Assembly: GCF_004118375.1 (NCBI RefSeq)
Contig: NZ_SDHX01000001.1
Coordinates: forward strand, 186,001-250,000
DNA: 64,000 nucleotides
DNA from: Oleiharenicola lentus
GTDB lineage: Bacteria > Verrucomicrobiota > Verrucomicrobiia > Opitutales > Opitutaceae
Reading direction: 5' to 3'
Position 1 is the stretch's first letter. The number at the start of each line of letters is the position of its first letter. Below, piece by piece: positions 1 through 64,000 of the stretch. A program made the position numbers and the translations under genes. The notes under the pieces are model-generated. The model made no database searches and was not told the origin of the DNA. It worked only from the letters and a program-made list of their open reading frames with translations.

Positions 1-145
1 TCAAGGCGGGCAGGAACTCGCCCACCGTCAGACTGGTTCGCACCGGCACGGACGCGGCCGCCGGCGGGGCGACAGCCGCCTCCTTCCGGGTGCAACCGGT
101 GACCAAAGCGAGGGCGAGCGGGAGAATGAACAGCAGCGGGCGCAT
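1..145 (-). CDS. putative lipoprotein, N-terminal part (runs off window)
   Basis: Minus-strand reading frame starting with ATG at 145 and open to the window edge, so only about 48 residues are visible. It begins with a hydrophobic signal peptide ending in a lipobox-like LVTGC (Cys18), followed by an Ala/Pro-rich linker and a segment reading SLTVGEFLPAL. That last segment resembles the entry into a rhodanese domain, and a DUF2892 gene follows 10 bases into the next spacer; rhodanese-DUF2892-ArsR groups are common in sulfur handling. The rhodanese assignment is inference only, since the domain itself lies outside the window. Confidence 0.5.
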   Translation of the reverse strand, partial: MRPLLFILPLALALVTGCTRKEAAVAPPAAASVPVRTSLTVGEFLPAL

Positions 146-154
146 GACGGCGGG

Positions 155-379
155 TCAGGAGCGCTGGCCGCCCCAGTGGATCACGTCGTTGGCGTCCACC
201 CAACCGAGCTTCCGCAGGATCAGGGTGGGCGGACAAAAACCGGTGAAGACGGACTGGACGAGGTTGAGGCCGACGAAGGCGGGCACCAGCAGCCACCAGG
301 GGCTGACCCAGTGGGTGAGGGCGACGCCGATCAGGGTGACGGAACCGGCGAGCAGGCGGATGAGATTATGGGTGGTCAT
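155..379 (-). CDS. DUF2892 (YgaP-like) inner-membrane protein
   Basis: A 74-residue protein with two hydrophobic segments (about residues 5-20 and 27-45) followed by a conserved FCPPTLILRKLG segment, as in the DUF2892 family, whose members are often fused to or encoded next to rhodaneses. I start it at ATG 379 (MTTHNLIRLL) rather than the upstream frame-start at 418, because the upstream 13 residues lie on the AT-rich operator and are not family-like. It is divergent from the ArsR-type gene at 458 and lies upstream of the lipoprotein gene, so both are probably under ArsR control. Its biochemical role is unknown; sulfur-related stress is a reasonable inference. Confidence 0.75.
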   Translation of the reverse strand: MTTHNLIRLLAGSVTLIGVALTHWVSPWWLLVPAFVGLNLVQSVFTGFCPPTLILRKLGWVDANDVIHWGGQRS

Positions 380-400
380 GAGGAGAAGGCGGTTGACTTT

Positions 401-420
401 ATATGAGCATATACGCATAT
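401..420. promoter_or_regulatory. candidate ArsR operator between divergent genes
   Basis: An AT-rich island, ATATGAGCATATACGCATAT, stands out in a GC-rich region and lies between the divergent DUF2892 and ArsR genes. Bases 401-412 form a 10/12 imperfect palindrome (ATATG-N2-CATAT), and GCATAT occurs twice. ArsR/SmtB repressors typically bind such AT-rich dyads that overlap promoters. Assignment is by position and sequence character only. Confidence 0.5.
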
Positions 421-457
421 ACTTGCAATCAGGTCAAGAGGTTGTTTTCTCGCCCGG

Positions 458-796
458 ATGCCCAAACACCGCCCGCTCTCCGAGGACGCCCTGCAGCTCG
501 TGGCCCAGCGCTTCGCCGTGCTGGCCGAGCCGATGCGCCTGCGGCTCATCCAGGCCCTGTTCGCCGGGGAGAAGAACGTGACCGACCTGGTGGGGGTGAC
601 GGGCGGCACCCAGGCCAACGTCTCGCGCCACCTGCAGACGCTGACGGCGGCGCACATCCTTGCGCGGCGCAAGGAGGGGCTGCAGGTCTTCTACCGCATC
701 GCCGACCCGACGATCCCGAAGCTGTGCGAGCTCGTGTGCGGCAGCCTGGAGAAGACCCTGAGCCGGCAGGTCGCGCAGTTCGAGACGGTCGGCTGA
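458..796 (+). CDS. ArsR/SmtB-family winged-helix transcriptional regulator
   Basis: A 112-residue ArsR-type repressor. The core winged helix is clear: VLAEPMRLRLIQALFAGEKN (residues 21-40), then the recognition helix GGTQANVSRHLQTLTAAHIL (49-68) and the wing ARRKEGLQVFYRIAD. It has two cysteines in the C-terminal helix (Cys90, Cys94) and none in the N-terminal half, so it lacks the alpha3 CxC metal site of classic ArsR and the Cys pair arrangement of BigR/SqrR. The inducer is therefore unclear: a thiol or sulfur species is possible given the DUF2892 neighbour. It probably represses both divergent transcripts through the AT-rich site at 401-420. Confidence 0.85.
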   Translation: MPKHRPLSEDALQLVAQRFAVLAEPMRLRLIQALFAGEKNVTDLVGVTGGTQANVSRHLQTLTAAHILARRKEGLQVFYRIADPTIPKLCELVCGSLEKTLSRQVAQFETVG

Positions 797-805
797 TTTT
801 CCCGC

Positions 806-1306
806 ATGACCTACAAGAAGATCAGAATGGCGAACCGGAAGCGGATCGCACTCGTGGCGCACGACGGCCAGAAGCAGAGCATCGTGGACTGGGTGCGCTA
901 CAACAAGGCCGTGCTCGTTGAGCACGACCTCTGGGCGACCGGCACGACCGGCGGCCTCGTCGAAAAGGTGCTCGGCAAGCCGGTGCACAAGCTCCAGAGC
1001 GGCCCGCTCGGCGGCGACCAGCAGATTGGCGCGCTGATCGTCGAGGGGAAGATCGACCTGCTGATGTTCTTCTGGGACCCGTTGGCCGCCCAGCCCCACG
1101 ATCCCGACGTGAAGGCGCTCCTGCGCATGGCCGTCGTCTGGAACGTGCCCGTGGCCTGCGACCGCGCCACGGCGGATTTTCTGATCTCGTCGCCCCTCAT
1201 GCACGGCGAATACGAGCGCCTCGTGCCTGACTACGAGGCCTACGCGAAGCGCAGTCTGCCCGTGGACATGAAGCCGGCGGGGAAGACGGGCAAGGGAAAG
1301 GACTGA
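806..1306 (+). CDS. mgsA: methylglyoxal synthase
   Basis: Converts dihydroxyacetone phosphate to methylglyoxal and phosphate, a cytoplasmic overflow bypass of lower glycolysis. Recognised from the family core: KRIALVAHD near the N-terminus, [14 protein letters not shown], the phosphate-binding and catalytic stretch [14 protein letters not shown], then [20 protein letters not shown] and [17 protein letters not shown]. The 166 residues match the usual 150-165. An alternative ATG at 827 ([10 protein letters not shown]) would also give a normal N-terminus; I keep 806 because nothing decides between them. It follows the arsR gene by 9 bases, so may be cotranscribed. Confidence 0.95.
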
Positions 1307-1311
1307 CCACG

Positions 1312-1338
1312 GGTTTGTAACTTATCAGGTTACAAACC
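1312..1338. terminator. hairpin after mgsA
   Basis: Perfect 10-bp inverted repeat, GGTTTGTAAC and GTTACAAACC, with a 7-base loop, placed six bases after the mgsA stop codon. There is no U-tract, so it could be a terminator stem or a regulator binding site. Confidence 0.5.
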
Positions 1339-1516
1339 ACCGGCAAGGTGCCACCGGCCGGGCCCGCGCGCTGGGCCGTGGTGTGCGCGTTAGCATCCGC
1401 GCAAAGGCGGGTGGGATTCCGGAGGCGATTTCTCCGGACCGGTGGTAGCCTGCAGTCCCGTCGCGCGTCTCACCCGCTACCGGTTGGATCCACCGCCGGA
1501 CCTTGCCCATCCCCCC

Positions 1517-3001
1517 ATGAAGCTGCCCTGCCGTTTGCTCGCCTTGTCCCTGTTCGCCGTCGCCGCCCTGCCCGCGGTCGAGGAGGTTTCCAGTCAGATT
1601 CCGCCGCACCCGCCACGGTTGCCCGAGGGCATCCCCGCGTTTCCGGGTGCCTGGGGCGGCGGCATGTTCACGACCGGCGGTCGGGGCGGCCGCGTGATCG
1701 CGGTGACCAACCTCCATGACCGCGGCCCCGGCAGCCTGCGGGCCGCAGTTGAGGCCGAGGGTCCGCGCATGGTGGTGTTTCGCGTGGCCGGCACGATCTG
1801 GCTCGAGTCGAACCTCAACATCAACCACCCGCACCTCACCGTGGCGGGGCAGAGTGCGCCGGGCGACGGCATCTGCATCGCGCACCACTCGCTGAACATC
1901 AACACGCACAACGTCATCATCCGCCACCTGCGCGCCCGTCGCGGCCGGCCCGAGGGCGGACAAGGCTCCGACAACATCGGCGGCAATCCCGTCGGTCAGA
2001 TCATCATCGACCACTGTTCCACGAGTTGGGGCATGGACGAGAACCTCTCGCTCTACCGATACATGCAGCCCCAGCCCGACGGTTCCGCCGTGAAGCTGGC
2101 CGTGAAGAATCTCACGATCCAGTGGAGCATCTCGAGCGAGGCGCTGAACGCCAAGAACCACGCCTTCGGCGGCACCTGGGGCGGCGAGGACGCGACGTTC
2201 CACCACAACCTTTTCGCCAGCAACACGGCCCGAAATCCGTCCATCGGCATGTCGGGCGAGTTCGATTTCCGGAACAACGTCATCTTCAACTGGGGCCACC
2301 GCACGATGGACGGCGGCGACGAGACCTCGCTGGTGAACGTGATCGCCAACTACTACAAACCCGGTCCGGCCTCAAAGCCCGACATGGTCGCCACCCTCGC
2401 GCGGATCGAGCAACGCAGCCAGTACTCGCCCGGCAGTGCGGTCGCCGCCGGCGGCTGGTATCCGAAGGCCGCGCCCCGTCCCGGCAAGTGGTATGTGGCC
2501 GGTAATGTCGTCGAGGGCCACGAGGCGGTGACGCGCGACAACTGGCGCGGCATGCGCGGCCCCGCGGAGCTCGCCCGCGTGAACACTCCCTTTGAAGGCT
2601 GGCCGGTTGCGCAACAGACTGCGCCGGACGCCTACGCCGCCGTCCTCGCCAAGGCCGGCGCCACGCTCCCACGCCGCGATGCGGTGGACGCGCGCATCAT
2701 GGAAATGGTCCGCACCGGCAAGGTGACGGTCGGTGATGGTATCATCCGCGATCCGAAGGAGGTCGGCGGCTTTCCACCGCTGACCTTTGATCCCGCGACC
2801 GTGCTGGCCGACACCGATGGCGACGGCATGCCCGATGCGTGGGAGAAACTGCACCGCTTCGATGCCGCCAACCCGGCCGATGGTGCGACGGATGCCGACG
2901 GTGACGGCTACACGAACATCGAGGAGTGGCTCAATGGCACGAACCCGCGCGAGGCGATCGACTACCGCAACCTCGGCAACAACGTGGACACGATCAGCTG
3001 A
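1517..3001 (+). CDS. secreted pectate lyase (PL1-like beta-helix) with C-terminal Ca-binding repeat
   Basis: A 494-residue exported protein. It begins with a signal peptide (MKLPCRLLALSLFAVAALPA), then the family hallmark FPGAWGGGMFTTGGRGG and VTNLHDRGPGSLRAAVE, and a right-handed beta-helix core with IIIDHCSTSWGMDENLSLYR and NPSIGMSGEFDFRNNVIFNW. This matches polysaccharide lyases that cleave polygalacturonan by beta-elimination outside the cell. The C-terminus (about residues 432-480) carries DTDGDGMPDAWE and DADGDGYTNIEEWLNG, thrombospondin-3-like calcium loops common on verrucomicrobial secreted enzymes. ATG 1517 is chosen because it starts the signal peptide; the frame stays open further upstream. 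Confidence 0.9.
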   Translation: MKLPCRLLALSLFAVAALPAVEEVSSQIPPHPPRLPEGIPAFPGAWGGGMFTTGGRGGRVIAVTNLHDRGPGSLRAAVEAEGPRMVVFRVAGTIWLESNLNINHPHLTVAGQSAPGDGICIAHHSLNINTHNVIIRHLRARRGRPEGGQGSDNIGGNPVGQIIIDHCSTSWGMDENLSLYRYMQPQPDGSAVKLAVKNLTIQWSISSEALNAKNHAFGGTWGGEDATFHHNLFASNTARNPSIGMSGEFDFRNNVIFNWGHRTMDGGDETSLVNVIANYYKPGPASKPDMVATLARIEQRSQYSPGSAVAAGGWYPKAAPRPGKWYVAGNVVEGHEAVTRDNWRGMRGPAELARVNTPFEGWPVAQQTAPDAYAAVLAKAGATLPRRDAVDARIMEMVRTGKVTVGDGIIRDPKEVGGFPPLTFDPATVLADTDGDGMPDAWEKLHRFDAANPADGATDADGDGYTNIEEWLNGTNPREAIDYRNLGNNVDTIS

Positions 3002-3021
3002 GCCGGCGGAGCCGTCGGCTC
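3000..3021. terminator. weak stem-loop between convergent genes
   Basis: GAGCCG pairs with CGGCTC across a 10-base GC-rich loop in the 18-base gap between the pectate lyase stop and the convergent yebC stop. It may serve both directions, but there is no U-tract. Confidence 0.35.
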
Positions 3022-3742
3022 AACCGGCGTCCTCGTTTGAATACACGGCTGACACGTCGTCGTCCGCGTCGAGGGCGTCGTGGAGTTTTTCCAGCGAAGC
3101 GGCGGTGGCGGCGTCCACCGGCACGGTGGTCGTCGGGATGTAGGCAATTTCGGCGGACTCGGGCTTGAGGCCGGCCTTTTCCAGCGCGTGGGCGACCTTG
3201 TCGAAGGCGTGGATGCCGCAGCGGACCTCGTGGCCCTGTTCGGATGTGATGACATCGTCGGCACCGGCCTCAAGGGCGATTTCCATGAGTTTGTCCTCGG
3301 CGACCAGATCCTTCGCGACGAGGAACTGGCCGGCGTGGAGAAACTGGAACGCGACGGCGCCGTTCTGCGCGAGGTTGCCGCCGTGGACGGAGAAAATGGA
3401 GCGGATGTTTTGCGCGGTGCGGACCTTGTTGTCGGTCGTGGCCTGCACGACAAAGGCGACGCCGCCCGGGCCGTAGCCCTCGTAATGGAGTTCCTCGAAG
3501 ACCACGCCGGGCAACTCGCCGGTGCCCTTCTTGATGGCGCGGTCCACGTTCTCGGCCGGCATGTTGGCCTCGCGGGCCTTGAGCAGGAGGGTGCGGAGGC
3601 GGGCGTTGCCGTCGGGATCGCCGCCGCCGGCCTTGGCGGCCATGGTGATGTCCCGTGAGAGCCGCGAGAAGACCTTGCCCTTGCGGGCGTCGGTCACGGC
3701 CTTGAGCCGCTTCACCTTGGACCATTTGTTGTGGCCGGCCAT
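3020..3742 (-). CDS. yebC: YebC/PmpR-family transcriptional regulator or translation factor
   Basis: A 240-residue member of the YebC/PmpR family, recognised by MAGHNKWSKVKRLKAVTDAR at the N-terminus and by NARLRTLLLKAREANMP, IKKGTG and YEGYGPGGVAFVV further on. Family members bind DNA as regulators, and some assist ribosomes at proline-rich stretches, so the exact role here is open. The start is set at ATG 3742 because the family begins MAGHNKW; six upstream codons in the frame are not conserved. It follows yidC on the opposite side of a 48-base gap and may be read from the yidC transcript. Confidence 0.93.
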   Translation of the reverse strand: MAGHNKWSKVKRLKAVTDARKGKVFSRLSRDITMAAKAGGGDPDGNARLRTLLLKAREANMPAENVDRAIKKGTGELPGVVFEELHYEGYGPGGVAFVVQATTDNKVRTAQNIRSIFSVHGGNLAQNGAVAFQFLHAGQFLVAKDLVAEDKLMEIALEAGADDVITSEQGHEVRCGIHAFDKVAHALEKAGLKPESAEIAYIPTTTVPVDAATAASLEKLHDALDADDDVSAVYSNEDAG

Positions 3743-3790
3743 CAGGGGAGGACGGAGCACTGAAAGCCCGCGCGGAGCGCGGGCTCCATC

Positions 3791-5617
3791 TTATTTCTTC
3801 TTCTTCGGCGTGACGTTCTTCATCCCGCCGGCCTTGGCGCCCTCGGGATTGTTGATCGGCAGGTCGGGCTCGGGCAGGCGGTTGATGATCATCTGCTGGC
3901 CGATGGTGAACAGGCCGTTGATGGTCGAGTAGAGCGCGAGGCCGGAGGCGAAGGTGTAGCAGAAGAGCGTGAAGATCCAGGGCATGATCTTGAACATGGT
4001 CTGCTGTGCGGGATCGGCCGAGGGCATCGGCGTGAGCTTCATCTGGATGATCATGGTCGCACCCATGAGAATGGGCATGATGTTGACCGGCAGACCGAAG
4101 ACCCGGGCGATGGTGTCGGGTGCGGAGAGATCGGCGACCCACAGGAACTCGGCGAAGCGCAGGTCGGACGCGCTTTGCAGCATGGCGAAAAAGCCGACGA
4201 AGAACGGGATCGTGATGAGGATCGGGATGCAGCCGCCGACGGGATTGACCTTGTTCTCGCGGAAGATGCGGAGCGTCTCGGCCTGCATCTTCTGGGGGTT
4301 GTCCTTGTATTTCTCGCGGAGGGCCTGCATGTGCGGCTGGAGCTTGGCCATGCGCTTGGCGGACTTGGAGGCGGCGAGCGTGAGCGGCAGGAACACGATC
4401 TTCAGCCCGAGCGTGGTGATGACGATGGCCCAGCCCCAGGCCCAGCTCGGCGAGACGTGCGCCATGAGCCCGTGCACCCAGTTCATGATGGTAAGCAGCA
4501 GCGGGGCGAAGAAGCCGGAGAGGAAGATCTTGTTGAAGAAGAAGGAGTCGAATTGCATGACCTTCTCCTCGCCGTGCTTGAAGATGTCGGCGTTGCCGAG
4601 GCGCTTGTATTCCTTGGGGCCGGCGTAGTAGTTGGCGCCGAAGGTGGACGAGGCGCCGGCGGCGAGGGGTTTCAGCTCGAACTGGGCGTAGCCGGTGACG
4701 CCGTAAAGGCGGTGGTCATCCACGGGCGCGTTGGGATCGAGCTTCACGCGCTCGGCCCGCACGCCGCTGCCCGGCTGGTCGGGCGTGAGGATCATGCAGA
4801 AGAACTGGTTCTTCACCGTGGCCCAGGTGACGGCGGAAGGGCGCTCGATGAACGCCGGGGGGCGTCCGTCCTTCACGCCGATCCAGCTGAGGAAACCGCC
4901 GCCCTCGAGGTCGCTGCGGGCGATGAAGTGGGTGTCCTCGCCGTCACCGTAGCCGGTGTTGAGATACATGCCGTAATCGGCGGCATTGAGGGGCACGGCG
5001 GTGCCGAGGTTGAAGACGGCCTTGGGCATCACCTGGGCGGCATCGGTGAGGTTGCGGAAGGTGGTCTCGTGACGGATCTGGTAGTTGTCGCGGCCGGCCT
5101 CCTTGGCGAGCGAGTAGCGGCGGGTGATCTCGAGCGTGGGCGTGGTAGCGCGATAGACGGCCTCGGTCTCGGACTTGGAAACCAGCGCGTAGGCGGTGTG
5201 GCGGTCGGCGCCGGGGAAATCGGCGAGGCTGAGCGCCGGGGCGGCGCGCACGGCGTTGAGCGTGTAGAGTCCGGGCTGACCTTGGAGGGCCAGGTGCTGC
5301 TTGAGGGCGATGTTTTCGATGGCGCCGCCGTGGTTGGTCAGCGTCACGATGATCACGTCATTCGCGAGGGTGACGGTCTCGGCGAGGCCGAGGGCGGGCG
5401 CGGAAAGGGAGCCGGTGGCCGGGGTGGCAACGCCGGTGGCGGCGGCCGAAGCGCTTGCCGGGGCGCCGGTCGCGGCGGGAGTCGCCGCGGTTTCGGCGGG
5501 GGCGGGCGAGATGGGCAGCGGTGCCGGCGGCTTCGGCGCGTATTTCGCGCTGAGAATCATGCTCACCACTGCGGCGACGAGCAGGAGCACACCGATGGTC
5601 GTATTCTTTTTATCCAT
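3791..5617 (-). CDS. yidC: membrane protein insertase YidC
   Basis: A 608-residue YidC/Oxa1 insertase with the Gram-negative layout. It has an N-terminal transmembrane anchor (residues 6-24), an Ala/Pro-rich linker (25-75), a large periplasmic beta-sandwich (about 80-370), and the five-helix insertase core from about 385, including AWGWAIVITTLGLKIVFLPLTLAASKSAKRMAKLQP and GGCIPILITIPFFVGFFAML. The C-terminus is lysine-rich (KNVTPKKKK), which commonly contacts the ribosome. It inserts membrane proteins with or without SecYEG. The rpmH-rnpA-yidD-yidC order is the classic arrangement and yidD ends 12 bases upstream. Confidence 0.97.
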   Translation of the reverse strand: MDKKNTTIGVLLLVAAVVSMILSAKYAPKPPAPLPISPAPAETAATPAATGAPASASAAATGVATPATGSLSAPALGLAETVTLANDVIIVTLTNHGGAIENIALKQHLALQGQPGLYTLNAVRAAPALSLADFPGADRHTAYALVSKSETEAVYRATTPTLEITRRYSLAKEAGRDNYQIRHETTFRNLTDAAQVMPKAVFNLGTAVPLNAADYGMYLNTGYGDGEDTHFIARSDLEGGGFLSWIGVKDGRPPAFIERPSAVTWATVKNQFFCMILTPDQPGSGVRAERVKLDPNAPVDDHRLYGVTGYAQFELKPLAAGASSTFGANYYAGPKEYKRLGNADIFKHGEEKVMQFDSFFFNKIFLSGFFAPLLLTIMNWVHGLMAHVSPSWAWGWAIVITTLGLKIVFLPLTLAASKSAKRMAKLQPHMQALREKYKDNPQKMQAETLRIFRENKVNPVGGCIPILITIPFFVGFFAMLQSASDLRFAEFLWVADLSAPDTIARVFGLPVNIMPILMGATMIIQMKLTPMPSADPAQQTMFKIMPWIFTLFCYTFASGLALYSTINGLFTIGQQMIINRLPEPDLPINNPEGAKAGGMKNVTPKKKK

Positions 5618-5629
5618 GAAAAAAGGGGA

Positions 5630-5920
5630 TCAGGAGGGGGAAACTTTGGTGCAGACGGGCCGATGACGCGGCGGAACGGGATCTTCACCGCCCGGGTGCC
5701 ACGGGCCGCACTTGGCGAGGCGGATGACGGTCAGGGCCACGCCGGCCAACAAACCGTGTTCGCGCAGGGCGTCGCGGGCGTAGTGCGAGCAGGACGGGGC
5801 GAAGCGGCAGCCGCAGGTGGGATTCAGAGCCACCAGCGCCGGAGACAGGGTGCGCTGGTAGAGCCAGATCGCGGCGTCGAGCACACGGACGGGCAGCCGG
5901 AGGATCCACGTTGCTGTCAT
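5630..5920 (-). CDS. yidD: membrane protein insertion efficiency factor YidD
   Basis: A 96-residue YidD recognised by [30 protein letters not shown] and [15 protein letters not shown], close to the 70-100 residues usual for the family. YidD is a small membrane-surface protein helping YidC-dependent insertion. The only start that fits the family length is ATG 5920 (MTATWILRL), and this ATG lies in the end of a palindromic repeat (AGAATGACA) in the yidD-rnpA gap. The frame stays open through the repeat to 6052, but those residues (including SEAKDP and FFASLRMT) are translated repeat and would overlap rnpA. No clear ribosome-binding site precedes the chosen start. Confidence 0.88.
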
Positions 5921-5993
5921 TCTGAGCGAAGCGAAGAATCCAAGGGCCGGCGGATGTGCTGCGGCTGGATCCTTCGCTTCGCTCAGGATGACA
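5915..5993. repeat. family A palindromic repeat, copy 1
   Basis: An inverted-repeat module. The left arm starts GTCATTCTGAGCGAAGCG and continues AAGAATCC; the right arm is GGATCCTTCGCTTCGCTC and continues AGGATGAC, with about 25 unrelated bases between. Other copies occur at 17831, 57043 and 58639. The left end provides the ATG used for yidD. Confidence 0.85.
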
Positions 5994-6005
5994 CGCTGTT
6001 GAGAA

Positions 6006-6371
6006 TCAGTCATTTTTCGTTGGCGCCGGGAGCCGGCCGCAGGCGTGGACAAAGCGTTGCGCGGCCTCGGCGAATTCCATGCGGAGCAGGGCGGCGCGGG
6101 CGGTCAGGACCAGATCGAAGCCGGGCGGCACGAGGTGCTGGTGGCGGCGGTAAAGCTCGCGGAGCCGGCGCTTGGCGGCGTTGCGATGCACCGCGTTGCC
6201 CACGGCGGCCCGGGAGGCGACCACGCCCACGCGGGCGGGCGTGGCGGGTTCGTCGGCAGACCGGGTGCGCCAAGTCAGCAGGAAGGCCCCGCAATCCATG
6301 CGGCGGCCCTGCTCTCGGACGGCGCGGAAGTCGCTGTTGCGCCGCAGGCGCTGCCCGGCGCGAAGATGCAT
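6006..6371 (-). CDS. rnpA: ribonuclease P protein component
   Basis: A 121-residue basic protein that assists the RNase P RNA in maturing tRNA 5' ends. It shows [20 protein letters not shown] at the N-terminus and the RNR-type signature region [22 protein letters not shown] (residues 56-77), then [13 protein letters not shown]. Here the central motif is HRNAAKRR, conservative against the usual RNRxKR. Its start lies 3 bases after the rpmH stop, as usual for the rpmH-rnpA pair, so the two are cotranscribed. Confidence 0.93.
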
Positions 6372-6373
6372 GC

Positions 6374-6511
6374 TCAGACGACGGTCAGGCGCTTGCGGCC
6401 CTTGCGGCGGCGGGCGGCGAGGACCTTGCGGCCGCCGCGGGTGGCCTTGCGGGCACGGTAACCGATCTTGCGGGCGCGTTTCTTGCGGTGCGGGCGGAAT
6501 GTAGGCTTCAT
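6374..6511 (-). CDS. rpmH: 50S ribosomal protein L34
   Basis: A 45-residue, extremely basic protein found by reading the minus strand from ATG 6511 to TGA at 6374. It starts [20 protein letters not shown] and ends [12 protein letters not shown], matching L34 (MKRTFQPSxxKRxRxHGFRxRM and KGRxxLs). Two residues depart from the usual pattern: Pro3 for Arg and Tyr in GYRAR for Phe. L34 is part of the large ribosomal subunit and heads the rpmH-rnpA-yidD-yidC operon. Confidence 0.95.
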
Positions 6512-6818
6512 GGTTTTATGGCAAAAAGAGGGTCAGATTCGCCGGGGGGCAGGGGGGGTGTCAAGCGAGAGCTTTGGCCGGTGGCGGCACGTTCTGAATG
6601 CCCTGAAAACCGGCCGGGGCAAGCTTGGGGCGGGCTTGGCCAAGGCGGCCGGTGCGCCATGCCGCAGGGGTGGATCGGTCATCACGCCGGCAAACTAGCA
6701 CAGGCCGCCGTCCCGGGCTGTTACTTTCTCGCCTCGCGTTTCCGATGTGAACAGCCTGCGGACAAATAGTTTTTGCGTCCAGGCTCCGCTGCCGCGACCT
6801 TGGGCGCATGGCCGAGCC
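6512..6818. other. gene-free spacer between divergent rpmH and kinase-like gene
   Basis: About 300 bases without a convincing gene. It must contain the promoters for rpmH (leftward) and for the gene at 6819 (rightward). I looked for a dnaA gene and for clustered DnaA boxes (TTATCCACA-like), which often accompany rpmH, and see none; no long palindrome is visible either. Confidence 0.6.
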
Positions 6819-7751
6819 ATGCCGTCAACCGACCCGTTCACCGGACACCCCTCCCACCTCGAAGGCCCCCGCCTCCCCGGCGCGGAAGGATGGTCCGCTG
6901 TTTTGGACGGTCACGGGCAACGACTTCGGGCGCTCGATCAGCTGGGCGAAAAAGCAGCCGAATGCTCTTTCGCACCACATCAGGACCGCGGCCTCGTCCT
7001 CGCCCAGGAAGACGAAGTAGGCCTGCTGGAGTTGGCCGAACCGCGTTGGCACGAGTTGGGCGAGGCGATCCGGGCTTTCCGGGCGACCCTGCCGCTGGTG
7101 CGGTTGGAGGATTTTGGCTTCGATTCGGAGTCGGAGGATCCCTTTGAGGCCAACACCGCGCGCCTGCGCCGCATCGGCGGCGGGGTGGAGGCGCTGGCTT
7201 TCGCGGACACGCGCGACTCGGTCTATAAATTTTTCCTCTTTCGCGAAGGTGGCGACGTGGGGGCGACCTTTGCCTTCGCCCGCGGGGAAGGCGAGGTGCT
7301 CCAAGCGACCGCCGTGCCCGGCAGTTACCGGCGGCTGTTCGAGAAACTGCGCCTCACCCACCTGATCGGCATGCCCACGGAGATTGCCGGCATCACTCCG
7401 GAGGGCGTGGTCGTGGCCAAACAGACCTTTGGGCGCATGCTGCCGGAACAGACCGACGTGTCGGGACTGGATCCGGCGCGGTTCATCCCGATTCCCTCGC
7501 GCTTCCTGCGCGCGGATCGCGACCACCCGCGGCTGGCTTTTTTCGACACCGAACCGTGGCTCGTGGCCGACACGCATGATCGCAACATCGTTGTCGCGAC
7601 GGACGGCTCCTGGCGGGTGATCGACCTCGTGGCGGCGCCGCTGCCGCCGGAGTGGCTGGGTGTGATACCGCTGTTCGCCGACTGGATTGAGCGGGCGCGG
7701 CACAACCCCCACGCGGAGATCCTCGCGGCGGTGAACGACGACGAACTATGA
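6819..7751 (+). CDS. hypothetical protein with possible kinase-like fold
   Basis: A 310-residue cytoplasmic protein with no signal peptide or membrane segment. I do not recognise a named family, but the layout resembles the Ser/Thr/Tyr kinase-like domain found in polyvalent proteins. There is a lobe with DTRDSVYKFFLF (a candidate nucleotide-site lysine), a hinge-like stretch ITPEGVVVAKQTFG, and a catalytic-loop-like segment VADTHDRNIVV followed by WRVIDLVAAPLPP (D-x4-N then ID). Start ATG 6819 (MPSTDPF) is chosen; the frame is open from 6747. Its stop overlaps the BASS transporter start by four bases (ATGA), so the two are translationally coupled. Kinase activity is inference. Confidence 0.45.
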   Translation: MPSTDPFTGHPSHLEGPRLPGAEGWSAVLDGHGQRLRALDQLGEKAAECSFAPHQDRGLVLAQEDEVGLLELAEPRWHELGEAIRAFRATLPLVRLEDFGFDSESEDPFEANTARLRRIGGGVEALAFADTRDSVYKFFLFREGGDVGATFAFARGEGEVLQATAVPGSYRRLFEKLRLTHLIGMPTEIAGITPEGVVVAKQTFGRMLPEQTDVSGLDPARFIPIPSRFLRADRDHPRLAFFDTEPWLVADTHDRNIVVATDGSWRVIDLVAAPLPPEWLGVIPLFADWIERARHNPHAEILAAVNDDEL

Positions 7752-8770
7752 GCGCGCCAACCCCGTCCGCCCGCCATCCCGCCGCGGTGACCTTCCCCTG
7801 GTGGCGCAACCACGGTTTCCTGCTCGGGCTGGTCGGCGCAACCATCCTGGCCTTTTTGTTTCCGGGACCCGGGGCGCGCGGCGGGGCTTTGCACCCGGAA
7901 CTGGTTAACAACGGCGGCATCGCACTGATCCTTTTTCTGCAGGGGTTGTCGCTCGCGGTGGAGAAAATCAAAAGCGGCGCCGGCAACTGGCGGCTGCACG
8001 GAATGATTCAGGGCTACACGTTTGTGGTTTTCCCCCTGGCGGGCGTGGCGCTGAACGCGCTCACCGCGGTGTGCTGGCCCAGCCAGCCCGAGGCGATCCG
8101 GCAGGGATTCCTCTACCTGTGCGTGCTGCCCTCGACGATTTCCACGTCCGTCGTGCTGACGGCCGTGGCCCGCGGCAACACGGCGGGCGCGCTCTTCAAC
8201 GCCGCGCTTTCCAACATCGTCGGCGTGATTGCCACGCCGCTGCTGGTGCAGCTGCTGATGAACCGCACCGGCCAGGCGGGGCCGATCGGGCCGCTGCTGC
8301 TGAAGATCACGCTGCTTACGCTCGTGCCCTTCGCGCTCGGCATGGTGCTGCGGCCGCGGCTGGCGGCGTGGATTGACGCGCGCCGGGCTTGGGTGGCGCG
8401 CATCAGCAACACCGTCATTCTCTTCATCGTTTATTCCGCCTTCTGCGATTCCGTGCAGGACCGCGTCTGGGCCACGCACGGCCTCACGCTTACGTTGCAG
8501 GTGCTGGGCGTGACGCTCGGCCTCTTCGGCGTGATGTCGGCGTTGGTGTTCGCCACGTGTCGGCTGCTCCAGCTCGGGCGCGAGGACAAGATCGCGGCCT
8601 ATTTCTGCGCGGTGAAGAAGACGCTGGCGATGGGCGTACCGCTCGCGGTGCTGATCTTCGGCGAGCGCGCCGACCTGCCGCTGATCCTGCTCCCGATCAT
8701 GTTCTACCATCCCGTGCAGCTTTTCCTCAACGGCCTGCTGGCGAACCGCTGGGCGCGGGAAAAGGCGTAG
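7748..8770 (+). CDS. bile acid:sodium symporter (BASS)-like transporter, SBF-like/YfeH type
   Basis: A 340-residue integral membrane protein with about ten hydrophobic segments. Family features are the early GGIALILFLQGLSLAVEKIK segment, the crossover region LCVLPSTISTSVVLTAVARGN followed by ALFNAALSNIVGVIATPLL, and KKTLAMGVPLAVLIFG with LPIMFYHPVQLFLNG near the C-terminus. These fit the SBF-like (YfeH) branch of the BASS superfamily, sodium-coupled transporters of organic anions; the substrate is unknown. It overlaps the upstream kinase-like gene by ATGA, an unusual partner for a transporter. Confidence 0.85.
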   Translation: MSAPTPSARHPAAVTFPWWRNHGFLLGLVGATILAFLFPGPGARGGALHPELVNNGGIALILFLQGLSLAVEKIKSGAGNWRLHGMIQGYTFVVFPLAGVALNALTAVCWPSQPEAIRQGFLYLCVLPSTISTSVVLTAVARGNTAGALFNAALSNIVGVIATPLLVQLLMNRTGQAGPIGPLLLKITLLTLVPFALGMVLRPRLAAWIDARRAWVARISNTVILFIVYSAFCDSVQDRVWATHGLTLTLQVLGVTLGLFGVMSALVFATCRLLQLGREDKIAAYFCAVKKTLAMGVPLAVLIFGERADLPLILLPIMFYHPVQLFLNGLLANRWAREKA

Positions 8771-8851
8771 CGCCGACCCTGGCCAAGGCCGCTGGAGGGC
8801 TCTACGCCTGATGTGTCGCCGTCCGGGGGAACTCGGCCCGCCCAAAGCAAA

Positions 8852-8872
8852 GGCGGGATCAATGATCCCGCC
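8852..8872. terminator. bidirectional stem-loop between convergent genes
   Basis: Perfect inverted repeat GGCGGGATCA-A-TGATCCCGCC (in practice a 9-bp stem with a 3-base loop) between the convergent BASS transporter and peroxiredoxin genes. Position and symmetry suit a shared terminator. Confidence 0.6.
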
Positions 8873-8903
8873 CTGCAAATAAACCGGACGGCGGCCCGCC
8901 CGC

Positions 8904-9419
8904 TCAGCCCTTCTGGTCGCGGTCGAGGAAGGCGAGGACGTTCTCCGCCTGCTTCTCGGTCACGCCGGTGTCCTTATAAACGATCTTGCCGCCCTTGATC
9001 ACGTAGCACTCGCGGGAGGCGAACATCATGGCGCTCTGGCCGAAGGCCTTCACGACCTTCTTGTCGGTGTCGGCGAGCAGCGGGAACGGAAAATTGTTCG
9101 TCTCCTTGAATTTCTTCTGCGCCTCGACGTTGTCGGTGCTCACGCCGACCACCGCGGCTCCGCGCTTCGTGAGCTCGGTGCTGGCGTCGCGGAGCGAGCA
9201 GCCCTGCTTCGTGCAACCGCCGGTCAGCGCTTTCGGGTAGAACCACACGACCGTGTAGGTGTTCTTCGCATAAACGTCGCCGAGGTTCAGCGTCTCACCC
9301 GAGTCGGTCACGGCGGACACAACCGGGGCGTCGGCCCCAACCTGGAGCGAATCGGCGAAAGCGGACTGGAAAAAACCAAGCAGAGAGAAGGACATGAGGA
9401 GAAAGCGCAGGGGTTTCAT
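8904..9419 (-). CDS. exported peroxiredoxin (Bcp/PrxQ type)
   Basis: A 171-residue AhpC/TSA-family peroxidase. The PrxQ/Bcp signature is FYPKALTGGCTKQGCSLRD, with peroxidatic Cys69 and a candidate resolving Cys74 five residues later, giving an intramolecular disulfide cycle. The downstream core VVGVSTDNVEAQKKF and FPLLADTDKKVVKAFG is canonical. Unlike cytoplasmic Bcp it starts with a signal peptide (MKPLRFLLMSFSLLGFFQSAFA), so it probably reduces peroxides in the periplasm. A Thr occupies the position of the Pro usual before the active-site Cys (ALTGGC versus ASTPGC). Confidence 0.88.
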   Translation of the reverse strand: MKPLRFLLMSFSLLGFFQSAFADSLQVGADAPVVSAVTDSGETLNLGDVYAKNTYTVVWFYPKALTGGCTKQGCSLRDASTELTKRGAAVVGVSTDNVEAQKKFKETNNFPFPLLADTDKKVVKAFGQSAMMFASRECYVIKGGKIVYKDTGVTEKQAENVLAFLDRDQKG

Positions 9420-9621
9420 GGAGCCCAGAGGCTAGCCAAGCCGCGCAGGTTGGCAAATTTTCGCAAAAAACCGTCGCCCGACAGGCAGAGGCGCATCCGG
9501 TTCCGGCCCGTCGGCTAAAAGTTTGCCAAAAACCCATCCTAAGGAACTTCGCCGCGCGCAACATGTTAGTGGGGGTGTCGAGCGCACCTAGGGTGCATTC
9601 GGCACACCAAACAATACCACC

Positions 9622-10275
9622 ATGAAACAGACCACCACCCTCAAGCATCTCCTCCTTGCTGCGACGCTCGTCGCGGGCTTCGGCACCGCCGCCCGCGCCG
9701 ATGACAGCCTGCCGCCGGCCGACCAGCCCGCGCCGATCACCAGCGACGTCAGTCTGCTGGGTTTGAGCTACGCCACGCTGACCTACAGCTACATCAACCT
9801 CGATGGCACCTCGGTGCACGCCGATGACTATGCCTTCGAGTTCAACCAGCCGCTCTCGGCCAACCTCGACGGCGTGTTCGCCTACGATTACGCCCAGACC
9901 AGCGTGATCGCCGGCTCCCGCCTGAAGACGCAGACGCTCAGCGCCGCCCTGCGGGCCTTCAGCACCGCCTATAGCTGGGGCAAGCCCTTCGCCGAGGCCG
10001 GCGTCGGCTACGCCCGCAGCCGCCTGGCTGGTGACAGCGACGACTCGTTTGTCTGGTCGCTCGGCGTGGGCGCGGAACTGCGCGTTTCCTCCCGTGCGAC
10101 CGTGACCCCCTACATCCGCTATGTGGACGCGCCTGATTTGGACGGCAGCGGCGTGTTCAACTTCGGCGCGCGCGCCAGCTACTGGATCAACACATCCTGG
10201 GCGGCCACCGCCGGCTTCGAGGTGGATGACGACAAAAATACCGCGTTCACCGTCGGAACAAACTTCCGCTTCTGA
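9622..10275 (+). CDS. outer-membrane beta-barrel protein, function unknown
   Basis: A 217-residue protein with a signal peptide (MKQTTTLKHLLLAATLVAGFGTAARA). The mature chain is rich in alternating hydrophobic and polar residues with aromatic girdles (YATLTYSYINLDG, FEFNQPL, FAYDYAQT, ASYWINTSWAATAGFEV), and it ends TVGTNFRF with a C-terminal Phe, the outer-membrane barrel sorting signal. By size it would form an 8- to 10-stranded barrel. No specific family is recognised. It has its own strong-looking terminator at 10325-10362. Confidence 0.7.
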   Translation: MKQTTTLKHLLLAATLVAGFGTAARADDSLPPADQPAPITSDVSLLGLSYATLTYSYINLDGTSVHADDYAFEFNQPLSANLDGVFAYDYAQTSVIAGSRLKTQTLSAALRAFSTAYSWGKPFAEAGVGYARSRLAGDSDDSFVWSLGVGAELRVSSRATVTPYIRYVDAPDLDGSGVFNFGARASYWINTSWAATAGFEVDDDKNTAFTVGTNFRF

Positions 10276-10324
10276 TTTCCCACCCAGGGTCCGCCGCAGG
10301 GCGGACACCGAAAGTGTGTGCAAT

Positions 10325-10362
10325 GGGCCGCGGCGCAGGGGTGCGTCGCGGCCCTTATTTTT
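10325..10362 (+). terminator. rho-independent terminator after the barrel gene
   Basis: GGGCCGCGGCGCA pairs with TGCGTCGCGGCCC (one G-T wobble) around a 4-base GGGG loop and is followed by TTATTTTT. It is the best intrinsic terminator in the window and overlaps the stop codon of the convergent pqiA-like gene. Confidence 0.85.
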
Positions 10363-10837
10363 GAGCCAGATGCCGCGCGACCCAGGCGGAGGCGAACTGG
10401 GTCGCGATCACCGAGAAGGTGAACAGATACAGCCCGAAGCCGATGCGGATTTCGGCCACCGCGGCGGACTTCATCGCCACGATGAGGATGGCCACGACGA
10501 ACACGTCGAGCATGGACCACTTGCCGAGCGACTCGACCCAGCCGTGCAGGCGGCGGACCCGCGCGAGGTCATGTTCGCGCTCCAGCCAGATGACCGCGAG
10601 CAGGCCGAGCTTCACACAGGGGAACACCAGGGTGAACAGCGTGAGGATGGTGAAGAGAAAATACTCGCCCTCCCGGAAAAGCGTGAAGATCCCGCCCACG
10701 ACCGAAATGGCGTCGTTGAAGAGCCAGAACTTGGTGACCTTGAAGAAAGGAAAGAAGACGCCGGTGCCGAACAGCAGCAGGGCCGCCGCGATCAGCAGGG
10801 GGATGGCACGATGCGAGAGCGGCGTGGATTCAGGCAT
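10355..10837 (-). CDS. single-domain PqiA-like membrane protein
   Basis: A 160-residue protein with four hydrophobic segments, matching one PqiA domain (PF04403 type): FPFFKVTKFWLFNDAISVVGGI, FLFTILTLFTLVFPCVKLGLLAV and GKWSMLDVFVVAILIVAMK. Two-domain PqiA proteins work with MCE proteins in lipid transport between membranes; this is a half-length form and no MCE gene is adjacent. The frame is open far upstream on the shadow of cysN, so I use ATG 10837 (MPESTPLS). It lies 56 bases downstream of the Rrf2 gene and is probably the last gene of the sulfate operon transcript, without an obvious sulfur role. Confidence 0.8.
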   Translation of the reverse strand: MPESTPLSHRAIPLLIAAALLLFGTGVFFPFFKVTKFWLFNDAISVVGGIFTLFREGEYFLFTILTLFTLVFPCVKLGLLAVIWLEREHDLARVRRLHGWVESLGKWSMLDVFVVAILIVAMKSAAVAEIRIGFGLYLFTFSVIATQFASAWVARHLAQK

Positions 10838-10893
10838 GCGAAAATCTGTAGGGCGGCTCCGGCTGGCTGCCACCACGAAAACCCGATCGCGGA

Positions 10894-11307
10894 TCAGATA
10901 TAATACATCTCGCCCGGCGACTTGGCCGCGAGCTGGTCGAGGGTGTAGCTCTTGAGCTTGGTGGCGAGGGCGTCGCGCACTTCGTGCCAGACCTGTTTCA
11001 GGCGGCGCCCGCTCTGGCCCTGGAAGTTGCCGCTGAGACCGAGGAACTCGCCCTCCACCGCGAGCATGATGTCGTGGAGGGAAATCTCCTCCGGCGGCCG
11101 GGCGAGGCGGTAGCCGCCGAGGTTGCCGCGGCGGCTGGTGATGAGGCCGGAGGTGCGGAGCTTGCCGAGGATCTGCGCCAGGAAGTTCGCGGGCACGGCC
11201 TCGGTGCGCGCGAGGTGGTCGATCTGCGCCAGTTCGCCCGAGCTTTCGATCCGGGCGAGCTCCGCCATCACGCGGCAGGCATAATCGACTTTGACGGAGA
11301 TCTTCAT
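10894..11307 (-). CDS. Rrf2-family transcriptional regulator (candidate sulfur regulator)
   Basis: A 137-residue Rrf2 regulator: KISVKVDYACRVMAELAR, then the winged helix VPANFLAQILGKLRTSGLITSRRGNLGGYRLARPPEEISLHDI, and a C-terminal dimerisation helix. It lacks the three clustered cysteines that hold the Fe-S cluster in IscR or NsrR, so it is more like the cysteine-metabolism repressor CymR, which senses through protein partners. Its position, three bases after the cysN stop and in the same operon as all sulfate reduction genes, supports autoregulated control of cys genes. The specific signal is unknown. Confidence 0.85.
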   Translation of the reverse strand: MKISVKVDYACRVMAELARIESSGELAQIDHLARTEAVPANFLAQILGKLRTSGLITSRRGNLGGYRLARPPEEISLHDIMLAVEGEFLGLSGNFQGQSGRRLKQVWHEVRDALATKLKSYTLDQLAAKSPGEMYYI

Positions 11308-11310
11308 GGC

Positions 11311-12660
11311 TCAGATCGCGTAATCGGTGTTCTCGGGTTTCACGAGTTCCGTGGGCGCGAGCAGCATGCCGGCGGCGACGGTGGCGTTGGTGCCCTGCTC
11401 GATCAGGATGAAGGAGCCGGTGAGGCGGTTGGTGGCATAGCCGTCGTAGAAAAGCGGCTTGGCGGTGCGGATGCGGATCTCGCCGAGGTCGTTCATCGCC
11501 AGTTCCGCCGGGGCGGAATTCGCGTCGAGGGTCTCCATGTCGAGGCGGCTCTCGATCTCGGTCACGATCGCCTGGACGGTGCTCGTGGTGTGCTTGAGGA
11601 AGTATTTCCGGCCGCGCTGGAGGGCGCGCGGGTGCATCCAGCAGACCTTGGCGTGCAACTCGGTGGCGCCGCCGGGCAGGGCGTCGAGGCCGACGAGCAT
11701 GCTGCCGCGGCTCACATCCACGTCGTGCTCGAGCACGACCGAGACCGACTGTGGGCAGAAGGCCTCGTCCACGGACCCGTTGTAGGTGTGGATTTCCTTC
11801 ACGGTCGAAACCACGCCGCCGGGGAGGGCCATCACCTTCTGGCCGACCTTGACGATGCCACCGGCGATCTGGCCGCTGAAACCGCGGAAGTCGTGGAGAC
11901 GCTGGTCGGTCGGATTGTTCGGGCGGTTGACCCACTGCACCGGCAGGCGAAAACCGTTCAGGTTGTGGTCGCTTGCGATGTGAACGGTCTCGAGGTGCGC
12001 GAGCAACGTCGGGCCGGCATACCAGGGCGTGTGCTTCGAGGGTTCGACGACGTTGTCGCCGTTAAGCGCGCTGAGCGGGATGAACTTCACGTCCTTGATG
12101 TCGAGGCGCGGCAGGAACTCCTCGAACTGGGCGCGGATCTCGTTGAAGCGCGCCTCGCTCCAGTCCACGAGGTCCATCTTGTTGACGGCGACGACGAGGT
12201 GCGGGATGCGCAGGAGCGACGCGATGGCCGTGTGGCGGCGGCTCTGCTCGATCACGCCGAGGCGGGCGTCCACGAGCACGATGGACAGGTTGGCCGTCGA
12301 GGCGCCCGTGACCATGTTGCGCGTGTATTGGACGTGGCCCGGGGTGTCGGCGATGATGAACTTGCGCTTCGGCGTGGCGAAGTAGCGGTAGGCGACGTCG
12401 ATGGTGATGCCCTGCTCGCGCTCGGCGCGGAGGCCGTCGGTGAGGTTGGCGAGGTTGATGGAGCCGCCGCCGGTGATGTCGGCGGAGCGCTCAAGGGCCT
12501 CGATCTGGTCCTCCATGAGCGACTTCGAGTCGTAGAGGAGGCGGCCGATGAGCGTGGACTTGCCGTCATCCACGCTGCCGCAGGTGTTGAAGCGGAGGAT
12601 GTCGACGACCGGCACGGTCGGGCGGGAGGAAAGGGAGGAAGAGGTGGCGACCACGGACAT
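11311..12660 (-). CDS. cysN: sulfate adenylyltransferase subunit 1 (GTPase)
   Basis: A 449-residue EF-Tu-like GTPase that drives sulfate activation by CysD. The P-loop is GSVDDGKST (residues 28-36), followed by EREQGITIDVAYRYF, DTPGHVQYTRNM and VNKMDLV, and by beta-barrel domains with FRGFSGQIAGGIVKVGQ. At 449 residues it ends after the barrels, so it carries no fused APS kinase (CysNC would exceed 600). With CysD it makes adenosine 5'-phosphosulfate from ATP and sulfate. It lies 22 bases downstream of cysD. Confidence 0.95.
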   Translation of the reverse strand: MSVVATSSSLSSRPTVPVVDILRFNTCGSVDDGKSTLIGRLLYDSKSLMEDQIEALERSADITGGGSINLANLTDGLRAEREQGITIDVAYRYFATPKRKFIIADTPGHVQYTRNMVTGASTANLSIVLVDARLGVIEQSRRHTAIASLLRIPHLVVAVNKMDLVDWSEARFNEIRAQFEEFLPRLDIKDVKFIPLSALNGDNVVEPSKHTPWYAGPTLLAHLETVHIASDHNLNGFRLPVQWVNRPNNPTDQRLHDFRGFSGQIAGGIVKVGQKVMALPGGVVSTVKEIHTYNGSVDEAFCPQSVSVVLEHDVDVSRGSMLVGLDALPGGATELHAKVCWMHPRALQRGRKYFLKHTTSTVQAIVTEIESRLDMETLDANSAPAELAMNDLGEIRIRTAKPLFYDGYATNRLTGSFILIEQGTNATVAAGMLLAPTELVKPENTDYAI

Positions 12661-12682
12661 GAAAAGTTGGCGTTGGCGGATT

Positions 12683-13621
12683 TTAGAAGTAACCCGCTTT
12701 CTTGCGGTCTTCCATGGCGGCCTCGGAGGCCTTGTCGTCGGCGCGCGAGCCGCGCTCGGTGACGCGGGCGGCGGCGACCTCGGCGATGATGTCGTCGAAC
12801 GAGCTGGCGGGGCTCTCGACCATGCCGGTGCTGATCATGTCGGCGATGGTGCGGACGCGGCAGACCATGGTCTTGCGGGCCTCGGTCGGCTTGGGCCGGG
12901 CGCCGGCATAGGGATCGGGCTTCGATGCGTCGGTGTGGGCCGGCGGCACGGGCAGCCACTGGCCGCCGCGGCGGAAGCACTCGCGGGTGTGGCTGAAATA
13001 GATCGAAGGCACCTCGAGCTGCTCGCGCTTGATGTATTCCCACACGTCCATCTCGGTCCAGTTGCTCAGCGGAAACACGCGCATGTTCTCCCCCGCGTTG
13101 AGACGGCCGTTGTAGAGGTTCCAGATCTCGGGACGCTGGTTTTTCGGGTCCCACTGGCCGAAGCTGTCGCGGAAGCTGAAGAAACGCTCCTTGGCGCGGG
13201 CCTTCTCCTCGTCGCGGCGGGCGCCGCCGATGGCGCAGTCGAAGCGGAACTCCTCGATGGCGCCGAGGAGCACGGGGATCTGCAGTTTGTTGCGGCTGAC
13301 CTCGCCGGGCGCCTGCGTGGCGGAGCCGTTGGCGAGGGCCTGGTCCACGGTGCGGACGATGAGCTTCGCGCCGAGCTGCTTCGCGCGGCGGTCGCGGAAC
13401 TCGATCAGCTCGGGGAACTCGTGGCCGGTCTCGACGTTGAGGAACGGCATCGGGATGTCCGAGGGGCGAAAGGCCTTCTCGGCGAGGCGCAGCAGGCAGA
13501 TGGAATCCTTGCCGCCGGAGAACAGCAGCACGGGGCGTTCGAATTCGCCCGCGACTTCGCGCATGATGTGGATGGCCTCCGTTTCCAGGAGGTCGAGATG
13601 GTCCAAGTGGTAATTCTTCAT
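12683..13621 (-). CDS. cysD: sulfate adenylyltransferase subunit 2
   Basis: A 312-residue ATP-sulfurylase catalytic subunit of the PAPS-reductase fold. The PP-loop is LLFSGGKDSICLLRLAEKAF; downstream are FLNVETGHEFPELIEFRD, GGARRDEEKARAKER and PLSNWTEMDVWEYI, all typical of CysD. It transfers AMP from ATP to sulfate with GTP hydrolysis by CysN. The start is ATG 13621 (MKNYHLDHL), which overlaps the cysH stop by four bases (ATGA); upstream codons in the frame belong to the cysH shadow. Central gene of the sulfate operon. Confidence 0.96.
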   Translation of the reverse strand: MKNYHLDHLDLLETEAIHIMREVAGEFERPVLLFSGGKDSICLLRLAEKAFRPSDIPMPFLNVETGHEFPELIEFRDRRAKQLGAKLIVRTVDQALANGSATQAPGEVSRNKLQIPVLLGAIEEFRFDCAIGGARRDEEKARAKERFFSFRDSFGQWDPKNQRPEIWNLYNGRLNAGENMRVFPLSNWTEMDVWEYIKREQLEVPSIYFSHTRECFRRGGQWLPVPPAHTDASKPDPYAGARPKPTEARKTMVCRVRTIADMISTGMVESPASSFDDIIAEVAAARVTERGSRADDKASEAAMEDRKKAGYF

Positions 13622-14292
13622 GACGCGGCGGCGGTCTGGGCAGCGTTCTTGCCCCACGCGGCGTGGAGGCCGCATTCGCGTTTTTCGTCGGCCTTGGCCG
13701 GGTCGAAGTAATCCCACTCGTTGGGCAGCTTGTGCTCGGCGAGGTAGGCTTCCATCTGCGCGTCGGTGAAGTGGAAGACGGGGCTCACCTTCAGGGCCCC
13801 GAAGTTCGCGTCGTGCGAGACGATGTCGAGGCCGGCGCGGTTCGGGTTCTGCACCTTGCGCAGGGCGGTGATCCAGACAGTCGGGGCCAGTTCCTTCATG
13901 CCGCGCTGGAAGGGCTCGAGCTTCATCACGCCGCTAAACTGCTTCAGGCCGGCCTCGTCGTCGAGCGAGGGAATGGGGCCGTGGACGGCGTCGCGGTGGG
14001 CGGGCGTCATCTTGGGCAGGTAGGGCTTGAGGTTGAGCTTCAGTTGGGCGCGCAACTGCTCGGCGTGCTTGTAGGTGGCGGGGCGGTTGTAGCCGTGGTC
14101 CACCCAGAGCACGGGGATGTCGGGCTGCGCCTGCGTGGCGAGGTGGAGCACGACGGCCTCGTAGGGACGGAAGTTGGTCGAGACGATCGCGCGGCCACCG
14201 GCCTGGGCGATGGCCCAGCGGACGACCTCGAGCGGCGACTTGGTGGCGAGCTCGGCGTTGAGTTTCGCGAGCTGTTCAGCGGTGAAGGACAT
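13618..14292 (-). CDS. cysH: phosphoadenylyl-sulfate (PAPS-type) reductase
   Basis: A 224-residue member of the CysH family, reducing activated sulfate to sulfite with thioredoxin. It shows VLWVDHGYNRPATYKHAEQL, the substrate loop ITALRKVQNPNRAGLD, and the C-terminal catalytic motif ECGLH (residues about 207-211). APS reductases carry an iron-sulfur site marked by a CC pair and CxxC; this protein has neither, and its only cysteine is in ECGLH. By family knowledge that suggests use of PAPS and need for an APS kinase (CysC), which is not in this window. Its stop overlaps cysD. Confidence 0.9.
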   Translation of the reverse strand: MSFTAEQLAKLNAELATKSPLEVVRWAIAQAGGRAIVSTNFRPYEAVVLHLATQAQPDIPVLWVDHGYNRPATYKHAEQLRAQLKLNLKPYLPKMTPAHRDAVHGPIPSLDDEAGLKQFSGVMKLEPFQRGMKELAPTVWITALRKVQNPNRAGLDIVSHDANFGALKVSPVFHFTDAQMEAYLAEHKLPNEWDYFDPAKADEKRECGLHAAWGKNAAQTAAAS

Positions 14293-14302
14293 GGGAAACG
14301 GA

Positions 14303-16036
14303 TCAGTTGGTGGCGGGGGCCGGAGCAGCGGCGGCCTTGGCGGCGGCAGCCGCGGCCTGCGCGACGGCGGCCTCGGGCAGGAGGACGCGGCTGGCGAAGT
14401 CGCCGAAGCGCTCGCCGGTGACGCGCTCGTTCTTCCAGCGCGTAAAGAGGGGCTTCAGCTCGGCTTCGAGCTCGGCCTCTTTGATGACGTCCTTGTAAAC
14501 CTTGTTGAGGCGCTGGCCGGAGACATCGCCGCCGAGCCAGAGCTGGTATTTGCCGGGCGCTTTGCCGACGAAGCCGATCTCCGCCATGTAGGGGCGGGCG
14601 CAGCCGTTCGGGCAGCCGGTGGAGCGGATGATGATCTCCTCGCTGGCGAGGCCGAGCTCGGCGGTGAGCTTCTCGATGCGGTTGATGATGCCGGGCAACG
14701 CGCGCTCGGACTCGGCGAGGCCGAGGCCGCAGGTGGGCATGGACGGGCAGGCCATCGAGGCGGCGTGGAGAATCGAGGCCTGGTCACTGGTCTTCACGCC
14801 GTGAGACTTGAGCAGGGCGTCGATCCCGGCGCGGTCGGCGGGCGGGACGTTGGCGAGAATGACGTTCTGGTTGGCGCTGAGGCGGAACTCAATGTGCGGG
14901 AACTTCTCCGCGACCTGGCGGAGCGCGGTCTTCATCGCGTGGCCCTCGACGTCCTTGATGCGGCCGGTCTGCACGAAGAGGGTGAGGAAATCCGAGTCGT
15001 CCACGGCGCGGTGCCACCCGTAGGTGTCGGTCGTCGAGGTGAACTCAAAGCGGCGCACGCCGGAGAGGGCGCCGTTGGTCCGGCGGTTGACCTCGGCGGT
15101 CATCCACTCGACACCGCGTTCGGCGACGACGTATTTCAGGCGGGCGTGCTTGCGGTTGGTGCGGTCACCGAAGTCGCGGTGGATGGTCAGCACGGCCTTG
15201 GCGACCTCGACGACCTTCTCGCGCGGGAAGAAGCCGATGACGTCGGCGAGGCGCGTGTAGGTGGCGTCGTTGCCGTGGCTGCGGCCCAGACCGCCGCCGA
15301 CCGCGAGGTTGTAACCGAGGAGCTTGTCGCCCTCGACGACGGCGATGAAGCCGAGGTCGTTGGTGAAGACATCCATGTCGTTCGACGGCGGGATGACGAA
15401 GGAGGTCTTGAACTTGCGGGGCAGGTAAACCTGGCCGTAGAGCGGGTCGGTGAACGAGGTGTTCTCCGGCGCGTCGAGGTTGAGCTGGACGTTGTCCACC
15501 CAGATGGAGTGGTAGGCCGGGGTCTTGGGCGCGAGGGCCTCGGTGACGAGGTAGGCGTCCTTCACGACCTCGTCGCGGGCCCGGGTGGTGGCGGGCGTGG
15601 GCGAGACGGTGATGTTGCGGTTGACGTCGCCGCAGGCCGCGAGGGTGGAGAGGAGCGATTCGTTGATGCGCTTGATCAGCGGGCCGAGGCCCTTCTTCAC
15701 GACGCCGTGGAACTGGATGCTCTGGCGCGTGGTGACGCGGAGAGTGTTGTTGCCGTATTCCGTGGCGAGGTCGTCGAAGACCTTCCACTGGTTGGAGTTC
15801 ATCACGCCGCCCGGGATGCGACCGCGGATCATGACCAGCCACTTCTTGCCGGTCTTGCGGAGGTCGCGATCATCCTGTTGGTAGATGCCGTGAAACTTGA
15901 TGAACTGTTCATCGTCCTCGGAGAACTTCTCGAGGGCGGGGTCGTTCAGGGTGGCCGCGATGTTGCCGGCCAAGGTGGGAATGCGCTGCTTGAGCAGCTC
16001 GTTCTTGGAAAGGGGGGCGGTAGTGGGTTCGGACAT
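14303..16036 (-). CDS. cysI: assimilatory sulfite reductase, hemoprotein subunit (CysI/NirA family)
   Basis: A 577-residue siroheme and [4Fe-4S] enzyme reducing sulfite to sulfide. It begins the cys operon. Two ferredoxin-like halves are visible: FSEDDEQFIKFHGIYQQDDRD and RVTTRQSIQFHGV in the first, and VQTGRIKDVEGH and RLSANQNVILANV in the second. The cluster ligands are ACPSMPTCGLGLAESE and TGCPNGCARPYMAEIGFVG. The C-terminus ends in an Ala-rich tail (about 25 residues) that is not part of the family. Electron donor is uncertain: no cysJ flavoprotein is present, so ferredoxin may serve. The siroheme-building genes lie immediately across the divergent promoter. Confidence 0.92.
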   Translation of the reverse strand: MSEPTTAPLSKNELLKQRIPTLAGNIAATLNDPALEKFSEDDEQFIKFHGIYQQDDRDLRKTGKKWLVMIRGRIPGGVMNSNQWKVFDDLATEYGNNTLRVTTRQSIQFHGVVKKGLGPLIKRINESLLSTLAACGDVNRNITVSPTPATTRARDEVVKDAYLVTEALAPKTPAYHSIWVDNVQLNLDAPENTSFTDPLYGQVYLPRKFKTSFVIPPSNDMDVFTNDLGFIAVVEGDKLLGYNLAVGGGLGRSHGNDATYTRLADVIGFFPREKVVEVAKAVLTIHRDFGDRTNRKHARLKYVVAERGVEWMTAEVNRRTNGALSGVRRFEFTSTTDTYGWHRAVDDSDFLTLFVQTGRIKDVEGHAMKTALRQVAEKFPHIEFRLSANQNVILANVPPADRAGIDALLKSHGVKTSDQASILHAASMACPSMPTCGLGLAESERALPGIINRIEKLTAELGLASEEIIIRSTGCPNGCARPYMAEIGFVGKAPGKYQLWLGGDVSGQRLNKVYKDVIKEAELEAELKPLFTRWKNERVTGERFGDFASRVLLPEAAVAQAAAAAAKAAAAPAPATN

Positions 16037-16080
16037 GACTGACGAAACGCTTGCCCTTCTTGACCAAAATAGAAAGTATA

Positions 16081-16109
16081 AAAGGAGTCATAGTTACTAA
16101 AGAAGTCAT
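16081..16109. promoter_or_regulatory. candidate operator between divergent cysI and cobA
   Basis: The 71-base, AT-rich spacer between cysI and cobA carries a direct repeat, AAAGGAGTCAT (16081-16091) and AAAGAAGTCAT (16099-16109), 10 of 11 identical with an 18-base period. The second copy overlaps the cobA start codon. It is a plausible binding site for the Rrf2 regulator encoded in the operon; no other promoter region in the cluster shows it. Confidence 0.45.
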
Positions 16110-16902
16110 GAACACAGCCCAAACCATTGCCAAGAAAGGCTTTGTATGGCTCATTGGAGCTGGCCCGGGTGCGGCTGACTTGATCACGGTGCGCGGTTTG
16201 AAGGCACTCCAGGCGGCCGAGGCCGTGGTCTATGATGAGCTGGCCAACAGCGACCTGCTGGCGAACTGCCGGTCCGGCTGCGAGCTGCACTCCGTCGGCA
16301 AACGCGCCGGGCGGCACAATGCTTCCCAGGGTGAGATCAACGAACTGCTGGTGTCGCTCGCCCAGTCCGGGAAAAAGGTCGTGCGCCTGAAGGGCGGCGA
16401 TCCGCTGGTCTTCGGGCGGGCCGGCGAGGAAATCGAGGCCCTGCGCGCCGCCGGGCTGCCTTACGAGATCGTACCGGGCGTCACAGCCGCGACCGCCGCG
16501 GCCGCCGTGACCGGCCTGCCGCTGACGCATCGCGACTTTTCGTCGGCCGTGGTCTTCGTGACAGGTCACCAATGCGCGGCCAACACGGGCGGGCTCGACT
16601 GGGCCGCGCTCGCGAAGCTCAAGGCCACGCTCTGTTTCTACATGGGCGTGCGGCGTCTGCCCGAGATCGTGCACAATCTCGTCGAACACGGGATGGCCGG
16701 CACCACGCCGCTGGCGCTGATCAGCCAGGCCACGCTGCCCGCGCAGAAAGTCACCATCACCACGCTGGCCGAAGCCGCGGTGATTCCGTCGGAGCACATT
16801 GCCCAGCCCGCGCTGGTCGTGATCGGCGAGGTCGTGCGCGTGTCGGATTTCGCGCAGCAGGTGCCGGGGTTGGCGGGTAGGGACCGCGGTTCGGTCCTGT
16901 AG
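16108..16902 (+). CDS. cobA: uroporphyrinogen-III C-methyltransferase (SUMT)
   Basis: A 264-residue SAM-dependent methyltransferase producing precorrin-2, the first step toward siroheme. Recognised by VWLIGAGPGAADLITVRGLKALQ, AVVYDELAN, VVRLKGGDPLVFGRAGEE, VPGVTAATAAAAVTGLPLTHR and MGVRRLPEIV. It is the short CobA type, without the CysG dehydrogenase/chelatase half, which fits the separate CbiX-type chelatase just downstream. ATG 16108 is chosen (MNTAQTIAKK); the frame is open further up but crosses the divergent promoter. The last residues and the TAG stop fall into an intergenic repeat that starts at about 16898. Confidence 0.93.
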   Translation: MNTAQTIAKKGFVWLIGAGPGAADLITVRGLKALQAAEAVVYDELANSDLLANCRSGCELHSVGKRAGRHNASQGEINELLVSLAQSGKKVVRLKGGDPLVFGRAGEEIEALRAAGLPYEIVPGVTAATAAAAVTGLPLTHRDFSSAVVFVTGHQCAANTGGLDWAALAKLKATLCFYMGVRRLPEIVHNLVEHGMAGTTPLALISQATLPAQKVTITTLAEAAVIPSEHIAQPALVVIGEVVRVSDFAQQVPGLAGRDRGSVL

Positions 16903-16957
16903 GGGCGGGCCTTGGCCCGACCTCGTGCACAAGGTCGTTGCAAGCAACGACCCTACA
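16898..16957. repeat. family B repeat, copy 1
   Basis: An inverted module beginning TGTAGGGGCGGGCCTTGGCC, continuing CGACCTCG and ending CGACCCTACA. Related copies lie at 31976 and 55190, and a degenerate one at about 17871-17930. It supplies the cobA stop codon TAG at 16900-16902. Confidence 0.8.
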
Positions 16958-17765
16958 AAGAATCGGTCGCCCGCCACCGATCCGCTAAAATTCCCACCAA
17001 CAGCGGGTGCTCCGCCACGAGCCCGGTCATCGTGGTGCGCAAAGTCCCGCCGCTCGCCGTCTCGGCCGCGCGGCAAATTTCCGCGACGTCGCCGTCCGGG
17101 CCGGCGTGGCGACCGGGCAGCAGGAACTGCATCGCGACGATCACCTCGCCGGCGTTCCAGCCGGGTGAACGCAGGAGCCGTTCGAGCAACGGCTCGCAGA
17201 AATCGTAGGCCGAGCCTTCGCGGCGTTCCATGCTGGCGGGCGAAACGGTGTAGGCGGGGCCGAGTTGGCCCGCGAGCTGGCAGGCCAGCTCGTTGCGCAC
17301 GTCGGTGACGGCCTTCGCCGGGCTGCCGTGGTCCACCAGGGCGACACGGCGGGCAGATGCGCCCGCGGCGCGCACCTGGTCGGCGAGGATGCGTGCGAGC
17401 CGGTCGTCGTCGGCGGCGAACAACGGGGCGGCCAATCGGACGTTGAGTGCGGGGTGCTTGCCGCGCAGATGGACGAGCCGTTTCGGCAGGTAGTCCGTGA
17501 GCGCGCCGCTTGGGCCGAAAAAGAGCGGGACGACGAGAAAGTCTGTCTGCCCGGTGGCGAGCCGGCGTTCCAGGGCGGGTTCAAGGATTTCGGCCGGCGT
17601 GCCCTCAAGTTTTTCCGCCGGCACCGCGCTCGAATGCAGCAGCGAGACCGGCGAGACCGGCTGCCCGATCCGCTCGCCAAGCTTCGCGGCCAGCGCCCGT
17701 AAACCAAGCGTGGCGGCGGGCGCGAGTGAGCCGTTGTCCATCAGGAACGTGAGCGGGGCGGGCAT
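16953..17765 (-). CDS. sirohydrochlorin chelatase-like protein (CbiX family, two domains)
   Basis: A 270-residue protein built of two CbiX-like halves. The C-terminal half is intact: VALVDHGSPAKAV (His146) and VIVAMQFLLPGRHAGPDGDVAEI, with histidines in the expected chelating positions. In the N-terminal half the equivalent first motif reads FLMDNGSLAPA, with Asn instead of the catalytic His, although VVPLFFGPSG is retained. It probably inserts Fe into sirohydrochlorin (siroheme for CysI). It converges on cobA, so it is probably transcribed separately. A cobalt chelatase role cannot be excluded; no precorrin-2 dehydrogenase gene is seen nearby. Confidence 0.78.
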   Translation of the reverse strand: MPAPLTFLMDNGSLAPAATLGLRALAAKLGERIGQPVSPVSLLHSSAVPAEKLEGTPAEILEPALERRLATGQTDFLVVPLFFGPSGALTDYLPKRLVHLRGKHPALNVRLAAPLFAADDDRLARILADQVRAAGASARRVALVDHGSPAKAVTDVRNELACQLAGQLGPAYTVSPASMERREGSAYDFCEPLLERLLRSPGWNAGEVIVAMQFLLPGRHAGPDGDVAEICRAAETASGGTLRTTMTGLVAEHPLLVGILADRWRATDSL

Positions 17766-17777
17766 GGGTGGATTGAG

Positions 17778-17930
17778 TGGAGGGCCCGTCTCCCGACGGG
17801 CCGTGGTCGGTCGGGAGACCGACCCTCCATGGATTCTTCGCTTCGCTCAGAATGACAAGCTTGGAGGCAAGTGGGTCGCGGCTTGCGGCGACCTCGGGTG
17901 CGAGGTCGGACCAAGGTCCGACCCTGCATA
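17778..17930. repeat. composite intergenic repeat (families G, A and B)
   Basis: The 181-base gap upstream of the CbiX gene holds three repeat units in series. A palindromic unit TGGAGGGCCCGTC...CCCTCCA spans 17778-17829, a single arm of family A (GGATTCTTCGCTTCGCTC, then AGAATGACA) spans 17831-17857, and a family-B-like unit (CGACCTCGGGTGCGAGGTCG and onward to CCGACCCTGCA) spans about 17871-17930. Confidence 0.75.
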
Positions 17931-17946
17931 TGAGGCGGACGGGAGG

Positions 17947-19614
17947 TCACTCCAATCCCGCGACATTCACCGTGTTGTCGTATTCGACGGTGAACTTCAC
18001 GGTCAGCTCGCGTTTCTCGCCGGGCTTGAGGTCGAGCGTCCACTTGAGCGTGCCTTCGTCGGTGGGCTTCACGTCCTTGGCGTCGGGTGAGAGCAGCTTC
18101 ACGACGATCTTCTCGTTGCGCGAAAGCGGCACCTGGTCGGCGACGATCACGCGTTCCATGGTCTTCTTGTTGTTCTGGACCGTGATCAGGTATTCATAGG
18201 TGATGCGCTTGCCGGAGTTGGTCAGGCCGGTGTCCTCGGTGAACTTCTGCACGCGCTTGTGCTTGATCGCGATGCCGTCGTCCACGCCGAGGGCGAGGTC
18301 GAACTTCTCGCCGCTCATGACCGTGCGCAGGCCGCTGGTGGCGACGAAGGTGCCGTCGAGGAACACGTTCATCGCGCCGGCGAGCAGCGGGAACTCGGAG
18401 CTGTTGACGACCTTGCTCGTGAGGAAGGCCGCGGTTTGGCGCTTCGGCACGGTGAGGTATTCGGGCACGGCCTTGAGCGCGGCGCTTGTCACCGGGACCT
18501 TCTGCGGAGAGTTGTCGCTCGGGATGCTGGAACTGACGGCGATCTTGAACGAGGCGCTCGTCGCACCGGCCTCAATCGTGGCGCTGGAGTAACGGGCGTC
18601 CTTCAACTCAAAATCAGCTTCATTGCCCACGCCGTTTGTGGTCAGCGTTTGCATGTTGACCGAGGGCGCGGCGGCGGCCTTGGCCATCATCATGTCATTG
18701 CGACGGCTCCGTTCCGCCTGCTCGCGCAAGGCGATCGGATTGTAGAGGTCCAGCTGCCACACGCTCAGCACCGGCGCCGCGCCACCGAGTGACGGACGAG
18801 CGGTCGAGAGCGTGAGGGCGACGTCTTTCCAGTCCTCGCCGGTGCCTTGGCGGACAATGCCGAAGTAATCGAGCTGCACGGTGCGCTCGCTGCTGGCGAC
18901 GCGGGCGTCGTAGCTCGGCACCCACGAGGCGCCGGGCACGGTGTAGCTGAGCGCCACCTCGAGCGAGCCAGCCTGGGCGGCGGCGACGCGCACCGTCACG
19001 GTCTTGAAGGCCTTGCCGCCGGCGCCGCGCAGCTCCTGCAACTGGGCCTGCACGGTGTTGGCCCGGTTTTGCAGCTCCTCGCGCTGTTCGTCGAGGGTGG
19101 CGCGCTCGGTGACGAGCTTGCTCTTCTGCTCGATCAGGAAGTTGAGCGAGGTGGTGAACTGGTTCAGCTCGGGGCGCGGGACGTCCTTGGTCGGCAGCGC
19201 GAAGAGCGCGGCTTCCATCCGGTCGAGCATGGCCTGCTGCGTGTTCAGGAGGTTGGCGCGGTCGTCGTAGCCGCGCATCTGCTTGGCGAAGGCCTTGAGC
19301 TGGTCCTCGAGTTCCTTCACGCGCGCATCGGGCGTGTAATCCACGTAGGTCTGCTTCGCGCTGACGTCGAGGATGCTGGCCTGGGCCGTGCCCTTGCCGC
19401 TGACCTGCAGCGACTGCTCGTTGAGCGCCTGCGGCAGGTGGGCGAAGATCAGCTCGGCGGTGCCGCCGCTAAGCTGCACCGTGGCGGTGCGGGTGACGAC
19501 GGCGCGGTCCTGATAGACCGTGACCGCGGAGATGCGGGAGTCCACCGGTGCGGCGCTTAAGCGCAGGAAGGCAGACAGAAGACCGAGGGCGAGGAGCAGA
19601 CGGGGAGTTTTCAT
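17947..19614 (-). CDS. MuiA-like (DUF4139/DUF4140) exported protein
   Basis: A 555-residue protein of the mucoidy-inhibitor A family. It has a signal peptide (MKTPRLLLALGLLSAFLRLSA), the DUF4140 N-terminal part ISAVTVYQDRAVVTRTATVQL, a coiled-coil middle (about 105-205), and the DUF4139 part with YTVPGASWVPSYDARVAS and GTGEDWKDVALTLSTARPSLG, then a C-terminal LKWTLDLKPGEKRELTVKFTVEY. Family members are surface or periplasmic proteins of unclear function, one linked to reduced mucoidy. I use ATG 19614, where the signal peptide begins. It stands alone, with repeats downstream. Confidence 0.88.
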   Translation of the reverse strand: MKTPRLLLALGLLSAFLRLSAAPVDSRISAVTVYQDRAVVTRTATVQLSGGTAELIFAHLPQALNEQSLQVSGKGTAQASILDVSAKQTYVDYTPDARVKELEDQLKAFAKQMRGYDDRANLLNTQQAMLDRMEAALFALPTKDVPRPELNQFTTSLNFLIEQKSKLVTERATLDEQREELQNRANTVQAQLQELRGAGGKAFKTVTVRVAAAQAGSLEVALSYTVPGASWVPSYDARVASSERTVQLDYFGIVRQGTGEDWKDVALTLSTARPSLGGAAPVLSVWQLDLYNPIALREQAERSRRNDMMMAKAAAAPSVNMQTLTTNGVGNEADFELKDARYSSATIEAGATSASFKIAVSSSIPSDNSPQKVPVTSAALKAVPEYLTVPKRQTAAFLTSKVVNSSEFPLLAGAMNVFLDGTFVATSGLRTVMSGEKFDLALGVDDGIAIKHKRVQKFTEDTGLTNSGKRITYEYLITVQNNKKTMERVIVADQVPLSRNEKIVVKLLSPDAKDVKPTDEGTLKWTLDLKPGEKRELTVKFTVEYDNTVNVAGLE

Positions 19615-19729
19615 GGGAGTTATCCTGGTTGGATGAGGGCTTAGACGCGGTTCCCGACGCTTTGTTAGCCCCGGACTTGTAAGGGATTTGTCATGCAACC
19701 GCCAGCCCGCGGGCAGGGCGGAGGGCGGT

Positions 19730-20026
19730 TCAGCCCTTGCCCACCAGATCGAGCAGATCGCCGATGCGGCGATGGGATTCCAGCGGGTGCCGCAACCGGT
19801 AGCCGCGGTTGAGCTTGTAGCGGTTGCGCTGGCCCTCGCGGGTGCGCGTGAGCACGCCCTCTTCCTCGAGCGCGGTCACGATCGCATGGACCGCCCGCTC
19901 GGTGATGCCGACCTGCTGGGCGACCTCCCGCAGCGTGATGTCCGCGTTCCGGTCCAGGCACACCAGCACATGGGTGTGGTTGGTCAGAAAGGTCCAGCCG
20001 GCGGCCGGAGCAGGGGTGGCGGGCAT
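19730..20026 (-). CDS. winged-helix (MarR/ArsR-like) transcriptional regulator
   Basis: A 98-residue winged-helix protein: THVLVCLDRNADITLREVAQQVGITERAVHAIVTALEEEGVLTRTREGQRNRYKLN, followed by a short C-terminal helix. ATG 20026 (MPATPAPAAG) is chosen over the frame-start ATG at 20089, because the latter overlaps a strong palindrome that is better read as the operator. It is divergent from sbtA and very probably regulates both itself and the bicarbonate transporter. No ligand-binding domain is present, so the signal may be a small molecule bound at the dimer interface or DNA-level competition. Confidence 0.8.
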   Translation of the reverse strand: MPATPAPAAGWTFLTNHTHVLVCLDRNADITLREVAQQVGITERAVHAIVTALEEEGVLTRTREGQRNRYKLNRGYRLRHPLESHRRIGDLLDLVGKG

Positions 20027-20073
20027 GGGCACAGCCTGGGCGAACCCGGCCCGGAAATCAAGAACACTAAATA

Positions 20074-20089
20074 ATGAAGTTGACTTCAT
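20074..20089. promoter_or_regulatory. palindromic operator upstream of sbtA
   Basis: ATGAAGT-TG-ACTTCAT, a perfect 7-bp dyad with a 2-base spacer in an AT-rich island (further flanked by TAA and TATTA), 24 bases before the sbtA start and 47 bases before the regulator start. This is the expected size and symmetry for a dimeric winged-helix repressor. Confidence 0.65.
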
Positions 20090-20113
20090 GTATTAATCTT
20101 CAATCACCGGGGC

Positions 20114-21124
20114 ATGGACCTGCTGACTCCGCTCCTCTCCGGCTTGATGTCCCCGATGGTGCTCGCCTTCCTGCTGGGCATTGTCGCCGCGCTCCTCCGG
20201 AGCGACCTGCAGATTCCCGAGCCGCTGCACGCGGCGCTGACGATCTACCTGCTGTTCGCCATCGGGCTGAAGGGCGGGGCCAAGCTGGAGGGGGTGAACC
20301 CGGCCGACTTTGCCGGACCGCTGGTGGCGGCGCTGGGCCTGTGCGTGGCGATTCCGGCGTGGAGTTACCTGCTGTTGCGGCGGCTGGGGAGATTTGACGC
20401 GGTGAATGCGGGGGCGATTGCGGCGCACTACGGTTCGGTCTCGGTCGTGACCTTCGGCGCCTGCGTGGCCTACCTCGACGCGCGCGCGGTGGCGCACGAG
20501 CCATTTCTCCCGGCGCTGCTCGCGATGATGGAGGTGCCGGGCATCCTGATGGCGCTGTGGCTGGTGCGCCGCACCCAGCCGGCACCGGCGACCGTGCCGG
20601 CGTCGGCGCTTGCCTTTGTGCCCCCGGCGTTGGGCGGCGAACGGGGCCGGGTGCTGCACGAGCTGCTGACCAGCAAGGGCATCGTGCTCCTGCTCGGGGG
20701 CATGGTGATCGGGCTGGCCTCGGGAAAGAAGGGCTTCGAGCAGGTGGCGCCGCTGTTCGAGACGCCCTTCCGCGGCGTGCTGACGCTGTTCCTGCTGGAA
20801 ATCGGCCTCGTGACCGGCCGCCGGCTGCGGGACCTGCGCACGGCCGGACCCTTTCTCTGCACCTTCGCCGTGGTGATGCCGCTGCTGCACGGATTGCTCG
20901 GCGCGGCGCTGGGCACCTGGACGGGACTGAGTGCCGGCGGGGCCGCGGCGCTGGGCACGCTGGCGGCCAGCGCGTCCTACATCGCCGCCCCGGCGGCCGT
21001 GCGCGTGGCGCTGCCGGCGGCCAACCCGGCTTATTACCTCACGGCGTCGCTGGCGGTCACGTTCCCCTTCAACGTCGTGGTCGGCATCCCGCTGTATTTT
21101 GCCTTCGCGCGCTGGCTGGGCTGA
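20114..21124 (+). CDS. sbtA: sodium-dependent bicarbonate transporter family permease
   Basis: A 336-residue integral membrane protein of the SbtA family (PF05982 type), about ten transmembrane helices arranged as two inverted halves. Diagnostic segments are IYLLFAIGLKGGAKL, AAHYGSVSVVTFGACVAYL (the substrate/ion site region), KGIVLLLGGMVIGL and ALGTLAASASYIAAPAAVRVALP. In cyanobacteria SbtA imports bicarbonate with sodium and is gated by the PII-like SbtB; no sbtB gene is adjacent here. A heterotroph could use it to supply carboxylases. The divergent winged-helix regulator and its palindrome suggest dedicated control. Confidence 0.9.
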   Translation: MDLLTPLLSGLMSPMVLAFLLGIVAALLRSDLQIPEPLHAALTIYLLFAIGLKGGAKLEGVNPADFAGPLVAALGLCVAIPAWSYLLLRRLGRFDAVNAGAIAAHYGSVSVVTFGACVAYLDARAVAHEPFLPALLAMMEVPGILMALWLVRRTQPAPATVPASALAFVPPALGGERGRVLHELLTSKGIVLLLGGMVIGLASGKKGFEQVAPLFETPFRGVLTLFLLEIGLVTGRRLRDLRTAGPFLCTFAVVMPLLHGLLGAALGTWTGLSAGGAAALGTLAASASYIAAPAAVRVALPAANPAYYLTASLAVTFPFNVVVGIPLYFAFARWLG

Positions 21125-21145
21125 CCGGGAACCGCGTGGTCGGGC

Positions 21146-22666
21146 TTACCAACCGTCCGTGCGGAACGGAGCGGCCGGCAAGCCGGCGGCGTTGGCCAGG
21201 GTGGAGTTGGGCACGTTGCGAAACGCATAACGCAGCGCCACGGGCTGCGGCACGGCGGCGGCGCTGACGACGACGGTCGCGCCCTCGATCTTCGCGGTCG
21301 CGGGATGGAACACACGGTCGGCCCCGGCGATTTCAAAACCGCCGACCTCGGCCGCAGTGCTCTTCAGGCCGTCGGCGTAGGCGAAGGTCACGCGGAACCC
21401 CGCCCCTTCGCGCGCCACGGCCTGCACGACCGGTCCGGAGTCGGCGAGCCCGCGCACACCATGGATGCGCGCGAGGGCCAGTCGGGCGAGGCGGTCGCCG
21501 ACGGGCACTTTGTCCTGCGGGTGCAGGTCGGTCGGCTCGGTGCCGTCAATGATCACGGCGAGCCCGGTCGCGGGTGTGCGCCGCACGGCGATTTCCTGCG
21601 CCTCGCGCTGGTAGGCCCAGCCGGTGCCGGTTTCCTTGTCCCAACCTTCGTAGTTGGGCAGCTGCACGACGAAGAACGGAAAATCGCCCAACGGCCATGA
21701 GGCGCGCCAGGCGCCGATCATCGCGGGCAGCAGCTCGGCGTAGTCCCGGTGGCGGCCGACGTTGGACTCGCCCTGATACCAGAACGCGCCGCGCAGCGCG
21801 TAGGGCGCGAGAGGGGCGATCATACCGTTGTAGAGGCGGGCCGGCATGAAGCCCGAGCCGGGTCCCATCGGCGGACGCGGCCATTGCATCGTGACCGGAG
21901 TGCCCTTCGTGCGGTTGTCCTCATGGGCCTTGGCCCAGGCGGCTTCGAGGCCGGGCTGGGCGGCGTAGCGTTCGGGCCAGACGGCCATCGCGTCCTGCAT
22001 GGTCCGGTTCAGGGCCGGCCAGCTGCGGTGCGTGCGCAACACCGGCTCGGGCATCCACGACTCGATCGCGGTGCCGCCCCACGAGGCGTTCAGGATGCCG
22101 ACGGGCACGTTGAGTTTCGCCGCGACGCTTTGCGCGAAGAAATAGCCGACCGCGGTGAAGCCGCCGATGGTGTCGGGCGTGGCCGTCTGCCAGCCGCTGG
22201 TTGGAACCCGGCCCGTGGGCAGGTCGGCGCCGGTGTGCTCCACGCGGAGGTGGCGGATGAGCGGGTTGGCGGGCTTGGTCTTCTCGACAGCGAAAAGCTT
22301 CGGCGAGCTGCCGAGACCCCACTCCATGTTGGATTGGCCGGAGGCGAGCCACACCTCGCCGACGACGACATCGCGCAAAGTGATACTCGTGTTGCCGCGC
22401 GTGACCACGAGGTCGGCGCCAGTGGCGTTGGCCGGCAACGGATCGAGGTCGGCGCGCCAGATGCCGCTGGTGTTCACGCGCGTGCGCTTGGTCTGGCCGG
22501 CGAAGCTCACCGTCACGTCCGCGCCCGGCTGGTCGTCCCAGCCCCAAACCGGAACAGCCATGTCACGCTGGAGCACGGCGTGGTCGGTGAAGGGCGGCGC
22601 GAGCTCGAGGGCGGCGCAGGGCAGGGTGAAAACGACGGACAACAGGGCGGGGCGGAGCAGTTTCAT
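21146..22666 (-). CDS. exported sialate O-acetylesterase-family (SASA) carbohydrate esterase
   Basis: A 506-residue exported SGNH-fold esterase. It has a signal peptide (MKLLRPALLSVVFTLPCAA), the common opening PPFTDHAVLQRDMAVPVWGW, the nucleophile block VWLASGQSNMEW (Ser112), NASWGGTAIESWMP, the FWYQGESN block, and DGTEPTDLHPQDK carrying the Asp-x-x-His pair. Family members deacetylate sialic acids or plant polysaccharides such as xylan; in this pectin/arabinose-degrading context plant polymer deacetylation is more likely. The start is ATG 22666; the frame is open far upstream on the shadow of the divergent gene. Confidence 0.88.
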   Translation of the reverse strand: MKLLRPALLSVVFTLPCAALELAPPFTDHAVLQRDMAVPVWGWDDQPGADVTVSFAGQTKRTRVNTSGIWRADLDPLPANATGADLVVTRGNTSITLRDVVVGEVWLASGQSNMEWGLGSSPKLFAVEKTKPANPLIRHLRVEHTGADLPTGRVPTSGWQTATPDTIGGFTAVGYFFAQSVAAKLNVPVGILNASWGGTAIESWMPEPVLRTHRSWPALNRTMQDAMAVWPERYAAQPGLEAAWAKAHEDNRTKGTPVTMQWPRPPMGPGSGFMPARLYNGMIAPLAPYALRGAFWYQGESNVGRHRDYAELLPAMIGAWRASWPLGDFPFFVVQLPNYEGWDKETGTGWAYQREAQEIAVRRTPATGLAVIIDGTEPTDLHPQDKVPVGDRLARLALARIHGVRGLADSGPVVQAVAREGAGFRVTFAYADGLKSTAAEVGGFEIAGADRVFHPATAKIEGATVVVSAAAVPQPVALRYAFRNVPNSTLANAAGLPAAPFRTDGW

Positions 22667-22750
22667 GGGGAGACACCAGTCAACGCCCGGCCGACCCTGT
22701 TCGCAATAGGCATTTGCCTCCGCGGTCCCGCGGTGATTCGGTGCGGCACC

Positions 22751-23050
22751 ATGCTTTATCACTGCGTTTATTTCTGGCTGAAACCCGAGCTCACCGCCGA
22801 GCAACGTGCGGAATTCCGCCGCGGCGTCGAGAGCCTCAAGGGCATCAAGGCCGTCGAGAAGGTGTCCATCGGCGTCCCCGCCAAGACCACGGCCCGTCCC
22901 GTGATCGACGCCAGCTACGACGTGGCGCTCATCGTCGAGTGCAAGGACGTCGCCGCCGAGGCCGCCTACCAGGTGGACCCGCTGCACCTCGCCTTCGTGG
23001 CCAACTTCAAGACCTATTGGACCCGCGTCCAGATCTACGACTCCGAATAA
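22751..23050 (+). CDS. Dabb (stress-responsive alpha/beta barrel) domain protein
   Basis: A 99-residue single-domain protein: MLYHCVYFWLKPELTAEQRAEFRRGVESL, then DVALIVECKDVAAEAAYQVDPLHLAFVANF and WTRVQIYD. This matches Dabb ferredoxin-like dimers, which bind small molecules or act as minor enzymes; the substrate is unknown. It is divergent from the acetylesterase gene. Confidence 0.82.
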   Translation: MLYHCVYFWLKPELTAEQRAEFRRGVESLKGIKAVEKVSIGVPAKTTARPVIDASYDVALIVECKDVAAEAAYQVDPLHLAFVANFKTYWTRVQIYDSE

Positions 23051-23052
23051 GA

Positions 23053-23153
23053 CGAAACCTGAGGGCTGAGACCTGAACCTGAGGATTCAGGCCCGGCCTC
23101 AAATCTTGGCTTGCCCACTCTTTCAGGTTTCAGGTCTCAAGTTTCAGGTTTCC
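23053..23153. repeat. family C repeat, copy 1
   Basis: An inverted module made of GAAACCTGAG-like units: the left part reads CGAAACCTGAGGGCTGAGAC followed by CTGAACCTGAGG, and the right part reads TTTCAGGTTTCAGGTCTCAA followed by GTTTCAGG. The same module occurs at 30301-30384 and, as one arm, inside an SDR gene at 50158-50190. Confidence 0.8.
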
Positions 23154-23162
23154 TTCCACTTC

Positions 23163-24005
23163 ATGCCTTCTCTCGCCAACCAGGTCGTGATCGTCACCGG
23201 GGCCTCGGCCGGCATCGGCGAGGCCACGGCGCGGCGGCTGGTACGCGGCGGGGCAAAGGTGGTCCTCACCGCGCGGCGGCAGGACCGGCTCAACGCCCTC
23301 GCGCATGCGCTTGATCCGACCGGGGCGAACGTGCTCGCGGTCGCCGGCGACGTGACCAGCGACGCCGACCGGCGCAAGTGGGTGGAGGCGACGCTCGCGA
23401 AGTTCGGCCGCATTGACGGGCTCGTGAACAACGCCGGCTACGGCACGCGCGGCCCGGTCGAGATCGTGCCGGTGGATCTCATTCGGAAAAACTACGAGAC
23501 GAATATTTTCTCCCTCATCGCGCTCACCCAGCTCGTGATCCCGACGATGCGCGCGCAGGGCGGCGGGTGCATCGTCAACATCGGCTCCGTGGCCGGCCGC
23601 ATCGCGCGTCCGCTCTCCAGCATCTACGACTCCACCAAGCACGCGCTCGAGGCCATCACCGACGGCCTGCGCGGCGAGCTGAAACCCTTCGGCATCCGCG
23701 TGGCACTCGTGCGACCGGGGTTCATCACCACCGAATTCATCGACGCCGCCAACGCCGTCTCCGCCGACGTGCTGGCGAACGCCGGGCCCTACGCACCCTA
23801 CTACAAGGGCTACCACGAGGGCACGACGAAGCTCCGCACCTTCGCCGGCCAGCCCGACGACATCGCCCGACTCGTGGAAAAGGCGCTCGCGAGCGACGAC
23901 CCCGCCCCACGTTACAACGGCCCCTTTCACGCCAAGATTTTCCTGTTCCTCCGCTGGCTCCTGCCGCGCCGCGTGATGGGCTGGATGGTGCGGCTGAAAG
24001 GGTAG
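23163..24005 (+). CDS. short-chain dehydrogenase/reductase (SDR)
   Basis: A 280-residue classical SDR: VVIVTGASAGIGEATARRL (cofactor-binding TGxxxGIG), LVNNAGYGTRGPVE, IVNIGSVAGRIA and the catalytic YDSTKHALEAI (YxxxK). The Arg/Lys-rich segment ARRQDRL after beta-2 suggests NADP preference. The C-terminal 30 residues contain FLFLRWLLPRRVMGWMV, which may associate with membrane. Start ATG 23163 is chosen; the frame extends upstream only through repeat C, giving residues such as FQVSGLKFQVS that are repeat-derived. Substrate unknown. Confidence 0.88.
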   Translation: MPSLANQVVIVTGASAGIGEATARRLVRGGAKVVLTARRQDRLNALAHALDPTGANVLAVAGDVTSDADRRKWVEATLAKFGRIDGLVNNAGYGTRGPVEIVPVDLIRKNYETNIFSLIALTQLVIPTMRAQGGGCIVNIGSVAGRIARPLSSIYDSTKHALEAITDGLRGELKPFGIRVALVRPGFITTEFIDAANAVSADVLANAGPYAPYYKGYHEGTTKLRTFAGQPDDIARLVEKALASDDPAPRYNGPFHAKIFLFLRWLLPRRVMGWMVRLKG

Positions 24006-24012
24006 GTATTGG

Positions 24013-24083
24013 CACCACTAAACACACGAAAAGGACGGGCCCCAAGGTCTCTTCAATGGAGGGCCCATCTCCGTATGGGCCGT
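24013..24083. repeat. remnants of two repeat families upstream of tspO
   Basis: CACCACTAAACACACGAAAA (24013-24032) is one arm of the CACGAA family E. TGGAGGGCCCATCTCCGTAT with GGGCC following (24058-24083) is a unit of family G, also seen at 17778, 33527 and 55136. Nothing else is recognised in this 137-base gap. Confidence 0.6.
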
Positions 24084-24142
24084 CTGGCTGATTGATCGCA
24101 ACCCGGGAATCCGACCGACTGCTTTGCGCGTAGTTTCTTCTG

Positions 24143-24622
24143 TTGAACACTCCCTCCCTTCGACGCTCCTGGCTCATGCTCGTCGCCTTTATCGGTGCTG
24201 CCTTTGTGGCCGGCGCCATCGGCTCGGCGGCGACGTTTGAGAACGTCCGCTCCTGGTATCCCACACTGACGAAGCCGACGTGGAATCCGCCGAACTGGAT
24301 CTTCGGCCCGGTGTGGACGACGCTCTACGTGCTGATGGGCACGGCCGTCTGGCGGGTGTGGCGCACGGGTCCCGCGGCGCGCCCGCTGGTGATCGGCTAC
24401 TTCGTCCACCTCCTGCCCAACGCCCTGTGGTCGATCCTGTTCTTCGGCCTGAAGCAGCCCGCCTGGGCGCTCGCCGACATTCTCCTGCTCTGGGTCCTGC
24501 TCGTCTGGTTGCTTGTTGGTTTCTGGCGCGCCGACCGCCTCGCCGGCGTGCTTTGGCTGCCCTACGTCCTCTGGGTCACTTTCGCGACCGCTCTGAACTC
24601 GGCGATTGTGCGGCTGAACTGA
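24143..24622 (+). CDS. tspO: TspO/MBR (tryptophan-rich sensory) protein
   Basis: A five-helix membrane protein of up to 159 residues, recognised by SWYPTLTKPTWNPPNWIFGPVWTTLYVLMG (family W-x-P-P pattern), LPNALWSILFFGLKQP and VTFATALNSAIVRLN. TspO proteins bind porphyrins and are linked to tetrapyrrole and stress control. The start is uncertain: TTG 24143 gives MNTPSLRRSW, and the next ATG is 24176 (MLVAFIGAAF), which would still keep the first helix. It is a separate transcription unit. Confidence 0.9.
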   Translation: MNTPSLRRSWLMLVAFIGAAFVAGAIGSAATFENVRSWYPTLTKPTWNPPNWIFGPVWTTLYVLMGTAVWRVWRTGPAARPLVIGYFVHLLPNALWSILFFGLKQPAWALADILLLWVLLVWLLVGFWRADRLAGVLWLPYVLWVTFATALNSAIVRLN

Positions 24623-24710
24623 GCATCGCCAAAAAGGTCCGTGTCTCTGCTGACCATCATGGAATGCAGCCTTGCGGTGCGAAGCAGGAGTCGAAACGTA
24701 GGCGCCTCTC

Positions 24711-24986
24711 ATGAGCACGCGTTCCACCTATCTCGCCCGGACCTTGCTGACGCGGGCGAAGGCCCTGGCGGGGCAGCTGGCCGAGGACGGGGCGTCGGGG
24801 GCGCAGCAGCGCGAGCGGTTGCGGGAACTCGTGGCCAAGGTGCTCGTGGTGGAGGAGGGGATCACTGAGGAGACGAAGGTGCGGCTCGTGCTGGAGGCGC
24901 TGCCCACGGTGCCGGCCGGGCGCACGGTGTCGGATCGGGAGCTGCAGGAATTCGCGGCGGTGATCGAGGCTCGGCTGTGGCGATAG
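24711..24986 (+). CDS. small helical hypothetical protein
   Basis: A 91-residue soluble protein from ATG 24711 (MSTRSTYLARTLL). It appears almost wholly alpha-helical and charged, with EDGASGAQQRERLRELVAKVL and SDRELQEFAAVIEARLWR; there is no signal peptide or cysteine. No family recognised. Codon use matches the neighbours, supporting a real gene. It converges on uvrC across a palindromic repeat. Confidence 0.55.
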   Translation: MSTRSTYLARTLLTRAKALAGQLAEDGASGAQQRERLRELVAKVLVVEEGITEETKVRLVLEALPTVPAGRTVSDRELQEFAAVIEARLWR

Positions 24987-24990
24987 CAAC

Positions 24991-25064
24991 AGATTCACAC
25001 TAATAAGCTAAGGAGCAAAGAGCATCCGTCCGGCTTAGCTTCTTTGTTTCTTCGTGTTAGTCTG
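24991..25064. repeat. palindromic repeat between convergent genes (uvrC end)
   Basis: Left arm ATTCACACTAATAAGCTAAG followed by GAGCAAAGAG; right arm GGCTTAGCTTCTTTGTTTCT followed by TCGTGTTAGTCTGG. The arms are roughly complementary with unpaired bases and could act as a shared terminator. The uvrC stop codon (TTA on this strand, 25057-25059) lies inside the right arm. Confidence 0.65.
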
Positions 25065-26544
25065 GAACTGAACCTGTTGGCTTCGCCGCGTCGAGGAAGG
25101 CGCGGAGCTCGGCGGCCAGCTTCGGGCCGAAGCCTTCGACTTCGGCGATCTTTTCGACGCTCGCGCTGCGGAGCTTGTCGATGGTGCCGAAGTGTTCGAG
25201 CAGGACGGTCTTTCGTTTCTCCCCGAGGCCGGGGAAATCGTCGAGGATGCTCTCCTTGATCTTCCGCGAGCGAAGGTCGGCGTTGTAGGTGTTGGCGAAG
25301 CGGTGGGCCTCGTCGCGCAGGCGCTGGAGCAGGTTGAGGCCGGGGTGGGAGAGCGGGAGGTTCAGCGGGGCGCGGGCGTCGGGGAAGATGATCGTCTCGT
25401 GCTTCTTCGCGAGGCCGATCATGGCGGGCGGCGGACACTCAAGCGCGACGAAGGCCTTGAGTGCGGCGGCAATCTGGCCGCGGCCGCCGTCGATCACGAC
25501 GAGGTCGGGAAACATCTTCTTCTCCTCGATGAGCCGGCGGTAGCGGCGGCCCACGACCTCCTCCATCGCCCGGAAATCGTCGTTGCCGATGAAGCTCTTG
25601 ATGGAGAAACGCCGGTATTCGTCCTTGTCGGGCTGGCCGTCGGTGAAGTGGACCATCGAGGCGACGACGAAGGTGCCGCTGATGTGCGAGATGTCGAAGC
25701 ACTCCATGTGCGCCGGCGGTGACTCGAGGCCGAGCGCCTCCTGGAGCGAGCGCAACGCCTCGGCGTCGGGGCGGAGCTTCGTCAGGTCGCGGGTGAACTT
25801 GCGGGTCTTGGCCAGCGTGCGCTCGAGCGCGAGCACGACGTCGCGGAGCTCGGCGGCCTTCTCGAATTCCTGCTTGGCGGCGCGGGCGGTCATCTCCTCG
25901 CGCAGCTCATTGAGCCATTCGCGCGACTTGCCGTCGAGGAAGGCGCAGGCCTGGTCCACGCGGGCACGGTAATCCTCCGCGGTCACCTCGTTGGGCCAGC
26001 CGTAGAGCTCGGCGCGCACGTCGTCGTAGAGCCGCCAGCGGCCGTCGGGGAGTTTCACGGGCTGGGTGTCGCCGAGCAGCACGCCGAACTGCTTGCGCAT
26101 GGACGCGAGCGTGCGGCGGAGGAGGCCGGAGTGGGCGAAGGGCCCGAAGTAGCGCGAGCGGTCGTCCTTGCGGAAGCGCGTGAGGACGAAGCGCGGGAGC
26201 TCGGCGTCGGCGTTGAGGCGCACGAGGAGGAAGCGTTTGTCGTCGGTGAAGTCCGTGTTGTATTTCGGGCGCCACTGCTTGATCAGCTTGCCCTCGAGGA
26301 GCAGGGCCTCGGGCTCGGACTTGACCTCGATGATCTCGAAGTCGGCGATCATCTCGATGAGCGTGCGGATCTTGGGCTGGTGGCGGAGCGCGCGGGTGCG
26401 GCCGGCCTGGAAGTAGGTTGAGACGCGCTTCTTGAGGCTCTTGGCCTTGCCCACGTAGATGATGCGCCCGAGGCGGTCCTTCATGAGGTAAACGCCGGGC
26501 GTCTCGGGCAGGGCGCGGACTTTCTCCTTCAGGTCAACGGGCAT
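25057..26544 (-). CDS. uvrC: excinuclease ABC subunit C, short form
   Basis: Nucleotide-excision-repair endonuclease. Domains in order: GIY-YIG nuclease (residues 12-95, GVYLMKDRLGRIIYVGKAKSLKKRV), UVR helical hairpin (about 205-240, AAKQEFEKAAELRDVV), RNase-H-like nuclease (MECFDISHISG, VVIDGGRGQ, RDEAHRFAN) and a C-terminal helix-hairpin-helix pair (DDFPGLGEKRKTVLLEHFG). At 495 residues it is about 100 shorter than the usual 590-610. The region between UVR and the RNase-H domain is nearly absent, and the four cysteines that normally follow the FGP motif (iron-sulfur ligands in other UvrC) are not present. Divergent from cinA. Confidence 0.93.
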   Translation of the reverse strand: MPVDLKEKVRALPETPGVYLMKDRLGRIIYVGKAKSLKKRVSTYFQAGRTRALRHQPKIRTLIEMIADFEIIEVKSEPEALLLEGKLIKQWRPKYNTDFTDDKRFLLVRLNADAELPRFVLTRFRKDDRSRYFGPFAHSGLLRRTLASMRKQFGVLLGDTQPVKLPDGRWRLYDDVRAELYGWPNEVTAEDYRARVDQACAFLDGKSREWLNELREEMTARAAKQEFEKAAELRDVVLALERTLAKTRKFTRDLTKLRPDAEALRSLQEALGLESPPAHMECFDISHISGTFVVASMVHFTDGQPDKDEYRRFSIKSFIGNDDFRAMEEVVGRRYRRLIEEKKMFPDLVVIDGGRGQIAAALKAFVALECPPPAMIGLAKKHETIIFPDARAPLNLPLSHPGLNLLQRLRDEAHRFANTYNADLRSRKIKESILDDFPGLGEKRKTVLLEHFGTIDKLRSASVEKIAEVEGFGPKLAAELRAFLDAAKPTGSVPD

Positions 26545-26560
26545 CGCCCGACAGGGAGCA

Positions 26561-26586
26561 CGAAAGCTCCGAAATGTCAGCTTTCG
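26561..26586. promoter_or_regulatory. inverted repeat between divergent uvrC and cinA
   Basis: CGAAAGCT and AGCTTTCG form a perfect 8-bp inverted repeat with a 10-base spacer, 17 bases upstream of the uvrC start. It could be an operator; it does not match the TGTTC-N4-GAACA LexA site reported for Verrucomicrobia. Confidence 0.4.
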
Positions 26587-26673
26587 GCTTTTCGCAACCT
26601 ATATGTCGCGGACGGCCACCCGCGGGCTGGTATTTTCGGGGAAAGGGGCTACGGTGCCCCAGTCGGTTAAGAA

Positions 26674-27999
26674 ATGGCACACTCCTCGGCACACTTGGAT
26701 CCGGCGCGCAACGGCGCGCCCACTACAACTTCCCTCCGCTACGAACTCCTCACCCTGGGTGACGAGCTGCTGCTTGGGCTGACGGCGAATGCCCACCTCA
26801 CTTGGATCGGGGCGCAGCTGGGCCGGCGGGGCGTGCAGCTGCAGCGCAACACGACCGTGACCGACGAGGCCGAGGCCATCGTGGCGCTCGTGCGCGAGAG
26901 CTGGGCGCGGGCCGACGTCATCATCACGACCGGCGGCCTCGGGCCGACCTGCGACGACCGCACGCGTGAGGCCGTGGCCGCGGTGCTCGGGCAGAAACTC
27001 GTTTTTGATCCGCAGATCGAGCAGGCCATTCGCGCGCGTTTCGCGCGGTTCCAGCGCGTGCCCACGGCCAACAACCTGAAGCAGGCCTGGCGCTTTGAGC
27101 GCGGCGACGTTTTGCCCAACGGCAACGGCACGGCGCCCGGCCTCTGGGTCGAGCAGGACGGCAAGATCCTCATCATGCTGCCCGGCCCGCCCAACGAGCT
27201 GCAGCCGATGTTCACCGAGCAGGTCATCCCGCGCCTCGCCGCGCTGGGCAAGCTCGCCGACCACGAGGCCTACATCCAGATCCGCTCGATCGGCGTCGGC
27301 GAGTCGGCGCTCGAGACGATGTTCGAATGCACCTTCAGTCGCCACCCGGGTCTCGGCATCGCGTTCTGCGCGCACCAGGGGCAGGTGGACTGCCGCATCA
27401 GTTCGCCCGACGGCCGCTACGGCATGGAGAAGCTCCGCGCCATCGCCAGCGAGTGTGCCGCACTCCTCGGCGACAATCTCCTGTGCTTCGGGCACGACAG
27501 TCTCGCGCAGGTCGTGGCCGACCAGCTCAAGCTCCAGGGCCGCACCCTCGCCGTGGCGGAGGCGAGCACGGGCGGCCTGCTCGCCAACGCGTTCGCCGAG
27601 CTCTGCGGCGCGTGCAAGTTCTTCCAGGGCGGAATCGTGATTTCCAACAACGAGGCCAAGACCCTCCTGCTCGAGTGTCCCGAGTGCCTGCTCAAGCAGC
27701 ACGGCGCCGTGAGCGCCGAGTGCGCCGTGGCGATGGCGAGCGGCGTGGCGGAGAAACTCGGCTCCGACTACGGCCTCGCGGTCACGGGCTTTTCCGGCCC
27801 CTGCACCGGCGCCGGCGAGAACCCCGTCGGCGGCATTTTCATCGGCCTGCACACGCCCGCTGGCGTCTGGGCCAAGCAGCTGAGCTATCCCGGTCCGCGC
27901 GCCGCGGTGAAGAAGCGCGCCATCAACGATGCCATCGACTGGCTCCGCCGCGAAGCCCTGAAGGAATCCCGCCGCATCGCCGCCCCGTCGGTGAATTGA
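26674..27999 (+). CDS. cinA: CinA: nicotinamide-nucleotide amidohydrolase with molybdopterin-binding-like domain
   Basis: A 441-residue two-domain CinA. The N-terminal COG1058 domain (about 20-270) begins YELLTLGDELLLGLTANAHL and has ITTGGLGPTCDDRTREAV and MLPGPPNELQPMF. The C-terminal PncC amidase domain (about 285-430) has TLAVAEASTGGLLANAFAEL, ALTGFSGP-like VTGFSGPCTGAGENPVGG and FIGLHTP. CinA deamidates NMN to NaMN in pyridine-nucleotide recycling. The first 20 residues (MAHSSAHLDPARNGAPTTTS) are a non-conserved extension, so a later start is possible, but no ATG offers itself. Confidence 0.92.
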   Translation: MAHSSAHLDPARNGAPTTTSLRYELLTLGDELLLGLTANAHLTWIGAQLGRRGVQLQRNTTVTDEAEAIVALVRESWARADVIITTGGLGPTCDDRTREAVAAVLGQKLVFDPQIEQAIRARFARFQRVPTANNLKQAWRFERGDVLPNGNGTAPGLWVEQDGKILIMLPGPPNELQPMFTEQVIPRLAALGKLADHEAYIQIRSIGVGESALETMFECTFSRHPGLGIAFCAHQGQVDCRISSPDGRYGMEKLRAIASECAALLGDNLLCFGHDSLAQVVADQLKLQGRTLAVAEASTGGLLANAFAELCGACKFFQGGIVISNNEAKTLLLECPECLLKQHGAVSAECAVAMASGVAEKLGSDYGLAVTGFSGPCTGAGENPVGGIFIGLHTPAGVWAKQLSYPGPRAAVKKRAINDAIDWLRREALKESRRIAAPSVN

Positions 28000-28000
28000 T

Positions 28001-28018
28001 CACGGCGCTGGCGCCGTG
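28001..28018. terminator. stem-loop after cinA
   Basis: CACGGCGC-TG-GCGCCGTG, a perfect 8-bp stem with 2-base spacer two bases after the cinA stop. No U-tract follows. Confidence 0.4.
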
Positions 28019-28111
28019 GGGAATGGGTTTCAGATTCTGGGTTCTTGGGCGGAACATTTGGAACCCCGCCGGGCGCTTGCGGCCAAGGTGGGGTGATGTT
28101 CAGTTGGAAGC

Positions 28112-28942
28112 ATGCTTCACCCCTCCCTGCGGCCGGGCCGCCTGCTGATTACCGCCTGCCTGCTGGTCACCGGATCGTTCGCCGCCGAGCCGCCCACCGC
28201 CTGGCGCCTGGATTTCGACCGGGCGGACCTCGGCCCGATCTCCGGCGAGCAGCTCAAGGCGCTCTCACCCGTGCCGGTGCTCTGGGCCGGTGGCTTCACC
28301 AAGGGCGCCGAGGCCGGGCGGTTCCGCATCGTGGAATCAGCCGGACACGGACGCGCGCTCGAGGCGCTTTATCCGCGGGGCGGGGTGGGGCCGCAGCAGA
28401 CCGGCGGGCAGTGGCTCGCGACCTTGGCCCCGCGCGACACCTATGAGCTGGAATACCGCCTGCGCTTCGGGGCGGATTTTGACTGGCGCAAGGGCGGCAA
28501 GCTGCCCGGCTTGGCCGGCGGCACGGTGCCCACCGGCGGCAAGTTCGATCCCGACGGTTTCACCGCCCGCTACATGTGGCGCGCGAACGGCCGGCTCGTC
28601 GTGTATCTCTACTGGGCCGGCCAGGCCTCGGCGACGAAGGACAAGGGCCGGCAATACGGCATCGACCTGGACTGCGGCGTCACGCTGGAGCGCGGTCGCG
28701 ACTACCGGCTGCGCCAGCGCGTGACGCTCAACACGCCGGGCCAGCCCGATGGCGGGCTAGAGGTGTGGGTGGACGACCGGCCGGTGTTGAAGCGCACCGA
28801 CCTCCTCTTCCGCGACACGCCGGCCAAGCGCTGGCAGATCGACCGCTTCCTCTTCTCGACCTTCCACGGCGGCAACGACCCCACCTGGGCGCCCGCGCAG
28901 GATAGCACGGTGGAGTTCGACGACTTCGCCGTGAAACCCTGA
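28112..28942 (+). CDS. exported polysaccharide lyase family 14-like protein
   Basis: A 276-residue exported protein: signal peptide MLHPSLRPGRLLITACLLVTGSFA, then a jelly-roll type chain with YELEYRLRFGADFDWRKGGKLPGLAGG, FTARYMWRANGRLVVYLYWAGQ and LFSTFHGGNDPTWAPAQDSTVEFDDF. The KGGKLPGL and FHGG-x2-PTWAP segments are characteristic of PL14-like alginate/glucuronan lyases and related polysaccharide-binding proteins. The enzyme class is inferred from these motifs; substrate is uncertain. It stands alone. Confidence 0.72.
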   Translation: MLHPSLRPGRLLITACLLVTGSFAAEPPTAWRLDFDRADLGPISGEQLKALSPVPVLWAGGFTKGAEAGRFRIVESAGHGRALEALYPRGGVGPQQTGGQWLATLAPRDTYELEYRLRFGADFDWRKGGKLPGLAGGTVPTGGKFDPDGFTARYMWRANGRLVVYLYWAGQASATKDKGRQYGIDLDCGVTLERGRDYRLRQRVTLNTPGQPDGGLEVWVDDRPVLKRTDLLFRDTPAKRWQIDRFLFSTFHGGNDPTWAPAQDSTVEFDDFAVKP

Positions 28943-28983
28943 GCCGGGGCACCACGACGGAGGTTTTGCGGAGATGGCGAAGC

Positions 28984-29099
28984 AAATACACGAAACACAC
29001 GAAAGGAGGCAGGTGGAGCCCGCGCGGAGCGCCGGTTCCACCGATTGATCCCCCACGGTCGTGGTTCCCTTTTCGCGTATTTGGTGTGCTTAGTGGTGA
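28984..29099. repeat. family E (CACGAA) inverted module
   Basis: Left arm AATACACGAAACACACGAAA (28985-29004) and right arm TTCGCGTATTTGGTGTGCTT followed by AGTGGTG (29072-29098) are roughly complementary across a GC-rich core containing GTGGAGCCCGCGCGGAGCGC. Partial copies are at 24013 and 51800. Confidence 0.65.
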
Positions 29100-29169
29100 A
29101 TCCTGCCTTGCCGGCTTGGGAATAAATTTTTCGTGCGCTCGGGCCGGTTTCGTGGGCAAATGCTCGCCC

Positions 29170-30285
29170 ATGCCCAAGGCCACGACCAAAGCGTTTACCT
29201 TCGTGTGCGGTCCCGACGACTTCCTCGTCAACCGCCTCGGCAAGGAGCGCTTCGATGCGCTGGTGGCCGAGGCGCAGGCCGACGACTTCTCCCGCGAGGT
29301 GATCAACGGCTTCGCGGGCAACGTGGACGAGGTCGAGGCCGCCGTGAACCGGTTCCGCGACGCCGTGCAGACCGTGCCGATGTTCGGCGGCAAGCGCGTG
29401 GTCTGGCTCAAGGACGTGAGTTTCCTCGCCGACAACGTCACCGGCCGCGCCGAGGGCACGCTCAAGCAGGTCGAGGCGCTGCAGGAGATTTTGGAGAAGG
29501 TGAACCCCGACGAGGTGGCGGTCGTGGTGACCGCCGCGCCGGTGGACCGCCGCCGCAGTTTCCCGAAGTGGTGCGAGGCCAACGGCGACTTCACGCTCAC
29601 GGGCGGCGACGGCGAGGGCGCCGCCGAAGCGCTGGCGGGGGTGGCCCTGGCCGAGGCGCGGGCCTGCGGGGTCAGCTTCGGCGACGGCGCGCTGGAAATT
29701 TTGCTCACCAAGGTCGGCAGCAACACGCGCCTGCTCACCGAGGAGATCCACAAGCTCGCCAACTACGTCGGACAGGACGGCGGCACCATCGAGGCGGCGC
29801 ACGTCGTCGAACTCACGCCCAACATGGCCGAGGGCGACTTCTTCGAGGCGGCCGAGCGGTTCTTCGCCGGCGACCTGCCCGGCACGCTGCGGGCGCTGCA
29901 GCAGCACTTCTTCACCGGCGGCGACGCCCGGCCGATCATCTCGTCGCTCCAGAATCGCAACCGCATCCTCATCCAGGCACGCGTGCTCATCGACGCCGGC
30001 GACCTGCGGGCGCCCGGCCCCTACGGTTTCGACAAGGCCGCGTGGGCCCGCGCGCAGGGCACCTACGCGAAGCACTTCGGCGGCGACACCGAGAAGAGCG
30101 CCTACAACCTCTTCACCCAGAACCAGTGGTATGCCGGCAAGCTCGTGAGCACCGGCAAGCTCCCGACCCTGCGCCGCCTGATCGACAACCAGCAGGAGTT
30201 CCTCGCCGCCTTCGAGACCATCATCCAGCGCCCCAACGACCAGGAAACCGTCCTCCGCGAGATGGCGGTGCGGTGCCTGACCTGA
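29170..30285 (+). CDS. holA: DNA polymerase III subunit delta
   Basis: A 371-residue HolA, the clamp-loader subunit that opens the beta sliding clamp. Features: FTFVCGPDDFLVNRLGKERFDAL at the N-terminus, VPMFGGKRVVWLKDVSF, then VVVTAAPVDRRRSFPKW, the helical collar region LLTEEIHKLANYVG with ITLEDV-like IEAAHVVELTPNMAEGDFFEAAERFFAGDLPGTLRALQQHF, and a C-terminal helical domain. The start is ATG 29170 (MPKATTKAF); the open frame upstream crosses a repeat. Repeat C lies directly downstream. Confidence 0.88.
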   Translation: MPKATTKAFTFVCGPDDFLVNRLGKERFDALVAEAQADDFSREVINGFAGNVDEVEAAVNRFRDAVQTVPMFGGKRVVWLKDVSFLADNVTGRAEGTLKQVEALQEILEKVNPDEVAVVVTAAPVDRRRSFPKWCEANGDFTLTGGDGEGAAEALAGVALAEARACGVSFGDGALEILLTKVGSNTRLLTEEIHKLANYVGQDGGTIEAAHVVELTPNMAEGDFFEAAERFFAGDLPGTLRALQQHFFTGGDARPIISSLQNRNRILIQARVLIDAGDLRAPGPYGFDKAAWARAQGTYAKHFGGDTEKSAYNLFTQNQWYAGKLVSTGKLPTLRRLIDNQQEFLAAFETIIQRPNDQETVLREMAVRCLT

Positions 30286-30300
30286 GCAGAGAGACCAGAG

Positions 30301-30384
30301 ACTTGAAACCTGAGACCTGAAGGGCGTTACGGCGCGACGGCTGGGGCATTCGATTTCAGGTTTCAGGTCTCAAGTTTCAGGTTT
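30301..30384. repeat. family C repeat, copy 2
   Basis: ACTTGAAACCTGAGACCTGA at the left and TTTCAGGTTTCAGGTCTCAA with GTTTCAGGTTT at the right form an inverted module with about 30 non-matching bases between. It separates holA and purB. Same unit as at 23053 and 50158. Confidence 0.85.
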
Positions 30385-30450
30385 TGGTCCCGGCCCTGAC
30401 ACTATTTTCCATTGGCAAGGGCGGCCCCGCGGCCTAACGCTCGGGCGCCT

Positions 30451-31896
30451 GTGAACAATCCGACGTCCACCGTTTCCGCCGACCCCATCCCCAACGTGCT
30501 CGCCGAGCGCTACGCCTCGCCGGCCATGCGCGAAATCTGGTCGGCCCACGGGCGCATCCTGCTGGAGCGCGACTTCTGGATCGCGGTGATGAAGGCCCAG
30601 CGCGACCTCGGTGTCGCCATCCCCGCGGAGGCCATCAAGGACTACGAGCGCGTGCGCGACGACGTGAGCCTCGACCGCATCAAGGAGCGCGAACGCGTCA
30701 CCCTCCACGACGTGAAGGCCCGCCTCGAGGAGTTCTCCGACCTCGCCCAGCGCCAGTTCATCCACCTCGGCCTCACCAGCCGCGACCTCACGGAAAACGT
30801 CGAGCAGCTCCAGGTCGCCCGCGCGCTGAAGCTCGTGAACTTCAAGGCCGTCGCCGCGCTCAACCTCCTCGCGCGCCGCGCCGCGGAGTTCCGCGACGTC
30901 ATGATCACGGGCCGCACGCACAACGTGCCCGCCCAACCCACCACGCTCGGCAAGCGCCTCGCCATGTTCGGCCAGGAAATGCTGCTCGCGCAGGCCCGGC
31001 TCGAGGATCTCATCGCCCGTTACCCGGTGCGCGGCCTCAAGGGCGCGGTCGGCACGCAGCTTGACCAGCTCACGCTCCTCGGCGGCGACACCGACAAGGT
31101 GGACCAGCTCGAGAGCCGCATCATCAAGCACCTTGGCTTCAAGGCGAAGTTCAACGCCGTCGGCCAGGTCTATCCGCGCTCGCTCGATTTCGACACCGTG
31201 AGCGCGCTGCACCAAGTTGGCGCCGCCGCCGCGAGCTGCGCCACCACGCTGCGCCTGATGGCCGGCGCGGGCCTGCTCACCGAGGGTTTCCAACAGGGCC
31301 AGGTCGGCTCCTCCGCGATGCCGCACAAGGTCAACGCCCGCAACTGCGAGCGCGTCTGCGGCTTTTCCACCATCCTCTCCGGCTACGTCACGATGACCGC
31401 CAACCTCGCCGGCCACCAGTGGAACGAGGGCGACGTCTCCTGCTCGGTCGTGCGCCGCGTGGCGCTGGCCGACGCCTGCTTCGCGATCGACGGCCTGTTT
31501 GAGACCTTCCTCACCGTGCTGCGCCAGATGGAAGCGTTCCCCGCCGCCATCGCCGCCGAGAACGAGCGCAACCTGCCCTTCCTCGCGACCACCACAATCC
31601 TGATGGAGGCCGTGAAAAACGGCGCCGGCCGCGAGACCGCGCACGAAGCAATCAAGGAGCACGCGCTCGCCGCCGCCAAGGCCCTGCGCACGGGTGGCGA
31701 CGCCGATCTCCTCGCACGCCTCGCCGGCGACAAGCGCGTCGGCCTCGGCAAAAAGAAACTCACCGAGATCCTGCGCGAGAACGAGCGCTTCGTCGGCGCC
31801 GCCCCGCACCAGGTGGACGCCTTCGTTGCCACGGTCGAGCCGCTCGTGAAGAAGCACAAGGGCGCCGCTGACTACCAGCCGGGCAAGCTGCTGTAA
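30451..31896 (+). CDS. purB: adenylosuccinate lyase
   Basis: A 481-residue fumarase-superfamily lyase acting twice in purine synthesis (SAICAR to AICAR, adenylosuccinate to AMP). Diagnostic blocks: HLGLTSRDLTENVEQLQ, MITGRTHNVPAQPTTLG, KGAVGTQ and the signature GSSAMPHKVNARNCERV. GTG 30451 (read MNNPTSTVSADPIPN) is chosen; an upstream TTG at 30412 in the same frame would add 13 residues and lies closer to the repeat. A Gln-His pair HQWNEGDVSCSVVRR replaces the more usual region around ...WxQRDWSDSxxRR. Confidence 0.93.
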   Translation: MNNPTSTVSADPIPNVLAERYASPAMREIWSAHGRILLERDFWIAVMKAQRDLGVAIPAEAIKDYERVRDDVSLDRIKERERVTLHDVKARLEEFSDLAQRQFIHLGLTSRDLTENVEQLQVARALKLVNFKAVAALNLLARRAAEFRDVMITGRTHNVPAQPTTLGKRLAMFGQEMLLAQARLEDLIARYPVRGLKGAVGTQLDQLTLLGGDTDKVDQLESRIIKHLGFKAKFNAVGQVYPRSLDFDTVSALHQVGAAAASCATTLRLMAGAGLLTEGFQQGQVGSSAMPHKVNARNCERVCGFSTILSGYVTMTANLAGHQWNEGDVSCSVVRRVALADACFAIDGLFETFLTVLRQMEAFPAAIAAENERNLPFLATTTILMEAVKNGAGRETAHEAIKEHALAAAKALRTGGDADLLARLAGDKRVGLGKKKLTEILRENERFVGAAPHQVDAFVATVEPLVKKHKGAADYQPGKLL

Positions 31897-31975
31897 GCCT
31901 GGGGTCAACGCGCTCCACCCGGGCAAACCTCTTTGGGCCCGCGCATTCGGACGAAAATATTTTCCGCCGGTTGCA

Positions 31976-32034
31976 TGTAGGGGCGGCCCTTGGGCCGACC
32001 TCGCTTGCCAGGCCGCCGCAAGCAGCGTCCCTAC
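31976..32034. repeat. family B repeat, copy 2
   Basis: TGTAGGGGCGGCCCTTGGGC at the left, then CGACCTCG, and a right end reading GCAGCGTCCCTAC. It lies in the 281-base gap between purB and pfp; otherwise that gap shows only a likely pfp promoter region (TTTTTTGACCATTCGCG near 32120). Confidence 0.8.
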
Positions 32035-32177
32035 GCCGTCCTGCGGATGTCGCCGACATGGAGTGGCGGCTAATTTCCCCGCGCCGGGAGATTTGATTTG
32101 CCACCCCCCGCGGCCGGGCCTTTTTTGACCATTCGCGTTCATTTTTATCCGAGCCCAGCTTTAAACCACACCATACC

Positions 32178-33434
32178 ATGGCAGAAGAACTCACAGGTAA
32201 CTGTCTTATCGGCCAGACCGGCGGCCCGACCGCCGTCATCAACGCCAGCGTCGCCGGCGTTGTCGCCGAGGCCCTCAATCATGAATGCATCGAGGAAGTC
32301 TATGGCGCGCTGAACGGCGTGCATGGTCTTCTGGGCGAAGACCTCGTGGACCTGGCCGCCGAGTCCCAGCAGGCCATGCGCGGCCTCCGCTACACCCCCG
32401 GCGCCGCCCTCGGTTCCTGCCGCGGCAAGCTGAAGAAGCCCGCCGACTTCGAGCGCGTGCTCGCCGTCTTCAAGGCGCACAACATCCGCTATTACTTCCA
32501 CATCGGCGACGGCGAGTCCCAAGAGACCGCCGCCAAGCTCGCCGAGACCGCCGCCGCCGCCGGTTACGAGCTCCGCGTCATTGGCATCCCGAAGGCCGTC
32601 GAGAACGACCTCGCCGCCACCGACCACTGCCCCGGCTACGGCAGCGCCATCAAGTTCATCGGCGCCACCGTCAAGGAGCTGTCCCTCGACGCCGACGCCA
32701 TCGGCCAGGGCGACCTCGTGACGATCATCGAGGTCATGGGCCGCAACACCGGCTGGCTCGCCGCCGGCGCCTCGCTCGCCAAGCGCCGCGACCATCCGAA
32801 CGATCCCCCGCACCTCGTTTACCTCCCCGAGGTTCCTTTCGCCAACGACAAGTTCCTCGACGACGTCCGCCGCGTGCTCAAGCGCGAGAAACACTGCGTG
32901 GTCGTCGTGGGCGAGGGCCTCGTGGACAAGGACGGCAACTACGTCTCCGTCGAGACCAGCGCCAGCGATGCCGGCCATGCCCAGCTCGGCGGTGTCGGTG
33001 AGACGCTCAAGGACCTCGTCGAAGGCCAGCTTGGCGCGAAGGCCCGCGTGGCCCGCCTCGGCGTCGGTCAGCGCGCCGCCGCCCACCTCGCCTCCAAGGC
33101 CGATGCCGACGAGGCCTTCCTCGCCGGCCAGGCTGCGGTCAAGGCCGCCGTCAACGGCGAGTCCGGCAAGCTCGTCACACTCCTGCGCGGCGACGGCGAC
33201 GCCTACACCTGCGAGACCGGACTCACCTCCCTCGCCGATGTGGTCGGCAACCTGAAGCGCCTGCCCAAGGAGTGGATCAACGAGGACGGCGTGAGCCTGA
33301 ACTTCCAGTTCTTCCGCTACGCCACCCCGCTCATCCAGGGCGAGATCGCTGTGCCCTACGAGAACGGCCTGCCGGCCTACGCCAAGCTCGGCAAGGACAG
33401 CGTGGACAAGACGCTCCCGAGCTACGAGGGCTGA
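32178..33434 (+). CDS. pfp: 6-phosphofructokinase, probably pyrophosphate-dependent
   Basis: A 418-residue phosphofructokinase phosphorylating fructose 6-phosphate. Motifs: GQTGGPTAVINASVAG (N-terminal nucleotide/PPi region), HIGDGESQETA, GIPKAVENDLAATDHCPGYGSA and EVMGRNTGWLAAGASLA. ATP-dependent enzymes carry Gly at the two discriminating positions (GGDGS and PGTIDND); here they are Glu (GDGES) and Lys (PKAVEND), which fits the PPi-dependent type. The change from TIDND to AVEND is notable, as it replaces the usual catalytic-loop Asp by Glu. It is a single gene with its own terminator. Confidence 0.88.
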   Translation: MAEELTGNCLIGQTGGPTAVINASVAGVVAEALNHECIEEVYGALNGVHGLLGEDLVDLAAESQQAMRGLRYTPGAALGSCRGKLKKPADFERVLAVFKAHNIRYYFHIGDGESQETAAKLAETAAAAGYELRVIGIPKAVENDLAATDHCPGYGSAIKFIGATVKELSLDADAIGQGDLVTIIEVMGRNTGWLAAGASLAKRRDHPNDPPHLVYLPEVPFANDKFLDDVRRVLKREKHCVVVVGEGLVDKDGNYVSVETSASDAGHAQLGGVGETLKDLVEGQLGAKARVARLGVGQRAAAHLASKADADEAFLAGQAAVKAAVNGESGKLVTLLRGDGDAYTCETGLTSLADVVGNLKRLPKEWINEDGVSLNFQFFRYATPLIQGEIAVPYENGLPAYAKLGKDSVDKTLPSYEG

Positions 33435-33464
33435 GCGCCGCGTCGAATACGCTGCCGATTTCGA

Positions 33465-33490
33465 GAGCCGGTCCCGCCAGGGGCCGGCTC
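33465..33490 (+). terminator. terminator after pfp
   Basis: GAGCCGG pairs with CCGGCTC around a 12-base loop and is followed by TTGTGTTT, 30 bases after the pfp stop. Confidence 0.65.
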
Positions 33491-33501
33491 TTGTGTTTCG
33501 G

Positions 33502-33588
33502 GTGGAGCCCGCGCTCCGACGCGGGCTGGTCCGGCTGGAGGGCGGATTTCCCAATCGGCCGCGGCCCAGCTGGAGCTGGGCCCTCCAC
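33502..33588. repeat. family G repeat cluster
   Basis: Two palindromic units back to back: TGGAGCCCGCGCTCCGACGC with GGGC following, and TGGAGGGCGGATTTCCCAAT followed by CGGCCGCGGCCCAGC and TGGAGCTGGGCCCTCCA. The second half recurs almost exactly at 55151-55182. Confidence 0.75.
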
Positions 33589-33599
33589 AAAAGAGCGCC

Positions 33600-34931
33600 T
33601 CACCCCGCCTTCAACTCCACGCGCCGGATCTCGCCGACGATCACGAGGTAGCTGGCCACGGCCAGGGCGGCATGTGCGCTCACATAGACGAGCGCCCATT
33701 GGAATGATCCGGTGGCCGCGAGGATGTAGCCGATCACGATGGGGGTGATCGCGCCGGCGAGGTTGCCGAAGGTGTTGAACAGCCCGCCGCTCAGGCCGAT
33801 GGCCTCGCGCGGGGCGACGTCGGACATCACCGCCCAGCCGAGCGCACCCACGCCCTTGCCGAAGAAGGCCAGGCTCATGAAGAAGATCACCGCCGCCGTG
33901 GAATTCACGTAGTTGCAGGCCACCATGCTCACCGAGAGCAACAGGCCGGTGACGATCGGAAGCTTGCGCGCGAAGCTGAGCGAGCAGCCGCGTTTCAGCA
34001 GCCGGTCGGAAATCCAGCCGCCAAGAATGCCGCCAACAAAACCGCAGAGCGCGGGCAGCACGGCGATGAAACCGACCTTGAGGATCGTCAGGCCGCGTTC
34101 CTTCACGAGGTAGATGGGGAACCAGGTCAGGAAAAACCAGGTAAGGACGTTGATGCAGTATTGGCCGATGAAAATGCCGACGAGCATGCGGTTGCCGAGC
34201 AGTTCCCAAATGAGGCCGGGCCGGGTCTGCGCTCCGGCGCTCTTCGCGCCGTCGAGATCCACGAGGCCGCCGCCCTTCCGAATGTGATCCACCTCGGCCG
34301 CATTGACCCGCGGATGGTCGCGCGGGCTGTGGATGATCCGCGGCCAGAGCAGACCGATCAACAATCCGAGCCCGCCCATGCTCCAGAATACCCACGGCCA
34401 GCCGAGGTGGTGCGTGAGCGCACCCATGAGCGGGTAGAACAACACCGTCGAGAAATACTGCGCGGAGTTGAAGATGGCCGAGGCGAGCCCGCGCTCCGCG
34501 GCCGGGAACCAGCAGGCCACAATGCGGCTGTTGGCCGGGAACGAGGGCGCTTCCGCCGCGCCCAGCAGGATGCGCAGGGTGAAGAGCGTCACCGCCGCCG
34601 TCATGCCGGCGCCGACCGCGCCGACGAAGCCCTGCAGAAAGGTGAAGAAGGACCACGTGAGAATGCTCCACTGGTAGACGCGCTTCGTGCCGAGCCGGTC
34701 GAGCAGCCAGCCGCCAGTAATCTGCAGCGCCACGTAGGTCCAGGAGAAGGCCGACAGCAGCCAGCCCAGCGCGACGGAGTCGAGCTGCAGATCCTTGCTC
34801 AGGGTCGGGCCGACAATCGAAAGTGTCGCCCGGTCGGCGTAGTTGACCGTCGTGACGATGAACAGAAACGCCACGATGCCGTAGCGGACCCGGGTGGGTG
34901 GGGGCATGGCACCGGGGGCGGAAGCGCTCAT
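33600..34931 (-). CDS. MFS transporter, anion:cation symporter type (aldarate/hexuronate)
   Basis: A 443-residue major facilitator with twelve predicted helices. The N-terminal half carries NYADRATLSIVGPTLSKDLQL, GWLLSAFSWTYVALQITGGWLLDRLGTKRVY and LRILLGAAEAPSFPANSRIVACWFP, matching the ACS family of hexuronate, glucarate and galactarate symporters. It is 16 bases downstream of the KDG dehydratase gene on the same strand, so it is likely the importer of the aldarate that the dehydratase pathway consumes. Exact substrate is inferred from context. Confidence 0.88.
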   Translation of the reverse strand: MSASAPGAMPPPTRVRYGIVAFLFIVTTVNYADRATLSIVGPTLSKDLQLDSVALGWLLSAFSWTYVALQITGGWLLDRLGTKRVYQWSILTWSFFTFLQGFVGAVGAGMTAAVTLFTLRILLGAAEAPSFPANSRIVACWFPAAERGLASAIFNSAQYFSTVLFYPLMGALTHHLGWPWVFWSMGGLGLLIGLLWPRIIHSPRDHPRVNAAEVDHIRKGGGLVDLDGAKSAGAQTRPGLIWELLGNRMLVGIFIGQYCINVLTWFFLTWFPIYLVKERGLTILKVGFIAVLPALCGFVGGILGGWISDRLLKRGCSLSFARKLPIVTGLLLSVSMVACNYVNSTAAVIFFMSLAFFGKGVGALGWAVMSDVAPREAIGLSGGLFNTFGNLAGAITPIVIGYILAATGSFQWALVYVSAHAALAVASYLVIVGEIRRVELKAG

Positions 34932-34947
34932 GCGGACAGTTGTGGCG

Positions 34948-35859
34948 TTACTGCGGGCCGAGCGCCTGGATCAACGCCGCGAGCTTGGCCGATTCCTCGG
35001 CGCTCAAATCCACCAGCGGCGGGCGCACGGGGCCGGCGTCGTGGCCGACGATTTTTGCGCCGGCCTTGATGATGCTCACGGCGTAGCCGGGCTTGCGGTT
35101 GCGGATCTCGAGGTAGGGCAGGAAGAACGTGTCGAGCAGCCGGCCCATCGTCGCGTGGTCGTCCGCCGCCACCGCGCGGTAAAAATCCATCGCCGTCTTC
35201 GGGATGAAATTAAACACGGCCGACGAATACACCGGCACGCCCAGCGCCTTGTAGGCCGCGGCATAGACCTCCGCGGTCGGCAGGCCGCCGAGGTAGGCGA
35301 AGCGGTCACCGAGCTTGCGGCGGATGGACACCATCAGCTCGATTTCGCCGATGCCGTCCTTGAAGCCGACGAGGTTCGGGCAGCGCTCGGCGAGTTTCGC
35401 GAGGGTGTCGGCCTGGAGGCGGCAGGCGCCGCGATTGTAGATGATCACGCCGAACTTCACGCTGCGGCACACGGCTTCGACATGGGCGGCGAGACCTTCC
35501 TGGCCGGCCTCGGTCAGATAATGGGGCAGCAGCAGCACGCCCTGCGCGCCGAGTTTCTCGGCTTCCTGCGCGTAGGCGATGGCCTGGCGCGTCGGGCCGC
35601 CGACTCCGGCGACGATCGGCACGCCGTCGCGGCAGGTGTCCACGGCCGTCTTCACGACCGCGCCATAATCGGCCGGCGTCAGGGAGAAAAATTCGCCCGT
35701 GCCGCCCGCGGCGAAGAGCACGGTGGCGCCGTAGGGCATCAGCCACTCGAGGCGCTGGCGGTAGGTGTCGGCGCGGAAATCGCCGGCGGCGTTGAAATCG
35801 GTGACCGGGAAGGAGAGCAGCCCGGACGACATGGTTCGCTTCAGCACTTCAGGAGTCAT
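34948..35859 (-). CDS. kdgD: 5-dehydro-4-deoxyglucarate dehydratase
   Basis: A 303-residue DHDPS-superfamily (beta/alpha)8 enzyme: [59 protein letters not shown] and [14 protein letters not shown], with the Schiff-base lysine in GFKDG. The GTGEFFSLT block, in place of GTTGEF, is typical of KDG dehydratases, which convert 5-dehydro-4-deoxy-D-glucarate to 2,5-dioxopentanoate with loss of CO2. ATG 35859 is used. It is divergent from the UxaA/GarD-like gene, whose product would be its substrate. Confidence 0.92.
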
Positions 35860-35931
35860 GGTGCGCGAGTGGGGTTGGCGGGGAACGTGCCGCCGGCAAT
35901 CGGTCGAGGCAAGACCCGAGCGGGCAGGGCG

Positions 35932-35945
35932 GTTCATCGGTGAAC
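35932..35945. promoter_or_regulatory. candidate operator between kdgD and the UxaA-like gene
   Basis: GTTCA-TCGG-TGAAC, a perfect 5-bp dyad with a 4-base spacer (GGTTCATCGGTGAACT), in the divergent promoter region. Suitable for a dimeric regulator controlling both sides; no regulator gene is adjacent. Confidence 0.4.
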
Positions 35946-36000
35946 TAGGACACACATTTTCGCCATGACTCGTGCGCGCGCCGGACTAGGTTGCAGGCCC

Positions 36001-38733
36001 ATGAGCACCCCGTTGCCCTTCCCTGCTGTCGGCCGGTTGCCCGCCCCGGGCGACAATGTCGCCATCGCCATCCGGCGGCTCGAGGCCGGCACGGTGGTCC
36101 TGCTCGACTCCGGCGCGCGCACCCTCGCGCACACCGTGCTGGAGGGACACCGCTTCACCGTGCGCCCGGTCGCGGCTGGCGAGGCGTTGCTCTCCTGGGG
36201 TCTGCCGTTCGGGCACGCGCTCACCGCGATCCCGGCGGGCACCTACGTCTGCAACCAGTCCATTCTCGACTGGCTGGTGTTGCGCCGCGTGGAGCTGACG
36301 ATTCCGACGCAGCCGAATTTCGCGGATCACCTCGTGCCCTTCGTGCTCGATGAGGCGGCTCTGCGTCCCGCGCCCCCCGTCGAACTTGTCCCGCAACCCC
36401 GCAACTTCGCCGGCTACCGCCGTCCCGGCCAACGCGGCGTCGGCACGCGCAACACCATTGTCATTCTCGGCACGACCTCGCGCACGGCGAGTTTCGCGCG
36501 GCAGCTGGCCGCCCGTCTGCAGGCGCTGGCGCGCGTGCATCCTTCCCTCGACGGCATCGTGGCGGTCGCGCACACCGAGGGCGGCGGTCCGGGCGAGCCC
36601 AACAACAGCGCGGAGATCCTGCGCGCGCTCGCCGGCTTCATGGTGCATCCGAATGTCGGCGCGGTGCTCGCGGTGGACTACGGTGTCGAGCCCGTGAACA
36701 ACGCGCGGCTTCAGGCCTTCATGCGCGAGCGCGGCTACCCGCTGGCCGACGTGCCCCACGCGTTCCTCAGCATCACGCGCGGTCTCTCTGCTGCGCTCGC
36801 CGAGGGCGAGGCGCTCGTGCGCGGCTGGTTGCCCGCCGTCGCCGCCCAGCGCCGCACCGCCGAGCCGCTGGCGCACCTGCGCGTGGCGTTGCAATGCGGC
36901 GGCTCCGACGCCTTCTCCGGCGTCTCCGGCAACCCGCTCGCCGGCGCGATGGTGCACGAGCTGGTCCGCCACGGCGGCATCGGCGTGCTCTGCGAAACCG
37001 ACGAGCTCGCCGGCGCCGAGTCCTACCTGATGAAGAACGTGCGCGACGCCGCCACCGCGCGCGCGTTGCTCGACCGGATTGCGCGTTTCAAGGAGCGCCT
37101 CGCGTGGCATGGCGTCACGCCCGAGAGCAATCCCTCCGCCGGCAACAAGCTGCGCGGCCTCTACAACATCACGCTCAAGTCGCTGGGCGCCGTCCACAAG
37201 AAGGACCCGCGCTCGCGCATCGACCATGTGATCGACTACGCCGACCCGCTCGGCGCGCCGGGCTTCTACTTCATGGACAGCCCGGGCAACGACCTCGAGG
37301 GCATCGCCGGCCAGGTCGGCGCGGGCTGCAACCTGTTCCTCTTCGTCACGGGCAACGGTTCGATCACGAACTTCCCCTTCGTTCCCACGCTCAAGCTCAC
37401 CACGACCACGCGGCGGCACGAGCTGCTCGTGCACGAGATGGACATCAACGCCGGGCGCTACCTCGACGGTGAAAGCTTCGCGTCGCTCGCCGCGGAGTCG
37501 TTCGAACTCTTGATTGCGTCCGCCTCCGGCCAAAAGACGAAGGGTGAGCTCGCCGGACACTCGCAGGCCTCGCTCTGGCGCAACTGGCGACAGACCGACA
37601 CCTCGCGCCTCGCCGAGATCCGCGCGCGGCCCGCACCGGACGGCAAGCCGCTGGTGGCGCGACTTGACCCCAAGGCGCGGGGGGATGGACGCAGCGGGGA
37701 AAAGCGCGCTGAGGTCAGCACGCTCCACCTCTATCCGAACGGCCCGCGCTTCGGCGCGGAGCGCGTCGGCCTCGTGATGCCGACCAGCATGTGTTCGGCG
37801 CAGATCGCGCGCCTGGCGGCCGACCGCATGAACGCCACGGGTCTCGCCGGCCGGCTCGGCCTCGACCGCTTTGTGGCGCTCGCGCACTCCGAGGGCTGCG
37901 GCTTTGGCGGCGAGACGATGTATCACCTGTTGCACCGCACCTACCGCGGCTACGCCACGCACCCCAACGTCGCCGCGGCGCTCCTGCTCGAACACGGCTG
38001 CGAAAAGGTGCCAAACGACGTTATGAAGCGCCAGTTCGAGTCGGCCAACCTCCCGCTCGACCGGTTCGGCTGGGCGAGCGTGCAGCTCGACGGCGGCATC
38101 GACAAGGCGCTCGGCCGCGTGGGCGCGTGGTTTGAGAGCGCCCTCGCTTCGCGGCCCGCCACGACGCGGGTGCCGGCCGGGCTCGGGGCGCTCACCGTCG
38201 GCGTGCTGTCAGCCGGTCCTCTCGGCCCGGCCGGCACCGCGGCGCTCGCCGGCGCGCTCGAGGAAATCCTCGCGGCCGGCGGCTCGGTGCTTATCCCCGA
38301 GGGCGACCGGCTGCTGGCGGATGAGCGTTTCCGCGGCGCCTTGCTCGGGCGCACCGCCCCGCACGCCACGCTCGCCTATGGGCAACCGCTCACCGACGCG
38401 GGCCTGCACGTCGTGCAAACCGACACCGACCACTGGACGGAAAACCTCGCCGGCCTGGGCGCCTGCGGGGTGCAGGTGTTCCTTGGCATCGTCGGAGACA
38501 CTCCCCAGCAGGGCCACCCGCTGCTGCCGCTCTGGCAGCTGGCGGAGGCCGGCACACTGTCGCCCGGCGCGGCCGAGGATGTGGATCTCATGCTCGCCGG
38601 TGAAGCGGCGGACGCCGGCACCATCCTCGGGCTCGTGGCCGCCGCGGTTTCCGGCGAGCGTTCGCCCAAGGCCAATGCCGGCGGCTTCGTGGACTTCCAG
38701 CTGAGCCGCGGCTTGCTCGGGGTGACGACCTGA
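36001..38733 (+). CDS. internally duplicated UxaA/GarD-family dehydratase
   Basis: A 910-residue protein of the altronate/galactarate dehydratase family, about twice the usual 500. First copy: SAF-like domain (about 18-100), a UxaA N-domain (about 138-275, VGTRNTIVILGTTSRTASFA, AVAHTEGGGPG, VDYGVEPVNN) and a C-domain (about 290-540, SPGNDLEGIAGQVGAGCNLFLFVTGNG and HEMDINAGRYLDG). Second copy without SAF: N-domain (about 580-700, MPTSMCSAQIA, ALAHSEGCGFGGE, EHGCEKVPNDV) and a degenerate C-domain (about 710-900, TENLAGLGACGVQVFLGIVGDTP). Cysteine motifs are kept only in the second N-domain. Beside kdgD and an aldarate-type transporter it probably dehydrates galactarate or a related acid. Confidence 0.8.
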   Translation: MSTPLPFPAVGRLPAPGDNVAIAIRRLEAGTVVLLDSGARTLAHTVLEGHRFTVRPVAAGEALLSWGLPFGHALTAIPAGTYVCNQSILDWLVLRRVELTIPTQPNFADHLVPFVLDEAALRPAPPVELVPQPRNFAGYRRPGQRGVGTRNTIVILGTTSRTASFARQLAARLQALARVHPSLDGIVAVAHTEGGGPGEPNNSAEILRALAGFMVHPNVGAVLAVDYGVEPVNNARLQAFMRERGYPLADVPHAFLSITRGLSAALAEGEALVRGWLPAVAAQRRTAEPLAHLRVALQCGGSDAFSGVSGNPLAGAMVHELVRHGGIGVLCETDELAGAESYLMKNVRDAATARALLDRIARFKERLAWHGVTPESNPSAGNKLRGLYNITLKSLGAVHKKDPRSRIDHVIDYADPLGAPGFYFMDSPGNDLEGIAGQVGAGCNLFLFVTGNGSITNFPFVPTLKLTTTTRRHELLVHEMDINAGRYLDGESFASLAAESFELLIASASGQKTKGELAGHSQASLWRNWRQTDTSRLAEIRARPAPDGKPLVARLDPKARGDGRSGEKRAEVSTLHLYPNGPRFGAERVGLVMPTSMCSAQIARLAADRMNATGLAGRLGLDRFVALAHSEGCGFGGETMYHLLHRTYRGYATHPNVAAALLLEHGCEKVPNDVMKRQFESANLPLDRFGWASVQLDGGIDKALGRVGAWFESALASRPATTRVPAGLGALTVGVLSAGPLGPAGTAALAGALEEILAAGGSVLIPEGDRLLADERFRGALLGRTAPHATLAYGQPLTDAGLHVVQTDTDHWTENLAGLGACGVQVFLGIVGDTPQQGHPLLPLWQLAEAGTLSPGAAEDVDLMLAGEAADAGTILGLVAAAVSGERSPKANAGGFVDFQLSRGLLGVTT

Positions 38734-38751
38734 GACAAGACACTGTCCGAC

Positions 38752-39978
38752 ATGGATGCTGCCGCGATTCCGATCCTGATTGTTGACGACGATCCCACCA
38801 CCGCGGCGATGCTGCGGGGTCTGGTGCGCAATCTCGGTGACGGGCTCTCGTGCGCGTCGACCTGCGTCACCACCGGGGCGGCGGCGCGGCGGGAGTTCGG
38901 CCGCGGCGGCTACGACCTCGTGCTGCTCGACTACCAGCTGCCCGACGAGGACGGTCTCACGCTGCTTGCGGCCCTGAACGCCCAGCCGGCGCGGCGGCGC
39001 CCGCCCGTGATCATGCTTACCGGCGCGGGCAGCGAGACGGTGGCGGTCGAGGCGATGAAGCTCGGCGCCAGCGACTACCTGATCAAGACCGCGTTGAACC
39101 ACGCCACGCTGCGCCGCGCGATTTCCGCGGCGCTGGACCGGCGTCGGCTGGAGGAACGACTGGCCGAGTCCACCGACCTGCTCCGCCGGCAGCACGCGCA
39201 ATTGGAAACCGACCTGGCCATGGCGCGCGTGGTGCAGCAGGCGTTGCTGCCGCAGGACTATCCGGTGTTCCCGCCCGGCGTCGCGGCGGACCAAAGCCGG
39301 CTCCGCTTCGCGCACCGCTGGATTCCCACGCACCAGGTGGCCGGGGATTTTTTTGCGGTCCTGCCGGTGTCGGCCACCGCGGCGGGCGTGTTCCTGTGCG
39401 ATGTGATGGGCCACGGCGTGCGCGCCGCGCTCATCACGACCCACCTGCGCGGTCTCCTGCACGAGCACGAGGCGCAGGCCGGTGACCCCGGCGCCTTCCT
39501 CACCGCGCTCAACCGCCATCTGCAGGCGCTGTTGGAGCGCGTGGGCGAAACGGTTTTCGTGACGGCGGCCTACGCGGTGGTGGATGCGGCTTCGGGCGAA
39601 CTGCTTTTCGCCAATGCCGGCCACCCCGCGCCGCTGCATCTGGAGCGCGGCGCCAGCCGGGTCTCACCGTGTCTTCAGCCCGATGGCCCGGGCCCGGCGC
39701 TCGGGCTGATACCGGATTTCACCTACGACACGGCGCGCCGGTCGTTCGCCGCGGGCGACGCCGTGCTGCTTTATACCGACGGGCTCTACGAGGCGGAAGA
39801 CGCCACGGGCGAGCAGTTCGGCCAGAAACGCCTTGCGGCGGCCGTGACCGCTCGCCTGGGCCAGCAAATGGCCTGGCTGCTCGACGGTCTGTTGGCCGAC
39901 GTGCAGGCCACGCGGCCACCCGGCGCCGGTCCGCTGCCGGATGACGTTTGTCTGGTGGCGGCGGAGCGGGTCGGTTGA
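38752..39978 (+). CDS. response regulator with SpoIIE-type serine phosphatase output (RsbU-like)
   Basis: A 408-residue protein. An N-terminal receiver domain ([10 protein letters not shown], phosphoacceptor Asp60 in [14 protein letters not shown], Thr in VIMLTGAGS, Lys in DYLIKTA) is followed by a coiled-coil linker (about 130-160) and a PP2C/SpoIIE phosphatase domain (about 175-400: [64 protein letters not shown]). Such proteins usually dephosphorylate anti-sigma-factor antagonists. No anti-sigma or antagonist gene is adjacent. It follows the UxaA-like gene by 18 bases but is functionally unrelated. Confidence 0.93.
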
Positions 39979-40052
39979 ACGGGGCTGGACCGCAAAAACC
40001 CGCGCTTGTCTTGCCGGGCGGTCGGGCTTTCAGTGCGCGTTTCATTCCACCC

Positions 40053-40778
40053 ATGTCCCGCACCCTCCGCCTTCTTCTCACCGCCCCGATCATCCTCGCG
40101 CTCGCCGCCTGCGGCAAGCAGCCCGCAAAAGCCCCTGCGTCCGCCGCCCCCGCGGAATCCGCTGCGACGGCCAAGCTCGAGTCCGTGGACCAGCGCGCCA
40201 GCTACGGCATCGGCCACAACCTCGGCAGCAAACTGGGCCAGGACAAGGTGCTCCAGCTCGACAAGGAGGCGCTGAAGGCCGGCCTCAACGACGGTCTGGC
40301 CCAGACCGCCTCGCGCGTGTCGGAGGCCGACCTGGACGCGGCGTTCAACGCCCTGCAGGAGCGCGCCATGGCCGCCGCGACCGCCGCGGCCGAGAAGCAG
40401 CTGGCCGAGGGCAACGCCTACCTCGAGAAGAACAAGGCCCGGCCCGGCGTCACCGTCACGGCCTCCGGTCTCCAGTATGAGGTGATCAAGAGCGGCACCG
40501 GCGCGAAGCCGACCCCGACGAACACCGTGAAGGTCCACTACCACGGCACGCTCACCGACGGCACGGTCTTCGACAGCTCGGTCGAGCGCAACGAACCCAT
40601 CGAGTTTGCCGTCACGGGCGTCATTCCGGGCTGGGTCGAGGCCCTGCAGCTGATGTCGGTCGGCGACAAGTGGAAGCTCACCATCCCCGCCAATCTCGCC
40701 TACGGCCCGCGCAGCACGGGCAAGATTCCCGGCAACTCCGTCCTGCTGTTCGAGGTCGAGCTGCTGGAAGTGAAGTAA
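40053..40778 (+). CDS. FKBP-type peptidyl-prolyl isomerase lipoprotein (Mip/FkpA-like)
   Basis: A 241-residue envelope foldase. Signal peptide with lipobox LALAACGK, a helical dimerisation domain (about 45-140, [19 protein letters not shown] and [24 protein letters not shown]), and an FKBP domain (about 145-241) with [70 protein letters not shown] and [11 protein letters not shown]. It accelerates proline isomerisation in periplasmic protein folding. ATG 40053 starts the signal peptide; the upstream frame belongs to the previous gene. Confidence 0.95.
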
Positions 40779-40804
40779 GGGGTAACTTCGTAGCCGCGCC
40801 TGAA

Positions 40805-40846
40805 TCCCGCGCCCGCGGGACGAAAGCGTGGCCCGGGGAAGCCACG
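40805..40846. terminator. tandem stem-loops between convergent genes
   Basis: TCCCGCG-CC-CGCGGGA (40805-40820, perfect 7-bp stem) followed by CGTGGC-N8-GCCACG (40827-40846). They lie between the convergent FKBP and REC-HDOD genes and could terminate in both directions. Confidence 0.55.
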
Positions 40847-40886
40847 TTGTCGCTGCGCGCCAACGCAGTTACGTGTTTTTTCCGCT

Positions 40887-42629
40887 CTACCCCGCCGCCC
40901 CGGCCATGATCTGGGCGACGGTGCCGGCCTGCTGGCCACTGAACTCGGTGCGCAGCCGGCCGCACTGGGCGTGGATCTCCTGCTCGAATTTCTGCAGGTT
41001 GAAACTGGGATAGACGCTCTCGCGGAGGATCGCCCACTCCGCGGTCTCCGCAATGGGCTTGAGCTGGTCCGCCGACGGATCGCCGGAGGCGCCGACCTGG
41101 TTGTGCCGGCAGAGGTCACGGGCGAGCGAAAGGATGGCGACGAGGTTGGCGTCCTCGGTGGCGGCGGCCGGATCGTCGATCCAGCGCATGACGTTGGCGA
41201 AGCGCCGCGACAGCCCGAAGCGGTCCGCGAAATGGGCGCCGAGCTGCTTGGTCGTGCAGCCGAGGAACAGCTTCTCCGCCTCGCGCAGCGGCAGGTGGTG
41301 CCGGCGGGCGTGCTCCATGATGGCGCGGAAGCCGCCGGGATGGATATGGGCCAGGAGCAGTTTGCCGATGTCGTAGAGCTGGCCGGCGGCGCGCGCGGCG
41401 GGTTCGATGCTGTGGAATTCCAGGTCGCGGCAGATGACCTGCGCGATACGGGCGACGCCGCGCTGATAGGTCCAGTAGCGCGGCCAGTTGAAGAAGGGCG
41501 GCAGGTCCATGACCCGCTCCTCGATGACCGCGAGGCTGCGCGCCTGCTGTTCCAACCGCTGCTCGCCGAGCTGGCCCACCGCGAGGCGGGCGTCCTCGAT
41601 GCGGTCGAACTCTTCGGCGGGAGGATGCGCCTTGTTGGCGGCGATCAGCATCTGCGCCGACAGGCCCGGGTCGCGCGCGACCAGGTCCATCAGCGGGTTG
41701 ATGCAGGACGGATGGCCGTTGGCGACCATCTGGAAGGAGGCGGCGGCGGAACTGATCACCGGGCAGCCGGGGAGCGCGTCGATGGCGCGCTGCAGGCGCT
41801 CGAGGTTTTGCACGGGACAGCGGCCCTCGGCCGGGGCGGCGAGCCAGGAATCCTGTTCGGTGGCCGTGAGGTTTCTGCCGGCCTCCTGGTTCGCGTCCGC
41901 GCTGAAGCCCGGGGCGAGGTCGCGCTCCGGGTCGCGCCGGCCGGCGAGCAGCAGCGAGCAGAATTCCAGGGTCTCGAGCGCGGCGGGCCACGCGGCCCAG
42001 CGGCCCTCCGTGGCGATGGTGGCCACATGCTGGAGGGATTCGACCAGGCACCAGGCCCCGGCGGTCTCGGCCTCCTCCTTCAGCGGATTGGTCAGTTCCG
42101 ACACCTTGCGGACGTCGGTGGTCTCGGCGCACTTGCGAAGCGGTTCGCGCGCGCCGGCGAGGCCGGTTTCCAACTCGCCGAACATCCGGCGCAGGTCGGC
42201 GGGCGTGTAACCCATGAGCTGGCAAAAGGATTTCTCCGCCTCGAAGTGCCGGTCGCGCCAGGGATCGGCCACGGCCTTGTCCACCTCGGCGAAGATGTCG
42301 TCGTCATGGTAGGGCTTGATGAGGAAATTCTGGACGCGCAGCGCGATGGCCTGGCGCACCGCCTCGCGGTCGCCGTGCTCGGTGTAGAGCACCACCGGCA
42401 GGAGGCGGAGCAGGGGGTCGGCCTTGAGCTGCTTGATGAGGTCGAGCGCGCTGCCATCGGTCAGCTTCAGTTCCGTAAAGATGAGGTCCACGCCGGGGTT
42501 CTCGTGCAGGAACTTCCACGCCTGGCTGCCGTTGTCCACCGCCGCCAGCTTATGGTCGCCCCGGGCGAGGATGCCATGCATGGCCCGCCTCGCCGTCTCG
42601 CTGGGATCGATGAGTAAGATGCGAGCCAT
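40887..42629 (-). CDS. HDOD-domain protein with atypical receiver domain
   Basis: A 580-residue signalling protein. The N-terminal receiver (about 1-120) keeps Asp8 (ILLIDPSE), the Thr (VVLYTEHG) and the Lys (NFLIKPYH), but the phosphoacceptor position is Glu53 (DLIFTELKLTDG). A middle region (120-280) is not recognised. The C-terminal HDOD domain (about 285-500) shows LPGCPVISSAAASFQMVA, NPLMDLVARDPGLSAQMLIAAN and YDIGKLLLAHIHPGGF. HDOD proteins sense or transmit signals, often with cyclic-di-GMP systems. Without the Asp it probably does not use normal phosphotransfer. Confidence 0.85.
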   Translation of the reverse strand: MARILLIDPSETARRAMHGILARGDHKLAAVDNGSQAWKFLHENPGVDLIFTELKLTDGSALDLIKQLKADPLLRLLPVVLYTEHGDREAVRQAIALRVQNFLIKPYHDDDIFAEVDKAVADPWRDRHFEAEKSFCQLMGYTPADLRRMFGELETGLAGAREPLRKCAETTDVRKVSELTNPLKEEAETAGAWCLVESLQHVATIATEGRWAAWPAALETLEFCSLLLAGRRDPERDLAPGFSADANQEAGRNLTATEQDSWLAAPAEGRCPVQNLERLQRAIDALPGCPVISSAAASFQMVANGHPSCINPLMDLVARDPGLSAQMLIAANKAHPPAEEFDRIEDARLAVGQLGEQRLEQQARSLAVIEERVMDLPPFFNWPRYWTYQRGVARIAQVICRDLEFHSIEPAARAAGQLYDIGKLLLAHIHPGGFRAIMEHARRHHLPLREAEKLFLGCTTKQLGAHFADRFGLSRRFANVMRWIDDPAAATEDANLVAILSLARDLCRHNQVGASGDPSADQLKPIAETAEWAILRESVYPSFNLQKFEQEIHAQCGRLRTEFSGQQAGTVAQIMAGAAG

Positions 42630-42876
42630 GGACGGGGATAACGCTGCGGCGGCCGCGAGGTGAAGGCGGAGGGGGTGCCGCGGGCGTTGCTGGTTGCATC
42701 GGTTTCAGCGCCGGGGGCTTGAGGTAAAAGAACAGGGAACGCGGGGTTAACCCACCGAAGCGACGGCTCGGAGCTTTCCCCAAATCCCGAAGGGCGAGGA
42801 GGTTTCGTCGCGGCTGAACCGGCCTTGAAGCCGGGCTGATTCCGTCGGGTTCCGGGGTTCCTCGGACGGGCAAGCC

Positions 42877-43674
42877 TTACCGTGGGCGGTCGACAGCCTC
42901 GTTCGCCGGGGGCCGGAGCCACGCGGCGTAGCGCTTCACGGCGTTGGCCGGCACGACGAATTTCCAGCCGGCGTCGTCGGGGCGCACGGCAAGCAGTGCC
43001 ATCCGGTGTTTTCCCTCTGCGTCGAAGACCTGCACCGAAAGCTTGGTCTCGGTCGGCGTGGGATACTGGTTGAGCAGCGCCGCGCTGCCGAGGGGCACGT
43101 CCTTGGCGGCCAGGATCGCCACCAGCCGCTCGGGGGAGACAAATTCCTGCCGAAGGTTCGCGGGCAACCGGGCGAAGAGCGCCGTCGCCTCGTGGCGGGC
43201 TTCGGCGTCGAAAACCAACAGGCCGGTGAGGGTGTCGATGTCGCCGTTGGCTGCGGCCCACAGGGCGGTCTCGAGGCTGGCCTCGGGCGTCGTGCGGCCG
43301 GCATTCTGCCAGAGAGAAAAAGACAGGGCATTGCCCACGAGGCTGGGGCGGACGGATGCCGGCGCACGCTCGTCACGGGGTGCGGCGGATGCGGCGGCAC
43401 GCTGGCGCAGTGCCGTGAGCTCCTCCCGCAGGCGCGCCACGGCCGCCCGCTCGGCGAGCAGGCGGTCGAGTTCCTCCGCGCGCACGCGGGCGGCGACCAG
43501 TTGCTGTTCCTGCAGCTCGGCCTGACGGCTCGCCTGCTGCCGGCTGAGAGCTGCGCGCTGCCGGGCGAGTTCGGCGCGGAGGGTTTCCGTCGTCCGCCGG
43601 TGCCAGCCGAGCACGGCCAGCAGGCCCGCGATCAGCAGGGCAATGACGACCAGGAAGCGGAGGTTCGCGCGCAT
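42877..43674 (-). CDS. membrane-anchored coiled-coil protein, function unknown
   Basis: A 265-residue protein: one N-terminal transmembrane segment (residues 7-24, FLVVIALLIAGLLAVLGW), a coiled-coil of about 70 residues rich in Arg, Glu and Gln (30-95), then a globular C-terminal domain with ASLETALWAAANGDIDTLTGLLVF and WKFVVPANAVKRY. It starts four bases after the stop of the sigma-TonB gene, so it is its operon partner. The protein might bind or modulate the membrane-tethered sigma factor; this is inference from genetics only. Confidence 0.65.
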   Translation of the reverse strand: MRANLRFLVVIALLIAGLLAVLGWHRRTTETLRAELARQRAALSRQQASRQAELQEQQLVAARVRAEELDRLLAERAAVARLREELTALRQRAAASAAPRDERAPASVRPSLVGNALSFSLWQNAGRTTPEASLETALWAAANGDIDTLTGLLVFDAEARHEATALFARLPANLRQEFVSPERLVAILAAKDVPLGSAALLNQYPTPTETKLSVQVFDAEGKHRMALLAVRPDDAGWKFVVPANAVKRYAAWLRPPANEAVDRPR

Positions 43675-43678
43675 GGAC

Positions 43679-44974
43679 TCAGAACCAGTCGCTCGCCGAG
43701 GGCGCGTTGCCGCCGACGCTGAACTGCAGCACCTGGCTGACCCGCGTGTTGACCTGCCGGCCGCCCTTGCGACCGGGCTCGAACCGCCACTGCGTCACCG
43801 CTTCGAGCGCGGCCGTTTCAAAATCGTGGTGGGTGGACTTCTCGACCTTGGCCTCGCGCACCACGCCGGTCTTATCAATCACCAGAGACACGACCACGCT
43901 GCCCTCGATGCCGGCGGCGCGCAGCGCGGCGGGGTAGGCCGGTGATTTTCGCGTGAGCGCCTTGGGCGGGCTGTCGAGTTCCTTCATGGAAAGCGGGTCG
44001 CTGCCTGCGGCGGGGGCAGCGGGCCGGGCTTTGGGCTGGGCCGCGACCTGGAGTTGCTGCTGCAGGGCCACGGCCTCGTTGCGCAGGCGCACGAGCTCCT
44101 CGTCGGGGATCTCCAGGTTCGCGGCCGGGGGATCGAGTGGGGCCGCCGTGGAAACCGCCGGCGGGGCGGCGCGGGTGGCCTGAGATTCCATTTGGAGGGC
44201 CGCGATCTCGGCGCGCAGGTCGGCGTTGCTGGATTCCTGCACGGCGTAGATGCCGGCGCCGGTGGCGACGACGGCCCCGGCGAGGGTGAGTTGGAGTTTG
44301 GTGAGGCCCATAAAGACGAGGGTGGAGGTCACGCCGCCGGCGAGCGCGGTGCCGGTGACCGCGGCGGCAAGGCCGGCGGGCGCGGCGACGACGGCCTGGT
44401 TGGCGAGGACCAGGGAGAGGGCGGCGGCGGTGGAGCGAACGCCGCGGCGGGCGAGCAGACCACGGAGCTTGTCGAGCGCGCGGTCGGTGCGCATGCGCGC
44501 AGCGTGGTCGGAAAGGGCGAGCCGCGCGCCGACATTGGCGTAGTCGCGGCCCTCGAAATACCGGAGCAGGATCGCCTCGCGGTCCTGCTCGTTCAGCTCG
44601 GCGAGGGCTTCGTCGAGCACCGGGCGCACGCGCTCCCAGTCGAGCGAGTCGGTCGGGTCGGATGCTTGCATGAGTTCGGCCTCCAGTTCGCGGATGCGCC
44701 GGCGCGATGCGCCCCGCACGAGCTTGGCTGCGGCGAAGCGCGTGCTGGTGAAGAGCCAACCGGCGAGCACCGGCCGGCCGGCGAGCGTGGCCGCCTTGCG
44801 GGCGAGGTCGGTGAAGACGAGCTGCGTGACGTCCTCCGCGAGATGGGCGTCGCCGTTGACCTGCCGCAGCGCCGCGGAATACACGAGGTTGAGATGCCGG
44901 CGCACCAGCTCGGCGAAATCCGTTTGGGAGCGGGTCTCGGCGTAGGCACGGAGGAGGTCGGCGTCGTCCTTCAT
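43679..44974 (-). CDS. ECF sigma factor fused to a transmembrane segment and TonB C-terminal domain
   Basis: A 431-residue fusion. Residues 1-180 form an ECF sigma factor: region 2 ([39 protein letters not shown]) and region 4 ([45 protein letters not shown]). A hydrophobic stretch (about 228-246) follows, then a coiled-coil and Pro/Ala linker, and a TonB C-terminal-like domain (about 338-422: [30 protein letters not shown] and [11 protein letters not shown]). A membrane-tethered sigma with an external TonB-like domain suggests direct signal sensing without a separate anti-sigma. The start ATG is only about ten bases from an extended -10-like element. Confidence 0.88.
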
Positions 44975-44983
44975 GGCGGTTTA

Positions 44984-44992
44984 CCTATAGCA
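44984..44992 (-). promoter_or_regulatory. extended -10-like element upstream of the sigma-TonB gene
   Basis: TGCTATAGG on the minus strand, ten bases before the start codon. Transcription starting at the usual distance would give a nearly leaderless mRNA. The same 9-mer occurs before the LacI-family gene at 63285. Confidence 0.4.
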
Positions 44993-45073
44993 CCCGCCGG
45001 CCGGGAAACCGCACAAAATAAATGCGCCGGGTTCGGACTTGGAGCGGCGACGCGGACGCGTAGCTTGGCCGCC

Positions 45074-45907
45074 ATGAACGTGAGGTTCACGAGCATCGAG
45101 GAATTTAGCCCGGCCCGCACGGCGGAGCTGCTCACCCAGGCCTTCGCCGACTACTTCGTGAAGATTCCCTTCACCGAGACGGGGCTGCGGCAGATGGAGC
45201 TGTCCGACAGCGTGGACCTGGCCCGGAGTCCGGTGATGTGGCTCGACGGAAATCCGGTCGGCGCGGCGTTGATCGCGCGGCGGGGAGCGACGAGCCGGCT
45301 GGCCGGCATGGCGTTGGTGCCCGCAGCCCGCGGACGCGGCGCGGGCCGGGCGCTGATGGAGCAGCTGTTCACCGCGGCGCGGAACCGTGGCGACCAACGC
45401 CTGGTGCTCGAAGTGATCGAGCAGAACACCGCGGCCGTGAAACTCTACGAAGCCGTGGGCTTCGCGCGGATTCGCCGGTTGGTGGGTTTCGCCGGCTCCT
45501 CCCCGGCCGGACTCGCGGCCGAGCCCGCCCTGGTGGAGGCGGAGCTGCGCGAGGTGGCCGCCGCCGTGACGCGCCTGGACGACGAAGTTGGTTGGCCCTG
45601 GCAGATTTCGGGCCCGACGCTGGCGCAACTGGCAGCTCCGGCGAAAGGCTACACCCTCGATGGCGCGTGGGCCGTGGTGTTGAACCCCGCCGGACCGGTC
45701 GTCGGACTGCGCGCGCTCGCGGTGGACGGAAAGACGGACCGCGAACGCCGTGCGGTGCGGATCCTGCGGGCGCTGATGGCGCGGCACCCGGCGGTGACCG
45801 GCTGGCGCATGAGCGCGCTCTGGCCCGAGGAATGGGCGACATGGTTTACCGGCGCCGGCTTTGCCCGGCAGGAGCTCACGCAGTGGCAGATGGCGCGTGA
45901 GCTGTGA
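45074..45907 (+). CDS. GNAT-family N-acetyltransferase
   Basis: A 277-residue protein. The GNAT domain (about 1-140) has GNPVGAALIARRG, the acetyl-CoA pyrophosphate loop ALVPAARGRGAGRALMEQL (R-x-x-G-x-G type), VLEVIEQNTAAVKLYEAVGF. The C-terminal 130 residues hold a second GNAT-like half (ALAVDGKTDRERRAVRILRAL, WYRRGF-like WATWFTGAGFA). Substrate unknown. It is divergent from the sigma factor gene and followed by a MITE-like element. Confidence 0.85.
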   Translation: MNVRFTSIEEFSPARTAELLTQAFADYFVKIPFTETGLRQMELSDSVDLARSPVMWLDGNPVGAALIARRGATSRLAGMALVPAARGRGAGRALMEQLFTAARNRGDQRLVLEVIEQNTAAVKLYEAVGFARIRRLVGFAGSSPAGLAAEPALVEAELREVAAAVTRLDDEVGWPWQISGPTLAQLAAPAKGYTLDGAWAVVLNPAGPVVGLRALAVDGKTDRERRAVRILRALMARHPAVTGWRMSALWPEEWATWFTGAGFARQELTQWQMAREL

Positions 45908-45916
45908 GCGCCCCGC

Positions 45917-46067
45917 CTAGCCCGCATATTTCACACCCAGAGGTGAGAAAGATGCGCCCTGTCGGGCCGACTTTGTCGGGGCTAACCGCGACGATGTCAC
46001 TTTTGCCGAAGGCAAAACGGATATTTCTGATTCAACGTCTTTCCTTGGGGTGAAATATCCGGGCTAG
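45917..46067. mobile_element. MITE-like non-coding element with terminal inverted repeats
   Basis: A 151-base element bounded by CTAG at both ends. The left terminus is CTAGCCCGCATATTTCACAC followed by CCA; the right terminus is TGGGGTGAAATATCCGGGCT ending AG, giving about 20-bp inverted termini with one mismatch and one indel. The interior shows no coding capacity and contains smaller hairpins (GCCCTGTCGGGC, TGCCGAAGGCA-like). Both ends keep CTAG, a possible target duplication. The right CTA gives the stop codon of the adjacent minus-strand gene. Confidence 0.7.
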
Positions 46068-46372
46068 CTGAACAGCTCGAAGGCGCGGCGCGCGCCTGTC
46101 AGGTTGCCCTGCAACAGGCAGCGGGCGAGGGTCTGGAGCGCGCGGCTCGGTCGGGGCTCGGTCGGAAACGGATGGCGGGAAACCGCCTCGGCGATGACGG
46201 GCGAGTCTTGCTGCATGCGTTCAAAGGCGGCGCGGGCGGCGGAAAGGTCGGCCTGCACGAGCGCGCGGTCGAGGGCGCGGATGTCGGCGTAGAGCCGGCG
46301 CGAAGTGCGGTACAGACCCGCGTCGTCGCGGCCGCTGCGGGCCGGGAGTTGGGGGGAAGTCTCGTCGAGCAT
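46064..46372 (-). CDS. small hypothetical helical protein
   Basis: A 102-residue soluble protein from ATG 46372 (MLDETSPQLPARS). It has two similar helical halves, DIRALDRALVQADLSAARAAFERMQQDS and LQTLARCLLQGNLTGARRAFELF, resembling repeats found in verrucomicrobial proteins of unknown function. Its TAG stop is formed by the terminal CTAG of the MITE-like element, so the C-terminus may have been truncated by that insertion. The frame is open further upstream to 46612 but that part overlaps the divergent gene. Confidence 0.6.
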   Translation of the reverse strand: MLDETSPQLPARSGRDDAGLYRTSRRLYADIRALDRALVQADLSAARAAFERMQQDSPVIAEAVSRHPFPTEPRPSRALQTLARCLLQGNLTGARRAFELFS

Positions 46373-46578
46373 GGAAAGGCGGGGTTTCGACGCCGACGGT
46401 CGGGGTCCCGGCGGCGTGCGTTTTCGATCGGGGTGAATCGCTTTCGCAACGACCAGCTTGCTGAGAACAGCGTTAGAATACTCCTCCCGCGTTGCCCGGT
46501 CTATAGGGAGTTGTTCACATTCGCTGAGGGGCAAATGGCCGGGATTGCCTCGGGACGGCCCGGGTGCGGAAATGTGGC

Positions 46579-47277
46579 ATGCCAGATGCCGATCACCCCG
46601 TGCCGGAAGCAATGGTCACACTCGATGCCCTGGAAGCCCGCGTGCTGGGCTGCCTGATCGAGAAGGAGGCGACCACGCCGGATGTCTATCCGCTCTCGCT
46701 CAACGCGCTGGTGAACGCCTGCAACCAGAAGAACAACCGCGCGCCGGTGATGGAGCTGGGCGAGCGCGAGGTCGAGGGCGCGCTGGACCGGTTGCGGGGC
46801 AAGCGGCTCGTGACCGCGTTCAGCGGCGCGAACGCGCGGGCGATCAAATACAAGCACCGCTTCAGCGAGCGTTTCCCCGTGGAGCCGCTCGCGCAGGCGA
46901 TGCTGGCCGAGCTGATGTTGCGCGGCCCGCAGACCACGGCGGGGCTGCGCGGAAATTGTGAACGCCTGGCCGCCGTGCCGGATCTGGCCGGCTGCGAGGC
47001 GCTGCTCGTGCACCTGACCGGCGGAGCGGAACCGCTGGTGCGCAAGCTGCCGCGTCAGAGCGGACAGAAGGAAGCGCGCTGGGTGCAGTTGTTGACCGGC
47101 GAACCGACGGCGGAAGATTTGGCCGGAGCCGAGGGCGCGCGCGAACCGCTCAAGGTGGCGGTGGCGATGACCTTGCCGCCGGAGGTGGAAACGCGCATCG
47201 CGGCGTTGGAGACGGAAGTTGCGACGTTGAAGACCGAACTGGCGCGGCTGAGGAAGGCGCTGGGTGAAACGGGCTGA
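46579..47277 (+). CDS. YceH-family (DUF480) protein
   Basis: A 232-residue DUF480 protein: LDALEARVLGCLIEKEATTPDVYPLSLNALVNACNQKNNRAPVMEL, EVEGALDRLRGKRLV, HRFSERFPVEPLAQAMLAELMLRGPQTTAGLRGNCERLA, then a linker and a C-terminal coiled-coil (about 205-230, ALETEVATLKTELARLRKAL). The family has tandem winged-helix domains and unknown function. ATG 46579 is used; MVTLDALEARVL at 46612 is a possible internal start closer to family average. Confidence 0.9.
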   Translation: MPDADHPVPEAMVTLDALEARVLGCLIEKEATTPDVYPLSLNALVNACNQKNNRAPVMELGEREVEGALDRLRGKRLVTAFSGANARAIKYKHRFSERFPVEPLAQAMLAELMLRGPQTTAGLRGNCERLAAVPDLAGCEALLVHLTGGAEPLVRKLPRQSGQKEARWVQLLTGEPTAEDLAGAEGAREPLKVAVAMTLPPEVETRIAALETEVATLKTELARLRKALGETG

Positions 47278-47319
47278 ACCACAGAGAAGGCAGGGAAAAG
47301 CACCAAGGAGCCAAGCAGC

Positions 47320-47610
47320 GAACTGGAGCATGCGAGCCAGATTGAAGCGCGACCAGCCGTGACCGAACTCGCGGACCAATTGTTGCGACAGTGTAGCAAC
47401 AATCCGCTCACCGTAGCCGGCGCGTTGTTCGCGCAGAATGTCTTGGCGGATGCGTTGGCCGATTTCCCAATTCAGCGCGACCAAGGTGCTGTCCACTGTC
47501 CGCGCGACCTGTTCGCGGGCGGTGAGGATCAGGTGGCGCAGATCGGGCAGGAGGGTGCGAGGGCTGGCAGGAGCCGGGACCAGGGCGGCGGGGCGGGCGG
47601 GCTTGGGCAT
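47320..47610 (-). pseudogene. truncated DUF1016 (YhcG/PDDEXK nuclease) N-terminal fragment
   Basis: The minus-strand frame from ATG 47610 encodes LLPDLRHLILTAREQVARTVDSTLVALNWEIGQRIRQ and GYGERIVATLSQQLVREFGHGWSRFNLARMLQF, which is the N-terminal domain of DUF1016/YhcG nucleases, often found with restriction systems. Similarity stops at about 47320; the frame then runs into the DUF480 gene shadow and the catalytic PD-(D/E)xK domain is missing. The breakpoint abuts repeat-like sequence AACCACAGAGAAGGCAGGGA. A non-functional remnant. Confidence 0.75.
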
Positions 47611-47702
47611 GGCGGGCAACGTGGAGATCGGCTGCGGACGGCAGCGGCGTTGGCCCGTGGCAGGGAGGCTGGTTTGGGGCGGAAGCCGAGGCAACGGCGG
47701 AT

Positions 47703-48035
47703 TCAGTCGGAGGTGATATCCAAGGCGGCGATTTTTCCGGCCTTGAGCGTCAGGTGATACTGGAACGGGAAGGGGCTGCCCGGGAAGTCGCCGGAAACGT
47801 CGGCGGTCAGCACGGTTTTGCCGCCGCGCTCCTCGACGCCGGTCACGCTCAGCTGCGTGCGGTATTTGCGGGACGCCTCCTCGAACCAGGCCTGGATGGC
47901 GCGCCGGCCCGTGTGGGTCTGCTGCTCGTCGCGCACAACCGCATCGGCCGCAAAGCAGGCGATGAACGCGGCGCTGTTGTGGGCGTTCTTGGCGGCGACA
48001 AACGCGTCCAGTGGGGGTGGGAGTTTGAATTTCAT
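47703..48035 (-). CDS. SnoaL/NTF2-like protein
   Basis: A 110-residue protein: PPLDAFVAAKNAHNSAAFIACFAADAVVRDEQQTHTGRRAIQAWFEEASRKY, then VLTADVSGDFPGSPFPFQYHLTLKAGKIAALDI. This is the cone-shaped NTF2-like fold used by SnoaL-type small-molecule enzymes and binding proteins; no catalytic assignment can be made. It stands between the DUF1016 remnant and the direct repeats. Confidence 0.8.
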   Translation of the reverse strand: MKFKLPPPLDAFVAAKNAHNSAAFIACFAADAVVRDEQQTHTGRRAIQAWFEEASRKYRTQLSVTGVEERGGKTVLTADVSGDFPGSPFPFQYHLTLKAGKIAALDITSD

Positions 48036-48057
48036 GAGCTCAGTATGGCACAGGCGA

Positions 48058-48231
48058 CTGACAGCCCTGTGTCAGGAGAGAGCCCGGAGGATGAGTTCAG
48101 GAGTTAGGGCGGGTTTAGCCCTAGGGCTGCAGCATGCTGGCCTCCGTCAGTCCTTGCTCCTGAAACAACGAACAACGGCCTGACCCCGTGCGGCCGCCCC
48201 CCTATCGGCTCTGACAGCGTTGTGTCAGGAG
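48058..48231. repeat. pair of 21-bp direct repeats, each an inverted repeat
   Basis: CTGACA-N9-TGTCAG followed by GAG occurs at 48058-48078 and 48211-48231, with 19 of 21 positions identical and 132 bases between. Each copy is itself a 6-bp dyad. The segment between has no gene. They sit directly upstream of the lower-GC pair at 48315-49578. Confidence 0.7.
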
Positions 48232-48314
48232 TTCGGCTTTCCGGGGTGACGTAGCGCTAATTGCCGTTGCGCCTTCGCCATACTACATCCAGCTTCCTGT
48301 CCGAAAAATTTGGG

Positions 48315-49097
48315 ATGAGCACCCTGGAATTCAAACTCGCCGGCACGTTGGGTGGACGAGATATTTCGGCCACCAAGGGATTGCCATACAACAAATTCAT
48401 CGAGTTCAGTCAGGACGTTGAAAAGTATCTGACAGGATCGGATTCGAAGTCGGTGCTCCGAAGCGTGGATGTGGAAATTCATGAGGGTTCGCTGAAACTC
48501 AGGATCGTCATTCCAGCCGGAATCCTTGCCTCGCTAATCAGTGATACTGAGAAGATTTCGACGACAAAATCGCTTGCCGATGTTGACCCTGTTCGGACGA
48601 AGATTGTCCAAAAATGGCAAGAACGTGCCCGCGTTGAGGGCACTCTGTCGTATGAGGTGGCAACTACAGACAGTAATCCAGCTGGGTTTGTAGTGAGCAG
48701 CGATACGATGTTTCTTCCTGATGAGCAGCCTCAGCTTATCGACGTCGAGCGGTATATCATTGGCGAGATAATCGAATGGGGTGGGCTGCAGAACGTGAAT
48801 CTGCATTTGAGACAGAGAAATACGTCGAAGCCGATCGTGATCGCCGCCAAACCAGAACAAATCCGAGATGAGAAAGAAAACTTGGTCTACCATCGCGTGG
48901 TAGTGCACGTTCAGGCTAAGGAGAATCCGCGCACTGGAGAGCTTGACCAGTATCGATTATTGGACGTGCGCCCTTATGGACCGCAGGTTGATGAAGGAGC
49001 CCTAAAAGCTCTTTTCGCCAAAGGAGCCGCTGCATGGAAAGATGTTGGAGCCGCCGCAGATTGGGTAAAGAAATTGAGGAGTAACGAAAATGGCTGA
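48315..49097 (+). CDS. unrecognised protein, partner of downstream PIN nuclease
   Basis: A 260-residue cytoplasmic protein from ATG 48315 (MSTLEFKLAGTLGG). Composition and codon use are visibly less GC-rich than the flanking genes, suggesting transfer. I recognise no family. Visible features: an N-terminal half with LPYNKFIEFSQDVEKYLTG and VDVEIHEGSLKLRIVIPAGIL, a middle part with VIGEIIEWGG-like YIIGEIIEWGGLQNVNLHL, and a C-terminal part VVVHVQAKENPRTGELDQYRLLDVRPYG. Its 3' end overlaps the PIN gene by eight bases, so they are coupled. It could be an antitoxin or regulatory partner; this is inference. Confidence 0.6.
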   Translation: MSTLEFKLAGTLGGRDISATKGLPYNKFIEFSQDVEKYLTGSDSKSVLRSVDVEIHEGSLKLRIVIPAGILASLISDTEKISTTKSLADVDPVRTKIVQKWQERARVEGTLSYEVATTDSNPAGFVVSSDTMFLPDEQPQLIDVERYIIGEIIEWGGLQNVNLHLRQRNTSKPIVIAAKPEQIRDEKENLVYHRVVVHVQAKENPRTGELDQYRLLDVRPYGPQVDEGALKALFAKGAAAWKDVGAAADWVKKLRSNENG

Positions 49098-49578
49098 CGG
49101 CGTCCTCTTGGATACGAGCTTCCTGATCTCCTTTGTAGATTCAGGCCAACCGGATCACCCTGTCGCGGTCGAATATTTTCAGCATTTTGTCAGCGAAGGC
49201 GTCCCCATGTTTCTCTCGACGATTGTCGCGTCGGAATTCGGCCTCAAACAATCCCCAGCCGATTTATTGCAGCTTGGGGCATTTATCGTCCTTCCGTTCA
49301 ACTTGGGGGATGCGATGGCAGCAGCAGAACTCGATTTTACCCGATTTAAGGGCTCTGCGCCACGGGTGGTGCTAAAAGATGATTTCAAAGTTCTGGGCCA
49401 AGCTGCCGCGAATGATGTTCAATACATTATAACTGGCGATAAAGGGCTTCATGCAATCTGCAGCGACCTCCGAAAAGAGAGGAAATTGCGAACGTGGTCG
49501 ATTTGTATGTCCGATGGGTTTTCGCACTCTCACTTCGATGCCTCAAAGCAAACCACTTTCGAGGATCTAAAAAGCTGA
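49090..49578 (+). CDS. PIN-domain ribonuclease (toxin-like)
   Basis: A 162-residue PIN protein. The four acidic positions are visible: Asp8 (GVLLDTSFLISFVD), Glu49 (STIVASEFGLK), Asp97/Asp98 (VVLKDDFKVLGQAA) and Asp117 (YIITGDKGLHAI). PIN domains cleave single-stranded RNA, and are the toxins of VapBC and similar modules. It is overlapped by the upstream gene by eight bases instead of following a classical small VapB antitoxin; the partner is 260 residues. The C-terminal extension (about 130-162) is not typical of VapC. Lower GC than the neighbours. Confidence 0.82.
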   Translation: MADGVLLDTSFLISFVDSGQPDHPVAVEYFQHFVSEGVPMFLSTIVASEFGLKQSPADLLQLGAFIVLPFNLGDAMAAAELDFTRFKGSAPRVVLKDDFKVLGQAAANDVQYIITGDKGLHAICSDLRKERKLRTWSICMSDGFSHSHFDASKQTTFEDLKS

Positions 49579-49633
49579 TAGCGGCGGCGATGGCGTTCTA
49601 AAGGAAATCGAAGCCTCGGCGTTCCATGTGAAC

Positions 49634-50452
49634 CTAGAGGCGCGGCACCGTCAGGCCGCCGTCCACCATGACCACCTGACCTGTGGAGAAGGGGAAATCA
49701 CCGCGGGCGAGCGCGGCCACCGCGCGACCGATGTCGTCGGGGAATCCCCATCTCGGCTGCACGTTGAGGCCGCCGGCGATGAGTTTGTCGTATTTCTCCG
49801 TCACGCCCGCAGTCATGTCGGTTTTGATGACACCGGGGCGGACTTCGTAAACGGGGATGCCGTCGGGGCCGAGGCGGGTGGCGAAGAGCTGGGACATCAT
49901 GCTCAGGCCGGACTTGGCGATGCAGTATTCGCCGCGGTTGATCGAGACGACCGTGGCGGAGATCGAGGTGATGTTGATGATCGCGCCGCTGAAGGCCGGG
50001 TCGGCCTTCTTGGCGGCGACCATGTCGCGGGCGAAGGCCTGGGTGAGGAAGAACACGCCCCGCAGATTCGTGCCGACCACATAATCATACGACTCCTCCG
50101 TCGTCTCCAGGAGGTCGGCCCGAACTTTTGGTGCAACACCTGCGTTGTTGACCAAAAGGAAACCTGAGACCTGAGAGCTGAAACCTGAGGTCGAGTCGTC
50201 GCGAGCGAGCTCGCTCCCACAGAAAGACAAGGTGGCTTGGCGGATCGCGGCGCGGCCCTCGGCGCTGCCGACGTCGCCGCGGGCGTAGCCGACTTTCACG
50301 CCCATCGCGCGGAGCTTGGCGAGGGGCTCGGTGACGGCGGATTCCTCGCGGACGCCGTTGATGACGAGGTCCCATTTCTCGGCGGCGAGTTTCTCGGCGA
50401 TGCCGAAACCGATGCCACGACTGCCTCCGGTTACTAGGGCTACTTTGGACAT
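49634..50452 (-). CDS. short-chain dehydrogenase with repeat-derived insertion
   Basis: A 272-residue SDR: KVALVTGGSRGIGFGIAEKL (cofactor site), VNNAGVAPKVRADLLE, IINITSISATVVSINRGEYCIAKSGLSMM (catalytic YxxxK) and VYEVRPGVIKTDMT. Between ARGDVGSAEGRAAIRQATLSF and LLVNNAG, residues about 77-98 are encoded by two intergenic-type repeats (CGSELARDD and SSQVSGF), where SDRs normally have a short GRLDVLVNNAG strand. The frame is maintained. The insertion sits next to the cofactor-binding core, so activity is doubtful. It is similar to the 3-oxoacyl-ACP reductase group; substrate unknown. Confidence 0.8.
   Translation of the reverse strand: MSKVALVTGGSRGIGFGIAEKLAAEKWDLVINGVREESAVTEPLAKLRAMGVKVGYARGDVGSAEGRAAIRQATLSFCGSELARDDSTSGFSSQVSGFLLVNNAGVAPKVRADLLETTEESYDYVVGTNLRGVFFLTQAFARDMVAAKKADPAFSGAIINITSISATVVSINRGEYCIAKSGLSMMSQLFATRLGPDGIPVYEVRPGVIKTDMTAGVTEKYDKLIAGGLNVQPRWGFPDDIGRAVAALARGDFPFSTGQVVMVDGGLTVPRL
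50158..50222. repeat. repeat units embedded in the SDR coding sequence
   Basis: Bases 50158-50190 are a family C arm (GGAAACCTGAGACCTGAGAG followed by CTGAAACCTGAGG); bases 50191-50222 form a second palindromic unit TCGTCGCGAGCGAGCTCGCT ending CCCACAG. On the minus strand they read in frame as GSELARDD and SSQVSGF. Confidence 0.85.
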
Positions 50453-50516
50453 GTTGGGATGAATTTGAAGTTGGCGGGAATGAGAGCCGGGCGAGGGGGA
50501 TGGCAGTCGAAGGAGC

Positions 50517-50591
50517 AGTAAGAATTAAGAAGGATGAAAACAAACCGTCTAACTCGGGTTTCCTAATTCTTCCTTCTTACTTCTTCCTTCC
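50517..50591. repeat. palindromic repeat (AAGAATTAAGAAGGA family)
   Basis: Left arm AGTAAGAATTAAGAAGGATG and right arm TTCCTAATTCTTCCTTCTTA followed by CTTCTTCC pair imperfectly across about 27 bases. It fills the gap between the SDR and the oxidoreductase gene. Confidence 0.65.
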
Positions 50592-50598
50592 CACGCGC

Positions 50599-51747
50599 TC
50601 ACTTGAGCGCGGGGACATCGAGCCAGCGGCGTTGGGCCCAGGAGTCGAGGGCGAGTTCGGCGAGCTGCACGCCCTTGGCGCCTTCGTGGAGGTTCCACGG
50701 GAAGGGGCTGTTGGTGACGACGTGCTTGAGGAAGAGCTCCCACTGGATCTTGAAGGCGTTGTCATAGACGCCCTGGTCGGGGACGCGGACCCAGCCGTCT
50801 TTGTATTTGATCGGGCTGTCGATGTCGGGATTCCAGACGCAGCGCGGGGTGGCGGCCATGGACTGGGCCTTGCAGTCGCGCAGGCCGGCGACGGCGGAGC
50901 CCTTGGTGCCGTCCACCTGGAGCGTGAGGAGGTCGTCGCGGTCCACGCGAACGTCCCACGAGGAGTTGAAGTGGCAGATGACGCCGTTCTTGAGCTCGAA
51001 GGTGGCGTAGGCGGAGTCGTCGGCGGTGCACTTGTAGGGTTTGCCGTTTTCATCCCAGCGCTGCGGGATGTGCGTGGCGCCGAGGCAGGTGAGGCTCTTG
51101 ATGTCGCCGAAGAGGTTCTGGATGACATACTGCCAGTGGCAGACCATGTCCACGATGATGCCGCCGTCGTCCTCCTTGCGGTAGTTCCACGACGGGCGCT
51201 GGAGCTTCTCGTGCTCGCCGGTGAAGACCCAGTAGCCGAACTCGCCGCGCACGGAGAGGATCTGGCCGAAGAAGCCCTGGTCCATGAGCCACTTCAGCTT
51301 CACGAGGCCGGGGAGCCAGAGCTTGTCCTGCACGACGCCGTTCTTGAGGCCGGCGGCGGTGACCTCGTTGGCGAGGGCCATGGCCTCCTTGGAGGTGGTG
51401 GCGGTCGGCTTCTCGCAGTAGATGTGTTTCTTCGCGGCGATGGCCTTGCGGACGCCGGCGGGGCGCTGGCCGGTGAGGGTCGAGTCGAAGTAGATCTGGT
51501 TCTCGGGCTTGGCCAGCTCGGCGTCGAGGTTGGTCGAGACGCGCGAGACGCCGACGCGGGCGGCGAGGGCCTTGAGTTTTTCCTCGCTGCGGCCGACGAG
51601 AACCGGGTCGGGCATGATGACCTCGGAGTCGGAGAGCTTCACGCCGCCCTGGTCCATGATGGCCTTGATGGAGCGGATGAGGTGCTGGTTGGTGCCCATG
51701 CGTCCCGTGACGCCGTTCATGATGATGCCGATTTTGTGGGTTTTCAT
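50599..51747 (-). CDS. Gfo/Idh/MocA-family oxidoreductase
   Basis: A 382-residue NAD(P)-dependent sugar-dehydrogenase-like protein. N-terminal Rossmann domain begins KIGIIMNGVTGRMGTNQHLIRSI (a GxxGxxG variant); HIYCEKPTATTSKEAMAL carries the conserved EKP motif; the C-terminal domain includes DDGGIIVDMVCHWQYVIQNLFGDI with the family's Asp-x3-His pair. The substrate is unknown; it lies among sugar enzymes (TIM-barrel isomerase, GH88), suggesting uronate or related sugar handling. Confidence 0.88.
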   Translation of the reverse strand: MKTHKIGIIMNGVTGRMGTNQHLIRSIKAIMDQGGVKLSDSEVIMPDPVLVGRSEEKLKALAARVGVSRVSTNLDAELAKPENQIYFDSTLTGQRPAGVRKAIAAKKHIYCEKPTATTSKEAMALANEVTAAGLKNGVVQDKLWLPGLVKLKWLMDQGFFGQILSVRGEFGYWVFTGEHEKLQRPSWNYRKEDDGGIIVDMVCHWQYVIQNLFGDIKSLTCLGATHIPQRWDENGKPYKCTADDSAYATFELKNGVICHFNSSWDVRVDRDDLLTLQVDGTKGSAVAGLRDCKAQSMAATPRCVWNPDIDSPIKYKDGWVRVPDQGVYDNAFKIQWELFLKHVVTNSPFPWNLHEGAKGVQLAELALDSWAQRRWLDVPALK

Positions 51748-51796
51748 AAGGGAGGAAGGAGTTGGTGAGTTAGGAGTTGGTAATTAGGGAAGAGGC

Positions 51797-51829
51797 TTGG
51801 CCCACGGAATACACGGAACACACAGAAGG
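51797..51829. repeat. single arm of family E repeat
   Basis: CCCACGGAATACACGGAACA followed by CACAGAAGGAGGCC is one arm of the CACGAA family. The rest of this 202-base gap is composed of short TTGG/CTTG-rich tandem stretches (TTGGCGTTTGGAGGTTTGGC and CTTGGAACTTGTTACTTGAA) without coding capacity. Confidence 0.5.
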
Positions 51830-51949
51830 AGGCCTGCGATATTCGGAGCTTTGAGATGGTTGGGGTTTCTTTGGCGTTTGGAGGTTTGGCGTCTGGGATT
51901 TCTGCTTCTTGGAACTTGTTACTTGAAACTTGTTTCTTCGCGCACGTCG

Positions 51950-52786
51950 TCAGACGTGCTGCTGGTAGGCTTGGACAATTTTCTTGAGGTATTCGTCCTG
52001 ATCCATCGCCCAGAGGCGCGTGGAGAAGACTTCGACTTCGTTAAAGCCCTTGAAGCCGGTGGCCTCGACCCAGGCGCGGATCTGTCGGAGGGGGATGCAG
52101 CCTTCGCCCATGAGGCCGCGGTCGTTGAGGAGATCGATGGTCGGCGTGCGCCAGTCGCAGACGTGATAGGCGAAGAGGGCGTTCAATTTGCCGCAGCGGG
52201 CAATCTCGGTCTCGAGCGCGGGGTCCCACCAGAGGTGGTAGACGTCGGCGGCGACGCCGACGAAGGGCGACTTGAGCTGCTCGACCATGTCGTTGGCCTG
52301 GCCGAGGGTGTTCACGGCGGAGCGACTGTCGGCATACATCGGGTGCAGCGGCTCGATGGCGAGCTTCACGCCGGCGGCCTGGCAGTCGGGCAGGAGGGCG
52401 GCGATGCCGTCGGTGATCTGCTTACGCGACTCGGTGAGCGGCTGGCCGGGGACGGCGCCGCAGACGAGCACGATGAGCGGAGCGCCAAGCGCGTGGGCCT
52501 CGGCGATGGCCTTGCGGTTGTCATCGAGCGCCTTCGCGCGGTCGGCGGCGGTGGCGGCGGGGAAGAATCCGCCGCGGCAGAGTGACACGATGGACAGGCC
52601 GTGGTCGCGGAGGAGTTGGCCGGTCTTGGCGATGTCGCGGCCGGCGAGGGTGTCGCGCCAGACGGTGATGCCCTTCACGCCCGCGGCGGCGAACTTCGCC
52701 GCGGACGTCTCGATCGCCCACGGCTTGGTGGTGATCGTGTGGATGCAGAGGCGCGAAAGATCGGGGAGTGGGGCGGAAGGATTCAT
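51950..52786 (-). CDS. sugar phosphate isomerase/epimerase-like TIM-barrel protein
   Basis: A 278-residue xylose-isomerase-like TIM barrel: AAKFAAAGVKGITVWRDTLAGRDI, GLSIVSLCRGGFFPA, VKLAIEPLHPMYADSRSAVNTLG (metal-ligand Glu in IEPLHP), FVGVAADVYHLWWDPAL (Asp and His) and GFNEVEVFS (C-terminal Glu). These positions match the divalent-metal site of this superfamily. Substrate unknown. Probably cotranscribed with the upstream GH88 and downstream oxidoreductase genes. Confidence 0.87.
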   Translation of the reverse strand: MNPSAPLPDLSRLCIHTITTKPWAIETSAAKFAAAGVKGITVWRDTLAGRDIAKTGQLLRDHGLSIVSLCRGGFFPAATAADRAKALDDNRKAIAEAHALGAPLIVLVCGAVPGQPLTESRKQITDGIAALLPDCQAAGVKLAIEPLHPMYADSRSAVNTLGQANDMVEQLKSPFVGVAADVYHLWWDPALETEIARCGKLNALFAYHVCDWRTPTIDLLNDRGLMGEGCIPLRQIRAWVEATGFKGFNEVEVFSTRLWAMDQDEYLKKIVQAYQQHV

Positions 52787-52797
52787 GAAGGAAGGGA

Positions 52798-52860
52798 AAA
52801 CACGAAGCAGCGAAGAAGCGAAGGGTCGGGCTTAGCTACTTGGCTGCTTCGTGTGAGATC
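52798..52860. repeat. palindromic repeat, AACACGAAGCAGC family, copy 1
   Basis: AACACGAAGCAGCGAAGAAG at the left and ACTTGGCTGCTTCGTGTGAG at the right, complementary at the outer part, in the gap between GH88 and the isomerase gene. A second copy lies at 55996. Confidence 0.75.
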
Positions 52861-52869
52861 GGTTTGGGC

Positions 52870-54252
52870 TCAGCCCTTCAAGCACCCGAAGAAGGTGTAG
52901 GCGGGCTTGTTCTCGATGAGGCGCTGGAGGGTGAGGGCGGCTTCGCGGATGTGGTAGTCGCCCCACATGCAGGCTTCGCCGCAGGGGACCTTCTGACCCG
53001 GCGGGATGTGGTCCCAGCCGTTAGGGCGGTGATAGACGGTGTGGAGGAGCAGGCCCTGATGCTGCGGGTCCACGCCGAGGTAGGCGTCACTGAGGAGCGT
53101 GCGCATCGTGGTGAGGCCGGCCTGCCAGTATTTTTTGCCGGCGGGCGTGTTCTCGCCGAGATAACGGCCGAGGCGGAGCAGGCCCTGCACGCCGATGGCG
53201 GCGGCGGAGCTGTCGACAGGCTCGTGGTCGTTGAAGATCTCGGCGTTGCGGGAACGCCAGTCGCCGAGTTTGTGCAGGTTCGGCGCGCCGCCGTCCCAAT
53301 ACGGGATGCCGTCGAGAGCGGTGTTGGCGATGAACCAGTCGCAGGTGGCCGTCGCGCCCTTGAGAAGAAGGGCCTCCCACTTGGCGCGTCCGCCGAGCGG
53401 CGCGAGCTCGGCGTCGGACACGGTCTTGAGGAACTCGAGTTCCTCGGCGAAGCCGATCATGGCCCACGCGAGACCGCGGGTCCAGGTGGTGAAACCGGAG
53501 AAGCCCTGCTGGGAGTTCGGGCAACGGAAGCGTCCGTCGTTGCGGTTGAACACTGCCTCGTGGGTCGTGCGGCCGCGCTCGGCGGGCACGTCGTAGCTGT
53601 CGCGGCCCTCGCCGTAGAAGATGGAGTATTTCGCCGTGGCCTCGATGTGCTGCAGGCCGCGGTCGAGGAGCGAGTGCGCGGCGTCGTTCTCGCCCATCAG
53701 GCGGTGGCCGAGCTTGTGCGCGACCATCAGGATGCGCACGGAGCGGATGGTATCGACGAAGAGGGAGTGCGGGCCGTTGAAGGAGTAGATGTAGCCGCCG
53801 CCGCCGTGGATGGTGGACCAGCGCGCGGCCTGCACGGCGCCGGAGGCCTTGAGCGCCATCTCACAGAACTCGATCTGGTTGGCGGGGAGCTTGCCCTCGC
53901 GCTGGAGGCGCAGCCAGTTGCCGTAGGTGGAGAGATTGTTGAAGCCGTGGTCGTGCACGCCGACGTGCGAGACGTGCGAGGCCATGCGGTCCACGGTGAG
54001 CTTCGCGGCCGCGTCGGCGAAGCGCTGCTCACCGGTGGCGTCGAACTGGAGGAAGCCCGAGCCGTAGCTGAAGCCCTCCGTCCATTCGGTCCAGCCGCGC
54101 GCGGTGTATTTGCCCGCGACGGTGAAGACGGGCGAGCCCTTGGCGGGATCGTAGGTGTTGAAGATCGAGTCGATCTTCTGGCCGGAGAGCGCCCAGAACT
54201 TCTGGAGCGCGGGCGTGAGGGCGGAAGCTTTCAGCTGGTCGTCAATTTTCAT
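52870..54252 (-). CDS. glycoside hydrolase family 88-like (unsaturated glucuronyl hydrolase)
   Basis: A 460-residue (alpha/alpha)6-barrel protein without signal peptide, thus cytoplasmic. Diagnostic segments: GWTEWTEGFSYGSGFLQFDATG, GVHDHGFNNLSTYGNWL (the Asp of the HDxGF motif acts on the vinyl ether), GFTTWTRGLAWAMIGFAEELEF and NDHEPVDSSAAAIGVQGLL with the second conserved Asp. GH88 enzymes hydrate and cleave unsaturated uronic acids left by polysaccharide lyases, linking to the lyases in this window. Located between the XRE-cupin regulator and the isomerase genes on one strand. Confidence 0.85.
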   Translation of the reverse strand: MKIDDQLKASALTPALQKFWALSGQKIDSIFNTYDPAKGSPVFTVAGKYTARGWTEWTEGFSYGSGFLQFDATGEQRFADAAAKLTVDRMASHVSHVGVHDHGFNNLSTYGNWLRLQREGKLPANQIEFCEMALKASGAVQAARWSTIHGGGGYIYSFNGPHSLFVDTIRSVRILMVAHKLGHRLMGENDAAHSLLDRGLQHIEATAKYSIFYGEGRDSYDVPAERGRTTHEAVFNRNDGRFRCPNSQQGFSGFTTWTRGLAWAMIGFAEELEFLKTVSDAELAPLGGRAKWEALLLKGATATCDWFIANTALDGIPYWDGGAPNLHKLGDWRSRNAEIFNDHEPVDSSAAAIGVQGLLRLGRYLGENTPAGKKYWQAGLTTMRTLLSDAYLGVDPQHQGLLLHTVYHRPNGWDHIPPGQKVPCGEACMWGDYHIREAALTLQRLIENKPAYTFFGCLKG

Positions 54253-54268
54253 GGGGTAAAGGCAGGGT

Positions 54269-54357
54269 TAACCACTAATGACCACTAATGACTCGCTAAT
54301 CAGGAGAAGACCCCCGAGGGATTGGAATTAGTGCTCATTAGTGTGGATTAGTGGTTC
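54269..54357. repeat. palindromic repeat with internal tandem units (family F)
   Basis: AACCACTAATGACCACTAAT followed by GAC at the left and ATTAGTGCTCATTAGTGTGG followed by ATTAGTGGTT at the right. The 10-base unit CCACTAATGA is repeated in each arm. It occupies the GH88-XRE gap. Confidence 0.8.
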
Positions 54358-54370
54358 AAAAGGCTCGGGC

Positions 54371-54907
54371 TCAGTAGCGCTTATCCTTTCGGAGATGCAG
54401 GATCACGAAGTCGGAGTCGGCGAGGGTCTCGTAGGCGTGCTGTTGGATGGCGTCGAACTGGATGCTCTCGCCCGCCCCGAGCTCGACGGTTTCGTGCGGG
54501 AGGGTAACACGGATGCGGCCGGCCGTGACCCAGCAGACCTCGGTGTCGTCGTGGTGGATCTCGGGGCGGTTGACCTTGGCGCCGGCGGGCGCGGAGCCGA
54601 GGTGGGCCACGACGTTGGCGTATTTGACCTGGCGGAACTTGAAGTCGCCCGAGCGGTAGGCCTTCTCGGCCGTGCGGTGCACGAGCTCGGACTCGCAGAG
54701 CGCGAGGAGGTCGGTGGCGCTCAGGCCGAAGGCGCGGGCGAGGCGGTAAAGCGTGTCGAGCTCGGCCGACTGCTGGTTGCGCTCGAGTTTGGAGATGACG
54801 CCCACCGACACGCCCGAAGCCTCGGACAGGGCGGCGAGGGTCAACTCATGCTGCTCGCGCAAGGTGCGCAGCACGGAGAAGTCGAACTTGGGGGCAGCGG
54901 GGGGCAC
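54371..54907 (-). CDS. XRE-family regulator with cupin domain
   Basis: A 178-residue regulator: an N-terminal helix-turn-helix (LRTLREQHELTLAALSEASGVSVGVISKLERNQQSAELDTLYRLARAFG) and a C-terminal cupin (about 95-175, IHHDDTEVCWVTAGRIRVTLPHETVELGAGESIQFDA). Such proteins usually regulate adjacent catabolic genes in response to a bound small molecule. The start is GTG 54907. It is read ahead of GH88, the isomerase and the oxidoreductase, so it is a candidate regulator of that uronide cluster. Confidence 0.88.
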   Translation of the reverse strand: MPPAAPKFDFSVLRTLREQHELTLAALSEASGVSVGVISKLERNQQSAELDTLYRLARAFGLSATDLLALCESELVHRTAEKAYRSGDFKFRQVKYANVVAHLGSAPAGAKVNRPEIHHDDTEVCWVTAGRIRVTLPHETVELGAGESIQFDAIQQHAYETLADSDFVILHLRKDKRY

Positions 54908-55262
54908 GTTTCTTTGTCGGACAAAAATAGGCGAATTATGTGCGTCAACGAAATAGTGTCCCTCGGAGGTGTAAAAACGACGGTTTGCCCGCGAATGGGC
55001 GCGAATAATTCCCGGGGTGCCGAATGTTCATAACACACCCCGCCCTTTGGGCACCCCTCTCAAGAGGGGAATTTTGGGAAGTATAGATCGGGTCCCCTCT
55101 GGAAAGGGGTGGCGCGGAGCGACGGGGTGTGGCGGGCACATCTCCCGATGTGCCGCGGCCCAGCTGGAGCTGGGCCCTCCACGCATCTGTGTAGGGTCGG
55201 TGCTTGCGCCGACCTCGGTCGTTAGGTCGGCCCAAGGGCCGACCCAACGGGTAAGATACGCC
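54908..55262. repeat. gene-free spacer filled with repeat modules
   Basis: Between the XRE regulator and araD, about 355 bases hold no gene. The regulator promoter lies at the left. Then come a unit with ACACCCCGCCCTTTGGGCAC, CCCTCTCAAGAGGGGAATTT and a matching CGGGGTGT (about 55035-55135), a family G unit ending CCCAGCTGGAGCTGGGCCCT with CCA (55136-55182), and family B copy 3 (55190-55247, TGTAGGGTCGGTGCTTGCGC to GGGCCGACCC). They may act as araD terminators. Confidence 0.7.
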
Positions 55263-55964
55263 TCAGCAGTTGCCGGGCTGGCCGTAGTAGGCGCCGGGGC
55301 CGTGCTTGCGCTTGAAGTGCTTGTTCAGGAGCGCGGGTTCGATCGTCTTGAGCTTCGGCTCGAGCTGCAGCGACATCAGCGCCATGTGGGCGATGCACTC
55401 GACGGCGACGGCGACCTCCACGGCCTTGGCCACCGACTTGTTCCAGGTGAAGGGTGCGTGGCGGTTGACCAGCACGGCGGGGAAATCGAGGGGGTCGAGT
55501 TTTTTGAAGCGCTCGACGATCACATTGCCCGTTTCCCACTCGTAGGCGCCGCCGCCGATCTCCTGGGCGGTCATTTTGCGCGTGACGGGAATGTTGCCGA
55601 AGAAGTAGTCGGCGTGGGTCGTGCCGAAGATCGGGATCTCGCGGCCCGCCTGCGCGAAGGCCGTGGCGTGCGAGCTGTGCGTGTGCACGACGCCCCCGAT
55701 GTCGGCGAAGGCGAGGAACAGCCGGCGGTGCGTGGGCGTGTCGGAGGAGGGGTTGAGCTTGCCCTCGACCTTGTTGCCCTCGAGGTCGATGAGGACCATG
55801 TCGGCGGGCTTGAGGTCGGCGTAGGCGACGCCGCTCGGCTTGATGGCGAAGATGCCCTTGGCGCGGTCGATGGCGCTGGCGTTGCCGAAGGTGAGGTTGA
55901 TCAGGCCGTGCTTGGGCAGGGCGACGTTGGCTTCGTAGGCTTCGCGTTTGAGTTCGGTCAACAT
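55263..55964 (-). CDS. araD: L-ribulose-5-phosphate 4-epimerase
   Basis: A 233-residue class II aldolase-fold epimerase converting L-ribulose 5-phosphate to D-xylulose 5-phosphate, the last arabinose-specific step. It aligns closely with the well-known enzyme: YEANVALPKHGLINLTFGNASAIDR, IKPSGVAYADLKPADMVLIDLEG, SSDTPTHRRLFLAF, VVHTHSSHATAFAQAG (metal His), GTTHADYFFG, TRKMTAQEIGGGAYEWETGNVIVERF and HFKRKHGPGAYYGQ. Usual length. Last gene of the araBAFGHD cluster. Confidence 0.96.
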   Translation of the reverse strand: MLTELKREAYEANVALPKHGLINLTFGNASAIDRAKGIFAIKPSGVAYADLKPADMVLIDLEGNKVEGKLNPSSDTPTHRRLFLAFADIGGVVHTHSSHATAFAQAGREIPIFGTTHADYFFGNIPVTRKMTAQEIGGGAYEWETGNVIVERFKKLDPLDFPAVLVNRHAPFTWNKSVAKAVEVAVAVECIAHMALMSLQLEPKLKTIEPALLNKHFKRKHGPGAYYGQPGNC

Positions 55965-55995
55965 GGGAGAAAGGAAAACAAATCGTTATGAATTG

Positions 55996-56062
55996 AACAC
56001 GAAGAAGCCAAGCAGCGAAGCGGGTGGGGCGGGACTTGGCTGCTTTGCTCCTTGGTGTGAGA
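55996..56062. repeat. palindromic repeat, AACACGAAGAAGC family, copy 2
   Basis: AACACGAAGAAGCCAAGCAG followed by CGAAG at the left and CTTGGCTGCTTTGCTCCTTG followed by GTGTGAGATC at the right, complementary across a GC-rich core. It separates araH and araD and ends at the araH stop codon. Confidence 0.75.
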
Positions 56063-57019
56063 TCACGTCCGCTGCTTCAAGCGGTCGAGCATGACGGCGC
56101 CGAGGAGGATGACGCCGCGGGCGACGTATTGGTAGAAGGGCGGGATGTTCAGCAGGTTCATCGCGTTCTGCACGATGCCCATGATGAGCACTCCGGCGAT
56201 GACCGCGCCGATGCGGGCCACGCCGCCGCTGAGCGAGACGCCGCCGAGCACACAGGCGGAGATGACCTCCAGTTCAAGGCCCTGCGAGGTGTTGGGTTGG
56301 CCGCTGGTCATGCGCGCGGCAAGCACGAGGCCGGCGAAGGCCGCGATGAGGCCCTGCAGGGTGAAGATGGTGATCTTGATGCGGGTGACGGCCACGCCGG
56401 CGAGGTGGGCGGCCTCCTTGTTGCCGCCGATCGCGAGGGCGTTGCGGCCGAAGGCGGTGAGGTTGAGCAGCACGCCGAACACCGTGAAGCAGGCGATGGT
56501 CAGCCACACCGGCACCGGCACGCCGAGCCAGGCGGTGTTGCCGAGGGCGAAGAAGGCGTCGGTCCGGATGCCGATCGCGCGGCCGTCGGAGGCAATGAAA
56601 CCGAGCCCGCGCACAATCTGCATCGAGGCGAGCGTGGTGATGAGGGCGTTGATGCCCAGGCGGGCGACAAAGAGGCCGTTGGCGAAACCGGTGAGCGCGC
56701 CCGCCCCGAGCGCGGCGGCCACGCCGGCGGCGACGCTGCCGGTGCGGTTCATCACCGTGGCGCCGAGCACGCCGGCGAAGGCCACGACCGAGCCGACGGA
56801 GAGGTCGAAGTCACCGGCGGCGAGACAGAACATCATCGTGCAGGCCACCATGCCGATGGTCGCGACCGCGAGGGCGAGGCCGCGCAGGTTCACCACGGTC
56901 AGGAAATTGTCCACGAATAGCGCGCAGATCAGGAAGAGCACCGCGAGCACGACGAGCATGCCGGCGGAATCCCAAAGGCGGGCGAAGGGGGAGGGTTGGG
57001 AAATTTTGTTAGCGGACAT
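56063..57019 (-). CDS. araH: L-arabinose ABC transporter permease
   Basis: A 318-residue RbsC/AraH-type inner-membrane permease with about nine hydrophobic segments: LVVLAVLFLICALFVDNFLTVVNLRGLALAV, CLAAGDFDLSVGSVVAFAGVLGA (family signature), GFANGLFVARLGINALITTLASMQIVRGLGF and VLGGVSLSGGVARIGAVIAGVLIMGIVQNAMNLLNIPPFYQ. ATG 57019 (MSANKISQ) is used; a TTG at 57025 adds only two residues. It forms the channel for arabinose with AraG and AraF. A family A repeat lies in the gap from araG. Confidence 0.94.
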   Translation of the reverse strand: MSANKISQPSPFARLWDSAGMLVVLAVLFLICALFVDNFLTVVNLRGLALAVATIGMVACTMMFCLAAGDFDLSVGSVVAFAGVLGATVMNRTGSVAAGVAAALGAGALTGFANGLFVARLGINALITTLASMQIVRGLGFIASDGRAIGIRTDAFFALGNTAWLGVPVPVWLTIACFTVFGVLLNLTAFGRNALAIGGNKEAAHLAGVAVTRIKITIFTLQGLIAAFAGLVLAARMTSGQPNTSQGLELEVISACVLGGVSLSGGVARIGAVIAGVLIMGIVQNAMNLLNIPPFYQYVARGVILLGAVMLDRLKQRT

Positions 57020-57042
57020 TCTCAAATGAAATGAGCAGTTCC

Positions 57043-57117
57043 GTCATTCTGAGCCGTGCGAAGAATCCAAGGGCGGGCGCGAATCCGCTTGGATCCTTCG
57101 CACGGCTCAGGATGACA
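57043..57117. repeat. family A palindromic repeat, copy 2
   Basis: Left arm GTCATTCTGAGCCGTGCGAA, continuing GAATCCAAGG; right arm CTTGGATCCTTCGCACGGCT, continuing CAGGATGAC. Both arms carry the variant CCGTGCG/CGCACGG, preserving base pairing. Located between araG and araH. Confidence 0.9.
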
Positions 57118-57134
57118 GGAAAGGAACATGGTGT

Positions 57135-58643
57135 TCAGGTCGGGGTTCCCACCGGCAGCGCGGCGTGCAGGACGGTTTCGGGCGTGGCGGTGGCGCGGGG
57201 AAATTCGGCGGCGACAAGACCCTCGCGCATCACGATGATGCGGTCGGCGATGCCGAGCACCTCGGGCAGTTCGCTGGACACGATCACGACGCTCGTCCCG
57301 GCGGCGGCGAGGTCGTGGATGAGGGCGTAAATCTCGCTCTTGGCGCCGATGTCGATGCCGCGCGTGGGCTCGTCGAGCACGACGACACGGACCTTTTCCG
57401 AAAGCCAGCGCGCGAGGATGGCCTTCTGCTGGTTGCCGCCGGAGAGCAGGCCGATGAGCGTGTCGGGCGAAGCGGTCCGGACACCGAGCTTGGCGATCTG
57501 GGCGGCGGCGTTGGTTTTTTCCCAGACGTGGTCGAGGAAGAGTCCGGCGCGCAGGCGCGAGCGGCGGGCGCTAAGGTTGATGTTCTCGGCCACGGAGCGG
57601 ATGGCGATGATGCCCTCCTTCTTGCGGTCCTCGGGGCAGAACACGAGGCCGGCGCGGATGGCGGTGCGCGGCGAGCCGCCGCCGAGCGGTTCCCCGTGGA
57701 TGCGCACCTCGCCGGCAGCCGGCGCCACGGCGCCGCACACCAGGCGCATCAGCTCGGAACGGCCGGCGCCGACGAGACCGAAGAAACCGAGGATTTCCCC
57801 GCGTGCCACGCTGAAGGACACGGGCGCCCGGAGTCCGGGGCCGGCGAGGTCGCGGACCTCGAGGCCGCCGGGCGTGTGCGGCCGCGGGCGGTAGTTGAAG
57901 ACGTTGGTCAGTTCGCGGCCGACCATGCTCTTCACCAGCGAATCGCGGGTGACGTTGGCGAGCGACTCGTGCGTGACGACGTGGCGGCCGTCGCGCAGCA
58001 CGGTGGCGGCGTCACAGATCGCATAGACCTCGTCCATGCGGTGCGTGACATAGAGGATGGCGGTGCCGCGGTCGCGCAGGTCGCGGATGATCTGGAAGAG
58101 GCGCTGCGTTTCCTTCTCGGACAACGAGCTGGTCGGCTCGTCGAAGGCCACGATCTTCGCGCCGCGGCCGAGGGCCTTGGCGATCTCGACCATCTGGCGC
58201 TGCGCGAGCGGCAGGCGGCCGAGTTTGGCGTCGGGGGAGATGTCCTCGCCGACGAGCTGGAGCAGGCGCGTGGCCTCGGTGCGGAGGGCGACGCGGTCGA
58301 GGAAGGGACCGCGCCGCGGGTAGCGTCCGAGCAGGAGATTCTCGGCCACGGTCATCTCGGCCACGAGGTGCAGCTCCTGGTAGATGACGGCGACGCCGGC
58401 CGCGATGGCCTCCGCGGTGGAGCTGAAGACATGCGCCTGTCCGTCGAGGCGCACGCTGCCGCCGGTCGGTTGGTAGGCGCCGCTGAGAATCTTGAGGAGC
58501 GTGGACTTGCCCGCGCCGTTCTCGCCCATGAGGGCGTGCACGCTGCCCGCACGGACGCCGAACGACACGTCGTCGAGCGCGCGCACGCCGGGGAACTCCT
58601 TGGTGAGAGCGGCGAAGGTGAGAAGATTTCCAGTCGCGGTCAT
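57135..58643 (-). CDS. araG: L-arabinose ABC transporter ATPase
   Basis: A 502-residue double ATP-binding cassette. First half: FAALTKEFPGVRALDDVSFGVRAGSVHALMGENGAGKSTLLKIL (Walker A), LPLAQRQMVEIAKAL (signature-like) and IVAFDEPTSSLS (Walker B). Second half: degenerate Walker A GLVGAGRSELMRLV, LLSGGNQQKAILARWL and VVVLDEPTRGIDIGAKSEIY. This is the sugar-ABC (RbsA/AraG) layout. The start ATG 58643 is the only start codon upstream of the domain and lies in the end of a family A repeat, as for yidD; both proteins begin MTAT. Confidence 0.94.
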   Translation of the reverse strand: MTATGNLLTFAALTKEFPGVRALDDVSFGVRAGSVHALMGENGAGKSTLLKILSGAYQPTGGSVRLDGQAHVFSSTAEAIAAGVAVIYQELHLVAEMTVAENLLLGRYPRRGPFLDRVALRTEATRLLQLVGEDISPDAKLGRLPLAQRQMVEIAKALGRGAKIVAFDEPTSSLSEKETQRLFQIIRDLRDRGTAILYVTHRMDEVYAICDAATVLRDGRHVVTHESLANVTRDSLVKSMVGRELTNVFNYRPRPHTPGGLEVRDLAGPGLRAPVSFSVARGEILGFFGLVGAGRSELMRLVCGAVAPAAGEVRIHGEPLGGGSPRTAIRAGLVFCPEDRKKEGIIAIRSVAENINLSARRSRLRAGLFLDHVWEKTNAAAQIAKLGVRTASPDTLIGLLSGGNQQKAILARWLSEKVRVVVLDEPTRGIDIGAKSEIYALIHDLAAAGTSVVIVSSELPEVLGIADRIIVMREGLVAAEFPRATATPETVLHAALPVGTPT

Positions 58644-58725
58644 TCTGAACGAAGTGAAGAATCCAAGGCAGCGAATGCGAAGTCAGGAGCGATCACTTGG
58701 ATTCTTCGCTGCGCTCAGAATGACA
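58639..58725. repeat. family A palindromic repeat, copy 3
   Basis: Left arm GTCATTCTGAACGAAGTGAA, continuing GAATCCAAGG; right arm CTTGGATTCTTCGCTGCGCT, continuing CAGAATGACAGG. Its left end provides the araG ATG. Here the arms carry some unpaired differences. Confidence 0.88.
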
Positions 58726-58752
58726 GGGTTTGGGTAATTGAAGGGTAATCGC

Positions 58753-58773
58753 GGCGCGGACGGAGTCCGCGCC
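58753..58773. terminator. stem-loop between araF and araG
   Basis: GGCGCGGAC-GGA-GTCCGCGCC, a perfect 9-bp stem with a 3-base loop, immediately after the araF stop on the minus strand. Hairpins after binding-protein genes in ABC operons commonly raise binding-protein yield by partial termination or 3'-end protection. No U-tract. Confidence 0.55.
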
Positions 58774-58779
58774 CTACTT

Positions 58780-59796
58780 TCACAGAATCCCCTCGGCCTT
58801 GAGCAGCGCCTCGAAATTTTCGCGGGTGATGAGCTGGCCGTCGGTGCGGGTGTCGAGGGGCGGCTGGGTGCCGTCCTTGACCCAGAAGTAGAGCAGCTCG
58901 GCGGTGCGGAAGCCCTCGTAGGGGGCCGAGGCGTAGATCGAGCCGTAGAAACCGGTGGGCGCGGGCTTGCGCAGCTCGTCGAGGCAGTCGGTGCCGTTGA
59001 TGCCGACGCCGATGACGTGGGCGGCCTTGAAGCCGTTGCCCTCGGTGGCGCGGACGGCGCCGAGCGTGGCGGTGTCGTTCATGCCGGCGACGAGCCAGTT
59101 CTTGATGCCGGTCTTCTGGGCGAGCAGGGCGTTGGCGGCGTCGAAGCTGCCGGGGATGTCGGTCGTCTTCTGCGGGGCCTTGAAGATGCGGTCGGCGGGG
59201 AAGCCGGCTTCCTTCAGAGCGGCGATGATGCCGTCGGTGCGCTCGCGCGCGGTGTCGAGCTCCTCGAAGGTCACGATGCAGGCGGCGGTGTCGGCGGCGG
59301 CCCAGTTGCGGCGCTTCATTTCCTCGGCGAGCGTGGCGCCGGACATGCGGCCGATCTTGGTGGCGGACATGCCGAGGTAGGGGACGGACTCGATGAACTT
59401 GCCGTCGGCGCCGACGAAACGGTCGTCCACGGTGATGACCTTGAGGTTGTTGGCCTTGGCCTTCGCCACGATGGCGGGCCCGAGGCGGACGTCGGGCGTG
59501 CAGATGACGAAGCCCAGCGCGCCGTTGGCCGCGAGGCTGTCAATGGCGGCGAGGGTCTTCTCACCGTCGGGCACGCCGATCTTGATCAGCTCGAAGCCGT
59601 GCTGGGCGGCGGCCTTGTCGGCGCCCTTCCACTCATACTGGAACCAAGGCTCCTCGGGCTGTTTCACGAGGAAGCCGAGCTTGATCTTGGCCGGGGCGGC
59701 GGGGCCGCCCGCGGAGGCGGACTGTTTGCTGCAGGCGCCGAGGAACAGGGCGGCGCCAACCACGAGGAGGGCGGAGAAAAGACGGGGGAATTTCAT
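58780..59796 (-). CDS. araF: L-arabinose-binding lipoprotein
   Basis: A 338-residue substrate-binding protein closely matching the family prototype: KLGFLVKQPEEPWFQYEWKGADKAA, PDGEKTLAAIDSLAANGALGFVICTPD, VITVDDRFV, TFEELDTARERTDGIIAALKEAGFP, DIPGSFDAANALLAQ, VAGMNDTATLGAVRATEGNGFKA and GVGINGTDCLDEL. The signal peptide ends in a lipobox (LGACS), so unlike soluble enterobacterial AraF it is membrane-anchored. It delivers arabinose to AraGH. Between araA and araG in the operon, separated from araG by a hairpin and a family A repeat. Confidence 0.95.
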   Translation of the reverse strand: MKFPRLFSALLVVGAALFLGACSKQSASAGGPAAPAKIKLGFLVKQPEEPWFQYEWKGADKAAAQHGFELIKIGVPDGEKTLAAIDSLAANGALGFVICTPDVRLGPAIVAKAKANNLKVITVDDRFVGADGKFIESVPYLGMSATKIGRMSGATLAEEMKRRNWAAADTAACIVTFEELDTARERTDGIIAALKEAGFPADRIFKAPQKTTDIPGSFDAANALLAQKTGIKNWLVAGMNDTATLGAVRATEGNGFKAAHVIGVGINGTDCLDELRKPAPTGFYGSIYASAPYEGFRTAELLYFWVKDGTQPPLDTRTDGQLITRENFEALLKAEGIL

Positions 59797-59892
59797 AGGG
59801 GCAGTTGGGCAAACAGTGAGCCGGAATTCCCCCGTCGCTCCAGACCTTAATCATTCACTTTGGAGAATGACCAAGGTCGGCCAAGAAACGCG

Positions 59893-61401
59893 TCAGACGC
59901 GGAAGCCCTGGGCGAGGTGGTAATAGACCTCGTTGTTGCGGAGGTCCTGCTTGAGCTGAGGGAGCGTCGTGCCGGCGTTGATGTGGACGGTCTCGATGCC
60001 GGCGATCGTCGCGAAGTCCTCGAGCATCTCGCTCGTGACAACGTAGCTGTAGCCGGTGTGGTGCGCGCCGCCGGCGTAGATCCACGCGGCGCAGGCGGTC
60101 TTGAAGTCGGGTTTGCACTCCCAGACGGCGCGGGCGACGGGGAGCTTCGGGAGCTTGGGTGTCTTGACGGCCTTCACCTCGTTCACGATGAGGCGGTAGC
60201 GGTTGCCGAGGTCCACGAGCGAGGCGTTGAGGGCCTCGCCGGCCGGCGCGTCGAACACGAGGCGGACGGGGTCCTCCTTGCCGCCGATGCCAAGCGGATG
60301 GACCTCGACGGCGGGCTTGGCGTTGGCGATGGACGGACAGATCTCGAGCATGTGCGCGCCGAGAACCTGGTGGCCCTTGGGGGACATATGGTAGGTGTAG
60401 TCCTCCATGAAGGAGGTCTGCTGGCCGCCGGCCATGACCTTCATGGCGCGGACGAGTGCGGCGGTCTTCCAGTCGCCCTCGCCGCCGAAGCCGTAGCCCA
60501 TGCCCATCAGGCGCTGCGAGGCCATGCCGGGGAGCTGCTTGAGGCCGTGCAGATCCTCGAAGGTGTCGGTGTAGGCCTTGGCGCCGACCTCGCTGAGGAA
60601 GGCGCTCATGCCGAGCTCGAGGCGCGCGCTGTAGCGGAGCTCGTCGTGGCGGGCGCCGCCTTTCTTGAGGGCGGGGACGACGGCGTAGAGCTTCTCGTAG
60701 TCGGCGCAGAGGGCGGAGATGTCTTTCTCGGAAACGGCGTTCACCTTCGCGACGAGATCGCCGACGCCGTAGGTGTTCACCTCGAAGCCGAAACGGATTT
60801 CGGTCGCGACCTTGTCGCCCTCGGTGACGGCGACGTAGCGCATGTTGTCGCCGAAGCGGACGACCTTGGCGCCCTGCCAGTCGTGCCAGGCGTGGGCGGC
60901 GTGCATCCAGGCGGCCATGCGATCCTGCACCTCGCTGTCGGACCAGTGGCCGACGACGACCTTGCGGCCGAGGCGGAGGCGCGTGTGGATGAACCCGGCC
61001 TCGCGGTCGCCGTGGGCGGCCTGGTTGAGGTTCATGAAGTCCATGTCGATCGTGGACCAGGGTAGGTCGCGATTGAACTGGGTGTGCAGATGGAGGAAGG
61101 GCTTCTTGAGCGACGTGAGGCCGCGGATCCACATCTTTGACGGCGAGAACGTGTGCATCCAGAGGACGAGGCCCGCGCAGTTGGCGTCGGCGTTGGCTTC
61201 GACGCAGACCTTGGCGATCTGGTCGGCGTCCACGAGCAGGGCCTTGAACTTCAAGGGCAGCGGAAGGCGCTTGGACTTCGCGAGACCGTCCACGACGGCC
61301 TGCGCGTTGGCGGCGACCTGCTTGAGCGGGCCGGGGCCGTAGAGGTGCTGCGAACCGCAGACGAACCAGATTTCGGGAGTGGAGAGATGGATGACGGACA
61401 T
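59893..61401 (-). CDS. araA: L-arabinose isomerase
   Basis: A 502-residue enzyme converting L-arabinose to L-ribulose; length and motifs match the canonical enzyme. Visible: [113 protein letters not shown] (metal Glu and His residues) and [27 protein letters not shown]. Requires Mn2+. It follows araB by 130 bases containing a palindromic repeat. Confidence 0.97.
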
Positions 61402-61447
61402 GGGAGGAAAAGGGGAGGCTTGAAATTGAGGGTGAGAGGTGGAGGAG

Positions 61448-61532
61448 AATCTTTCCTCTTTCTCTCGTCCGGCTGGCGCGAGATCTGGCAGCGCTGGGAT
61501 TGAAGAGAAAGATAAAGAGGAAAGAGAAAGAT
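61448..61532. repeat. polypurine/polypyrimidine inverted repeat between araB and araA
   Basis: AATCTTTCCTCTTTCTCTCG at the left and GAAGAGAAAGATAAAGAGGA followed by AAGAGAAAGAT at the right, pairing over about 18 bases with one bulged AAGATA stretch. The araB stop directly adjoins it. It may terminate or protect transcripts. Confidence 0.7.
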
Positions 61533-63187
61533 CAGTGCGCGGATTCCTTGATCATGAGCAGCTCCTTCATGACGCCGCCGAGGTCCGCGGACTTGTTGCG
61601 GCCACCGAGGCTGTCGTGGAGCTGGCGATAGAGGACGTAGAGTTCGTGGTAGGTTTTCTGCGCGGCGGGCTTCGGCTTGTAAGCGACCTTCTTGAGGGAG
61701 GTCATCTTCTTCTGCGCGGTCGGGAAGTCCGGGTGGGCGCCGGCGAGCACGGCGGCACTGACAGCGGAGCCAAGCGCGCAGGCCTGCGAGGAACCGGCGA
61801 CGAGCATGGTGCAGCCGGTGATGTCGGCGTAGATCTGCATGAGCAGCGGGTTTTTCTCGGCGATGCCGCCGGCGCAGACGACGCGGTCGATCGGCACACC
61901 GTATTCCTTGATGCGCTCGATGATGGCGCGGGCGCCGAAGGCCGTGGCCTCGATGAGCGCGCGGTAGATTTCCGCCTGGGTCGTATAGAGCGTCTGGCCG
62001 ACGAGCAGGCCGGTGAGGCGCTGGTCCACGAGAATGGTGCGGTTGCCGTTATTCCAGTCGAGGGCGAGGAGGCCGCTCTGGCCGGGCTTCAGCTTCGCGG
62101 CCTCGGCCGTGAGCTTGGCGTGCAGCTTCACGTCCTGGAGGACGCCCTCGACGAACCACTTGAAGATGTCGCCCACGGCGCTTTGTCCGGCCTCGATGCC
62201 GTAGAAGCCCGGGAGGATCGCGCCCTTGACGATGCCGCAGATACCCGGGATGTCGGGCACGGTCTTGGCGGCGGAGACGACGCCGCAGTCGCAGGTGGAG
62301 GTGCCGATGACCTTGACGAGCGTGCCCTCGGCCACGCCGCAGCCGATGGCACCGTAGTGGACGTCGAACTCGCCGATCGCGATCGGGATGCCGGCAGGGA
62401 GGCCGAGCTTCTTCGCCCATTCCGGCGAGAGGTGGCCGGCGGATTCGCTGGCGTCGTGGGCCTTCTCGTAGAGGCGGTCGCGCAGGTCGGCCAGTTTCGG
62501 GTCGAGCAGGGCCAGGAATTCCTTGTCGGGCAGGCCGCCCCAGTCCTCGGCGTAGAGCGCCTTGTGGCCGGCCGCGCAGACGCCGCGCTTCACGGCCTTG
62601 GGGTCGGTGACGCCGGCGAGCTGGGCGGGGACCCAGTCGCAGAGTTCAACCCACGAGTAGGCGGCGGAGAAAACCTTCGGGTCCACCTGGAGGCAGTGCC
62701 AGAGCTTGGCCCAGAACCACTCGGAGGAATATGTGTTGCCGCACTTGGCGATGAAATGGGGGCGATGCTGCGCGGCCAGCTCGGTGATCTTCGTGGCTTC
62801 GCGCCAGCTGGTGTGGTCCTTCCAGAGCCAGCACTGGGCGTTGAGGTTTTTCGCCCACTTCTTGTCGGCGGCGAGGGCGCGGTTTTGCGCGTCCACCGGG
62901 ATCGGGCTCGAGCCGGTCGAGTCCACGCCGAGGCCGACGACCTTGTCCGCGCTGAAACCCGGCTGCTTGCGCGCCTGGGCGAGCGCGCCCTTCACGGCCT
63001 TCTCAAGGCCAAAGAGGTAATCGGCGGGGTGCTGGCGGGCGACGTTGTGGTCGCGCGGGTCGAGCAGCACGCCCTGATGGCCGGAGGGGTAGTTGACGAC
63101 GCTGGAGCCGAACTCCTTGCCGTCTTTGCAGCGCACGACGAGCGCGCGGACTGAGTTGGTGCCGTAATCGATGCCGAGAGTAAACAT
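61532..63187 (-). CDS. araB: ribulokinase
   Basis: A 551-residue FGGY-family kinase phosphorylating L-ribulose. Motifs: [19 protein letters not shown] (phosphate 1 loop), [79 protein letters not shown] and [24 protein letters not shown] with [12 protein letters not shown]. The wording IDYGTNSVR is typical of AraB in place of general carbohydrate kinases. First gene of the ara operon, divergent from the LacI-family regulator. Confidence 0.96.
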
Positions 63188-63284
63188 GGGGGTAAGGCGT
63201 GACTTCTACGCCGCGGCGTGGGGCCGGTCAACGCGCCGGCAGGCATGACCGTAATGTGTGCTCCCGGGGGTGCCGCCGCGGATT

Positions 63285-63293
63285 TGCTATAGG
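63285..63293 (+). promoter_or_regulatory. extended -10-like element for the LacI-family gene
   Basis: TGCTATAGG on the plus strand, 67 bases before the regulator start; the same 9-mer is present upstream of the sigma-TonB gene. No good -35 element is visible. Confidence 0.35.
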
Positions 63294-63301
63294 TAGAATG
63301 C

Positions 63302-63318
63302 ACCGCCAACTTGACGGT
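63302..63318. promoter_or_regulatory. candidate LacI-family operator in the ara control region
   Basis: ACCGCCAACTTGACGGT, a 17-bp near-palindrome with one mismatched pair around a central base, located between araB and the divergent regulator. Size and centre resemble LacI-family sites; a repressor binding here would block both promoters. Confidence 0.55.
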
Positions 63319-63359
63319 TACATGATTTCGGGCGAACACTGCCCCTTCCGCTTTCCGTG

Positions 63360-64000
63360 ATGGCCCGTCCCACTCTCAACGACATCGCCCGCCAGGTCGG
63401 CTACTCCAAAAACACCGTGTCGCTTGCGCTGCGCGGTGACCGGCAGATCCCGGAGGAAACCCGCGAGAAGATCCGCAGGGCGGCCGAGAAGCTCGGTTAC
63501 CAGCCCAACGCCGTCGTCTCGCACCTGATGGCGCAACTGCGCGCCAGCCGCTCGCTGCGGCTGCAGGCCAAGCTCGCGCTGGTGAACGCCAACCGCGATC
63601 CGCAGGCCTTCCGTTCGCATCCGACGATCCCGACCTACGTCGAGGGCTGCGAGAGCCGCGCCGCGAAGCTCGGCTACGGCTTCGACCGCTTCTGGCTGCA
63701 CGACCCCACGCTCAGCGCCCAGCGCTGGCTGCGCATCCTGCACACGCGGGGCATCAAGGGGCTCGTGCTCGTCGGCCTGATGGACACCACGCACCTGCCC
63801 GACGAACTCGCACCGGTCTGGGCGCAGCTGCCCACGGTCGTCACGGGCGTGCGCACACGCGACCCGGCGCTGTCCTTCTGCTGCGTGGACCACCACCACC
63901 TCGCGCTCAACGCCTTCGAGCGGGCGCTCGCGCTCGGTTACAAGCGCCCCGGCCTCGTGATCGACGACGTGATCGACGCGCTGGTTGAGCGGCGTTTCTC
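63360..64000 (+). CDS. LacI-family transcriptional regulator, N-terminal part (runs off window)
   Basis: At least 213 residues visible. The N-terminal LacI helix-turn-helix is unmistakable: PTLNDIARQVGYSKNTVSLALRGDRQIPEETREKIRRAAEKLGYQPNAVVS, including the hinge helix. The periplasmic-binding-type effector domain begins at about residue 65 (KLALVNANRDPQAF) and contains GIKGLVLVGLMDTTHLP and ERALALGYKRPGLVIDD. Divergent from araB, it is the likely arabinose-responsive repressor of the araBAFGHD operon; unlike enterobacteria, no AraC-type activator is present. The 3' end is outside the window. Confidence 0.9.
   Translation, partial: MARPTLNDIARQVGYSKNTVSLALRGDRQIPEETREKIRRAAEKLGYQPNAVVSHLMAQLRASRSLRLQAKLALVNANRDPQAFRSHPTIPTYVEGCESRAAKLGYGFDRFWLHDPTLSAQRWLRILHTRGIKGLVLVGLMDTTHLPDELAPVWAQLPTVVTGVRTRDPALSFCCVDHHHLALNAFERALALGYKRPGLVIDDVIDALVERRF

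Follow-up and report, generated by a model that had tools for sequence, protein, structure and literature searches.

The window, a stretch of 64,000 nucleotides of the Oleiharenicola lentus genome, contains a gene (P0001) whose inferred product of 910 residues carries two copies of the UxaA/GarD unit in a single chain. We regard this product as probably a fused pseudo-homodimer of the UxaA/GarD family of iron-dependent sugar-acid dehydratases with one working site that spans both copies. The pattern of residues kept and lost suggests that the two halves, each of them worn, jointly make one functional active site, and the division of motifs between them is, as judged from the alignment, a family-wide conserved pattern across many phyla and no local decay.

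The open reading frame spans positions 35965–38733, and a start at 36001 is plausible. The presence of two UxaA/GarD copies had been proposed in an earlier note on this DNA and was borne out by Pfam, by profile comparison, and by structure search. Pfam recognized GD_AH_second twice and GD_AH_C twice in the chain, with totals above cut-off for both PF04295 (151.6 bits) and PF20629 (267 bits), each in two stretches. Copy 1 (residues 1–530) consists of an SAF domain, an N-domain and a C-domain, as the note had it, and copy 2 (residues 575–910) of an N-domain and a C-domain. The Pfam match to SAF (17.2 bits) was below the gathering score of 21 bits, but the region could be aligned to the UxaA SAF structure 3k3s (E 2.7e-9 by phmmer against the PDB; VIA Z 13.7), and the protein thus has the N-terminal SAF domain of the UxaA/GarD superfamily (COG2721). 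The features of the gene are as follows.

36001..38733, forward strand: double UxaA/GarD gene (P0001), uninterrupted open reading frame of 910 codons plus stop.
36052..36249, forward strand: SAF domain, residues 18–83; single, with no second SAF ahead of copy 2.
36406..36453, forward strand: FxGYRRxGxRGVGTRN motif of the copy-1 N-domain, with R141, R150 and N151; not conserved in copy 2.
36412..36837, forward strand: copy-1 N-domain (GD_AH_second), residues 138–279; the cysteine positions are R161, G195 and V229.
36871..37587, forward strand: copy-1 C-domain (GD_AH_C), residues 291–529; intact, with C299 at nucleotides 36895–36897.
37591..37722, forward strand: linker between the copies, residues 531–574; zero invariant positions, pLDDT below 50 at residues 561–564.
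37723..38181, forward strand: copy-2 N-domain, residues 575–727, with C598 (nucleotides 37792–37794), C633 (37897–37899), C667 (37999–38001), E668 and Q695.
38182..38679, forward strand: copy-2 C-domain, residues 728–893; degenerate and shortened, with 3 of 166 positions invariant.
38680..38730, forward strand: C-terminal tail, residues 894–910, FQxxRGxxG; 5 of 17 positions invariant.

The 17-residue tail is thus conserved although it directly follows a degenerate domain.

Both halves are recognizable as GarD protomers. Profiles from 98 double proteins (of low diversity; HH-suite Neff 2.6 and 3.8) were compared by HHalign with a profile of 70 single-copy members of the family. Copy 1 aligned over 482 columns (E 4e-102) and copy 2 (residues 566–910) over 329 columns with a probability of 99.9% and an E value of 2.4e-34, which excludes the possibility, raised in the earlier note, that the second half is unrelated to UxaA. 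A phmmer search of the PDB retrieved GarD (6u7l, E 1.9e-37). Structure prediction of the full chain, which the note had recommended, was carried out with AlphaFold2 (71 sequences) and gave a pLDDT of 91.1 and a pTM of 0.91; such a pTM for the whole chain implies that in the model the two halves have a defined packing. Copy 1 in the full model superposed on an entire chain of GarD (Z 44.1, rmsd 3.3, 446 residues), and a model of copy 2 alone (67 sequences; pLDDT 93.6, pTM 0.93) superposed on residues 112–523 of GarD chain D (Z 27.7, rmsd 3.8, 300 residues). Because both halves superpose on GarD, the chain can be viewed as two GarD protomers in tandem, the second without an SAF domain. Copy 2 also matched UDP-GlcNAc 2-epimerases weakly in the VIA search (Z up to 9.1), which we ascribe to a common Rossmann arrangement.

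The cysteines of the double protein are unevenly distributed. The alignment comprised 98 distinct full-length double proteins, including that of the window (17 partial ones were left out), and the single-copy set comprised 70 of 74 members, four over-long frames having been excluded. Among single-copy proteins all four family cysteine positions were occupied (CCCC) in 65 of the 70; four lacked the three N-domain cysteines and one was truncated. Among the double proteins copy 1 read xxxC and copy 2 read CCCx in 98 of 98, so that the arrangement that the note had named as contrary to its view, with the ligand sites of both N-domains intact, occurs in none of the full-length sequences compared. 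In the window's protein, the N-domain motifs of copy 1 read TSRTAS, HTEGGG and YGVE, and those of copy 2 read TSMCSAQ, HSEGCG and HGCE, just as had been quoted. Moreover, in a census of cysteine columns, only C299, C598, C633 and C667 were present in all 98 double proteins, the next commonest being C84 (80/98) and C443 (65/98). The four cysteines of the superfamily (COG2721) are therefore all present, divided 1 + 3 between the copies; in place of an ordinary protomer of about 500 residues with four cysteines, there are 910 residues in which neither copy is complete. According to PMC6336799, four cysteines are conserved throughout the superfamily with the exception of sulfolactate sulfo-lyase; the paper suggests that they hold one ferric iron and describes C-to-S variants and EPR. 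We equate the cysteines of that paper with the positions of C299, C598, C633 and C667 because the order is the same and because both sets are the conserved cysteines of the family.

The four single-copy proteins without the three N-domain cysteines (L139, L140, L021 and L023) all keep the C-domain cysteine. This sequence pattern hints at a separate role of its own for the C-domain cysteine, and it indicates that the N-domain cysteines and the C-domain cysteine need not always cooperate, which counts against a shared site.

The remaining residues of the site are also unevenly divided. We identified 58 near-invariant columns among the single-copy proteins, seven in the SAF domain, 14 in the N-domain and 37 in the C-domain. 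Four of the seven SAF positions are kept, in copy 1 only. Among the 14 N-domain positions, R141, R150, N151 and N218 are kept only in copy 1, whereas C598, C633, C667, E668, Q695 and, marginally, G666 are kept only in copy 2; two are present in both copies and two in neither. The 37 C-domain positions are divided into 26 kept in copy 1 only, five in both, six in neither and none in copy 2 only. Copy 2 thus retains 5 of 37 as compared with 31 of 37 for copy 1, in agreement with the claim of the note that the C-domain of copy 2 is degenerate. The RxxGxxGxRN motif and SAF are retained in copy 1 only, and R141, R150 and N151 are each kept at a fraction of 1.00 in the double proteins. Likewise, 77 of 240 positions of the copy-1 C-domain are invariant within the double proteins (in at least 97 of the 98), as against 3 of 166 in the copy-2 C-domain. 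Near-invariant residues lost from both copies number 8 of 51 for the N- and C-domains together, which is not clearly rarer than the 10 or so expected by chance. Also, copy 1 still holds H191-T192-E193-G194 and N218; its N-domain is therefore not simply dead. Both observations count against the shared-site reading.

How might two such halves function together? A fused dimer could in principle hold two composite sites related by symmetry. One, site A, would be composed of the SAF domain, the RxxGxxGxRN motif and the C-domain (with C299) of copy 1 together with the C598, C633 and C667 loops of copy 2. Its mirror, site B, would be composed of the C-domain of copy 2, the cysteine loops of copy 1, the RN motif of copy 2 and a second SAF domain. 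All of the elements of site A are strictly conserved, and all of the elements of site B have been lost. If a site draws its cysteine loops from one protomer, and SAF, the RN motif and the C-domain from its partner, then a fused dimer could retain one site and drop the mirror site, which is what the sequences show; if, on the other hand, the site lies inside one protomer, then neither copy is complete, although the protomer fold is kept in both. Given that both halves keep the predicted protomer fold, a shared site would sit between two protomer-like halves, where one Fe (or Fe-S) site across the copies would perform the dehydration, the rest of copy 2 serving as a scaffold. We infer that the four cysteines would form one site, that it would be located between the copies, and that its reaction would be the dehydration of a sugar acid. 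The suggestion in the earlier note that active sites are built from domains of different copies is thus supported by the 1 + 3 division of cysteines in 98 of 98 proteins and by the predicted protomer folds, but its plural is not, as there would be one site and the mirror looks dead.

A comparison of secondary structure between models with and without copy 1 bears on this arrangement. In the presence of copy 1, strand was gained only at residues 635–636, which directly follow C633-G634, and at residues 908–909, which belong to the conserved tail. Judged indirectly from this gain, the C633 loop and the C-terminal tail both seem to contact copy 1 in the model.

Alternatively, copy 1 alone might catalyze the reaction without N-domain cysteines, in the manner of sulfolactate sulfo-lyase, with the three cysteines of copy 2 holding an iron or Fe-S center of their own, structural or regulatory in role. 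Copy 1 is predicted to fold as an entire GarD protomer, sulfolactate sulfo-lyase is exempt from the cysteine rule in PMC6336799, and the four single-copy relatives that lack three cysteines do retain that of the C-domain. However, copy 1 does not group with these four on the tree, where it forms a branch of its own (SH-aLRT 97, starred) while they lie among the single-copy proteins, and its loops differ from theirs. Furthermore, copy 2 has lost the RN motif and SAF yet has kept its cysteines, as the residues should be divided if a single site is shared, and the C633 loop gains strand only in the model that includes copy 1. We therefore consider catalysis by copy 1 alone to be improbable. Still less probable is a site shared between two separate double chains, to which one would contribute the copy-1 C-domain and another the copy-2 N-domain: the sequence pattern by itself cannot separate pairing within a chain from pairing between chains, but two fused protomers already constitute a dimer, and the prediction for a single chain (with its high pTM) has a defined packing of the halves without a partner. 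Finally, it is very unlikely that catalysis has been lost in favor of a binding or regulatory function, for although the protein scores far under the cut-off of the GarD equivalog TIGR03248 (190.1 versus 730.85 bits) and some canonical residues are replaced in copy 1 (for example, K by R51, G by R385 and G by N457), the 77 invariant positions of the copy-1 C-domain hold across the double-protein family, and kdgD and a transporter gene, or genes for an FAA hydrolase and a KDG permease, adjoin some members.

The double protein can be compared with several known systems. GarD, the galactarate dehydratase of Escherichia coli (PDB 6U7L), has the same three-domain protomer as copy 1, with four cysteines visible in the alignment, but its chain is a single protomer of about 520 residues that holds all four cysteines, and its equivalog model, as noted above, does not take in the double protein. 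Eukaryotic phosphofructokinase, of an unrelated fold, is built from duplicated halves, and one of its active sites is degenerate. The METTL3/METTL14 pseudo-dimer likewise has duplicated halves, one with a degenerate active site, and an unrelated fold; the difference from both is that in the double protein each half seems to contribute necessary parts to the surviving site. We know of no cysteine-bearing partner half for the sulfolactate sulfo-lyase SuyAB. No NCBIfam name confirmed a SuyB-like label for L139, L140, L021 and L023. According to PMC6336799, SuyAB belongs to the same superfamily and, like copy 1, falls outside the cysteine rule, but differs from the double protein in being heteromeric. 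The same paper places the D-arabinonate dehydratase C785_RS13685 and UxaA in the superfamily (COG2721); they share the four conserved cysteines, for which a role as iron ligands is proposed. These enzymes differ in being single-copy and act on D-arabinonate or, for UxaA, D-altronate. In a literature search from which subscription journals were mostly absent, we recognized no paper on a two-copy UxaA/GarD protein.

The double gene occurs in many phyla. The 80 loci retained, most of them metagenome-assembled, come (as judged from their titles) from Opitutaceae, Chloroflexota, Gamma- and Alphaproteobacteria, Poribacteria, Latescibacterota, Gemmatimonadota, Acidobacteria, Rubrobacter and others. 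Named isolates that carry the double gene include Rubrobacter taiwanensis, Thioalkalivibrio sp. HK1, Rubrobacter indicoceani and Pantoea soli. Matches at E ≤1e-200 were found in 8 of 387 species genomes of the window's phylum (one partial), and matches at E ≤1e-100 in 20 of 296 species genomes of one phylum sample (its center included; one sequence partial). Occurrence within the window's own genus is patchy, and one genome of the genus (G019) has a double-gene fragment (L019) with internal stop codons, apparently a pseudogene. Among the relatives no stand-alone copy-2 proteins and no two-gene versions were found; the 17 partial matches looked to end at the edges of contigs or fetched loci.

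Phylogeny of each half had been advised, and a tree was built by a quick method from 84 rows (44 of the 70 single-copy sequences, and 20 of the 98 double proteins with each copy as a row) with the cysteine columns removed. Copy 1 (SH-aLRT 97, starred), copy 2 (100, starred) and the single-copy proteins (92, not starred) each formed one group, in keeping with a single old event of duplication and fusion. The branch of copy 2 is long, and its exact placement is unsure. A fusion of two different subfamilies was considered, but copies 1 and 2 fall together on the same side of the tree (SH-aLRT 92, not starred, with copy 2 on its long branch), and internal duplication is the simpler reading.

As to substrate, two genes lie beside the double gene on the opposite strand.

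34951..35955, reverse strand: kdgD, for 5-dehydro-4-deoxyglucarate dehydratase, the divergent neighbor of the double gene (TIGR03249, 437.8 bits; cut-off 373.95).
33600..34931, reverse strand: MFS sugar-acid transporter of the D-galactonate transporter subfamily (TIGR00893, 461.7 bits; cut-off 395).

The substrate of KdgD, 5-dehydro-4-deoxyglucarate, arises when galactarate or glucarate is dehydrated, and the kdgD neighbor suggests that the double protein of O. lentus probably acts on a hexarate. In a search of the 4.7-Mb genome for the UxaA/GarD and GudD families, no PF20629 member besides the double gene was found and no GudD scored above cut-off (22.6 versus 828.7 bits), so that among these families the double gene is a good candidate for the hexarate dehydratase that is otherwise missing. 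A kdgD neighbor (more than 500 bits) was present in just 6 of the 80 loci of relatives, and so the hexarate assignment draws on the Opitutaceae only. Ten neighbors in close relatives without kdgD revealed nothing consistent, and among 129 neighbors of distant members (of 163 picked, the remainder having been dropped mainly as near-duplicates), no Pfam family was dominant, the top ones being SMP-30 lactonase or short-chain dehydrogenase in at most 4 of 129. For these reasons, gene context was rejected as a decisive guide to substrate. The copy of P. soli lies beside genes for a GntR regulator, an FAA hydrolase and a KDG permease, and substrates may differ among members. On a plasmid of R. indicoceani (L133), the double gene is flanked by two genes for Nramp-family divalent metal transporters, perhaps linked to metal supply, and is adjoined by a gene for a GntR-family regulator.

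Elsewhere in the window, positions 43682–44974 (reverse strand) encode a 431-residue protein in which sigma-70 regions 2 and 4 (residues 23–171) are joined to a TonB C-terminal domain (residues 344–418), making it a fusion between TonB and a sigma factor of the ECF type.

In summary, the finding of the note is confirmed, on firmer ground than it had at first. The double protein represents a new architecture and a subfamily of an enzyme family that is already known, and most likely has one site shared between the copies; the annotation "UxaA family hydrolase," which the copies of R. indicoceani and P. soli bear, conceals this distinct subfamily. Among the PDB matches listed (PDB to April 2026), full-length UxaA/GarD structures are represented by 6U7L alone, and its metal site reportedly holds calcium. 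The N-domain reportedly forms the dimer interface of GarD. A natural division of ligands between fused protomers, without exception in the 98 sequences compared, offers a testable answer to where the catalytic iron of the family is located, and the double chain allows each half to be mutated separately. If the shared-site reading is right, then ordinary UxaA/GarD enzymes probably assemble their iron site across the dimer interface. We lean, by a small measure, toward this view for the whole family: three second-domain cysteines would come from one protomer, and the fourth, together with the substrate-binding C-domain, from the other, in which case the double enzyme would be a natural one-site heterodimer in a single chain.
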